From assembly GCA_903827955.1 (NCBI GenBank), contig CAIKKJ010000032.1, positions 1 to 39,645 on the forward strand: DNA of 39,645 nt. Reading direction: 5' to 3'. The DNA comes from an uncultured Verrucomicrobia subdivision 3 bacterium. GTDB lineage: Bacteria > Verrucomicrobiota > Verrucomicrobiia > Limisphaerales > UBA11358. Positions within the stretch are counted from its first letter, which is position 1. Each line of letters begins with the position of its first letter. Positions 1 through 39,645 of the stretch are shown here, in pieces. Both the position numbers and the translations under genes were made by a program. The notes beneath the pieces are model-generated. The model ran no database searches and had not been told where the DNA came from. It saw only the letters and a list, made by a program, of their open reading frames with translations.

Positions 1-158
1 AAGTTGATGGTGTCGAGGCCGGGGTTGGCGTTCGCATCGAGAATCGCCTGCCGCAAAGTTCCCGCGCCACTGTTCGCAGTGCTCGTGACGACAAAGGTTG
101 CGGCGGAAACCGTGTGGAAGAAAAAGCTGGCCAGCAGAATGGCGCACGGGACTTTCAT
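1..158 (-). CDS. Secreted beta-helix-type repeat protein, N-terminus only (partial)
   Basis: The reading frame starts at ATG 158 on the minus strand and runs off the left edge of the window, giving 52 codons. The first ~19 residues (MKVPCAILLASFFFHTVSAA) form a signal peptide. The mature part begins TFVVTSTANSGAGTLRQAI and continues DANANPGLDTIN, the characteristic opening of large exported parallel beta-helix (right-handed, pectate-lyase-like or choice-of-anchor) proteins of environmental Gram-negatives. The role is probably cell-surface or secreted adhesion or carbohydrate interaction, but the repeats themselves lie outside the window. No clear Shine-Dalgarno precedes the ATG. It shares direction with no partner gene in view; the next minus-strand gene upstream ends at 214. 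Confidence 0.7.
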   Translation of the reverse strand, partial: MKVPCAILLASFFFHTVSAATFVVTSTANSGAGTLRQAILDANANPGLDTIN

Positions 159-213
159 GAAACTAAATTGCCGTAAGCTGCGGGGGACGACAAGTGACAT
201 TTGTCTGACAAAG

Positions 214-897
214 CTATTCCCAGCCGGACATTGAATCGTAGCGGAAAGTCATCTCGTTCGTGTTGTAGCCGTTGAACCATTTCGCGTGGCCGTCGGCGAA
301 CAGGATGTTCTGGCCTTTGCTGTGCGCCTGCCATTCTTCCCAAGGGATTCCGTTCGCCGGGCCGCCGACGCAGTTTTGCGAGTAGTCATCTTTGTCCGCG
401 TCCGTAGGTTCAAAGTCCAATGTGTCGCCGCTGACGACGAGCGCGGAGGGAAAAAGAATTTTCCGTTCGTCCACCGATGCGCGCTGAAAATTCGCCGCTG
501 CAAACGCCGCGCGGGCACCGTTGAAATAATTGAACCGCGATTGTTCGGACGACGGCAGCAGCTTGTTCGACGGGCAGCGGTAGATGTTGGTGCTTTGCGT
601 GTAGGAGACGATTTGCTGCATCCAAGCGTTGGTTGGCGCGTCGGGCGTGACGGTGTTCCAAGGGATGTTGCCGCCGGATTTGGGATAGCGCCCCGTGGCA
701 TCGTCCGCATACATTTTCATGCCGAGGCTGATCTGGTGCAGGTTGGAATTGCAGGTGATCGTCCACGCGCGCTGCTTCGCCGCCGCGAGTGCGGGCAGAA
801 GCATCGCCGCCAAAATTGCGATGATGGCAATGACCACCAGCAGTTCAATCAGCGTGAAACCTTGTTTGCGCTTTTCCGTTTTAGAAAAGTCTACAAT
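214..897 (-). CDS. Pseudopilin-like H-X9-DG protein lacking a standard start codon
   Basis: The frame encodes a type IV pilin-like N-terminus ([19 protein letters not shown]) with the prepilin peptidase site G|FTLIE and a hydrophobic helix. A variable globular domain follows, then near the C-terminus [12 protein letters not shown], an exact H-X9-DG motif as in the prepilin-processing-associated family common in Planctomycetes and Verrucomicrobia. It should be an exported, membrane-anchored surface or secretion-system protein. In this frame the stop TGA at 906-904 is followed by no ATG, GTG or TTG before the prepilin motif. The first GTG (837) lies inside the hydrophobic helix and would remove the FTLIE site. 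I place the start at ATT 897, a rare initiation codon, as the only start-like codon that keeps the motif. The gene may instead have lost its 5' end. Stop TAG is at 216-214. Confidence 0.7.
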
Positions 898-959
898 GCC
901 TAGTCAGACTGGAAAAATGGCGCGGAGGTTTCAGTTTTTTTTGGGATCACCGGACACCG

Positions 960-1802
960 TCACGGTGGAAAACCAATCGCCAGTTTCACCGCTGAATATT
1001 CCGGGTGAATTTTTCCATCGCGCGTGCGGATGATGAGCTCCGGTTCCGTCCACGTCTGGCCGCGAAACCACTCGGGCAAATCCTCCGCGCGCATCAGGCC
1101 AAACAACCCGACGAGCGCCGGGTCGCCTTCGCGGAAAACCACGGGACGCTTGCGAACGATGACGAGGCCGGCCTCGCGTGCGCCCGCCTCCACGCGGGCA
1201 AGCTGCGCGGGTGCGTGCGGGAATACGCACGCAAAGAAACCGCCGGGTGCCAGATGCTTTGCGGCGGTGACACAGTAGTCAGCAACTGTGCCGCGCAACT
1301 CAAAACGGCAGGCAAGCTTTTGCGGATGTTCGCTTTCCACGCCGTCGCCGAGCGGAAAATACGGCGGGCTGCCGGTGATGAGGTCGAACTTTTCAACCGC
1401 GCGCAAAATATTCGGCGAGCGGAAATCGCCTTCGCGAATTTCATAGCGGTCTTCGATGCCATTGAAGCGCGACGATTTTCTGGCGAGCGAAACACTTTCG
1501 CTTTGCGCCTCAACAGTTACAAATTTCGCGCCGGGCAAGCGCCACGCACAAATCATCCCGACCGTGCCGATGCCGCTGCCAAGGTCGAGCGCGGTGCGCG
1601 CAGTCGGGCACCAAGTTGTGCCATACCACGCGGTCAAAATATCGTCGGTGGAAAAACGATGGCCCTCGCGCAGTTGAAACAAACGGAAATGTCCGCTGAT
1701 GGCATCCAGCGTTTCGTGCGGTTCAACCGTCGCGCCGGAAATCAAGCCCGGCGGAACCGGCCCTGGTTTGGCCCAGCCTTTGAAATGCGTTTCCAGATTC
1801 AC
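960..1802 (-). CDS. TrmN6/YfiC-like SAM-dependent methyltransferase
   Basis: A 280-residue class I methyltransferase. Motif I (LDLGSGIGTVG) is near residues 73-82 and an SPPYF motif at 145-149 stands where N6-adenine methylases have NPPY. The N-terminal region (FRLFQLREGHRFSTDDILTAWY) matches the segment before motif I in tRNA1(Val) adenine-37 N6-methyltransferases of the TrmN6/YfiC type. The likely reaction is N6 methylation of an adenine in tRNA or another structured RNA, in the cytoplasm; the exact target is inferred. The N of NPPY is replaced by S, which is tolerated in some RNA methylases. The start is GTG 1802, overlapping the stop of the upstream cation-efflux gene in a GTGA, so the two are translationally coupled. 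Confidence 0.75.
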   Translation of the reverse strand: MNLETHFKGWAKPGPVPPGLISGATVEPHETLDAISGHFRLFQLREGHRFSTDDILTAWYGTTWCPTARTALDLGSGIGTVGMICAWRLPGAKFVTVEAQSESVSLARKSSRFNGIEDRYEIREGDFRSPNILRAVEKFDLITGSPPYFPLGDGVESEHPQKLACRFELRGTVADYCVTAAKHLAPGGFFACVFPHAPAQLARVEAGAREAGLVIVRKRPVVFREGDPALVGLFGLMRAEDLPEWFRGQTWTEPELIIRTRDGKIHPEYSAVKLAIGFPP

Positions 1803-2695
1803 GCCGACAAAGTGGTTTTGGGTTTAAGCGGTTCGATATGCACCAACACATCGCGCACGGCGGAATTTTCCGCGCGTAATTTGTCTTTCACCAGATGGCC
1901 GATACGGTGTGAGTGTTCCACGGTCATCTGCGGATCCACGACCACATGGATGTCCACAAACAATTGCCAGCCCATCTTGCGCACATGACATTTATCAATG
2001 TCATCCACACCGGGAATCGTTTTGGCGATGGCGCGAATTTGATCGATCAGTTCCCGTTCCGGCGCGCGGTCCATCAATTCGTTCAAGGCCGGACGCAGGA
2101 GAATGAAGCCGTTGAAGGCAATGACGCCCGCCGCCGCCAGCGCCGCCCAATCGTCCGCCGCTTCATAACCTTTGCCGCCGATGAGCGCCACGGTGATGCC
2201 GATGCCGGCTGCCAATGAGGTGATGGCGTCGCTGCGATGATGCCACGCATCGCTGCGCACGGCGGAGCTATCCACTTCCGTTGCCGTGCGTAACACCGAC
2301 CGGAACAGCGTTTCTTTGACGATGACCACGGCGATCAAAACGACCAGCGTGAATGGTGCAGGCGCTTGATGTGGTTCAGATATTTCGGCGACCGAGCGGA
2401 CGGCGATCCAGCCGGCGGCGATGACGAGCATGACCGAGACGATGGCGGCGGCGAGCGGTTCCGCCTTACCGTGGCCGTAGGGATGATCATCGTCCGGCGG
2501 TGTTTCCGCAACGACCAGCCCGCGCCAGACGATGATGGAACTGAAGATGTCGGCGAAGGATTCCACCGCATCCGCGATGAGCGCGTGCGAATGACCGAAG
2601 ATGCCCGCTGCCAGTTTGGAGCAGGCCAGCACAAGGTTCGTGGCCATCCCGGTAAAGGTGGCGCGTAAACTTTGTTTTAACCGGACGGAAGACAC
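1799..2695 (-). CDS. Cation diffusion facilitator (CDF) family metal efflux protein
   Basis: A 298-residue inner-membrane exporter of divalent metals (Zn, Cd, Fe, Mn or Co; substrate not determinable) driven by proton exchange. Family marks are ADAVESFAD in TM2 (D42, D49), the loop DDDHPYGHGKAEPLAA at 68-83, and HHRSD in TM5, giving H152-xxx-D156 of the transport site. About six membrane helices precede a cytoplasmic C-terminal metallochaperone-like domain from about residue 210, with VDDIDKCHVRKMG and a conserved HSH. The start is GTG 2695, because no ATG lies upstream in frame. The gene is followed without a gap by the methyltransferase. Upstream lies an imperfect palindrome (2704-2775) separating it from the DUF1015 gene. 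Confidence 0.88.
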   Translation of the reverse strand: MSSVRLKQSLRATFTGMATNLVLACSKLAAGIFGHSHALIADAVESFADIFSSIIVWRGLVVAETPPDDDHPYGHGKAEPLAAAIVSVMLVIAAGWIAVRSVAEISEPHQAPAPFTLVVLIAVVIVKETLFRSVLRTATEVDSSAVRSDAWHHRSDAITSLAAGIGITVALIGGKGYEAADDWAALAAAGVIAFNGFILLRPALNELMDRAPERELIDQIRAIAKTIPGVDDIDKCHVRKMGWQLFVDIHVVVDPQMTVEHSHRIGHLVKDKLRAENSAVRDVLVHIEPLKPKTTLSA

Positions 2696-2703
2696 GCAGG
2701 GAT

Positions 2704-2775
2704 TGTAGCGACGTCTCGAGAGAGCGCTGCAAAATTTTGATTGAAAGTGCGGCGCTCTGCCGAGACGCCGCTACA
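2704..2775. repeat. Imperfect inverted repeat, 27-nt arms, 18-nt loop
   Basis: Arms 2704-2730 and 2749-2775 are complementary at 23 of 27 positions (mismatches at arm positions 8, 16, 17 and 25). The loop is 2731-2748. The outer edge TGTAGCG / CGCTACA and the core CGTCTCG / CGAGACG match perfectly. It fills almost all of the space between the DUF1015 stop codon (2778) and the CDF start (2695). No T-run follows on the minus strand, so it is not a standard terminator. It resembles a dispersed palindromic intergenic element (REP- or MITE-like); the copy number cannot be judged from this window. Confidence 0.75.
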
Positions 2776-2777
2776 AG

Positions 2778-3992
2778 TCAAATCATGTGGCAGAACATCG
2801 CGTCGCGCAGCTTCGGCTCGAACCAGGTGCTCTTGGGCGGCATGATGCCGCCGGCGTCGGCGATCTGCATGAGGTCTTCGATGCTCGTGGGGAACATCGA
2901 GAACGCACAGGCGTATTCGCCGCTGTTGACGAGCTTTTCCAGTTCCGCCGTGCCGCGGATGCCGCCGACGAAATTGATTTTTTTGCTCGTGCGCGGATCG
3001 TCAATGCCGAACAGCGGCGCGAGGACATTTTTCTGGAGCAACGTCACGTCGAGCTTTTCAATCGGGTCGCTGACGTTCGTGAGCTTGGGCTTGAAGGTGA
3101 GCGTGTGCCAGCGTTTGTTCATGAACAGGCCGAGCTCATGCTTGCGTGTGGGTTTGGCGCTGCCCATGCGGACGATGTTGAAAGTTTCTTCCAGCTTCTT
3201 GAGCAGTTCCGGCGGCGTAAGGCCGTTCAAATCTTTCAGCACGCGGTTGTAGGGCAGGATCTGCATCTGGTTGTGCGGAAAAATCACGGTGAGAAACTGC
3301 CCGCTGTGGCCCGCGCCGTTGCGCGATTTGAAAATCCGTCCTGCCGCCGCGCTGCGGTGATGGCCGTCGGCGATGTAGAGCGATGGAATCGCGGCAAACT
3401 GTCCCTCGACGAAGGAAATGTCATCCGCACCGGCGATGACCCACGAGGTATGGCGCACGCCGTCTTTGCCGGTGAAATCCACGGCGGGCACTTCGGTCGC
3501 CTTGCGCGCGACGAATTCGTCAAACGCGGCGATGGCGCGATAGGTCAGGAACACCGGGCCGGTCTGTGAGTTGAGCGCTTCAATATGGCGCACGCGATCA
3601 TCTTCTTTGTCCACGCGGGTTAGCTCGTGCTTTTTGATGATATTGGCGAGATATTCCGCGCAGCTCGCGGCAGCGACGAGGCCGACCTGTGAATGACCAG
3701 CCATGACCTGCCGATACAAATAAAAGTTTGCCTTGTCGTCCTGCTTGAGCGCGCCGGTTGAAATCAGCTCGGCAAAATTTTCTTTACCCTTGGCATAAAC
3801 TGCCGAAGAGTAGATGTCTGTGCCCGTGGGTAGGTCAATTTCCGGCTTGCTGACGTGCAGGAAACTCAACGGATTGCCATCGGCGAGCACGCGTGCTTCC
3901 TCCGAAGACATGACGTCGTAGGGCAGCTCGCAGATTTGCGCGGCGAGTTCAGGTTTCGGTCGGAGAGCGGCAAACGGTTTAAGTGTAGACAT
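2778..3992 (-). CDS. DUF1015 family protein
   Basis: A cytoplasmic protein of about 404 residues belonging to the DUF1015 family. The recognisable signatures are the N-terminal FAALRPKPELA ... ELPYDVMSSEEA, the block NPLSFLHVSKPEIDLP and the near-invariant IADGHHRSAAA. The biochemical function is not established from this sequence; a role in serine or phosphoserine metabolism has been suggested from gene neighbourhoods elsewhere, but no such neighbours occur here. I chose ATG 3992 (MSTLKPFAALRP) rather than the longer frame to 4028, because the family begins with this KPFAALRP segment. It is divergent from the HDOD gene (4088), with a 95-bp shared upstream region. No membrane segments or signal peptide are visible. 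Confidence 0.85.
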   Translation of the reverse strand: MSTLKPFAALRPKPELAAQICELPYDVMSSEEARVLADGNPLSFLHVSKPEIDLPTGTDIYSSAVYAKGKENFAELISTGALKQDDKANFYLYRQVMAGHSQVGLVAAASCAEYLANIIKKHELTRVDKEDDRVRHIEALNSQTGPVFLTYRAIAAFDEFVARKATEVPAVDFTGKDGVRHTSWVIAGADDISFVEGQFAAIPSLYIADGHHRSAAAGRIFKSRNGAGHSGQFLTVIFPHNQMQILPYNRVLKDLNGLTPPELLKKLEETFNIVRMGSAKPTRKHELGLFMNKRWHTLTFKPKLTNVSDPIEKLDVTLLQKNVLAPLFGIDDPRTSKKINFVGGIRGTAELEKLVNSGEYACAFSMFPTSIEDLMQIADAGGIMPPKSTWFEPKLRDAMFCHMI

Positions 3993-4087
3993 AAAATGAG
4001 CGGGGAATTTACGCCAAAACGCGGCCAACGCACGAACAAATTACGCGGATGATGATTTTTTGACGGGAATTTTTTGCATGGATATGC

Positions 4088-4918
4088 ATGAATAATATCA
4101 AAGCCATTCTGGACAAGATGGAGACGTTGCCGATGTCGCCATCCATGTTGCCGAAGTTGTTGCCGTATCTCAGCGATGTGAACACCAATTTCGACGAGGT
4201 GGTGCGCATCATTTCGCTGGAACAGACGCTGACGGCGAAGCTGCTGCAGATTTGCAATAGCGCATTTTTTGGTCAGGACGAGCCGGTGTCCTCCGTGGCC
4301 GAGGCGGTGAACCGCGTGGGTTACCAGTCCATTTACCTGCTGGCGGCGATGATCAACGGCAGCAACAGTTTTCCTACGCCTTCGCCAGCCGGCATTGACA
4401 CCGGCAAGCTATGGAAGCACAGCGTGTCCACGGCGTTCAATTCCAAGTTTGCCGCCGAGTCTGCCGGACTGGATGCAAACTTGCTTTTCACCGCCGGGCT
4501 GATGCATGACATCGGCAAGGTTGTCGTCGCGCAAATCGCCGCCGGTAAAAACCTGCCGCCGTTCCACCTGCCCAGCAATCAGGAATCGCTCGACCGGGAA
4601 ACGCTGACCCTTGGGTTCAACCACGCCCACGTTGGCGCAGCGCTGCTGGAAAAATGGAATTTGCCGCCCCAGCTGGTCGCCAGTGTGCGGCATCACCACG
4701 ACCCGCAGGGTGCGGCGGATTTCAAAAAAATTTCCGCGTGTGTCGCCATCGGCAACGCCCTGGCGCACAGCCAGGAATACGCAAAGGCCTTGGAAAGCGA
4801 GACGTTTGCCACCGCCATGACCATCCTCAAACTGGACTCCAGCCATTTGAAGCAGTGGCAACTGCGGTTCAATGAGGCGCGGGATCTCATTGCCGGCATG
4901 AGCAAGCTGCCGTTGTGA
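4088..4918 (+). CDS. HDOD domain protein with intact HD residues
   Basis: A 276-residue protein made almost wholly of an HDOD domain (signal-output domain related to HD-GYP phosphodiesterases). The N-terminal part (LPMSPSMLPKLL, then ISLEQTLTAKLLQICNSAFFG at 42-62) is the typical HDOD start. Unlike many HDOD proteins it keeps H111, the MHDIGK motif (H140, D141), a later NHAHVG histidine pair and VRHHHDP, so it may still bind metal and act as a phosphohydrolase. The substrate is unknown. No sensor, receiver or GGDEF domain is attached. The start is ATG 4088. It is divergent from the DUF1015 gene and lies just ahead of rpmB. Confidence 0.85.
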   Translation: MNNIKAILDKMETLPMSPSMLPKLLPYLSDVNTNFDEVVRIISLEQTLTAKLLQICNSAFFGQDEPVSSVAEAVNRVGYQSIYLLAAMINGSNSFPTPSPAGIDTGKLWKHSVSTAFNSKFAAESAGLDANLLFTAGLMHDIGKVVVAQIAAGKNLPPFHLPSNQESLDRETLTLGFNHAHVGAALLEKWNLPPQLVASVRHHHDPQGAADFKKISACVAIGNALAHSQEYAKALESETFATAMTILKLDSSHLKQWQLRFNEARDLIAGMSKLPL

Positions 4919-4946
4919 GCGCAGCGGTTTTTCATTAAAATAAAAC

Positions 4947-4974
4947 TTGCCTTCAAGACGTTGACTGCTAGTCT
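4947..4974 (+). promoter_or_regulatory. Candidate sigma70-type promoter for rpmB
   Basis: TTGCCT (4947-4952) and TAGTCT (4969-4974) are separated by 16 bases and would start transcription about 20 bases before the rpmB ATG (5002). An overlapping alternative uses TTGACT (4961-4966) with TTTAAC (4984-4989). The assignment rests on consensus match only. Confidence 0.35.
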
Positions 4975-5001
4975 TTGCGGCCTTTTAACGAAAGAAAATT
5001 T

Positions 5002-5277
5002 ATGTCACGCATTTGTGAATTGACCGGTAAACGCCCCATGAAGGGCAACATCATTTGGCGCTCGGGTAAGTCCAAAAAATCAGGCGGTATCGGCACGCAC
5101 GTCACCGCTATCACCAAGCGCAAGTTCCGCGTGAACCTCCAGCGCGTGAAAGCAGTCATGCCCAACGGCGAAGTCCGCTATGTTCGCGTTTCCGCCGCCG
5201 CCCTCAAGCAAGGCCTCGTCACCAAAGCGCCCAAGCGCACTTGGAAAAAGGGCGATGTAGCCAAGAAGAAGGCTTGA
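5002..5277 (+). CDS. rpmB: 50S ribosomal protein L28
   Basis: A 91-residue basic protein of the large ribosomal subunit. It begins MSRICELTGKRPMKGN, the bL28 signature, and continues with the conserved block THVTAITKRKFRVNLQ and the lysine-rich tail WKKGDVAKKKA. The start is ATG 5002 because the family starts with MS(R/K)xCxLTGK; the frame is open upstream to 4975 without family similarity. AAAGAAAA before the ATG is a poor ribosome site. The gene is probably monocistronic: a strong hairpin with a T-run (5303-5340) follows the stop. The usual partner rpmG is not adjacent. Confidence 0.97.
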   Translation: MSRICELTGKRPMKGNIIWRSGKSKKSGGIGTHVTAITKRKFRVNLQRVKAVMPNGEVRYVRVSAAALKQGLVTKAPKRTWKKGDVAKKKA

Positions 5278-5302
5278 ACCGGACGGGGATAGAGAATTGA
5301 AA

Positions 5303-5340
5303 ATAAAAAATGGCGTTCAGCAATGAACGCCATTTTTTAT
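5303..5340. terminator. Bidirectional intrinsic terminator between rpmB and smpB
   Basis: A perfect 17-bp stem (5303-5319 with 5324-5340) and a 4-base loop GCAA. The core TGGCGTTCA / TGAACGCCA is flanked by A6 on the left and T6 on the right, so each strand ends in a U-run. It lies 25 bases past the rpmB stop and 36 bases past the end of the convergent smpB, so it can serve both. Confidence 0.9.
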
Positions 5341-5375
5341 TTCCATCCTCCAGTCGCAATCATCCGGCTTCGCTT

Positions 5376-5831
5376 TTACTTGCCCTTTGTCCACTTCATC
5401 GTTGCACGTTTCATCTCGCGATCATCGTCGCGTTTCTTAAGATCTTCGCGCTTGTCGAACGATTGCTTGCCAGTGCCCACGCCGAGCGAAACTTTTACTT
5501 TTCCGTTCTTCCAGTAAAACGCCAGCGGGAACAGCGCGTTGCCCTTCACCGACGCCAGTTCAAACAGCTTGCGGATTTCCGTTCGGTGTAGCAGCAGTTT
5601 GCGCGGCGCCTTGAGTTCGTGGTTGTGAACGTTGCCGTGCGAGTATTCGTCAATGTGCGCGTTGTAGAGCCACGCCTCATTTTTCTCGATGCGCGCAAAG
5701 GCGTCGGCGATTTGACCCTTGCCCGCGCGTAGCGACTTGACCTCCGTGCCATGCAGCACGATGCCCGCCTCGAAAGTTTCGAGGACGTGATAATCGCGTC
5801 GTGCTTTGTGGTTGGTCACGATGTCGGCCAT
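5376..5831 (-). CDS. smpB: SsrA-binding protein SmpB
   Basis: A 151-residue tmRNA-binding protein needed for trans-translation rescue of stalled ribosomes. Conserved features are the start MADIVTNHKARRDYHVLETF, the GIVLHGTEVKSLRAGK block, the AHIDEYSHGN segment and LLHRTEIRKL. The C-terminal tail is rich in lysine, arginine and aspartate (KREDLKKRDDDREMKRA), as needed for its helix to enter the decoding site. Length and start (ATG 5831) match the family. The ssrA gene itself is not in this window. It is convergent with rpmB across the shared terminator. Confidence 0.97.
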   Translation of the reverse strand: MADIVTNHKARRDYHVLETFEAGIVLHGTEVKSLRAGKGQIADAFARIEKNEAWLYNAHIDEYSHGNVHNHELKAPRKLLLHRTEIRKLFELASVKGNALFPLAFYWKNGKVKVSLGVGTGKQSFDKREDLKKRDDDREMKRATMKWTKGK

Positions 5832-5870
5832 GAAAAATCTTTCGCGCAGCTTATGCGGATTCCAGGAAAT

Positions 5871-5899
5871 AAAAAAGCCGGAAGAAAATCTCTTCCGGC
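5871..5899 (-). terminator. Intrinsic terminator after rpoZ
   Basis: On the minus strand the arms GCCGGAAGA and TCTTCCGGC (5899-5891 and 5885-5877) form a 9-bp stem with a 5-base loop, followed by six T residues (complement of 5876-5871). It sits 25 bases after the rpoZ stop and 39 bases before the smpB start, so smpB needs its own promoter. Confidence 0.88.
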
Positions 5900-5924
5900 C
5901 CTTGAAAATCTTCTGAAGCGCGGC

Positions 5925-6179
5925 TCAATGCTTCTTACGTTTCTTGGGGATGAGTCGGACGGCGGCGACTTCGGCCGGCAGCTCCCAGCCCATCTTTTCC
6001 TCGATGATTTCCGTCAAAGCGATGTCCGCCAGACCCATGCTCGCCGGCACGTCCACGAGCGGACGGCCCCAGCCGCCGCCGCCGCTGTTGAGCTGGCGCA
6101 CACGGCGGGACACGATGTTGATCAAGACGTTCGGGCTGCCCACTTTTTCCAGGGCTTTTTTGCAAAGTTCAGCGTTCAT
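5925..6179 (-). CDS. rpoZ: DNA-directed RNA polymerase subunit omega
   Basis: An 84-residue protein matching the omega fold: KKALEKVGSPNVLINIVSRR, then VRQLNSG, which corresponds to the (V/A)xxR(A/V)RQL helix that clasps the beta-prime C-terminus, followed by MGLADIALTEIIEEK, the second conserved helix. The basic tail is IPKKRKKH. It helps assemble and stabilise RNA polymerase. The glycine-rich linker GGGGWG between the helices is lineage-specific. The start is ATG 6179, and an intrinsic terminator follows. The gene is divergent from the polyprenyl synthetase gene, with a 112-bp region between them that must hold both promoters. Confidence 0.85.
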   Translation of the reverse strand: MNAELCKKALEKVGSPNVLINIVSRRVRQLNSGGGGWGRPLVDVPASMGLADIALTEIIEEKMGWELPAEVAAVRLIPKKRKKH

Positions 6180-6291
6180 TTAATAAAGTCTAAAGTCGAG
6201 CGCGTCAGAATACCGGCTGCGCGCCTCAAAGCAATCATAAAAATTCCCTTCAAAGTTGCGCCCGATTCCGGCATCGTGCACAAATAATTTT

Positions 6292-7194
6292 ATGGCCGCC
6301 ACCAAACCATCGTTCGACCTGAACCAGTTCCTCGCCACCCGCACCGACGCCGTCAACGCCGCGCTCGACCAATTCCTGCCGTCCGAGAAAACCAAGCCCG
6401 CCACGATTCACAAAGCCATGCGCTACTCGCTCTTCGCCGGCGGCAAACGGATGCGCCCGGCAGTTCTCTTGGCCGCCGCCGAGGCTTGTGGAGGCAGCGA
6501 CGCAGACGCCATGCCGCTCGCCTGCGCCGTGGAGTGCATCCACACCTACTCGCTCATCCACGACGATTTGCCGGCGATGGACAACGACGATTTCCGCCGC
6601 GGCAAACCGACCAACCACAAAGTTTTCGGCGAAGGCATCGCCGTGCTCGCGGGTGACGCGCTGCTGACGCAGGCATTTGAGATCGCCGCGCAGTGCAAAA
6701 AATTTCCGCGCTATCCGCACGACAAAATTATTTTGGAAATCGCCAAGGCCTCCGGTTCAGTGCAACTCGTCGGCGGGCAAGTCGCGGATTTGGAAGGCGA
6801 AAACAAAAAACTGTCCATCGCCGAATTAAAATTCATCCACGAACGCAAGACCTCCGCGCTGCTCTGCTGTTCGGTTCGCCTCGGCGGCATGAGCGCGAAT
6901 TGTTCGCCCGCGCAACTCCAGGCGTTGACTGAATTTGGTTACAACGTCGGCCTCGCGTTCCAGGTGATTGACGACATCCTCGACGTGACGCAGACCAGCG
7001 AACAACTCGGCAAAACGGCGGGCAAAGATGTCGCGGTGCAAAAGGCGACCTATCCCTCAATCGTCGGCTTGGAAAAATCACGGCGCATTGCCACGCAACT
7101 GACAGACAAGGCATTTGCCGCGCTGAAAATTTTCAAAGGCAAAGCAATTGCGCTCGAAGCGCTGGCGGAATTTCTTTTGAAGCGCGACCGATAA
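6292..7194 (+). CDS. Short-chain polyprenyl diphosphate synthase (FPP/GGPP synthase)
   Basis: A 300-residue trans-isoprenyl diphosphate synthase joining isopentenyl diphosphate to allylic diphosphates to give farnesyl or geranylgeranyl diphosphate for quinones, carotenoids and undecaprenyl precursors. Seen are GGKRMRP (50-56), the first aspartate-rich motif DDLPAMDND (91-99) followed by RRGKPTNHK, the GDALLTQAFE block, and the second aspartate-rich motif DDILD. The residue pattern before the first motif (HTYSLIHDDLP) suits IspA-type enzymes; product length cannot be fixed by eye. I chose ATG 6292 (MAATKPSFDLNQF) over 6256 because the additional 12 residues are not family-like. It converges with the LolA-like gene, 8 bp away. 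Confidence 0.92.
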   Translation: MAATKPSFDLNQFLATRTDAVNAALDQFLPSEKTKPATIHKAMRYSLFAGGKRMRPAVLLAAAEACGGSDADAMPLACAVECIHTYSLIHDDLPAMDNDDFRRGKPTNHKVFGEGIAVLAGDALLTQAFEIAAQCKKFPRYPHDKIILEIAKASGSVQLVGGQVADLEGENKKLSIAELKFIHERKTSALLCCSVRLGGMSANCSPAQLQALTEFGYNVGLAFQVIDDILDVTQTSEQLGKTAGKDVAVQKATYPSIVGLEKSRRIATQLTDKAFAALKIFKGKAIALEALAEFLLKRDR

Positions 7195-7202
7195 CTTTTA
7201 AC

Positions 7203-8111
7203 TTACTTTGAAATCGTTGTATCACTTGGCGGCGTAAAAGCGAAGTCCGCCTTGGTGAGCGGAATATTTGTTTGGATGTTGCTCAAGCGCATGACCTGCA
7301 CGCCGGGTCTTCCGTTGGAAGTAAATTCAAGGACATACATCGTGATGAATCCGGCGGGATTTACATAGACGTGCTGTTCAAAGGAGGAATTCTCGCCGCC
7401 GGCAATGTTGCCGTTCACATAGTGATGCTGGATGACGTCGTAGGTGACACCGTTGATCTCCTTCTGGCCTTCGCTCTTCAATTCGCCGGGCTTGGAGTAA
7501 TACAGAAAATGCAAAGCGGTCGCGGGATTGAAAAATGCCTGCAAAGCGATGCTGTCCCACAGGTGGATATTGCTGCCATCGGGCGAAGTGGGCGAAGTGC
7601 TGTAAGTGCCACCGCCGGGCACAAGACCAGAAGCCTGACGCGCACCGAGGATGGAATCAAACGGTGCGTCACGGAAGGTTCGGTTCGGAAGAAAGCTTTT
7701 TGGCGTGAACGTGTAAATCTTTTCGCCGTCGGCGGCGACGGGATTGGGAAACGCCGGACGCGCCATGTAGTCGTAGGTGATGCGCATGAAATTCGGCTTC
7801 ATCATCAGCACTTTGCCGGTAATAAGTTGCTGTTGCTTGACAGAAGTGACGGAGTAAGTGAAGTCGGCGGACACGGTCTGCGCGGCGGCGGCGGCGGTGG
7901 AGATTTTTTGCAGTAACGCGGTGACAGCCGGATCAGCCACGTCGGCTGGCACTGCATTCCATGAGCCGGTAGCGAGAACCGCGTCCGCTGTCGTGCTAGC
8001 GGCGCTGGAACAAACGCCGCACTTTGTCTGCCGTGAACCACAGCAGCCCGCCAACGTAAAAATTATTGCGACGATGCCAGACATGCCGACGAGATAATAA
8101 TTACGATTCAT
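7203..8111 (-). CDS. LolA/DUF2092-like outer-membrane lipoprotein
   Basis: A 302-residue protein with a lipoprotein signal peptide: hydrophobic IVAIIFTLAGC, with C23 as the lipidated cysteine. The mature part starts with a serine/alanine-rich linker and then a segment typical of the LolA/LolB fold: sequential strands TVSADFTYSVTSVKQQQ, ITGKVLMMKPNFMRITYD and DGEKIYTFTPK, then a C-terminal stretch matching DUF2092-type carriers. It probably binds a hydrophobic ligand or lipoprotein acyl chain at the periplasmic face of a membrane; this is inference. Its own promoter is visible (8141-8168), with AAGGGA before ATG 8111 as a fair ribosome site. It is not clustered with other Lol genes. Confidence 0.7.
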   Translation of the reverse strand: MNRNYYLVGMSGIVAIIFTLAGCCGSRQTKCGVCSSAASTTADAVLATGSWNAVPADVADPAVTALLQKISTAAAAAQTVSADFTYSVTSVKQQQLITGKVLMMKPNFMRITYDYMARPAFPNPVAADGEKIYTFTPKSFLPNRTFRDAPFDSILGARQASGLVPGGGTYSTSPTSPDGSNIHLWDSIALQAFFNPATALHFLYYSKPGELKSEGQKEINGVTYDVIQHHYVNGNIAGGENSSFEQHVYVNPAGFITMYVLEFTSNGRPGVQVMRLSNIQTNIPLTKADFAFTPPSDTTISK

Positions 8112-8140
8112 ATTTTTCCCTTTATTAACAATCTAGCAGC

Positions 8141-8168
8141 AAGGTAGAAGTCACCCTGTCCTTGTCAA
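8141..8168 (-). promoter_or_regulatory. Promoter of the LolA-like lipoprotein gene
   Basis: A consensus -35 TTGACA (complement of 8168-8163) and a weaker -10 TACCTT (8146-8141) are spaced by 16 bases, about 30 bases before ATG 8111 on the minus strand. Confidence 0.5.
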
Positions 8169-8298
8169 CCTTGAAAGCCAGCTAGGGCTTTGAGTTTTAC
8201 TTGAGCGTTTCGCGTCCGCCGTTTCGGAGCGCCGACGGCGCTAATTTTTAAATTGCGCGTTGGAAAAATCGGCGCGGCGGGCGAAATTGCTTGAAAAC

Positions 8299-8372
8299 TG
8301 GAGCGGGCGAAGGGAATCGAACCCTCGTGTGCAGTTTGGAAGACTGCCGTTCTACCATTGAACTACGCCCGC
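8299..8372 (-). tRNA. tRNA-Gly (anticodon TCC)
   Basis: The minus strand folds as a complete cloverleaf. The acceptor stem GCGGGCG pairs with CGCCCGC. The D-arm is GTTC...GAAC. The anticodon stem GCAGT/ACTGC carries loop CTTCCAA, with anticodon TCC at 8340-8338. The T-arm is GAGGG-TTCGATT-CCCTT. The discriminator T is followed by an encoded CCA (8301-8299). It reads glycine codons GGA/GGG. No other tRNA is adjacent. The downstream gene on the same strand is the LolA-like lipoprotein, which has its own promoter. Confidence 0.97.
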
Positions 8373-8485
8373 ATTTGACGGCTCAAGCATATCGCCCGCG
8401 TGGAGCTTGTCAACTTCGCGGGTGGGCCGCTGCCGCCGAAAAAAGTTTTAACCACCGCGCCACCGCCGGCGTCTCTAGTTTTGAA

Positions 8486-9232
8486 ATGGTTGCCGCAAAA
8501 AATAACTTTCGCCGCCGCGCGTTCACCTTGATTGAACTGCTCGTGGTCATTGCCATCATCGCCATCCTCGCGGCGATGCTGCTGCCAGCACTGGCCAAGG
8601 CCAAGGAGACGGCCAAAAAAATCGCCTGCAACAATAACCTCCGCCAGCTCGGCCTCGCGATGCGGATGTATGTGGACGACAACCACGGCACGTTGCCACC
8701 TCGTGTCCGCAATGAACGCTGGCCGATGAAATTCTACGACCTCTACGGGAAAAATTTAAAGACATTGCTGTGCTTGAGTGAAGTCACGAATGCGCCGTTG
8801 ACCATCGGGCCGTCTAACAACATTGCCGACGCCGCGCCGCGCAGTTATTTCATCAACGGCTTCAACGATTATTTTTTCAACAAGCTGGGCGCGGCGGATT
8901 ATACCTCGCTGTTCATGGCTGGCAATTATCCGATCGGCATCAAGGAAGGTGACATTATTCACCCCAGCGATACCGTGGTGCTCGGCGAAAAAATTGACGG
9001 ACGCGGTGATTTCTACATGGATATGCTTGCGGGCAATGGCGATGACTTTTCCGGCGCAGTCGCGCAGGATCGCCACACCGGTCGCGGGCAGGGGACTGCG
9101 ACCGGTGGCGCGAACTTCGCCTTTGCTGATGGCAGCACGCGCTACTACAAATACGGCAAGGCCTTTGACCCGCTCAACCTCTGGGCCATCAGCGATGCCG
9201 ACCGCGCGGCTAATGCCATCCATTTCCAGTAA
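8486..9232 (+). CDS. Pseudopilin-like protein with C-terminal FADG motif
   Basis: A 248-residue protein starting at ATG 8486 ([20 protein letters not shown]). The prepilin peptidase site is A|FTLIE with Glu at +5, followed by the usual hydrophobic helix ([20 protein letters not shown]). The globular domain ends with DRHTGRGQG...GANFAFADG, a longer version of the His-to-DG motif seen in the H-X9-DG pseudopilin family. It is exported and anchored by the N-terminal helix, probably processed by a prepilin peptidase not present here. The function is unknown; such proteins occur in many copies in Verrucomicrobia and Planctomycetes. A longer open frame (from 8291) crosses the tRNA and is not credible. 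pyrC follows after 55 bp. Confidence 0.88.
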
Positions 9233-9287
9233 GGAATTTCCGTGGGTGTGCTTGCACGGGCCGCGTTGCACGGCTAAACTCGACGCG

Positions 9288-10670
9288 ATGAATTCGCTGC
9301 TTCTCACCGGCGGTCGTGTGGTTGATCCCGCCAACAAGTTTGATTCCATTGCCGACGTCCTCATTCTCGATGGTAAAATTTCCGCCATCGGCAAAAAACT
9401 TTCCGCGCCGAAAGGTGTCGAGACATTCGACGCCACGGGGAAAATTGTTTCGCCCGGCCTGATTGATTTGCACGTCCACTTCCGCGAACCCGGCCAGACC
9501 GCGAAAGAAAACATCGCCACCGGCACGGCGGCGGCGGCACGCGGCGGATTTACTTCGGTGGTCTGCATGCCGAACACGTCGCCGGCGATTGACAGCGCCG
9601 GAACCGTCGCGCTCATCCATGAACGCGCTCGCGAGCAAGGCCTCGTGAACGTCTTCGTCACCGGCGCGATCACCAAAGGCATCGCGGGCGAGGAACTCGC
9701 GCCCATCGGCGGCTTGAAAAAAGCTGGCATCGTCGCCATCACGGACGACGGCCATTGCATCCAAAACAACGAACTCATGCGCCGCGCCTGCGAATACGCC
9801 AAGATGTTCGACCTCCCGATTTTTGACCATTGCCAGGACTACTCGCTCGTGTCCGATGGCGTGATGCACGAAGGTTACTGGAGCCTCGCGCTCGGTTTGC
9901 GGAGCTGGCCGTCGGCAGGCGAGGAAATGATTGTCGCGCGAAATATTTTGCTCGCGGAGTTGACCGGCGCAAAAATCCACTGCCAGCATTTGAGCGCGGC
10001 GGGCAGCGTGAAATTGCTGCGCGACGCGAAGCAACGCGGCGTCTCAATTTCCGGCGAAGCCTGTCCGCATCATTTCACGCTCACCGACGCCGCGATTGCC
10101 GGCAGTGAAAAATTCTGGGCGGACGACGGCAAAACTTTGAACTCGGAACTGGGCACCTTGAACACCGACCGCACTTGGCCGAGCTACGACACCAATTTCA
10201 AAATGAACCCGCCGTTGCGTTCCGCCGCCGACCGCGAGGCGATTCTCGCCGGCCTGGCCGACGGCACGATTGACATTTTGTGCAGCGACCACGCGCCGCA
10301 TTGCGATTACGAAAAGGAAGTGGAGTTCAACTATGCGCCCTTCGGCATCACCGGTTTGGAAACGGAACTCGCGCTCTCGCTGATGCAACTTGTTCACACG
10401 AAACGAATTTCGCTCGCGGACATGATCACGAAATTCACCGTCAACCCGGCGCGTCTGCTCAACTTGAACAAAGGCACATTGAGCGTCGGCGCGGATGCCG
10501 ACGTGACGGTCTTTGATGCGGACGCAGCGTGGACATACACCCGCGAAGATTCCGCCAGCAAGTCCAAAAACAACCCGTTCTTCGGCTGGCAACTCAAGGG
10601 CAACGCCGTCGCCACGATTGTGGCCGGAAAAAAAGTTTTCATTGAACAGTCCGAGTTGGCGACCGTCTAA
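9288..10670 (+). CDS. pyrC: Dihydroorotase
   Basis: A 460-residue amidohydrolase that closes carbamoyl-aspartate to dihydroorotate, the third step of pyrimidine synthesis. Metal-site motifs are DLHVHFREPG, ITDDGH, FDHCQD, a histidine-rich ACPHHFTLTD, and the catalytic CSDHAPH with an Asp ligand. The C-terminal cap ends VTVFDADAAWTY. It is of the longer type I (multifunctional-like) class. Between PHHFTLTD and YDTNFKMNPPLR there is an insertion of roughly 20-25 residues, including KTLNSELGTLNTDR (about 283-296), encoded by an AACT-type repeat-like stretch (10134-10170) foreign to the family. The start is ATG 9288 after pseudopilin stop 9232. The related carA lies about 1.2 kb downstream but is separated by two genes. 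Confidence 0.96.
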   Translation: MNSLLLTGGRVVDPANKFDSIADVLILDGKISAIGKKLSAPKGVETFDATGKIVSPGLIDLHVHFREPGQTAKENIATGTAAAARGGFTSVVCMPNTSPAIDSAGTVALIHERAREQGLVNVFVTGAITKGIAGEELAPIGGLKKAGIVAITDDGHCIQNNELMRRACEYAKMFDLPIFDHCQDYSLVSDGVMHEGYWSLALGLRSWPSAGEEMIVARNILLAELTGAKIHCQHLSAAGSVKLLRDAKQRGVSISGEACPHHFTLTDAAIAGSEKFWADDGKTLNSELGTLNTDRTWPSYDTNFKMNPPLRSAADREAILAGLADGTIDILCSDHAPHCDYEKEVEFNYAPFGITGLETELALSLMQLVHTKRISLADMITKFTVNPARLLNLNKGTLSVGADADVTVFDADAAWTYTREDSASKSKNNPFFGWQLKGNAVATIVAGKKVFIEQSELATV

Positions 10671-10686
10671 CTTTTGAAATCAACTT

Positions 10687-11127
10687 ATGAAAAAAATTCT
10701 CACCGCCCTGTTGGCAATCGCATTGGTCTGGCAAGCAAACGCAGAGGAAAATACTTGGCTCACCAACCTCCCCAAAGCTGAAGCCCAAGCCAAAGCCGAA
10801 AATAAAATCGTGCTGGTGGATTTCACCGGTTCGGACTGGTGCGGCTGGTGCAAAAAGTTCAACGGTGAAGTTTTGAATACGCCGGAATTCCAAGCCTATG
10901 CCAAAAACAATCTCGTGCTGGTGGAGTTGGACTTTCCACACAAAAAGGAACAGTCCACCGACTTGAAACAGGCCAACGCCAACCTGAAATCCAGATTTGC
11001 TGTCCACGGCTTCCCTACCTTTGTGGCCTTGAATAAGGACGGCAAAGAAATCGGGCGACAGGTCGGCTATGCCAAGGGTGGTCCAGCTGCTTTCATCGCC
11101 AAGCTGGAAGCATTCAAAAAGAAATAA
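10687..11127 (+). CDS. Periplasmic thioredoxin-fold protein
   Basis: A 146-residue exported protein. The signal peptide covers residues 1-19 (MKKILTALLAIALVWQANA). The thioredoxin fold begins about residue 30 with IVLVDFTGSDWCGWCKKF, giving the redox pair C52-GW-C55. It continues with a cis-proline strand (HGFPTFVALNKDGKEIGR) and the C-terminal helix. WCGWCK and the pattern before it are those of DsbD-gamma/Thio_7-type periplasmic thiol proteins, which typically deliver electrons to cytochrome c maturation or repair disulfides. The target here is unknown. It starts 16 bp after pyrC, so may be co-transcribed with it, and converges with the SOUL-family gene 3 bp away. Confidence 0.85.
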   Translation: MKKILTALLAIALVWQANAEENTWLTNLPKAEAQAKAENKIVLVDFTGSDWCGWCKKFNGEVLNTPEFQAYAKNNLVLVELDFPHKKEQSTDLKQANANLKSRFAVHGFPTFVALNKDGKEIGRQVGYAKGGPAAFIAKLEAFKKK

Positions 11128-11130
11128 TGC

Positions 11131-11757
11131 TCACGGCGTGACCACGCGCAGCATCACTTCATTCCGGCGGAAAAACGTCGGTGTCCACGGCGGATCGAAG
11201 TAGCCGTAAATCGCGCCGCCGGTCGCCTTCAAATTTTCCTGCGCCAGCCAGCCGGACAGTTTCGTCAGCGCGTTCGTTTCATTCTTCGCACTGCGCCCGC
11301 CGCTGAAGCGCAGCACGGCAAATTGTCCGCCGCTGATTTCCCGCACCGTCACGCCCGGATCGTTCGGCTTGGGCGCGGCGCTCGCGCTCATGTTTTTCGG
11401 CATCACGAACGCCATCGTCGCATTCGTCGCCCCGCCCGCCATGTAGACCGGCGTGGTCATGGCGATTTTTTGGCTGGCCGCGTTGTTGCCGCCGATGAAG
11501 CGGAAGAGCCGCATGAAACTGTCGTCCGAACCGCGCATCGGCGTCTCGACGATGACGAGCGTGGGATAATTCCGCAGCTCAATTTTCCCGCTGCTGCGGA
11601 CGACCTGATACGGCGCCGTCTCGTAACCGCCGCGCACCGTGCCGCAGCCGACGGCGATGATTCCGGTCAAACCGGCAACGATGCTTCCCATAAAAATTGG
11701 TTTCCAAAGTTTTTTCGTCGCGCTAGCGCGCGGCGGGATAATTTTTTCTACGTTCAC
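11131..11757 (-). CDS. SOUL-family heme-binding lipoprotein
   Basis: A SOUL/HEBP-like protein: YQVVRSSGKIELRNYPTLVI, then a FMRLFRFIGGNN block, KIAMTTPVYM, MAFVMPKNM, and the C-terminal WLAQENLKATGGAIYGYFDPPW followed by RRNEVMLRV. SOUL proteins bind heme or tetrapyrroles; here the protein seems exported and lipidated, because the N-terminus KKLWKPIFMGSIVAGLTG runs into IIAVGC. The start is uncertain. GTG 11757 gives a basic n-region and is used here; an upstream GTG at 11802 or ATG 11691 are alternatives. The last lacks the positive charges expected of a signal peptide. It is divergent from carA and convergent with the thioredoxin gene. Confidence 0.8.
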   Translation of the reverse strand: MNVEKIIPPRASATKKLWKPIFMGSIVAGLTGIIAVGCGTVRGGYETAPYQVVRSSGKIELRNYPTLVIVETPMRGSDDSFMRLFRFIGGNNAASQKIAMTTPVYMAGGATNATMAFVMPKNMSASAAPKPNDPGVTVREISGGQFAVLRFSGGRSAKNETNALTKLSGWLAQENLKATGGAIYGYFDPPWTPTFFRRNEVMLRVVTP

Positions 11758-11844
11758 GCCACGGAGTCTAACGCAAAATTTCCCACGCGCAAATGGGTTC
11801 ACGCTTGAACCAGCGCCGCAACAAAACTATCCTCCTGCCACTTG

Positions 11845-13002
11845 ATGAAAGCCATTTTAGCCCTCGAAGACGGTTCAGTGTTCCACGGCACAGGTTTTGG
11901 CGCGCAGGCGTCGGCTTGTGGCGAAGTCTGCTTCAACACGTCCATGACGGGCTATCAGGAAATCCTCACCGACCCGTCCTACAAAGGCCAAATCGTGACG
12001 ATGACCTATCCGCTCATCGGCAACTACGGCGTGAATTTGCAGGACGTCGAATCCTGGCGGCCGCACGCCTCCGGCTTCGTCATCCGCGAACTTTCGCCCG
12101 TCGTCAGCAACTGGCGCGCGGACTCCTCGCTGGAAAAATATCTCGCGGACAACGGCATTCCCGGCATTCAGGGAATTGACACGCGCGCCCTGACCAAAAA
12201 ACTCCGCGTGCGCGGCGCTCTCAACGGCTTCATCACCACCGAAAATATTTCCGAGGCCGAGGCGGTCAAGCGCGCGAAGGAATTCGTCTTCGTCGGCGTG
12301 GATTACGTCAAGGAAGTCACGCACAAGAACGAATTTCGCTGGGACGAAAAGGACGAGCAGAGCGCGGCGTTCGATTTGGTGCGCGGCTTGAAAACGACCG
12401 ACGCCCGCAACGTCCGCAAGCCGCTACCCGCCGCCGACATTCCGATTGTCGCATTCGACTACGGGATGAAATACAACATTCTCCGCCGTCTCCGGCAGCA
12501 GGGTTTCGCCGTGCAAGTTTTGCCCGCGACCGCCACGGCCGCCGATGCGCTCAAGCACAAGCCCGCCGGAATTTTTCTCTCGAACGGCCCCGGCGATCCG
12601 TCCGCGCTGAACTACATCGTCAAGGAAGTGAAGACGCTGCTCGACACCGGCATTCCGATTTTTGGGATTTGTCTTGGCCACCAAATTCTCGGCCAGGCGT
12701 TCGGCGGAAAAACTTTCAAATTAAAATTCGGCCATCGCGGCGGCAACCAGCCGGTGAAAGATTTGGAATCCGGCAAAGTCGAAATCACCTCGCAAAATCA
12801 CGGCTTCGCGGTGGACGCCAAGTCGCTGCCGGTCGATGTTGCCGTGCATCGCGTGAACTTGAACGACGGCACGGTGGAAGGCTTGCGCCACCAGACCAAG
12901 CCGGTGTTCTGTGTGCAGTATCATCCCGAAGCCGCGCCCGGCCCGCACGATTCCACGCCGCTGTTCGGTGAGTTCCGTGCGCTCATCGAAAAGCGCGGGT
13001 AA
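11845..13002 (+). CDS. carA: Carbamoyl-phosphate synthase small chain
   Basis: A 385-residue glutaminase subunit that supplies ammonia to CarB for carbamoyl-phosphate (pyrimidine and arginine synthesis). The N-terminal domain has EDGSVFHGTGFGA and NTSMTGYQEILTDPSY. The class I glutamine amidotransferase domain begins about residue 200 and carries the nucleophile C276 (GICLGHQ), with H360 and E362 in VQYHPEAAPGPHD. The start is ATG 11845. The frame extends three bases upstream to a TTG, not chosen. A TTGAAC (11805)/TATCCT (11828) pair spaced 17 would give a very short leader. carB is not adjacent; pyrC lies upstream but separated. Confidence 0.97.
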   Translation: MKAILALEDGSVFHGTGFGAQASACGEVCFNTSMTGYQEILTDPSYKGQIVTMTYPLIGNYGVNLQDVESWRPHASGFVIRELSPVVSNWRADSSLEKYLADNGIPGIQGIDTRALTKKLRVRGALNGFITTENISEAEAVKRAKEFVFVGVDYVKEVTHKNEFRWDEKDEQSAAFDLVRGLKTTDARNVRKPLPAADIPIVAFDYGMKYNILRRLRQQGFAVQVLPATATAADALKHKPAGIFLSNGPGDPSALNYIVKEVKTLLDTGIPIFGICLGHQILGQAFGGKTFKLKFGHRGGNQPVKDLESGKVEITSQNHGFAVDAKSLPVDVAVHRVNLNDGTVEGLRHQTKPVFCVQYHPEAAPGPHDSTPLFGEFRALIEKRG

Positions 13003-13026
13003 ACAATTCATGCGACAGAATTCCGT

Positions 13027-13054
13027 TTGACTTGATGGCTGTCGCGCTCATAAT
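13027..13054 (+). promoter_or_regulatory. Candidate promoter of the FHA gene
   Basis: TTGACT (13027-13032) and CATAAT (13049-13054, five of six consensus bases) are separated by 16 bases. They lie ahead of ATG 13070, giving a leader of roughly 9 bases. The spacing equals that of the lipoprotein promoter at 8141-8168. Confidence 0.5.
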
Positions 13055-13069
13055 TCTTTCAAACAAGCT

Positions 13070-13639
13070 ATGGCCAAACTCGTTATCCTCAATCAAGGCA
13101 TGAACGGCCGCACGTTCGATCTCCAGATCGAGCGCACGACCGTGGGACGCGTGGAGGATAACACCTTTCAGATCGCCGATGCTTCCGTCTCCAGCCATCA
13201 CGCCGAGATTCTTTTGCGCGGTAGCGACGTCGTCATCCGCGACCTGAACTCCACCAACGGCACGTTCATCAACAACGAAAAGATTTCCGAAGCCCCGCTC
13301 AAGTCCGGCCAGACCCTGCGCTTCGGCCAGGTGGAAATCAAATTGGACGACGGCAAACCCGCCGGTGCACCGCCGACACCGGCCGGAGCCGCCCCCGCGC
13401 CCGCCGCGCCGAAACGGCCGACCGAAGGTGGCACGATGGTCATGTCGCGCGGCGTCAGCCTGACCGACCTTGAACAAGGCGGCACGCGTCCGCCCGGCTT
13501 CGACACGAACACGGTTTTCTCCAAGAAGAAAAACAAGGTCAACACCTACTTCATCATCGGCGGCGTGGTGGTGGCCATTGTCATTGCGGTGCTCATCGTC
13601 ATCGCCCTCAAGGCGGCGAACAGCGGCGCGCAACACTGA
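13070..13639 (+). CDS. FHA-domain membrane-tethered protein
   Basis: A 189-residue protein. Residues 1-90 form a forkhead-associated domain that recognises phosphothreonine: TVGRVEDNTF (25-33), SVSSHHAEI (39-47) and LNSTNGTFINNEKI (59-72), with all the usual contact residues. A proline/alanine-rich linker (about 95-115) and a second low-complexity segment follow. Residues about 160-182 form one C-terminal membrane helix (IIGGVVVAIVIAVLIVIA), so the FHA domain faces the cytoplasm. It presumably docks to a Ser/Thr kinase substrate; no kinase or phosphatase is in this window. It lies just ahead of a pseudopilin gene (12 bp), possibly co-transcribed. Confidence 0.9.
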   Translation: MAKLVILNQGMNGRTFDLQIERTTVGRVEDNTFQIADASVSSHHAEILLRGSDVVIRDLNSTNGTFINNEKISEAPLKSGQTLRFGQVEIKLDDGKPAGAPPTPAGAAPAPAAPKRPTEGGTMVMSRGVSLTDLEQGGTRPPGFDTNTVFSKKKNKVNTYFIIGGVVVAIVIAVLIVIALKAANSGAQH

Positions 13640-13651
13640 CTTCTCGCGGTC

Positions 13652-14311
13652 ATGCAACCGCGGCTTTCCCAAAAACGAAACGCAGCGATGACGTTGTTGG
13701 AAGTCAGCGTGGTGGTTGCGATTACTTTCTTGCTGCTGGCCTTTCTATTGCCCGAATTGCAAAGAGCCAAATCTCACCGGAGCAAAATTGATTGCATCAA
13801 CAATCTTAAACAAATCGGCCTTTCTTATCGGATTTGGGAAGGCGACAACGGCGATAAATTTCCGATGGGCATTTCTGTCACCAACGGTGGTTCAATGGAA
13901 ATGGTGCAGACGGGAAACGTGCTTCAAACCTTTCTGGCCATGTCGAACGAGTTAAGCACGCCGAAAATTTTAATTTGTTCTTCCGACACAAACAGCTCTT
14001 ACGCTTTTAGCTTCGGCGGACTTTCCAACTCAAACATCAGCTATTTCGTCGGCCTAGACGCGACGAATCATGCAAACGAGCAAATGGTTATTTCCGGCGA
14101 CAGCAACTTTGAAATCGGCGGCAAGCCGGTCAAAGCTGGATTAAATTCATTTTGGACGAATGACCCGGTGGCTTGGTCGCCAACCACTCGGCACATGAAA
14201 TCCGGCAACATCGGTTTCGCCGACGGCAGCGTTCAATCCACGACTTCCAAAAGCCTCCAAAAGTATTTCCAACAAACCGGCCTCGCCACGAACCGCTTGG
14301 CGATTCCGTAA
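13652..14311 (+). CDS. Pseudopilin-like H-X9-DG protein with variant cleavage site
   Basis: A 219-residue protein with a divergent prepilin leader. RNAAM then TLLEVSVVVAITF gives A|MTLLE, with Glu at +5, in place of the consensus G|FTLIE. The hydrophobic helix continues to about residue 34. The C-terminus contains THR-like TRHMKSGNIGFADGSVQ, which is exactly H-X9-DG. The middle region has cysteines (DCINNLKQIG, ICSSDTN) typical of the family. It is probably exported and retained by the N-terminal helix; its function and partners are unknown. The start ATG 13652 follows the FHA stop closely and suggests co-transcription. It converges with ccsA, 7 bp away. Confidence 0.82.
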   Translation: MQPRLSQKRNAAMTLLEVSVVVAITFLLLAFLLPELQRAKSHRSKIDCINNLKQIGLSYRIWEGDNGDKFPMGISVTNGGSMEMVQTGNVLQTFLAMSNELSTPKILICSSDTNSSYAFSFGGLSNSNISYFVGLDATNHANEQMVISGDSNFEIGGKPVKAGLNSFWTNDPVAWSPTTRHMKSGNIGFADGSVQSTTSKSLQKYFQQTGLATNRLAIP

Positions 14312-14318
14312 TTTAACG

Positions 14319-16193
14319 CTACGTCCGCGCGCTAAAACTTTTCCAGAATTTCCCCGGCAGCGAACCCAGCGCGATGAAGGCGAGTTGGCTCACGACAAAA
14401 AATACCAGCCATTTGAACGCCGCGTCCGTAAAACCGTAGCTGTGCAGGCCGATGCCTAGCATGTTCACGCCAAACCACGACCATGCGGTGACGATGTTGC
14501 CGCCGATGGCGCAGACCACCAGTCCGCGTTCGCGGATGATGCCGCCCCAGCGCAGATGCAAGATGAGCGCGTTCCACAACACGATGATGAGCGCGCCGTT
14601 TTCCTTCGGATCCCAGCCCCAAAATCTGCCCCATGATTGATCCGCCCAGATGCCGCCCAGCACCGTGCCGACGAAGCTGAACAACGTGGCGAAACAAACG
14701 ATGCCGTAAATCATCCGCGCCAGAGATTTGCCGGTTGCGGCATCGAGCGTCCGGGTGAAGAAACCGCGCAGGATGTAAATCAGCGCTAAAAATCCCGCGA
14801 CGAACGTGCTGGCGTAACCGACTGTCACGGCGACGACGTGCGTGGCCAGCCAGAAATTGGTGTCCAGCACCGCGCGCATCATTTCCATGGTGTCGCCTTC
14901 CAGCGCGAGGTGATGCGCAATGATGAGCGTGATGAAGCCGATGCCCGAAGCGACCACCGCGCCGATGCCGTTCTTGTGAAATTTTTCCAAAATCAAACCC
15001 AGCACGCACGCGCCCCAGCCGATGAAGATGGCAGAGGAATAAAGATTCGTCACCGGCGGCCGGCCTTCCAGCACCATGCGATACACCAAGCCGACTGTAT
15101 GAATGCCGAGCGCCAGCCAGATTAGCCATACGGAAGAACGGCGCAGGGTTTCTGACAGGTTGAACCATGAAAAAATCGCAAGCAGTCCGGCGAGGACGTA
15201 AATCACCATCGCGTTGTAAAACGGTTCCATCTGGTTAAAAAATTGTTCCGCGCGCGCCTTGGCGATGGCGGGCTGCTGCGCGGTCGTCAGCTTCGATTGC
15301 AAATCATGCAAGGCCGCGTTGAAGTCGTCGGAATTATCCGTCACGAGCGCGCTGGACATTTTGGCATAGTCGCGGGTGAAGTCATCCACCGTTCCGCCGC
15401 GCGGAGCCTCGAGCAGCGCATCGCCCACGCGCCGCCAATCGTGCGTCGCGCCTGCCGGTGGCAGCACCAGTGGCGGTTCCATACGGCTCATGTATTGGAA
15501 CGCGCTGATGTAGCCGGCGAACTGGTTGAATTTTTGCTCGTCAAATTTTTCACCGGCCTGCTGCGCTTTCGCGGCGGCGACGGCGTCGGGGATCAGCTTT
15601 TCAAATGCGTTCAGTTCCGCCGCCCAGTCCGTTGCGCCCTCGGGTTGGACGGTGTTTTTTAACTGCGCATAAAGTCCCAGCCGTTCGTGCATTTTGGCGA
15701 CGGCGTTTTCGTAGGCGGTGCGGTCGGTGGCGGCGATTTTTTGCACGCGCACGTTTTCACGTTCGAACGCCTCGTTGTTGGTTGCGATCTGATTCCACGA
15801 ATAATGTTTGCCGTCGGATTGCGCGCCCTTTTCCGGCAGTTTGAGGAGCGAAATCAAATCGGGATTGTCCGCGCGGAACACCGGCCAGCCGTCGGCCACG
15901 GCGGAATTCATCATCACGTTCGCGAGCCATTCGGTTGCGGAAATGATTTTTGGTTTTTCGTTCCATGCCTTCCACGGCTCCAGGTTGAGCGTCTGTTTCT
16001 CGCGCAGTTGCAGCAGCGCGTTGCGGGCGATGGAATCAAGCGGCTTCACGCGGCCGTTGAACACGACGGGCAGCCGGCCAAATTCAGTGAAGGCAAAATC
16101 TTTTTCCGGCGGCGGCTGGATTTTACCGAAGAACCACAGCGCCATCAAAAACATCAGCAGCGGCGGCGTCCATTTTTGGAGGAATTTTTTCAT
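14319..16193 (-). CDS. ccsA: System II cytochrome c assembly protein CcsA with large N-terminal domain
   Basis: A 624-residue membrane protein that, with ResB, moves heme across the membrane and ligates it to apocytochrome c. The C-terminal ~300 residues carry the CcsA signatures: several membrane helices, the tryptophan-rich heme-handling motif WGRFWGWDPKE, and conserved histidines in GIHTVGLVYRM, ATHVVAVTVGYAS and GLHSYGF. After the first helix (about 9-25), residues ~30-330 form a large extracytoplasmic region starting FGRLPVVFNGRVKPLDSIAR, which standard CcsA proteins lack but which is seen in Planctomycetes/Verrucomicrobia homologues. ATG 16193 overlaps the ResB stop as ATGA (coupled). 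It is the last gene of the operon 18598-14319. Confidence 0.9.
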   Translation of the reverse strand: MKKFLQKWTPPLLMFLMALWFFGKIQPPPEKDFAFTEFGRLPVVFNGRVKPLDSIARNALLQLREKQTLNLEPWKAWNEKPKIISATEWLANVMMNSAVADGWPVFRADNPDLISLLKLPEKGAQSDGKHYSWNQIATNNEAFERENVRVQKIAATDRTAYENAVAKMHERLGLYAQLKNTVQPEGATDWAAELNAFEKLIPDAVAAAKAQQAGEKFDEQKFNQFAGYISAFQYMSRMEPPLVLPPAGATHDWRRVGDALLEAPRGGTVDDFTRDYAKMSSALVTDNSDDFNAALHDLQSKLTTAQQPAIAKARAEQFFNQMEPFYNAMVIYVLAGLLAIFSWFNLSETLRRSSVWLIWLALGIHTVGLVYRMVLEGRPPVTNLYSSAIFIGWGACVLGLILEKFHKNGIGAVVASGIGFITLIIAHHLALEGDTMEMMRAVLDTNFWLATHVVAVTVGYASTFVAGFLALIYILRGFFTRTLDAATGKSLARMIYGIVCFATLFSFVGTVLGGIWADQSWGRFWGWDPKENGALIIVLWNALILHLRWGGIIRERGLVVCAIGGNIVTAWSWFGVNMLGIGLHSYGFTDAAFKWLVFFVVSQLAFIALGSLPGKFWKSFSART

Positions 16194-17437
16194 TTGGCTT
16201 TGGGTTTGGAGACAAATTTGACGAGGTGAAACAAGAACTGAATCGCCAGCCCCAAGCCCACCATCGCGCAACCGACATAGGGCGTAAGCCAGCTGGGATT
16301 ACGCACGACCGACAGCACGGAAAACGGTGTCTGGCCAGCGCGTTCAAACATTTCGCCGGCGCCCATCTGGTATTGATAAAACGTGTATCCGCCGTAGCGC
16401 AGCGGGTGGTTCATGGAAATTTCCACTTCGCGGTTTTCCCCGGCTTGCGGGTTTTGCACCTGCACGCGGCTGCGAAAATCCTTGGGAATATCCGTGCCGG
16501 GATAAACCGTGTGCGTGGCCTTGACCAGCGCGAGCGAAAAGGAATGATAGATGCGCAACGGCCGCAGCAGGAACGTGAATTTTTTGCCGGCCACTTCAAC
16601 TGTCTGCGGGGCGGCGAGCCGCGTGGCGATGTTGTGCGCCATCTCCGCGCCGACCTGTTGCAAATAACCTTGCTGGACATTGGCGATAAGCGCGGCATCG
16701 CCGGACCAGTCGGACGCCACCCAGCCGCCCAGCGGGGTTTTTCCGACGGCCAGTTCAATCACCGCCGAGGGGACGTTTTTTTGTTCGCTGCTCTTCACTT
16801 CCGGCGCATTGGTGAAATCAAAGTCCAACGCCACGCCGTTGCTGACCACCGGCGGCGCGCTTCGCATCATCGGCGCGCGGAAGCTCAAGTCGGAATTTTT
16901 CCAGTAATTTTTCACGCGCACGGTGAATGGTAGGCTGCTGAGGTTCAGTTCGTCGCCGGGCTTGAGCAATTTGGCCGGAATGGCCGTGACTTCGGTGCCA
17001 TTGATAAAGATGAGTTCGTAGTCCGTCGCGCTTTCAGAATAGTTGCGGGTTTCACCCTCGGTAAACTGCATCAACATTTCGCGCGACAGCAGGTCGGTCG
17101 CGAGCTGGCCGACTAACAGCAAGATCACCCCGGCGTGCGCGAGCTGGATGCCAAGTTTTTTGGTGGTGAACTCAAAACGGTAGATGTGCGCGCAAATCAG
17201 GTTCACCACCAACAGCACGCCGAGGAGATAACCGCCGGGCAGCAGCAAGGGCACTTTGTGTCCAAAGAAATTTGCCCCAACGACAATCCATTGTTTGAAG
17301 TAATGCGCCTGTGCGCCGTAAAGCCCTTCATCCGCCTGCGCGATGGTGCCAATGAACACCAGCACGATGGAGAACGCCAGTAGCGTGACGGTCAGCTTGA
17401 GCGATGTGAGGAGCGCGACTGTTTTTTTGATGAGCAT
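16190..17437 (-). CDS. resB: ResB-like cytochrome c biogenesis protein
   Basis: A 415-residue protein of the ResB/Ccs1 family, partner of CcsA in System II heme delivery. The N-terminal membrane helices (LLTSLKLTVTLLAFSIVLVF, then YLLGVLLVVNLICAHIYRF and GIQLAHAGVILLLVGQLATD) are followed by a long periplasmic domain with beta-rich sequence (AKLLKPGDELNLSSLPFTVRV, TVEVAGKKFTFLLRPLRIYHS). A last helix sits near YVGCAMVGLGLAIQFLFHLV. The conserved NHPLRYGGYTFYQ before the last helix is a clear ResB mark. The start is ATG 17437, 18 bp after the lipoprotein stop (17456), and the gene overlaps ccsA by four bases. Confidence 0.88.
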   Translation of the reverse strand: MLIKKTVALLTSLKLTVTLLAFSIVLVFIGTIAQADEGLYGAQAHYFKQWIVVGANFFGHKVPLLLPGGYLLGVLLVVNLICAHIYRFEFTTKKLGIQLAHAGVILLLVGQLATDLLSREMLMQFTEGETRNYSESATDYELIFINGTEVTAIPAKLLKPGDELNLSSLPFTVRVKNYWKNSDLSFRAPMMRSAPPVVSNGVALDFDFTNAPEVKSSEQKNVPSAVIELAVGKTPLGGWVASDWSGDAALIANVQQGYLQQVGAEMAHNIATRLAAPQTVEVAGKKFTFLLRPLRIYHSFSLALVKATHTVYPGTDIPKDFRSRVQVQNPQAGENREVEISMNHPLRYGGYTFYQYQMGAGEMFERAGQTPFSVLSVVRNPSWLTPYVGCAMVGLGLAIQFLFHLVKFVSKPKAK

Positions 17438-17455
17438 CAGACACCTTTCACTTCG

Positions 17456-18598
17456 TCACGGATATTTTGCCGATTGCACGAACCGGATGAACGCTTCTTT
17501 TTGTTGCGCGACCACGCTGGCATCGCCCATGAGCTTGTAAAACCACGTCGCGCCATTGGCCGGAACCACCACGCCGATGAGCCGTGCCGGCTTGTTCACT
17601 CGCAGGTCGGTTCCCGAAATGTCCACCAGCACCGCCTTTACACCAGCGGCGTCAATCGTCGGCAGCTTGCCGATTTCGTCGTCGCCAAACGGCGGCTGAC
17701 TGAGCTGGCCGCGCCAGCGGTTCAAATTCGCCGCGAGCCCGCCGCCATCTCCGGCAAGCTGGCTGACGTTCACCGCTGCGGCGGCCTCGCCATCGCCTTT
17801 GATGACGTAGCGTGCGACGAGAAATTGTGCGAGCTGTCCTGGCTGCCAACCAGCGGGAACCGTCCACGCCGGATGGTCGCCGGTGTCTGCGGCTGGCGCG
17901 GTCGCCGCCATGCCGGGAAGCGCTGGATGCGACGGTGGCAGCTTGCTTATGTCCATGGTGGATGGCGGCGCGAGCTTGCCGAAATCCACCGACTTGAGGA
18001 ACGCGATGAAATTTGCTTTTTGATTTTCAACCAGTGCGGCGTCGCCGGTCATCTTGAAATACCAAACGGCCTCATCAGCGTGGAGAATCGCGCCGAGGAT
18101 GCGTTCCACTTCGCCGCTGCCGGGCGCCGTGCCGGTGAGGTCATAAAGTTCGCCGGGCTTGCCCGCAATTTCCACGGCTTCGGCGGATTTTTTAACCGCG
18201 TCATCGTCCAGCGTCGGCAGGCCGATCTGGCCGCGCCAGCGGTTCACATTCGCCGTGTCGCCGGCGGAAACGCCGCCGAGCGGAATCACGCTGACGTCCG
18301 CGTTTTTTCCATTTTCAGTAACTTCAAAACTAGCAACGCGCATCTGGGTGATCGCTTTTTCCTTCCAGCCGTCGGGCAAGGTGTATTTCAATTTGGGCAA
18401 ACCGCTGTTGTCCGGCGCGGCCAGTCCGGCAGGCATGGTCATTGGCATGGCGGCGGGTGAAGCGGCCACGGGCTGTGCCTGTGGCACGACGGTTTCGTTG
18501 GTGGCGACCTGATAGACTTTCACGCTGTCGCGCCCGCAGCCAGTGAAGGTGACGGCCACCAGTGCGGCGACCAGGCTGGAAATGGAAATGCGTTTCAT
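17456..18598 (-). CDS. Internally duplicated lipoprotein of the cytochrome c operon
   Basis: A 380-residue lipoprotein: the N-terminus MKRISISSLVAALVAVTFTG leads to C21, the lipidated cysteine. A spacer rich in Pro, Met and Ala (about 45-65) precedes two related domains at about residues 72-206 and 245-378. Both share the pattern LP/VP-x-GW, a strand-rich stretch ending in VNxSxLxG or VSVIPLGG, the signature NRWRGQ (119-124 and 293-298), a DL(T/I)SGT-like step, the block AxWYFKMTGDA / ATWFYKLMGDA and a final FIxFL/VQS. I do not recognise a characterised family. First gene of a three-gene unit with resB (18 bp on) and ccsA, so a role in heme delivery or apocytochrome handling at the periplasmic side is inferred. 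ATG 18598 is chosen over an upstream in-frame codon at 18694. Confidence 0.8.
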   Translation of the reverse strand: MKRISISSLVAALVAVTFTGCGRDSVKVYQVATNETVVPQAQPVAASPAAMPMTMPAGLAAPDNSGLPKLKYTLPDGWKEKAITQMRVASFEVTENGKNADVSVIPLGGVSAGDTANVNRWRGQIGLPTLDDDAVKKSAEAVEIAGKPGELYDLTGTAPGSGEVERILGAILHADEAVWYFKMTGDAALVENQKANFIAFLKSVDFGKLAPPSTMDISKLPPSHPALPGMAATAPAADTGDHPAWTVPAGWQPGQLAQFLVARYVIKGDGEAAAAVNVSQLAGDGGGLAANLNRWRGQLSQPPFGDDEIGKLPTIDAAGVKAVLVDISGTDLRVNKPARLIGVVVPANGATWFYKLMGDASVVAQQKEAFIRFVQSAKYP

Positions 18599-18630
18599 AT
18601 GTTTGTGCCCATTAAATAACTGAAAATGGC

Positions 18631-18686
18631 GCGGGCGGCGAAACTTTCTTTGGCTTTCACTCACCAAAGATTGCTCCGCCGCCCGC
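18631..18686 (-). terminator. Long hairpin after rho
   Basis: Perfect 10-bp outer arms (18631-18640 and 18677-18686; core GCGGGCGGCG) enclose a second 7-bp pair (18647-18653 with 18664-18670; TCTTTGG/CCAAAGA). It lies 23 bases past the rho stop codon and 33 bases before the lipoprotein start on the minus strand. There is only a weak T-run afterwards (CCATTTT), so it may end rho transcription poorly or protect the mRNA. The mechanism is unproven. Confidence 0.5.
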
Positions 18687-18708
18687 AAAATCAAGCTGGC
18701 CGTGGGCT

Positions 18709-20361
<1,653 letters not shown>

Positions 20362-20574
20362 AAATAAAATGATTGTTTTGCGACTGGATTCCTTTGCCGA
20401 TGGCAATGCCGGAAAAATCGTCCCGCATTGGACGGTCTGCGTCAGGAAAAGTTCAATTTGAATTTGCCGACCGGTTCAGGATTTTAGTCTCAAACCGACA
20501 AGGGGAATCTCGCAGTCAACGTCGCCACTGTGGCGCAAAAAAAACGCGCTGTCAATTTTCATTTTGCCCGCGCC

Positions 20575-21390
20575 TCAACCCCGCCGCATATCCCGGTGCG
20601 GTTTGAGCGGTGGCGCAACCCGCAGCGGCGGCAACGGCGATTTTTTCAACGGCGGCGGCGCGGCGGGCGCGGAGTTGGCAATGGAACCAACATTTGCTTC
20701 AGCCGGTTTGGCGGACAAGGCCGCGTCACCGATTTTCATTTCGGGAAATTTCATCTCGCCCATCGCGAATTCCTTGAACGAACCCAACTCGGCCATCGAG
20801 GAAAAATTGGACTTGGCAACCTGCGGCTGCGCCTTGGCCGGCAGCGTGTCGTAACCATTCACCACCCAGTCCAGCTTGCCCGTCTCGACATCAATCATCA
20901 GCCCATGCACGGGAATCTGCGGGCCGATGAGCGGGCTGCTGCGCACAAAATCGCAGGCCTTGATAACGTTCTGCCGTTCGCTGCCGAACGTGCCGAAAAA
21001 CTCGTTGAGATTTTCCGGCAAACGCGCGCGATCCACGCCAAGCGCTTTTAATTTTTCCAGCAGCCCCATCGTCGTCGTCTTGGCCACCTGACAATCCGTG
21101 TGGCCGATGATGGCGATCTCGCGTCCGCCCTTGACCGCGCACGCCAGCGCGAGCGAACGCATCGTGCTGCTCAACGTGCTGGTGATGATGTTGCCCGCGT
21201 TGCGCAGCCAGATAAATTCCTCGGCGGGCAACGCCAGCGCGTTCGGAAAAAATGCGTTCAAGCGCGGGTCAATGCACGTCAACGCCACGACCGGCAACGC
21301 GTCCGCGAACTCCGCCGGATGCAAACCCGCGCTCGCATCGCCAGCGACCGCGCGGTGATTGGCGTCAATGATGGCTTCAAAGAGGCGCAT
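20575..21390 (-). CDS. Beta-class carbonic anhydrase with C-terminal extension
   Basis: A 271-residue zinc enzyme for the reversible hydration of CO2 to bicarbonate. Zinc ligands are C39, with the D41/R43 dyad in TCIDPRL, and H97 and C100 in GHTDC. The RNAGN block (63-67) and GGREIAIIGHTDC are family-typical. The catalytic fold ends near residue 185; a poorly conserved tail from about 195 ends proline-rich and basic (AAPPPLKKSPLPPLRVAPPL). The start is ATG 21390, 6 bp after the zinc-ribbon stop (21397), so it is in the NfeD-flotillin operon. A place at the membrane is possible, since the protein shares a transcript with membrane-scaffold genes, but no signal peptide or helix is present. Confidence 0.85.
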   Translation of the reverse strand: MRLFEAIIDANHRAVAGDASAGLHPAEFADALPVVALTCIDPRLNAFFPNALALPAEEFIWLRNAGNIITSTLSSTMRSLALACAVKGGREIAIIGHTDCQVAKTTTMGLLEKLKALGVDRARLPENLNEFFGTFGSERQNVIKACDFVRSSPLIGPQIPVHGLMIDVETGKLDWVVNGYDTLPAKAQPQVAKSNFSSMAELGSFKEFAMGEMKFPEMKIGDAALSAKPAEANVGSIANSAPAAPPPLKKSPLPPLRVAPPLKPHRDMRRG

Positions 21391-21396
21391 GAAAGT

Positions 21397-21901
21397 TCAG
21401 CTAGTCGCCAGCGGCTTCCCGCATTCTGGACAAAACTTATAATTCACCTGCACGCCGCCCGCACCGCAGTGCGGACAGAAACTGGTCGCGCCCGTTCCCC
21501 TGCCCGCCGCGATGCCCTCGACAATTCCCTTCGCCGCAGACTTGGCAACGGTTTCCACCGAGCCTTTGGTTTCATCGGCGACGTAGTTGATGGTATCCGT
21601 CGCCACCGGCGCAGTTTCCCCAGCGATGTATCGCGTGACCCCCCCCCAGGAAACCATATTGGCTCATCACACCGCCGACAAACATCAGAGGCATACCCAA
21701 GAAGAAAAGCCAGAACAGGCGCGGAGCTCCGCCACCCATCGCCATGAAGAAATTGATGGACGCAATGATGGTGCAGATCAATCCCACGACAAAAATCACT
21801 GGACCGATCTTCCGCAAAAAATTTCGCGCAGCCTGCTGCTCCGACGTCTGGAGCCGCTTCAACTGCGGCGAGACGGGGCGTTGGTCGTTTTGTTCGGGCA
21901 T
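21397..21901 (-). CDS. Zinc-ribbon membrane protein split by a G9 tract (frameshift)
   Basis: Two overlapping frames on the minus strand form one gene of about 167 codons if one G is removed from the G run at 21647-21639. The first part (from 21901: MPEQNDQRPVSPQLKRLQTS) has two membrane helices (IGPVIFVVGLICTIIASINF and LFWLFFLGMPLMFVGGVM). The second part, from TRYIAGETAPVATD, ends in a zinc ribbon: FCPHCG...FCPECGKPL. With 8 G residues the sequence would read SQYGFLGGVTRYIAGETAP without a break. The window has 9, so the upstream frame runs to a stop at 21572. It is either an indel in the assembly or a phase-variable gene. The stop lies 6 bp before the carbonic anhydrase start. Confidence 0.75.
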
Positions 21902-21924
21902 ACTTTTCTTTGCATTTTAATTTT

Positions 21925-21984
21925 GGCGGAGCAGCACCTCCGCCTTATCGAATTTTTAGCAGGACTGCGCTGCCGCGCAGCCCT
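21925..21984. repeat. Two adjacent hairpins downstream of flotillin
   Basis: The first hairpin is 21925-21944 (7-bp arms GGCGGAG/CTCCGCC, 6-base loop). The second is 21961-21984 (10-bp arms with one mismatch, 4-base loop TGCC, core CTGCGC/GCGCAG). On the minus strand they follow the flotillin stop (21991) and precede the zinc-ribbon start (21901). There is no T-run. They probably act as dispersed palindromic elements or mRNA-stabilising stems. Confidence 0.6.
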
Positions 21985-21990
21985 GACTAA

Positions 21991-23529
21991 TTATTTCGTT
22001 TCGCCAGCATCATCCTTGCCCATCGCCTTGCGCAGCGCGGGAACTTGCTCCAACAATTTCTCAAACTTCACACCCGTCAGACTTTCGATGATGGGCGGGA
22101 GCTGGCTGATGATTTGCGTCACGTCGCCGGTGAGCTTGCTCGCGCCGCCGCCGGGGCCGTTGCCGGAATTGATGATGACCATCTTGTCCATCTTGGACAG
22201 CGGCTCGCTGATCTTGCCCGCCACTTCGGGCATGATGCGGGTGATCATTTCGATGACGGCGGCTTCGTTGTATTGTTTGAACGATTCGGCCTTCACGCGC
22301 ATCGCCTCGGCGGTCGCCTTGCCCTGCGCTTCGATGACGGACGCCTCGGCGAGACCGCGTGCTTTGTTCGCATCGGCTTCGGCGATACCGGTGGCCTTCA
22401 CGACATCCGCGCTGGCAAAACCCGTGGCCTTCGTCGCGGAGGCTGCGCCCGCCGCCTCGGTTTCGAGCTGGAATTTCCGCGCGTTCGCGAGCGTCTCGAC
22501 TTTGTAGCGCTCAGCGTCGGCGGGTTTCTGAATGTTCGCTTCGAGTTCGCGCTGCTTGCGGAGAATTTCCTGCTGTTGCAATTCAATCTGTTTCTGCTTC
22601 TCGATAATCTGCACCTGGACTTCTTCCGCCTTCACAAGCTGGCCGGTTTTGAAGCGTTGCAAATCATACGCGAGATCGGACTCGGCTTTTTTCTGGTTCA
22701 CCACGGCCTGATACATGGCGACGTTGGATTGGTAATCGCGTTGCGCCTCGGCAATTTTCGAATCGGCGGCGAACTGCGCTTCCTGTCCGGCCTGCTTGGC
22801 CTGCGCGGAACGGATTTGCGAATCGCGGTCGGCCTCGGCCTGCGCGATGGTGGCGTCCCGTTTGACTTGCGCGATGCGCGGTTTGCCGAGCGCGTCGAGA
22901 TAACCTTGCGTGTCGCGGATGTCGCGAATCGTGAAGCTCACAATGCCAAGCCCCATGTTCGCCATGTCGCCGGCGGCAACTTCCTGAACCTTGGAAGCGA
23001 AGGCATCGCGGTTCTGATAAATTTCCTCGACGGTCATCGTGCCGAGAATCGCGCGCAAGTGACCTTCGAGCGTCTGCATCGCGATGTTCTTGATGTCGTC
23101 CACGCTCTTGCTCAAGAATTGTTCGGCGGCGGTGGCGATGGAAATATCGTCGCCCTTCACCTTGATCTGCGCGACGCCGTCCACCTTCACCGGCACGCCT
23201 TTGCTCGTGTAAACTTCGGGCGTCTGCACGTCAATCGTCAGCAGTTCCAACGAGAGCACGTCCACTTTTTCTTTCACCGGAATGACAAACGTGCCGCCGC
23301 CTTTGACCACGCGGAAGCCGACTTCGCGCACGTTGCCATCGGGATCGGTCAGCTTGCGCTTGCTGCCGGAAATGATGAGCACCTGGTTCGGGCCGGCCTT
23401 TGTGTAGCGGCTCGCCCAGATCAGGGCGATGACGAACACGACAAACAGCACCGCGCCGGCGGCGACGATAATTCTCAGCCAGGAAGAGCCGGAGGCTTCC
23501 GCTTGGGCGAGCATGGGAATGAGGTTCAT
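21991..23529 (-). CDS. Flotillin / SPFH-domain protein
   Basis: A 512-residue membrane-scaffold protein of the flotillin (FloT/YuaG) type. The N-terminal helix (residues ~17-45: SWLRIIVAAGAVLFVVFVIA) anchors it. The SPFH domain follows (~50-220: GPNQVLIISGSKRK, PVKEKVDVLSLELLTIDVQT, KGVPVKVDGVAQIKVKGD). Then comes a long alanine/glutamate-rich coiled coil (~225-410; AEADRDSQIRSAQAKQ, LQQQEILRKQRELEANIQ) and a C-terminal GNGPGG segment. It oligomerises into membrane microdomains. The gene is downstream of an NfeD-like gene (32 bp apart), the standard pair. Many large antisense frames oppose it, but they are shadows of GC-rich repetitive coiled-coil codons. Confidence 0.95.
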   Translation of the reverse strand: MNLIPMLAQAEASGSSWLRIIVAAGAVLFVVFVIALIWASRYTKAGPNQVLIISGSKRKLTDPDGNVREVGFRVVKGGGTFVIPVKEKVDVLSLELLTIDVQTPEVYTSKGVPVKVDGVAQIKVKGDDISIATAAEQFLSKSVDDIKNIAMQTLEGHLRAILGTMTVEEIYQNRDAFASKVQEVAAGDMANMGLGIVSFTIRDIRDTQGYLDALGKPRIAQVKRDATIAQAEADRDSQIRSAQAKQAGQEAQFAADSKIAEAQRDYQSNVAMYQAVVNQKKAESDLAYDLQRFKTGQLVKAEEVQVQIIEKQKQIELQQQEILRKQRELEANIQKPADAERYKVETLANARKFQLETEAAGAASATKATGFASADVVKATGIAEADANKARGLAEASVIEAQGKATAEAMRVKAESFKQYNEAAVIEMITRIMPEVAGKISEPLSKMDKMVIINSGNGPGGGASKLTGDVTQIISQLPPIIESLTGVKFEKLLEQVPALRKAMGKDDAGETK

Positions 23530-23561
23530 GTTAGTTGATGGTAGTTGGTTGATGGTTAAAT

Positions 23562-24110
23562 TTACTTCATGACTTCGACGTAAAATTGTGTGCCGACGAC
23601 ACGTGTGATTTTCACCGTCTGGCCGGTGGCGATGGTTCCGCCTTTTTCATCGCGCGCCGGCGCGGTATAACGCGCGCCGGATTGCACATAGGAAATTTCC
23701 CCGACGCCGTTCGCCGGAATGGGCGAGATGATGGCGGCGGTTGAGCCGACCAGATTTGCCACACGGCCTTCGCTGGAACTGTTTGCCCCGCGAAAAATTT
23801 TATTCATGCCCCACCACACCAGCACCGAAATCAGCAGGCCGCTGATGAAGGCCAGCGGCACGTGAAGCCACACACTTTGCGTCGCCGGAATCTCCGAGAA
23901 CACCAGGCCGAATGCGCCGAATGCCGTGACAAAACATGCCAGCACCGTCGGGCTGAGAAAACTGGCGCCTGGCATCCCGTCGGAATTCATGCCCGCGTCG
24001 GCCTGGCCGCCCGTGCCGACCGCGTCATGCCCGCCGAATAAATGGCCCAAGAAAGCACTGACGACCGTGAACATCAAACCCAAGACCAGACAGAATGCGT
24101 AGATAATCAT
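23562..24110 (-). CDS. NfeD-like (YuaF-type) membrane protein
   Basis: A 182-residue membrane protein of the NfeD1b/YuaF type, partner of flotillin. Membrane helices are seen around residues 3-25 (IIYAFCLVLGLMFTVVSAFL), 56-75 (TVLACFVTAFGAFGLVFSEI) and 85-110. The OB-fold NfeD domain is at about 118-178 (GRVANLVGSTAAIISPIPAN, then GARYTAPARDEKG and GQTVKITRVVGTQFYVE). It has no serine protease domain. I chose ATG 24110, which is preceded by a good ribosome site (TGGAGCTGGCTT). A TTG at 24164 adds 18 residues without a signal and is less likely. It opens the NfeD-flotillin-zinc ribbon-carbonic anhydrase unit. Confidence 0.88.
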   Translation of the reverse strand: MIIYAFCLVLGLMFTVVSAFLGHLFGGHDAVGTGGQADAGMNSDGMPGASFLSPTVLACFVTAFGAFGLVFSEIPATQSVWLHVPLAFISGLLISVLVWWGMNKIFRGANSSSEGRVANLVGSTAAIISPIPANGVGEISYVQSGARYTAPARDEKGGTIATGQTVKITRVVGTQFYVEVMK

Positions 24111-24312
24111 AAGCCAGCTCCATGTTGAGTTGTTAGGCGCATTAGACTCCCGCTCCGCCGCCAACGCAAGCCGGAACGGGGTTCAGTTGTTCACCACTTG
24201 CTTTCACGCGTCCATCAAACCGCATCGGCAGAGAAGTTGCATTGATAATTTTGCACCAAGTTTGGAATCGCTTCCGGCTTGCGAATTGCAAGGGCTTTGG
24301 CATCGTCGCGCC

Positions 24313-24783
24313 ATGGAATCCCACGAACTGCTCAAGGAAGTCTTCGACAAAAAAGCTGCCAAGGAAGTCTCCGCCGACCTCGGTCTCTCCACCTCGATGA
24401 TTTACAAATGGGCGCAGCCCGCCGCCCACGACGGCGGCATCGAGAATCCGCTCGACCGCATCGAGGCGCTTTACCAAAGCACCGGCGATGCGCGGCTCGT
24501 GCAATGGATCTGCCAACGTGCTGGAGGATTCTTCATTTTGAATCCCAAGAACACGCCGCATCCGACGTTTCTCATTCCGGCCACGAATCAAATTGTCCAG
24601 GAATTTGCCGACCTGCTGCAAGTCGTCGCCGTCGCGGCGGCGGATAATCAAATCACGCCCGCCGAGGCCAAGCAAATCCGCGCGCGCTGGGAAGAATTGA
24701 AATCCGTCACTGAAGGATTCGTGGCGTGCTGCGAGGAGGGAAATTTCGGGGCGATGAAAAAGGAAGCTGGCAAACGGAATTGA
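24313..24783 (+). CDS. Phage CII/CP76-like DNA-binding protein
   Basis: A 156-residue protein resembling the phage regulatory protein CII/Phage_CP76 family. The signature is a helix-turn-helix (KAAKEVSADLGLSTSMIYKW), followed by AQPAAHDGGIENPLDRIEAL, STGDARLVQWICQRAGGFFI and a C-terminal helical part (EFADLLQVVAVAAADNQITP). CII-type proteins bind promoters to activate lysogeny genes. Here no other phage gene is near, so it is a lone chromosomal regulator or a domesticated relic. The start is ATG 24313; in-frame sequence upstream is not family-like. It is divergent from the NfeD gene (203-bp gap), and kdsA follows 75 bp later. Confidence 0.7.
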   Translation: MESHELLKEVFDKKAAKEVSADLGLSTSMIYKWAQPAAHDGGIENPLDRIEALYQSTGDARLVQWICQRAGGFFILNPKNTPHPTFLIPATNQIVQEFADLLQVVAVAAADNQITPAEAKQIRARWEELKSVTEGFVACCEEGNFGAMKKEAGKRN

Positions 24784-24858
24784 TTTACCGCGAACCAGGC
24801 AAGGCCAGTGAAGTTTCCCAAGATTTACATTCCGTCGCGTGGCTGCTAAAACTTCCGC

Positions 24859-25725
24859 GTGCTCGATTCCAACGCCATCTGGAAAAATCTCAATTCACCG
24901 CGCCGGCTTTTTCTTCTCGCCGGGCCGTGCGTGATTGAGAATGAAAAACTCTGCCGCACCGTCGCCGCGTCGCTGGTGAAAACCTGCAAATCGCTCGGCA
25001 TCTACTACGTTTTTAAGGCCAGCTTCGACAAGGCCAACCGCACGTCCGGCAAGGCGTTTCGCGGGCTGGGCATTGCGGACGGATTGAAAGTGCTCGCCAA
25101 CATTCGCGAAGAATTTGGCGTGCCGGTCGTCACCGATATCCACACCGAGGAACAGGCGCGGCTCGCCGGCGAAGTCGTGGACATTTTGCAAATCCCTGCG
25201 TTCCTCTGCCGCCAGACCGATTTGATCGAAGCCGCCGTCGCCACCGGCAAGATTGTGAACATCAAAAAAGGCCAGTTCCTGTCGCCGCAGGAAATGGGGC
25301 GCGTCGCGGAAAAAGCGGAAAAGTTTTGGCAGGAAAAATTTCAAACTTCAAGTTCGAGCAACTCAAAACTAAAAACTAAAAATTTAAAACTCCTTTTGAC
25401 CGAACGCGGCACGACCTTTGGCTACAACAATCTCGTGGCTGACATGCGCTCGATTCCCATCATGAAGTCGTTCGGTTTTCCCGTGGTGTTCGATGCCACG
25501 CATTCCGTGCAGCAGCCCGGCGGCGGCGGCGACAAGACCACCGGCCAGCGCGAGTTCGCCCCGGTGCTGGCGAGCGCGGCGCTCGCGGTGGGCGCGAATG
25601 GCTTGTTCATCGAGACGCATCCCAAGCCGGACGAAGCCATGAGCGACGGCCCGAACATGATCCCGCTCGGCGAAATGGCCACGGTGTTGCGCTCGCTGTT
25701 AAAAATTTACGAAGCGGCGAAATGA
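24859..25725 (+). CDS. kdsA: 3-deoxy-8-phosphooctulonate synthase (Kdo-8-P synthase)
   Basis: A 288-residue TIM-barrel enzyme condensing phosphoenolpyruvate with arabinose-5-phosphate to make Kdo-8-phosphate for the LPS core. Marks are FLLAGPCVIENEKL near the start (Cys where metal-dependent forms have it, Asn in metal-free ones, so a metal-dependent enzyme), FKASFDKANRTSGKAFRG, PVVTDIHTEEQA, FLCRQTDLI, KKGQFLSPQEM, LLTERGTTFGYNNLV and DATHSVQQPGG. Between EKFWQEKF and LLTERGT there is an inserted stretch TSSSSNSKLKTKNLKL (about residues 161-177), absent from the family and made of AACT-type repeats (25342-25393). The start is GTG 24859. The stop overlaps the next ATG (ATGA at 25722), so the genes are coupled. 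Confidence 0.95.
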   Translation: MLDSNAIWKNLNSPRRLFLLAGPCVIENEKLCRTVAASLVKTCKSLGIYYVFKASFDKANRTSGKAFRGLGIADGLKVLANIREEFGVPVVTDIHTEEQARLAGEVVDILQIPAFLCRQTDLIEAAVATGKIVNIKKGQFLSPQEMGRVAEKAEKFWQEKFQTSSSSNSKLKTKNLKLLLTERGTTFGYNNLVADMRSIPIMKSFGFPVVFDATHSVQQPGGGGDKTTGQREFAPVLASAALAVGANGLFIETHPKPDEAMSDGPNMIPLGEMATVLRSLLKIYEAAK

Positions 25726-26311
25726 AAAAGTTCAACGCACAACTTTATTCATCCTGCTTTCGGTGGGAATTTCATTTTTAACAACGGGTTGCCCTGGCAT
25801 AGCGCCAGGTTCGCGTGCTTACCGACCGTTGCCGCAATGGGAAGCAAAATTTTCAGTGCAGGCAAATCGCAAAGTGTTTCCCAATGACGTGCGGCAGAAT
25901 CCAGATTCTCACACAAATATTTTGGTCGCTTGGACAGGCGTCATCACCAACATCGAGTATTTTACTAATCCTGCGCCGCGAGTAGTAAGATTTACCGCTG
26001 CGCATCATTACTTTGATTGGGTTGAAGACATCAGCATTCAGCGAGAGAGATTCTTTATGTCACCGCGGGGCGAAGATTCTTTTGCCGTCGAGTGGATTGC
26101 GGAGTCGCCAGATGACCAGAGATTCGTTGACCAGTTTGCGGTCGGCGACATGCTCGTTGCTTACGGCTATCCGACCGTCATTCGCACCAATTATATCGGC
26201 CTAAATCCGACCATGAATCTGCGAACTTTCAAGCCGCGATGGTTTCGCACCGACATTCTTGATTATGGCAGACCGGGTGAACCGTGCAGGATTTTGAAGG
26301 TGGCATATTAG
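25722..26311 (+). CDS. Small lipoprotein of unknown function, 5' frameshift
   Basis: The open frame from GTG 25763 gives 182 residues beginning MGISFLTTGCPGIAPGSR. I extend it to ATG 25722, which overlaps the kdsA stop as ATGA. From that ATG the frame is broken: five A residues follow ATG, whereas six would give MKKVQRTTLFILLSVGISFL and LTTGC, a clean lipoprotein signal peptide ending at the cysteine. The mature part (LVAWTGVITNIEYF, FVDQFAVGDMLVAYGYPTVI) has no family I recognise. It looks like a small exported soluble beta-rich domain. The shift is either a real pseudogene lesion or a homopolymer error. The expected partners are the Kdo/LPS genes either side. Confidence 0.6.
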
Positions 26312-26330
26312 TTCTTTCCTTTTTATTTTC

Positions 26331-26432
26331 ATGCCTGCAAAAATTTCCGCCGCCAACCGCCAACGCGCCGCGCGCATCAAACTGTTTTTGTGCGACGTGG
26401 ACGGCGTGCTGACCGACGGGTCGATTTGCTAA
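26331..26432 (+). pseudogene. Truncated 5' copy of kdsC
   Basis: ATG 26331 opens a 33-codon frame, MPAKISAANRQRAARIKLFL then CDVDGVLTDGSIC, ending in TAA 26430-26432. It aligns codon for codon, without gaps, with the first 32 codons of the intact kdsC at 27190 (MTTKISASLKKRACSIRLFL, CDVDGVLTDGSI). Downstream of TCGATTT, shared by both, the copy breaks off into the palindromic repeat 26436-26507. The N-terminal third differs at many positions (P/T, A/T, R-rich versus K-rich), while the DVDGVLTDG region is nearly identical in nucleotides. This is the relic of a split or duplicated gene with a toxin-antitoxin pair in between. Confidence 0.75.
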
Positions 26433-26435
26433 CTT

Positions 26436-26507
26436 GGTGGGGCGAGCGTCCTCGCGAGCCGCTCAAATCCAAGGCTCACGACGGCTCGCGGGGACGCTCG
26501 CCCCACC
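26436..26507. repeat. Inverted repeat, 26-nt arms with one mismatch
   Basis: Arms 26436-26461 and 26482-26507 are complementary except for one base (T in CGTCCTCGCG versus C). The loop 26462-26481 (20 nt) itself holds a weak stem (GCCG/CGGC edges). It begins just after the kdsC remnant stop and is followed by 61 bases before the DUF433 start. The sequence GGGGCGAGCG...CGCTCGCCCC looks like a dispersed palindromic element; its abundance elsewhere is unknown from this window. Confidence 0.8.
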
Positions 26508-26568
26508 GGACGAAATGACTTCCTTGTCTTCACTTGCTTTGCTTCGGCAACGCAGCTAGTTTTTTCGC

Positions 26569-26796
26569 GTGCAAACATGGCTTTCAGATCGCATCCAGCT
26601 TGAGTCGGCGGTGTGCCACGGCAAGCCCGTTGTGCGCGGCACGCGCGTGCTGGTGAGCAACGTCATCGGAGCCATTGCCGCCGGTCAGTCCCACGCCGAG
26701 ATTTTGGAGGATTATCCCTCAATCACCGAGGCCGACATTCGCGCCTGCCTCGAATTTGCCGGTGAATTGACCGCGATGGAAACCGCCGAAGCCTAG
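26569..26796 (+). CDS. DUF433 antitoxin
   Basis: A 75-residue protein of the DUF433 (VapB-like) antitoxin family: LESAVCHGKPVVRGTRVLVS, then VIGAIAAGQSHAEILEDYPS and ADIRACLEFAGELTAM. The C-terminal part would bind and neutralise the neighbouring toxin; the N-terminal DNA-binding part would repress the operon. The start is GTG 26569; an ATG eight bases on is out of frame. Only 15 bp separate it from the toxin gene. The pair is inserted inside the Kdo/LPS operon, between the kdsC remnant and intact kdsC. Confidence 0.88.
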   Translation: MQTWLSDRIQLESAVCHGKPVVRGTRVLVSNVIGAIAAGQSHAEILEDYPSITEADIRACLEFAGELTAMETAEA

Positions 26797-26811
26797 TCGA
26801 AAAATCGGCGA

Positions 26812-27174
26812 ATGAAATTTTTTCCCGACGAAAATTTCCCCCGCACCGCCCTGACGTTTCTGGAATCCGCTGGGCATTCCGCCACCCACGCGCTGCAACA
26901 TTTTCCGCCGGGGACTGCCGACGAAACCCTGTTCGCCCACGCGCAGGAACGGCAGGCCGTGTTTGTTAGCACCGACAAAGATTTTTTTCACACCGTCCCG
27001 CTCGCATTTGAACGACACTGCGGAGCCATTGTCATCACGCTGCGGAAACCAAACCGCGCAGATTTGCTCCGGCGGCTGGCGGATGCACTGGCGCAGCTTG
27101 CCGATCGCGAGCTGAAGAACTCGGCCTGGTTGGTGACGGAAACCCGCATCCGCAGCCGCCACGCTGGAAATTGA
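26812..27174 (+). CDS. DUF5615 PIN-like toxin
   Basis: A 120-residue PIN-like (Mut7-C-related) protein: MKFFPDENFPRTALTFLESA with acidic D6 and E7, VFVSTDKDFFHTVPL with D54 and D56, then IVITLRKPNRADLLRRLADA. Arrangement with an upstream DUF433 gene is the classical toxin-antitoxin order for this family, whose members are predicted ribonucleases. Catalytic acids are visible but nuclease activity is not demonstrated here. It ends 15 bp before the kdsC start, so it is transcribed into the Kdo genes. Confidence 0.85.
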   Translation: MKFFPDENFPRTALTFLESAGHSATHALQHFPPGTADETLFAHAQERQAVFVSTDKDFFHTVPLAFERHCGAIVITLRKPNRADLLRRLADALAQLADRELKNSAWLVTETRIRSRHAGN

Positions 27175-27189
27175 TTTCCATTTTAATCC

Positions 27190-27732
27190 ATGACCACCAA
27201 AATTTCAGCCAGCCTCAAGAAGCGAGCATGCAGCATCCGCCTTTTCCTGTGCGACGTGGACGGCGTGCTGACCGATGGCTCGATTTTCATCGGCGGCGAA
27301 CGCGAGTTCAAACGCTTCAACATTCGCGACGGCCTCGGCCTCGTGCTCGCGCGCCGCGCGGGCTTGCGCGTCGGCTGGGTTTCCGCGCGGCCATCGCTGG
27401 CGACAAAATTTCGCGCGGATGAATTGAAGATTGATTTCCTCGTCCAACAAGGCGACAACATCAGCAAGACCGCCGCGATCGAACATTTATTGGCGCAGGA
27501 AAAATTGACTTGGGCGGAAACTTGTTTTGTCGGCGACGACGTCATTGACCTCGGTCCGCTGACCCGCGCCGGACTCGCCGTGGCTGTCGGCGATGGCGTG
27601 GCGGAGGCAAAAGCGGCGGCGCATTACGTCACGAAAAATCCCGGCGGGCGCGGCGCGGTGCGCGAGACGGTGGAATTGATTTTGCGGGCGCAGGGCAATT
27701 GGTTGCAGTTTGTGGAAAAATATTCGGAATGA
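27190..27732 (+). CDS. kdsC: Kdo-8-phosphate phosphatase (KdsC-type HAD)
   Basis: A 180-residue HAD phosphatase releasing Kdo from Kdo-8-phosphate after KdsA. The catalytic loop is CDVDGVLTDG (D22 and D24), followed by GGEREFKRFNIRDGLGLVLA and the conserved FVGDDVIDLGPLTRAGLAVA with acidic D residues, then AAHYVTKNPGGRGAVRE. The length (~180) fits tetrameric KdsC. It is the intact copy; its 5' end is closely matched by the stub at 26331. ATG 27190 follows the toxin gene by 15 bp. The stop is coupled to the lptC-like gene through ATGA (27729-27732). Confidence 0.95.
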   Translation: MTTKISASLKKRACSIRLFLCDVDGVLTDGSIFIGGEREFKRFNIRDGLGLVLARRAGLRVGWVSARPSLATKFRADELKIDFLVQQGDNISKTAAIEHLLAQEKLTWAETCFVGDDVIDLGPLTRAGLAVAVGDGVAEAKAAAHYVTKNPGGRGAVRETVELILRAQGNWLQFVEKYSE

Positions 27733-28187
27733 AACGCAACGGGAAATTTTTCGGGATGACACTGGCCGTGGTGATTTTTTTCATCGCGGCGGCCGGCAAC
27801 CGCGCGCAGCAAATTCCGCTCGGCCACGCGACGGGTTTTAACTCGGACATCTATTTTGAACCGCCGGATGATGCGAAGGTCAAAATGAAGCTGTCCGGCA
27901 CCGAGGCCGCGCCGCTGCCCGGTGGCTTGCTGGACGTGAAACAATTGCGCGTGGAATATTTCAGCACCAACGGCTCGACGGTCATGGTCGCCGTGGCGCC
28001 GCGCTGCACGTTCGCGCCGCTCGGCGCGACGGCGGATTCGCCGGGCCACATGGAGCTGCGCTCGGGCGACGGAAAATTTTTTGTCGAAGGCGACGGTTTT
28101 CGGTTTGTGTGGCAGCAGGAAGCGACGTCGCTGTCATTTTCGAACCATGTGCATACGGTGATGTTGAACGGACTTTTGAAACCATGA
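27729..28187 (+). CDS. LptC-like LPS-export periplasmic protein
   Basis: A 152-residue protein with a hydrophobic N-terminus (TLAVVIFFIAAAGNRAQ) and a beta-strand-rich periplasmic domain: DIYFEPPDDAKVKMKLSG, LLDVKQLRVEYFSTNGST, GHMELRSGDGKFFVEGDG, ending SFSNHVHTVMLNGLLKP. By position between kdsC and an LptA-like gene it fits LptC (bitopic, bridging LptBFG to LptA). The sequence similarity seen by eye is weak, so the name is inferred from context; it could also be a second LptA-like OstA-fold protein. The start ATG 27729 overlaps kdsC by four bases, and the stop overlaps the next gene (ATGA at 28184). Confidence 0.65.
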   Translation: MKRNGKFFGMTLAVVIFFIAAAGNRAQQIPLGHATGFNSDIYFEPPDDAKVKMKLSGTEAAPLPGGLLDVKQLRVEYFSTNGSTVMVAVAPRCTFAPLGATADSPGHMELRSGDGKFFVEGDGFRFVWQQEATSLSFSNHVHTVMLNGLLKP

Positions 28188-28726
28188 AAAAGATTTTCAT
28201 CCTGATGCTGGCGCTCGCCGTCGTGGCGTTGCGGGCGCAGACTAATTCCCCGGCGAAGGCCGATCCTGCCGCGCAACCGACGGAGATCAATTCCGACACG
28301 GCGGATTTTGATCTGAACGGCCGGCACGCGGAGTATCGCGGCCATGTGGTGGTGCTGGCGGCGAAGTTGAAATTGCAATGCGACCGGCTGCTGGTGGAAT
28401 TGCCCGAAAACGGCCAGTCGCACGTCAACCACGTTTCCGCCGAGACGAACGTGGTGATTGATTTCACCGACGAAAAAAATTCGACCTATCACGTCACCGC
28501 CGCCAACGCGGTTTATTCCTACGCCATCGCCAACGGCAAGACGAACGAACTGGTGGTGCTGACTGGCAGCCCCAAAGTCGAGACGACGGAGGCGACGATC
28601 ACGAGCGAGCCGTTGACGTGGGATCGCGGCACGGGACATTTTATTTTCAACAATCCGCACATGATTTCGCGCCAGGGACTTGATGGGGTCGGCGGCACGA
28701 ACGCGGTTGCGCCCAAACTTTTTTGA
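28184..28726 (+). CDS. LptA/OstA-like LPS-transport protein
   Basis: A 180-residue exported protein of the OstA (LptA) fold. The signal peptide is ~residues 1-19 (MKKIFILMLALAVVALRAQ). Mature sequence: EINSDTADFDLNGRHAEYRG, HVVVLAAKLKLQCDRLLVEL, EKNSTYHVTAANAVYSYAI, LTGSPKVETTEATITSEPLT and then FNNPHMISRQ. The repeating D(T/F)ADF ... xxYRGHVV pattern matches LptA beta-jellyroll strands that carry LPS across the periplasm. The gene starts at ATG 28184 with an ATGA overlap to the preceding gene and is followed one base after its stop by lptB. Confidence 0.85.
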   Translation: MKKIFILMLALAVVALRAQTNSPAKADPAAQPTEINSDTADFDLNGRHAEYRGHVVVLAAKLKLQCDRLLVELPENGQSHVNHVSAETNVVIDFTDEKNSTYHVTAANAVYSYAIANGKTNELVVLTGSPKVETTEATITSEPLTWDRGTGHFIFNNPHMISRQGLDGVGGTNAVAPKLF

Positions 28727-28727
28727 A

Positions 28728-29468
28728 ATGGAAACTGTTGCCAACAATCTGCTGCTCGCCACGGAAAATTTGGTGAAGGAATATCGCGGCCGCCGCGTGG
28801 TCAACGGCGTTTCCGTGAATGTCGGCGCGGGCGAAATCGTCGGCCTGCTCGGCCCGAACGGCGCGGGCAAGACGACGACGTTCAACATGGTCGTCGGCGT
28901 GGTGCGGCCGGACGAGGGCAGCGTGAGTTTTCAGGACGAGGAAATCACCGGCCTGCCGATGCATTTGCGGGCGCGGCGCGGCATCGGTTATCTCACGCAG
29001 GAGCCGTCGGTTTTTCGCAAGCTGACGGTCGAGGAAAATATTCTGGCGATTCTGGAGACGTGCAAGCTGGGGCGCTCCGAACGCGACGTGCGGCTAAAAT
29101 ATTTACTGGAAGAACTCGACCTCACGCCGATTCGCAAGAGCAAGGCATATCAATTGAGCGGCGGCGAAAAACGCCGGCTGGAAATCACGCGCGCCTTGGT
29201 CACGAGTCCGAAATTGCTTTTGCTCGACGAACCGTTCAGTGGCATTGACCCGATTGCGGTTTATGAGGTGCAGAAAATTGTGCGCCGTCTGAAGGAGCGC
29301 GGTTTGGGCATTTTGATCACTGACCACAACGTGCGCGAAACCTTGAAGCTGATTGACCGCGGTTACATCATTCACAAAGGTCAGGTGCTCGTCGCGGGCA
29401 GCGCGGAATTTCTCGCGAACGATCCGAAGGCGCGGGAAATTTATCTGGGGCCGGAATTTAATTTGTAA
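28728..29468 (+). CDS. lptB: LPS export ABC transporter ATPase LptB
   Basis: A 246-residue ATPase that powers LPS extraction from the inner membrane with LptF and LptG (not in this window). Marks: Walker A GPNGAGKTT (42-50), the LptB-typical ARRGIGYLTQEPSVFRKLTV Q-loop region, signature LSGGEKRRLEI, Walker B KLLLLDEPFSGIDP, D-loop and the H-loop ITDHNVRETLKL. The ending EIYLGPEFNL resembles the LptB tail. ATG 28728 (METVANNLLLA) is chosen over an upstream frame beginning at 28680. It starts one base after the LptA-like stop; hprK follows by five bases. Confidence 0.96.
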   Translation: METVANNLLLATENLVKEYRGRRVVNGVSVNVGAGEIVGLLGPNGAGKTTTFNMVVGVVRPDEGSVSFQDEEITGLPMHLRARRGIGYLTQEPSVFRKLTVEENILAILETCKLGRSERDVRLKYLLEELDLTPIRKSKAYQLSGGEKRRLEITRALVTSPKLLLLDEPFSGIDPIAVYEVQKIVRRLKERGLGILITDHNVRETLKLIDRGYIIHKGQVLVAGSAEFLANDPKAREIYLGPEFNL

Positions 29469-29472
29469 ATTT

Positions 29473-30441
29473 ATGGAACGCCAATCCGTCACGGTCGAAC
29501 AATTCTTCAAGGAACACGGCGAATCGCTGGAGATGAAACTTGTGACGGGCGAGCGTGGCCTTGACCGCGTCATCCGCGAGCCCACGGTCAACCGCCCCGG
29601 CCTGGCATTGAGCGGCTTCACGCGCTACTTCGCCTACAAACGCATGCAGGTCATGGGGCACGCGGAAGTTTTTTATCTCCGCGAACAGCGCAAAGAAGAA
29701 CGCGAATCGCGCTACGCCTATCTGTTTGCCTACAAAATTCCGTGCGTGGTCTTTAGCCGGAACCTCAAGCCGGACAAGGAATTTCTCGCTGCCGCTGAAC
29801 AGTCCGGCGTGCCCGTTTTCGCCTCACCGCTGGTCACGATGAAATTCATCAACAAGGCCACGCTTGATCTGGAAATGATGTTCGCCCCGCGCACCAGCGA
29901 GCATGGCTGCATGGTGGACATCCTCGGCATCGGCCTCATCATCCGTGGTGAAAGCGGCATTGGCAAAAGCGAAGCGGTCCTCGCGCTCATTGAACGCGGT
30001 TACAGTCTCGTAGCCGATGACGTCGTGCGCGCCGTGCTGGTGGACGGACGCGATGTGTTGTGCACCAGCTCCGAGCTGACGCGCGATCATATGGAAGTGC
30101 GCGGCATTGGCATCATCAACGTCGCGCAGATGTTTGGCGTGCGCGCCATCCGCAAAGAAAAAAATCTGGACCTCATCGTCACGCTCAAACAATGGGAAGA
30201 AGTGAAAGACGTGGACCGGCTCGGCATGGAAATGGAATACGTCAAAGTTCTCGGCGTGGAGATTCCGCACGTCATCATTCCCGTGCGGCCCGGCCGCGAC
30301 ATCGCGCGGCTGATCGAAGTCGCCGCGTTCCAGGTCAAGCTCCGCAAATCCGGTTACAACGCCGCCGAGGATCTGAACAAACGCCTGCTCGCGCAGATGA
30401 CCGAGAAATCGCCGTCCGCCGCGCCCGCCGGTGAAAGTTGA
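29473..30441 (+). CDS. hprK: HPr kinase/phosphorylase
   Basis: A 322-residue bifunctional enzyme that phosphorylates or dephosphorylates HPr on serine according to energy state, controlling carbon use. The N-terminal domain (TVEQFFKEHGESLEMKLV) precedes the catalytic part with Walker A GESGIGKSE (159-167) after a conserved histidine at H144 (EHGCMVDI). The second signature is DHMEVRGIGIINVAQMFG and the C-terminal helix has AAFQVKLRKSGYNAAEDLN. The start is ATG 29473, 4 bp after lptB. It is linked to its own substrate ptsH (30484), with 42 bp between them. In Gram-negatives this pair often works in regulation or quality control rather than sugar transport; no PTS permease is nearby. Confidence 0.96.
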   Translation: MERQSVTVEQFFKEHGESLEMKLVTGERGLDRVIREPTVNRPGLALSGFTRYFAYKRMQVMGHAEVFYLREQRKEERESRYAYLFAYKIPCVVFSRNLKPDKEFLAAAEQSGVPVFASPLVTMKFINKATLDLEMMFAPRTSEHGCMVDILGIGLIIRGESGIGKSEAVLALIERGYSLVADDVVRAVLVDGRDVLCTSSELTRDHMEVRGIGIINVAQMFGVRAIRKEKNLDLIVTLKQWEEVKDVDRLGMEMEYVKVLGVEIPHVIIPVRPGRDIARLIEVAAFQVKLRKSGYNAAEDLNKRLLAQMTEKSPSAAPAGES

Positions 30442-30483
30442 AAATTCCATTGGCGGAAAACCCGCGCAAAGATTAGATTTTCC

Positions 30484-30792
30484 ATGTCTCAACGCATGAG
30501 CGCCAAAAAACTTCCTGACGGCGACTTCCTCACCAAGGAACTCACCATCGTGAACAAGTCGGGCATCCACGCCCGGCCGGCGGCCATGTTCGTCAAGACC
30601 GCCAGCCGTTTTGGGTGCGACATCTTCGTGGAAAAGGACGGCGAAAAGATCAACGGCAAGAGCATCATGGGCTTGATGATGCTCGCCGCCGGCCCCGGCA
30701 GCAAAGTCACGCTCCACGTCAAAGGCGCGGACGCCGCCGCCGCCATCACCGAACTCGAGGCGCTCGTGCAGCGGAAGTTTGATGAGGAGTGA
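30484..30792 (+). CDS. ptsH: HPr phosphocarrier protein
   Basis: A 102-residue HPr. The active histidine H29 lies in IHARPAAMF, where EI transfers phosphate from phosphoenolpyruvate. The regulatory serine S60 lies in NGKSIMGLMMLAA and is the substrate of HprK. About 14 additional residues precede the usual start; an in-frame ATG at 30496 is also possible. EI (ptsI) and sugar-specific PTS components are absent from the window, so this is probably a regulatory HPr. The stop overlaps the start of the next open frame. Confidence 0.94.
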   Translation: MSQRMSAKKLPDGDFLTKELTIVNKSGIHARPAAMFVKTASRFGCDIFVEKDGEKINGKSIMGLMMLAAGPGSKVTLHVKGADAAAAITELEALVQRKFDEE

Positions 30793-31300
30793 TTGGTTCG
30801 TTTTTCCGATGGTCGTCATGAGCAAAAGAAAAATTCTCTATACGGCGAATCTTCAAAGAATCGGGAAGTTGTTCCGGATCGGTGCACTCGCTTTGTTCCT
30901 TGCCGGGATAATTGGTTTTGTCTGGTGTTTTTATTATGGAAACATTCTGGTGTTCGTAGTCGCCGGTATTTTTGTATTTGGGATGTGTTGGGAGTTGGTT
31001 CAGATTTCTAAATGGAGGCGTGGTGTTTATGAGATTTATATTGATTCCATGGGGCTTCATGTGCATTCCGACGAACCGCATGTGGGCAAGTCCTTTTCAG
31101 TGGCTGCAATGAATCTCCATCATCTTATTCGAAAGCGCATGGGCAATGGCGAGGACATTGAGCATGAATTTTATGTTGAGGAAAAAAACGGTGAACGGCA
31201 CAAGCTTAGTCCAAAGTTGGCGAATTATGATTTGAGCGTGATGGACATTTTTGAAGAAATTGCCAGCGAGTTTCCTTCGGTTAAAATTGTTGAAGAATAG
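30782..31300 (+). CDS. Small two-helix membrane protein, AT-richer
   Basis: A protein of 172 residues from ATG 30782 (alternatives at 30809 and 30818; the last gives MSKRKILYTANLQRIGKLFR). Two membrane helices span roughly LFRIGALALFLAGIIGFVWC and FVVAGIFVFGMCWELV. The C-terminal half is soluble: WRRGVYEIYIDSMGLHVHSD, FSVAAMNLHHLIRKRM, EFYVEEKNGERHKLSP, resembling a bacterial PH-like domain. I do not recognise a family. It overlaps the ptsH stop by 11 bases. Its G/C is visibly lower than its neighbours (lines from 30841, 30901 and 31021 contain 30, 23 and 26 G/C of 60 by hand count), so it may be a later arrival. Confidence 0.65.
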   Translation: MRSDWFVFPMVVMSKRKILYTANLQRIGKLFRIGALALFLAGIIGFVWCFYYGNILVFVVAGIFVFGMCWELVQISKWRRGVYEIYIDSMGLHVHSDEPHVGKSFSVAAMNLHHLIRKRMGNGEDIEHEFYVEEKNGERHKLSPKLANYDLSVMDIFEEIASEFPSVKIVEE

Positions 31301-31364
31301 ACACGCCGCTTACTAGGCTGACTTTGGACTTTCAACTTCGGGCGTGGGACTTTAATTTCCCCGC

Positions 31365-31652
31365 ATGGCATCCGCTGAACTTGATGTGAAATACACCGCG
31401 CACCTTGCGCGGCTCGCGCTCACGCCGGACGAGGAAAAAAAACTCGGCGCGCAGCTCGGCAACATCCTCGGCTACATCGAAAAATTGCGCGAGCTGGACG
31501 TTTCCAACGTCGAGCCGACCGCGCACGCCGTGCCAATGGTCAACGTTACCCGCGCCGACGAAATTCGCCCCTCGCTCCCGCACGAAGACGCGCTCCGCAA
31601 TGCACCCAGGCAGGCGGGCGGGCTTTTCATCGTCCCCAAAGTTGTCGAATAA
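31365..31652 (+). CDS. gatC: Glutamyl-tRNA(Gln)/Asp-tRNA(Asn) amidotransferase subunit C
   Basis: A 95-residue GatC: DVKYTAHLARLALTPDEEKK, LGNILGYIEKLRELDVSNVE, PTAHAVPMVNVTRADEIRPS and the tail NAPRQAGGLFIVPKVVE. It stabilises GatA in the complex that amidates misacylated Glu-tRNA(Gln). The start is ATG 31365. gatA follows after 96 bases, which hold an inverted repeat (31659-31740). gatB is not adjacent to gatA in this window. Confidence 0.95.
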   Translation: MASAELDVKYTAHLARLALTPDEEKKLGAQLGNILGYIEKLRELDVSNVEPTAHAVPMVNVTRADEIRPSLPHEDALRNAPRQAGGLFIVPKVVE

Positions 31653-31658
31653 ATTTCT

Positions 31659-31740
31659 GACAGGATTAACCGGATTATTAGGATTAAAAACGATGCCGCA
31701 AACTCTCCGGAAAAATCCAGACAATCCGTTTAATCCTGTC
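31659..31740. repeat. Inverted repeat between gatC and gatA
   Basis: Arms 31659-31685 and 31714-31740 (27 nt each) are complementary at 23 positions; the spacer is 28 nt. Each arm repeats a GGATT(A) unit (ACAGGATTAA, CGGATT, AGGATT), as in known AATCC-type dispersed intergenic repeats. On the RNA it would form a long imperfect stem inside the gatCA transcript. It has no T-run for termination. Confidence 0.7.
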
Positions 31741-31748
31741 TTCATTTC

Positions 31749-33203
31749 ATGCTCAACCAACTCACCATTTCCGAACTGACCGCCAAGCTCGCGCGCCGCG
31801 AAGTTTCGTCGCGCGAGGCCACGCAGGCATGCCTCGATCAGATTGCCCGCGTGGACGGCAGCATCCACGCCTTCATCAGCCACAACGCCGCCGACGCGCT
31901 CGCGCAAGCCGATGCGGCGGATAAAGAAATTGCCGCCGGCGTGAAAAAACCGCTGCTCGGCGTGCCGATTGCGGTGAAGGACGTGCTCGCGGTGAAAGGC
32001 CAGCCGCTGAACTGCGCGTCAAAAATTCTCGGCAATTTCATTTCGCCCTACGACGCGACGGCGATTGAAAAATTGAAGGCGGCGGGCGCAATCATTTTTG
32101 GCCGGTGCAACATGGACGAATTTGCGATGGGCAGCTCTACGGAAAATTCTGCGTTCGGCGTGACTAAAAATCCGTGGGACGTGACGCGGATTCCCGGCGG
32201 CTCCTCCGGCGGTTCGGCGGCAGCGGTCGCCGCGGACGAGTGTATCGCGAGTCTCGGCACGGACACCGGCGGTTCCATCCGGCAGCCAGCGGCGTTGTGT
32301 GGTTGCGTGGGTTTGAAGCCGACTTACGGGCGCATTTCGCGCTACGGCCTCGTGGCGTTTGCGAGTTCGCTGGATCAAATCGGGCCGTTCACCAAAGACG
32401 TGCGCGACTCGGCGATTTTGCTCGGCGCGATGAGCGGTGTTGACCCGCGCGATTCTACGAGCGTGCCGCAGCCGGTGCCAAATTATGCGGCGGCATTGGA
32501 TGGAAACATCCGCGGTTTGAAAATCGGTCTGCCGAAGGAATACATGATCGGCGGGCTCGACGCGGAAGTGAAAGCGTCCGTGGACGCCGCCGTGAAAAAA
32601 TATCAGGAGCTCGGCGCGGAGATTGTGGAGATTTCTTTGCCGCACACGGATTACGCCGTGGCGGTTTATTACATCATCGCGACTGCAGAGGCTTCGGCGA
32701 ACCTCGCGCGCTTTGATGGCATTCGCTACTGCGCCCGTGTGGATGGCGCGGATCCGATGGAATTGTATTCCAAGACGCGCGGCGCCGGTTTTGGCGCGGA
32801 AGTGAAACGCCGGATTATCCTCGGCACTTATGTTTTGAGCAGCGGTTATTACGATGCATATTATTTGCGCGCGCAAAAAGTTCGCACGCTCATCCGCAAC
32901 GATTTTCTCAAGGCGTTTGAAACCGTGGACGCCATCGTCACGCCGACCACGCCGACGGCGGCGTTCAAGATTGGCGAAAAATCGGACGACCCGTTGCAGA
33001 TGTATTTGTCCGACATCTTCACCATCTCCTGCAATCTCGCGGGGATTCCCGGCATCAGTTTGCCGTGCGGCTTCACGAAAAATCCGAAGTTGCCCATCGG
33101 ATTGCAATTGCTCGGCAAACCGTTCGGCGAAGAAACGATGCTGAAACTTGCGCACGCCTACGAGCAGGCGACGCCGTGGCACCAGGAACGCGCCACGGTT
33201 TGA
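31749..33203 (+). CDS. gatA: Glutamyl-tRNA(Gln)/Asp-tRNA(Asn) amidotransferase subunit A
   Basis: A 484-residue amidase that hydrolyses glutamine and passes ammonia to GatB. The catalytic Ser-cisSer-Lys triad is visible: K77 (VPIAVKDVL), S152 ([13 protein letters not shown]) and S176 ([13 protein letters not shown]). [20 protein letters not shown] and [20 protein letters not shown] are GatA-specific. The C-terminal part ends [20 protein letters not shown]. The start is ATG 31749. GatB is missing nearby, so the subunit is encoded elsewhere in this genome. Confidence 0.97.
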
Positions 33204-33256
33204 CGGCGAGGTCTTGTCCCGAACCGCCGCCATCAAACTTCGGCGTTGCCCACGCA

Positions 33257-33270
33257 TAACCGTTCGGTTA
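33257..33270. promoter_or_regulatory. Candidate TetR operator
   Basis: TAACCG and CGGTTA form a perfect 6-bp inverted repeat around a 2-base centre (TT) at 33257-33270, 10 bases ahead of the GTG start of the TetR gene. Placement and symmetry suit autorepression of the regulator and the pump genes behind it. Confidence 0.5.
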
Positions 33271-33280
33271 CTTCTGTTCG

Positions 33281-33904
33281 GTGCCCAATCGGAAAAAAAA
33301 GCAGGCTCCGGCGGCTACCCGCAATCCTGTCCGCACCCGCGAACGCATTCTTGCCGCCGCGCTGCAGGAATTTGCCGCGCACGGATTTGCCGGCGCGCGG
33401 GTGGACACGATTGCGCAGCGCGCCGGCAGTAACAAGCGGATGCTCTACCATTATTTTCACGACAAATCCGGGCTGTTCCGCGCGGTGATCCAGCACAAGA
33501 TCAGCACGCGTGTTGCCAGTGTCGAGGCGCAGTTGCCGGACAATGAGCTCAATTCCAACATGCCGTTGTGGTTTAAGCAAAATTGCGTGGACGCGGATTG
33601 GGTGCGGTTGCTCGCGTGGGAATCGTTGCAGACACAAGACAACAAGCCGGTCTGCGAGGATGCGGAACGCCGGCGTTTGACCGCACTGGCGCAGGCGAAG
33701 ATAAAAGACAAGCAGGTAAAAAAAATATTGCGCAACGACGTCTCCGCCGTGCACCTGCTGCTGGCCAAGGTGTCACTCACCATGTTTCCGCTGGCCATGC
33801 CGCAGATCGCGAGAATCATCATGGGATGCTCGCCGCAAAGCCCGAAATTTCAACGCGAATATGCCCGGTTTCTTGAAACCATCTCGGCGGCGTTTCGTCC
33901 ATGA
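33281..33904 (+). CDS. TetR-family transcriptional regulator
   Basis: A 207-residue repressor. The N-terminal DNA-binding domain reads RTRERILAAALQEFAAHGFA, GARVDTIAQRAGSNKRMLYH, YFHDKSGLFRAVI, the standard TetR helix-turn-helix. The rest is an all-helical ligand-binding and dimerisation region (AQLPDNELNSNMPLWFKQN, LLAKVSLTMFPLAMPQIARI) of the kind found next to drug pumps. The start is GTG 33281. It lies upstream of a membrane-fusion protein and an RND permease, so it should sense pump substrates. The palindrome at 33257-33270 is a likely site. Confidence 0.92.
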   Translation: MPNRKKKQAPAATRNPVRTRERILAAALQEFAAHGFAGARVDTIAQRAGSNKRMLYHYFHDKSGLFRAVIQHKISTRVASVEAQLPDNELNSNMPLWFKQNCVDADWVRLLAWESLQTQDNKPVCEDAERRRLTALAQAKIKDKQVKKILRNDVSAVHLLLAKVSLTMFPLAMPQIARIIMGCSPQSPKFQREYARFLETISAAFRP

Positions 33905-33938
33905 CAGCAGGGGCGAAACAGTCATAACCTCATTGGCA

Positions 33939-35003
33939 GTGAAAAAAATAATTTGTATATCCGCCGCTGCGCTGCTGCTGGCTGCCGGCTGCTCGAAAAG
34001 TGATGCCGTCAAAAACGCACCGCCAGCACCGGTGCTCACCGCGCAGGCCGGCATGAAGAATTTGCCTGCGCTCATCACGCCGCCGCCCGTGGGCCATGTC
34101 ATGCCGGTTTCCAGCGTCACCATCCGCCCGCAGATTGGTGGCGTCATCAGCGCGGTGAATTTTTCCGAGGGCCAGGAGGTCAAGCAGGGCGATTTACTTT
34201 TTTCCATCGATGCGCGCCCGGCGGCGTCCGCGTTGGCCCGCGATCAGGCGCAGTTGAAGAATGCACAAATCCAGTTCGACCGCGCTCAAAAACTGTTCGA
34301 CCAGAAACTGATTTCCCAAGACGAATTCGACACGGGCAAGGCCGCGCGCGACGCGCTCGCGGCCACGGTGCGTTCGGATGAACTAAACCTTGCCTACTGT
34401 GAAATCCGCGCGCCGATTGATGGGCGCACCGGTAGCCTGCTGTTTCACGCGGGCAATGTCGTCAAAGCGCCGGATGATGTGCTGCTGACCATCAACCAGA
34501 TTCATCCCATCTACGTCACCTTCGCGGTCGCCGAAAGATTTTTGCCGCAAATTCAGCGGCAGATGCGCGACCACACGCTGACCGCGACGGCGAGTTTTGA
34601 AAACTTGGAAGGTGCCGACCCGGCGGGCGAGTTGACATTTGTGGACAACGCTGTGGATGAAAACACTGGCACAATCCAGTTGAAGGCCACGTTTCCGAAC
34701 ACGGATGCGAAACTTTGGCCCGGCCAGTTCGTGCAGATTTCCATCCAAATCGATGAACTTAACAACATCGTCACCGTGCCGTCACAGGCAGTGCAAAACG
34801 GGCAGAACGGCTCCTTTATCTTTGTCGTGAAGGCAGACAAGACGGTTGAATTTCGGCCCGTGAAAGCTGGTGTTACTTACAAAGGCGAGACAGCGATTCT
34901 CTCTGGTCTCAAAGCGGGTGAAACCGTCGTCACCGACGGGCAGCTCCGCCTCGCGCCCGGCGTGGCGGTGAGCGACAAAACTTCCGTGACAAGCACGCCA
35001 TGA
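33939..35003 (+). CDS. RND efflux membrane-fusion protein
   Basis: A 354-residue periplasmic adaptor (HlyD/AcrA type). The lipoprotein signal is KKIICISAAALLLAAGC, with the cysteine at residue 18. Then come HlyD features: VSSVTIRPQIGGVISAVNFS, EGQEVKQGDLLFSIDARPAA, a helical hairpin (ALARDQAQLKNAQIQFDRAQ), the beta-barrel DGRTGSLLFHAGNVVKAP and the C-terminal domain VTVPSQAVQNGQNGSFIFVV. It links the inner-membrane permease to an outer-membrane channel. I place the start at GTG 33939, since it leaves a proper lipoprotein leader; the frame extends upstream to 33861. The stop overlaps the permease start (ATGA at 35000). Confidence 0.9.
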   Translation: MKKIICISAAALLLAAGCSKSDAVKNAPPAPVLTAQAGMKNLPALITPPPVGHVMPVSSVTIRPQIGGVISAVNFSEGQEVKQGDLLFSIDARPAASALARDQAQLKNAQIQFDRAQKLFDQKLISQDEFDTGKAARDALAATVRSDELNLAYCEIRAPIDGRTGSLLFHAGNVVKAPDDVLLTINQIHPIYVTFAVAERFLPQIQRQMRDHTLTATASFENLEGADPAGELTFVDNAVDENTGTIQLKATFPNTDAKLWPGQFVQISIQIDELNNIVTVPSQAVQNGQNGSFIFVVKADKTVEFRPVKAGVTYKGETAILSGLKAGETVVTDGQLRLAPGVAVSDKTSVTSTP

Positions 35004-38000
35004 GCGTTTCGGAAATTTTCATCCGCCGCCCCGTGATGACCACGCTGGTCATGGCAGCGATTTTGATCTTCGGCATCTTCGGTTTTCACCTGCTGCCGGT
35101 TAGCGATTTGCCGAGCGTGGATTTTCCTACGATTTCCGTTTCCGCAAATCTTCCTGGAGCGAGTCCCGCAACGATGGCTTCCGCCGTCGCGACCCCGCTG
35201 GAGAAACAGCTTTCCACCATTGCTGGCGTGGACGCAATGACTTCGGTGAGCGCGCAAGGATTGACGCAAATCACGCTGCAATTTTCCCTCGACCGCGACA
35301 TTGACAGCGCCGCGCTCGACGTGCAATCCGCGCTCACAAAAGCGGCGCGCCAGTTGCCGCCGGAGATACCCACGCCGCCGACTTACGGCAAAGTGAATCC
35401 CGCCGACACTCCGGTGTTTTTCATCGCCATGTCGTCCGCCACATTGCCGCTGTCGCAGGTGGATGACTACGCGGAAAATTTGATCGCTCAACGACTCTCG
35501 ATGGTGCAAGGCGTTGCGCAGGTCGGTGTGTTCGGCCCGCAGCAGTTCGCGGTGCGTGTGCAGGTTGACCCAAATAAGCTTGCCGCTTACGGCCTCGGCA
35601 TTGACACGGTGGAGCAAGCCGTCGCCGCCGCGAACGTGAACCAGCCGCTCGGCACGTTGCACGGCGAGCGCCAGTCGTTCACGATTCAGGCGAACGGCCA
35701 GTTGAAAAACGCCGCGCAGTTTCGCCCGCTCATCATCGCGTATCGCAACGGCAATCCGGTGCGCTTGCAGGAAGTGGCTAACGTCATTGACAGCGTGCAG
35801 AACGACAAGGTGGCCGCGTGGTTCAACGGCACGCGCGGCATTGTGCTGACGGTGCAGCGGCAACCGGGCGTAAACACAGTCGCGGTCGTGGACGAAATCA
35901 AAAAACAGTTACCCAAGTTGCGCGCGGCCGTGCCGGCGGCGGTCAACATGGAAATGATTTTCGACCGCTCGCAGACCATCCGTCAGTCCGTGGCGGACGT
36001 AGAACGCACGTTGATGCTGACGATGTTTCTCGTCGTGATGGCAATCTTTGTTTTTCTCCGCAACATTTCTGCCACGGTCATTCCTAGTCTAGCATTGCCG
36101 ATGTCCATTGTCGGCACGTTCGCGGCGATGAAACTGTTCGGCTACAGTCTCGACAATCTTTCGCTCATGGCGCTTACGCTCTCCGTCGGTTTCGTGGTGG
36201 ACGACGCCATCGTGATGCTCGAAAACATCGTGCGCCACATGGAAGCCGGCGAGCCGCCTATGCAGGCCGCGCTGAAGGGCGCTAAGGAAATCGGCTTCAC
36301 CATCGTCTCAATGACGCTCTCGCTTTCCGCTGTGTTCATTCCCGTGCTGTTCATGAGCGGACTGCTCGGCCGGCTGCTGCACGAATTTGCGGTGACCATC
36401 ATCTGCGCCGTTTTAATTTCCGGTTTCGTCTCGCTCTCACTCACGCCGATGATGTGCAGCCGCTTCGTGCATTCCGTGCGCAATGAAAAACACGGCCCGC
36501 TCTACAATGCGTTTGAAAACTTTTTTGAAAGCGTCCGCGCGCTCTACGAGCGCACCTTGCGCCGCGCGATGAAACATCAGCGCATCACGCTCGGTGTGGC
36601 GCTGGCCACATTGTTGGCGACGGTGTTTTTATTCCTGTGGATTCCGAAAGGGTTTTTCCCGGATGAAGACACGAATCAGATTTTGTGTTTCACCGAGGGC
36701 GCACAGGACATCTCGTTCGAGGCAATGAAGGCGCATCAATTGCGGGCCGCGAGCATCGTGGCGACGAACCCAAACGTCGCCGCGTTCATGTCGTCCGTTG
36801 GCGTCAGCGGGCCGACCATCAGCGGCAATGCGGGCCGCATTTTCATGCGCCTAAAACCGCGCAGCGAACGTTCACAGAGCGCGGCGGAAATCATTCAGGA
36901 TTTACGGAAACAATTTTCGCAGATTCCCGGCCTGAACGCCTTTCCGCAAAATCCGCCACTCATCCGCGTCAGCGGCACACTCACGAAGGCGCTGTATCAA
37001 TTCAGTTTGCAGGATACGGATACGCAGGAGTTGTTTCAGTGGTCACCGCTGCTGCGAGACAAAATTGCCGAGCATCGCGAAATTTTTCAGGATGTGACGA
37101 GTGATCTCATGCTCGCCAATCCGCAAGTCGTTGTGGACATCAACCGCGACAAGGCCGCCGCGCTCGGCGTGACCGCGCAGCAAATCGAGAGTGCACTCTA
37201 CGACGCGTTCGGTTCACGCCAGGCCTCGACGATTTACGGTGATCTCGCCGAATACTGGGTGGTGTTCGAGGTGCTGCCGGAATTCCAGCGCGACCCCGAT
37301 GCGCTCGCGCGGCTCTACCTCACGGCGGCAAATGGAAAACTGATTCCGTTGAGCGCCGTCGCCCAGCTCAAGCGCGATGTCGGTCCGATGACCATTTCGC
37401 ACGTCGGGCAATTACCGTCCGTCACCGTGTCGTTCAATCTCGCGCCCGGCGTCGCGCTCGGCACGGCGGTGGAAAAAATTCACGAGCTGGAAACCGAACT
37501 GCATTTGCCCGCGACCATCACCGCGAGTTTCCAAGGCTCGGCGGCGGTGTATCAAACTTCGCTCAACGGCATGGGCTGGCTGCTGCTGTTCTCCGTGCTG
37601 GTGATTTACATCATCCTTGGAATTCTTTACGAAAGTTTCATTCATCCGCTCACGATTTTGTCCGGCCTGCCCTCGGCGGGATTCGGCGCGCTGCTCACGC
37701 TGATGCTGTTCGGGTTTGACCTGAACATCTACGGTTTCGTGGGCCTCATCATGCTCGTAGGGATCGTGAAGAAGAACGCCATCCTGATGATCGATTTTGC
37801 CATCGAGGCGCAACATCGCGGCAAAAGCGCCTTCGACGCGATTCAGGAAGGCTGCCTCGTGCGTTTCCGGCCCATCATGATGACGACCGTGTGCGCGCTC
37901 ATGGCGTCGCTGCCCATTGCGCTGGGACTCGGCGTCGGTGGTGAATCCCGCCGTTCGCTGGGGCTCGCGGTCACCGGCGGTCTGGTCGTCTCGCAGTTGC

Positions 38001-38086
38001 TCACGCTCTTCATCACGCCGGTGATTTATCTTTATCTCGAAAAATTTCAGGAACGTTTCCGCAAGCAATCGGCTGTGACCAGATAA
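35000..38086 (+). CDS. RND multidrug efflux permease (MdtB/MdtC-like)
   Basis: A 1028-residue proton-driven exporter with the HAE1/MdtB-MdtC organisation: twelve membrane helices and two large periplasmic loops. The N-terminus SEIFIRRPVMTTLVMAAILI is followed by LPVSDLPSVDFPTISVSANL, the pattern of MdtB/MuxB rather than AcrB. The proton-relay aspartates D401/D402 are in VVDDAIVMLEN. Later marks are GFFPDEDTNQILCFTEGAQ, TISHVGQLPSVTVSFNLAPG, GILYESFIHPLTILSGLPSA and VGIVKKNAILMIDFAIEA. It is coupled to the fusion protein. The outer-membrane TolC-like channel is not in this operon. Substrate unknown. Confidence 0.95.
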   Translation: MSVSEIFIRRPVMTTLVMAAILIFGIFGFHLLPVSDLPSVDFPTISVSANLPGASPATMASAVATPLEKQLSTIAGVDAMTSVSAQGLTQITLQFSLDRDIDSAALDVQSALTKAARQLPPEIPTPPTYGKVNPADTPVFFIAMSSATLPLSQVDDYAENLIAQRLSMVQGVAQVGVFGPQQFAVRVQVDPNKLAAYGLGIDTVEQAVAAANVNQPLGTLHGERQSFTIQANGQLKNAAQFRPLIIAYRNGNPVRLQEVANVIDSVQNDKVAAWFNGTRGIVLTVQRQPGVNTVAVVDEIKKQLPKLRAAVPAAVNMEMIFDRSQTIRQSVADVERTLMLTMFLVVMAIFVFLRNISATVIPSLALPMSIVGTFAAMKLFGYSLDNLSLMALTLSVGFVVDDAIVMLENIVRHMEAGEPPMQAALKGAKEIGFTIVSMTLSLSAVFIPVLFMSGLLGRLLHEFAVTIICAVLISGFVSLSLTPMMCSRFVHSVRNEKHGPLYNAFENFFESVRALYERTLRRAMKHQRITLGVALATLLATVFLFLWIPKGFFPDEDTNQILCFTEGAQDISFEAMKAHQLRAASIVATNPNVAAFMSSVGVSGPTISGNAGRIFMRLKPRSERSQSAAEIIQDLRKQFSQIPGLNAFPQNPPLIRVSGTLTKALYQFSLQDTDTQELFQWSPLLRDKIAEHREIFQDVTSDLMLANPQVVVDINRDKAAALGVTAQQIESALYDAFGSRQASTIYGDLAEYWVVFEVLPEFQRDPDALARLYLTAANGKLIPLSAVAQLKRDVGPMTISHVGQLPSVTVSFNLAPGVALGTAVEKIHELETELHLPATITASFQGSAAVYQTSLNGMGWLLLFSVLVIYIILGILYESFIHPLTILSGLPSAGFGALLTLMLFGFDLNIYGFVGLIMLVGIVKKNAILMIDFAIEAQHRGKSAFDAIQEGCLVRFRPIMMTTVCALMASLPIALGLGVGGESRRSLGLAVTGGLVVSQLLTLFITPVIYLYLEKFQERFRKQSAVTR

Positions 38087-38127
38087 ATTTTCCTCGTCAC
38101 GTTCTCCTTTTCGGCAAACATGACTTC

Positions 38128-39645
38128 ATGGTCAATGTCCGCAACTTCTCGGCCGTGCTGCTGATCTGGCTGGCGATGGCGAAGCTGTCAGCCGCGACGA
38201 ATGACGCTGGCTGCTTGCTCTCGAACGGCGGTATCATCCGTGGGCCGGTGGCGGAAAAGAAAATCGCGCTGGTTTTCACCGGTCATTCTTTTGCCGAGGG
38301 CGGCGCGACGATTCTGGACGAACTCAAACGGCATCGCGCGCACGGCTCCTTTTTCTTCACCGGCGATTTCCTGACGAACGCTGACTTCGCGCCGCTCATC
38401 CGCCGCGTCGTGCGCGAAGGGCATTATCTGGGCCCTCACTCGGACAAGCATGTGCTCTACGCCGACTGGGACAACCCGGATAAAACTTTGGTCACGCAAA
38501 AGGAATTTCACCGTGACCTTGAGGCGAATCTAAAAAAGATCAGTGCGTTCGGTGTGGGGCGTCCAGATGTAAAATATTTTCTGCCACCATTCGAGTGGTT
38601 CAATGCGGACATCGTGCGCTGGAGCGCGGACGCGGGACTGACGCTCGTGAACTTCACGCCCGGCACGCGCAGCAATGCGGATTACATGAGCGATGACGCC
38701 CCGCATTTTGTTTCGAGCGAAAAAATCTTCCAAAGTATACTCGCGCGCGAGCAGACCGGTCCACACGGGTTAAATGGCTTTCTACTCTTGCTACACATCG
38801 GTAGCGGCCCGGCGCGCACGGACAAATTCGCAGCCCGCTTCGGCGAACTGCTCGATGCGCTTGCGGCGAAGGGCTACGAGTTCGTGCGCGTGGATGAACT
38901 GCGGGAACAGCATCCGCCGGTTTTCGTGCGCGCGAATCAGGTCGGTTACGGACTGAAAGAGCCCAAAGTGGCGGTGGCGTTTTCGCAGACGGCGCTGCCG
39001 GAGAAATTTTCGTTGGTGGACGCGGCGTCCCTGAAAACAGTTTTCACCGGTCGCACCAGGAAAATTTCTGGCGTGACGTGGGGACAATTCACAAATCACG
39101 CGGAGCTGGATTTTTCCAAGTTCAAGCGCGCGGGAAATTATTTCGTCCGCTGCGGCACTGCGGTCTCGTGGCCTTTTGCGATCAGCGACAATATTTACAC
39201 GCCGCTGCCGGATGCATTGTTGGAGTTCATGCGCGAACAGCGGTGCGGCTACAACCCGTGGCTAGGCGCGAATTGCCATACAGCGGATGGGCGCACGGCT
39301 TACGGGCCGTTGGCAAATGGCACACGGCTCGACGCCTCCGGTGGCTGGCACGACGCGGGCGATCTACTGAAATACTTGCTGACATCTGGCAACGCCACCG
39401 CGCAGATGTTGTTGGCTTACGAACTGAATTCACATTCAACCAACTTTACCGACCGCGTAAATTCGCTCGGCAATACTGGCACGAATAATCTTCCCGATAT
39501 TCTCGACGAAGCGCGCTGGGGCTTGGACTGGATGCTCAAGCTGCATCCGGCGCCCGACCAGTTGTATCATCAGGTGGCGGACGACCGCGACCACGCGGGT
39601 TGGCGTTTGCCGCCGGACGACCCGGTGGATTACGGCTGGGGCAAG
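38128..39645 (+). CDS. Secreted polysaccharide deacetylase-like / GH9 fusion (partial)
   Basis: The frame starts at ATG 38128 and is open to the end of the window (506 codons). Residues 1-~23 are a signal peptide (SAVLLIWLAMAKLSAA). Residues ~45-245 form a NodB-like domain: VFTGHSFAEGG at 49-59 in place of the TFDD motif, HSDKH (H104, H108), FLPPFEWFN, and the closing NGFLLLLHIGSGPARTDKF. From ~272 a CelD-type immunoglobulin-like domain (FVRANQVGYGLKEPKVAV, FSLVDAASLKTVFTG) leads into a family 9 glycoside hydrolase with GGWHDAGD (D409, D412) and LPDILDEARWGLDWM. The GH9 proton-donor Glu lies beyond the window. It probably cleaves beta-1,4-glucan outside the cell; the deacetylase part may be inactive. 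Confidence 0.85.
   Translation, partial: MVNVRNFSAVLLIWLAMAKLSAATNDAGCLLSNGGIIRGPVAEKKIALVFTGHSFAEGGATILDELKRHRAHGSFFFTGDFLTNADFAPLIRRVVREGHYLGPHSDKHVLYADWDNPDKTLVTQKEFHRDLEANLKKISAFGVGRPDVKYFLPPFEWFNADIVRWSADAGLTLVNFTPGTRSNADYMSDDAPHFVSSEKIFQSILAREQTGPHGLNGFLLLLHIGSGPARTDKFAARFGELLDALAAKGYEFVRVDELREQHPPVFVRANQVGYGLKEPKVAVAFSQTALPEKFSLVDAASLKTVFTGRTRKISGVTWGQFTNHAELDFSKFKRAGNYFVRCGTAVSWPFAISDNIYTPLPDALLEFMREQRCGYNPWLGANCHTADGRTAYGPLANGTRLDASGGWHDAGDLLKYLLTSGNATAQMLLAYELNSHSTNFTDRVNSLGNTGTNNLPDILDEARWGLDWMLKLHPAPDQLYHQVADDRDHAGWRLPPDDPVDYGWGK

Follow-up and report, generated by a model that had tools for sequence, protein, structure and literature searches.

The stretch of DNA analysed here (hereafter the window, 39,645 nucleotides) carries on its minus strand a gene for a putative lipoprotein, followed by two genes of cytochrome c assembly. 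A preliminary description of the window had proposed a lipoprotein-resB-ccsA unit at this place, and the two neighbours of the lipoprotein gene were indeed identified as ResB (PF05140) and CcsA (PF01578). The following features were delimited.

17456..18598, minus strand: lipoprotein gene (380 aa) with two predicted PsbP/Mog1-like domains, from the translation, the internal homology, the AlphaFold model m35fcff520d51 and the fold matches
18533..18598, minus strand: predicted signal peptide and lipobox, residues 1-22, MKRISISSLVAALVAVTFTGCG; the candidate lipidation Cys is residue 21
18500..18538, minus strand: Cys-adjacent peptide CGRDSVKVYQVAT, the window version of [VI]-[KR]-V-Y-R-V-[PA]-K-[ED]
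17981..18406, minus strand: domain 1, about residues 65-206, from the internal homology and the AlphaFold model m4a9db4ea0fe2 of a single unit, computed on 116 sequences (pLDDT 93.2, pTM 0.89)
17459..17878, minus strand: domain 2, about residues 241-380, from the internal homology and the AlphaFold model
16190..17437, minus strand: ResB (CcsB), PF05140 at 3.3e-15, 18 bases downstream of the lipoprotein gene
14319..16193, minus strand: CcsA, PF01578 at 2.5e-22, an internal ATG being taken as start (the listed ORF begins at 16271)

The reading frame of the lipoprotein starts with an ATG at 18598 and its stop codon ends at 17456. The N-terminus has the features of a bacterial lipoprotein signal peptide, with a lipobox ending in ...TFTGC, from which we infer that the Cys is acylated and the protein anchored by a lipid. 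Between the signal peptide and the domains there is a Pro/Ala-rich stretch. Domains 1 and 2 share 35% identity over 136 positions (BLASTP E 1e-29), and their local alignment score is 229, whereas none of 2000 shuffles of domain 2 scored above 66. These values confirm the two homologous domains announced in the preliminary description, of which the motifs NRWRGQ, DLTGT/DISGT and AVWYFKMTGDA/ATWFYKLMGDA are all present. A promoter and terminator scan of the window gave no excess over shuffled sequences.

With the internal ATG at 16193 taken as its start, ccsA overlaps the end of resB by ATGA. The CcsA protein was matched by TIGR03144 at 8.7e-37, a score which is below the curated cut-off (127.2 vs 187.6 bits). 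The ResB-family and CcsA-family profiles matched the solved CcsBA structure 7s9y at 8.2e-21 and 3.7e-41, respectively. His101 of the window ResB was aligned to His83 of the 7s9y chain (position counted along the alignment) and is invariant in alignments of 37 and of 69 rows. In CcsA, the WWD-type motif WGRFWGWDPKEN and the residues His478, His572 and His610 (numbering of the 650-aa ORF) are invariant in 24 rows. The pair thus has the WWD motif, the two external and the two transmembrane His of a System II core, and as judged from these residues both window proteins belong to that core. The residues kept here are aligned to the four His that we take to be the ligands of 7s9y. The role of the His ligands of CcsBA is partly documented in the available text of PMC10663686. 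As for System I, CcmB was searched in the genome of the window and gave no match (control matches in 6/14 genomes).

Two other genes of the window are mentioned here for their position. A SOUL-family heme-binding protein (PF04832, 2e-39) is encoded at 11131-11802 on the minus strand, about 2.5 kb downstream of ccsA; its start is lipobox-like by eye, and it could be a heme-binding lipoprotein near the heme-ligation operon. At 7203-8111, on the same strand, lies a gene for a 302-aa protein that starts with a lipobox-like sequence and matches no Pfam family; by eye the protein is LolA-like.

The lipoprotein was found in 57 of the 59 relatives' genomes searched, the window's own included. In the first 30 loci ResB adjoins the lipoprotein gene without exception (30/30), downstream and on the same strand, and CcsA was visible in 29 of them, the remaining locus ending right after ResB. 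Among the 28 further loci L032-L059, which belong to the same genus or order, ResB is adjacent in 27 and the last one (L056) ends at a contig edge. A true exception is the second copy present in G020 (L068), which is followed by 3.5 kb of sequence without ResB. Another set consisted of 80 named loci, selected with the peptide NVNRWRGQ as the best 80 of 591; it contained 75 loci adjacent to ResB and five matches situated 0-71 bases from a contig end; this set is not independent, because it partially overlaps with the genomes of the other counts. Rho, the upstream neighbour in the window, was used as a control and adjoins the lipoprotein gene in 17 of the 67 testable named loci, and on this adjacency a link to Rho instead of ResB was rejected.

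When 387 genomes of the window's phylum (Verrucomicrobiota) were searched, the domain was detected in 131 and ResB in 185. All the genomes with the domain also contain ResB (131/131), against 54/256 of the others. Among the matches listed for this phylum, 116/126 genes lie by coordinates directly upstream of ResB on the same strand, in a count based on ResB rows with E of 6.1e-43 or better, ten weaker second pieces being excluded. One of the 124 genomes with a strong ResB (E 6.1e-43 or better), namely G173, is without any domain match, and the copy of G235 found among the matches listed is 16 kb away from ResB. In G173, ResB (L213, 2518-3726, minus strand) stands without the lipoprotein, and the gene immediately upstream codes for a protein of 1085 aa which contains CXXCH motifs and the end of which resembles, by eye, a formylglycine enzyme. 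The genome G034 harbors two complete lipoprotein-ResB-CcsA units (L036 and L038), the ResB proteins of which are very dissimilar, one being 38% and the other 58% identical to the window ResB.

A second phylum was represented by 199 genomes of the phylum of a Gemmataceae MAG, presumably Planctomycetota. The domain was detected in 113 of these genomes and ResB in 141; ResB is present in 98/113 genomes with the domain vs 43/86 of the others, and the remaining 15/113 domain genomes gave no ResB match. Among the matches listed, 70/112 genes, in 65 genomes, adjoin ResB, and 42/112 do not, 40 of the latter having a single domain match. For the count of 70/112, ResB rows to about 1e-24 and some N-terminal pieces were used and weaker rows were left out, so that genes beside a weak ResB were counted as non-adjacent. 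No adjacent copy was seen, among the matches listed, in 10/75 genomes with a strong ResB, and in at least one of these ten (G482) the contig ends beside ResB. In four loci of the second phylum (L200, L201, L202 and L203), a single ORF of about 1200-1313 residues encodes both ResB and CcsA; its ResB part contains additional insertions without a match to the unit profile.

From the adjacency and co-occurrence counts, the first of the two phyla shows the tighter link with ResB. The neighbourhood expected of a System II accessory protein was thus observed chiefly in Verrucomicrobiota, and in a looser form in Planctomycetota. The adjacency counts support the view that the lipoprotein is tied to ResB/CcsA across both phyla. 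The expectation that it always sits next to ResB goes too far: this position is the nearly constant one in Verrucomicrobiota and the usual one in Planctomycetota, exceptions being present and more numerous in the latter. In G554, ResB (L215, 3344-4504, plus strand) has no adjacent lipoprotein gene, and a gene for a multi-CXXCH protein is found just upstream on the opposite strand. The preliminary description had named two observations that would speak against its proposal; the first of them, a gene not conserved next to resB in relatives, was looked for and is not what these genomes revealed.

The domain was also found inserted in ResB itself. In L059 (G036, from the window's order), a 586-residue ORF comprises a match to positions 2-52 of the ResB profile, a unit at residues 118-255 and a match to positions 64-381 of the ResB profile. 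In L199 (G534, second phylum), a 1345-residue ORF contains successively ResB (5-47), a unit (118-245), ResB again and CcsA. Both insertions interrupt ResB at the same loop, which joins its first two hydrophobic segments and would be on the periplasmic side if the topology of ResB follows that of CcsB in 7s9y. In both cases a separate unit-bearing gene is present just upstream, the one of L059 being cut by the contig start. These two natural fusions are the strongest evidence that the domain may work at ResB.

A strict lipobox regular expression was satisfied by 135 of the 169 ResB-adjacent homologues. In most ResB-adjacent homologues the lipobox Cys is immediately followed by the approximate motif of the Cys-adjacent peptide, for which the window sequence is CGRDSVKVYQVATNE. 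The core expression of this peptide, written after the sequences had been inspected, was found in 115/159 ResB-adjacent homologues (10/169 rows with a short N-terminus being set aside), whereas 200 rounds of shuffling gave 1.06 on average and 5 at most. Among 18 non-adjacent genes, nine (L061-L066, L189, L216 and L217) code for single-domain proteins with no lipobox by the regular expression; most of the other nine are located at contig ends and have the ResB-linked type of N-terminus. In view of the N-termini of these 18 genes, the Cys-adjacent peptide seems to characterise the ResB-linked form. The single-domain paralogues L061-L066, which are away from ResB, share about FxFGP..GG..AN[VI]xRW, and no Pfam family was matched by more than one protein of the set containing them.

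Forms with one, two and three domains were all found before ResB, and a single domain match was recorded in 92/116 adjacent genes (among the matches listed for the window's phylum, where some second domains may be unlisted). As one- and three-domain forms occupy the same place, the duplication was rejected as the key feature of the protein. In a midpoint-rooted tree of 307 units, first and second domains are mostly in separate clades, such as a 98-tip clade made of 89 first domains and 9 singles and a 97-tip clade holding 88 second domains, while single-domain forms are scattered and a few clades are mixed; the support of the large clades is about 0.3 to 0.95. This separation suggests one old duplication followed by losses, which is not a defining property of the family.

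The full lipoprotein matched no Pfam family and a single NCBIfam row, below the cut-off. When 57 aligned units were scanned at E up to 0.1, no family was found in more than one member and none was better than E 0.03; PsbP (PF01789) appeared in 1/57 units at E 0.044, which does not make the units members of that family. Comparison with the PDB by sequence gave chance-level rows for the lipoprotein and nothing for the unit profile. According to these profile searches, the domain is a family absent from Pfam and NCBIfam.

The whole lipoprotein was modelled by AlphaFold with a mean pLDDT of 81.7, both domains being mostly above 90. Foldseek and VIA-align placed the two modelled domains in the PsbP/Mog1/LpqN/DcrB/Eag fold group, an alpha/beta fold in which helices accompany an antiparallel central sheet. 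The best match is LpqN (VIA Z 12.1-12.2; rmsd 3.2 over 137 residues for the unit model), and the others are Apa (Z ~11), Mog1 (Z 9.7-10.0, over 134-135 residues of the unit model), MTC28 and the Eag chaperones (both Z ~10), PsbP and CyanoP (Z 7.5-10.1 over about 124-132 residues; CyanoP 2xb3, Z 9.7 over 129) and DcrB (Z 8.1-8.4). The Foldseek TM-scores of the unit are moderate (0.45-0.59 by query, among the first 30 matches listed), and a best VIA Z of 7-8 is common even without a clear match; the assignment was made because many rows of one fold group agree, with Z of 8-12 over most of the domain. The models themselves are confident, and a shared fold by itself proves no function. The folds of CcmE and thioredoxin are absent from the fold matches listed, which by itself excludes nothing. 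The second observation that would have spoken against the proposal, a match to a characterised enzyme family, was not obtained either: no enzyme family was above the cut-off by sequence and none was among the top fold matches.

Several proteins with the PsbP/Mog1 fold are adaptors, chaperones or extrinsic subunits. PsbP/CyanoP and the PsbP-like subunit of the NDH complex, which are single-domain extrinsic subunits of energy-transducing membrane complexes, have the fold predicted for the lipoprotein domain; the identity is 9-15%, no PsbP Pfam match is above the cut-off and, in contrast to these subunits, the window protein is duplicated and located beside ResB. The mycobacterial LpqN, MTC28 and Apa and the enterobacterial DcrB are exported proteins of the same fold, LpqN and DcrB being lipoproteins, but no relation with the window protein was detected by sequence, and we know of no link between these four proteins and cytochromes. 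The Eag chaperones EagT6 and SciW (DUF1795) also share the fold (Z about 10), but they are cytoplasmic chaperones of type VI secretion, and again no relation was detected by sequence. In the available part of the published description, the Eag chaperones stabilise transmembrane segments of a partner.

Because the gene adjoins ResB/CcsA in both phyla and the domain occurs twice inside ResB, the lipoprotein is probably an extra, undescribed part of the ResB-CcsA machine; its partnership with ResB-CcsA is well supported by the genomic data. We consider it fairly probable that it serves the System II holocytochrome c synthase, ResB-CcsA, as a dedicated partner in the periplasm and takes part in the apocytochrome step. 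The sequences contribute the duplication, the gene order, the conservation in two phyla and the domain inside ResB in two genomes; the models contribute the fold, and we infer that the protein is anchored by a lipid, docks on ResB in the periplasm and acts on the apocytochrome. The Cys-anchored N-terminus and the YRVPKE-like peptide would hold the lipoprotein at a membrane, and one to three PsbP/Mog1-like domains would sit over the periplasmic side of ResB, where they would most likely help to present or hold apocytochrome c while CcsA ligates heme. Perhaps the lipoprotein would also keep the ResB-CcsA complex together. Holding apocytochromes, one of the two roles put forward in the preliminary description, is thus possible. 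A protein-protein role is what remains, because the lack of conserved His and Cys in the domains speaks against heme carriage and thiol redox. More tentatively, the Planctomycetota-Verrucomicrobiota group could possess a three-part System II, in which the lipoprotein, with its one to three domains and a Cys-YRVPKE peptide as tether, would be an obligate subunit capturing the apocytochrome and feeding its CXXCH site to CcsA. If true, it would act as a dedicated substrate receptor, a type of component that the literature searched does not describe for System II.

The lipoprotein could also be a purely structural or assembly subunit, which would stabilise ResB-CcsA as PsbP-type proteins do photosynthetic complexes and would never touch the cytochrome. 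This possibility, which we hold to be rather doubtful, is compatible with the presence of PsbP and of the NDH-complex PsbP-like subunit among the closest folds, and with the presence of the domain inside the ResB of L059 and L199. The present data do not separate it from apocytochrome presentation, and the variable number of domains (1-3) is not obviously explained by either reading. As both include docking on ResB, the likelihoods that we attach to them are not a strict partition.

The other role put forward in the preliminary description, the reception of heme, would make the lipoprotein a counterpart of the System I protein CcmE, receiving or carrying heme in the periplasm. The operon is shared with the heme channel, one Lys is invariant in 116 units and, in 66 full-length rows, a linker His (window residue 224) is present in 59% while a single Met site reaches 80% and a single Tyr site 71%. 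However, the 116 units have no conserved His or Cys ligand (best His column 22%, best Cys 1%, Met 59%, Tyr 36%), 58/116 units have no His at all, and a conserved heme-attaching His of the CcmE type was found neither in these units nor in the 66 full-length rows. Heme reception is therefore not supported and appears improbable. Moreover, CcsA already has its own external heme site (available text of PMC10663686). In the same text, CcmE, the System I heme chaperone, is a periplasmic partner of a heme-handling membrane protein; this role resembles that proposed here, but the window domains are devoid of a conserved His.

That the lipoprotein is a chance neighbour with an unrelated envelope function is very improbable. 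The genes away from ResB in the second phylum (42/112 among the matches listed) and the 15/113 domain genomes without a ResB match could be read in this way, but the 131/131 co-occurrence, the adjacency in two phyla, the two ResB insertions and the Rho control (17/67) argue against it. A thiol-redox helper of the ResA/CcsX type, reducing the apocytochrome cysteines, has the operon position in its favour and was rejected as hardly credible, since 110/116 units are without Cys, no redox-active CXXC was found in them, the models match PsbP/Mog1 folds and DsbD/CcdA-type matches are present elsewhere in the window's genome.

In the available part of PMC4222556, System II is composed of two core proteins (CcsB/ResB and CcsA) and of thiol-reducing helpers, and in that of PMC10663686, a 2023 paper, product release by System II is called speculative; no such lipoprotein part appears in the available parts of these two papers. 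The Helicobacter hepaticus CcsBA (7s9y/7s9z) is matched by the window ResB and CcsA profiles, with the WWD-type motif and the aligned His kept, whereas the window has an additional lipoprotein gene before resB. In a literature search covering the titles and abstract starts of the best matches, no lipoprotein beside ResB/CcsA was found, most subscription papers being outside its scope. Within the literature searched, a System II with an extra, undescribed subunit would be new, and its fold is already known.

To our knowledge, the way in which the apocytochrome is presented in System II is an open question. A partner conserved in two phyla, together with the ResB fusions, would give a concrete handle on this step. 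The natural fusions point to a docking site on ResB, and the lipoprotein defines a domain missing from Pfam and NCBIfam.
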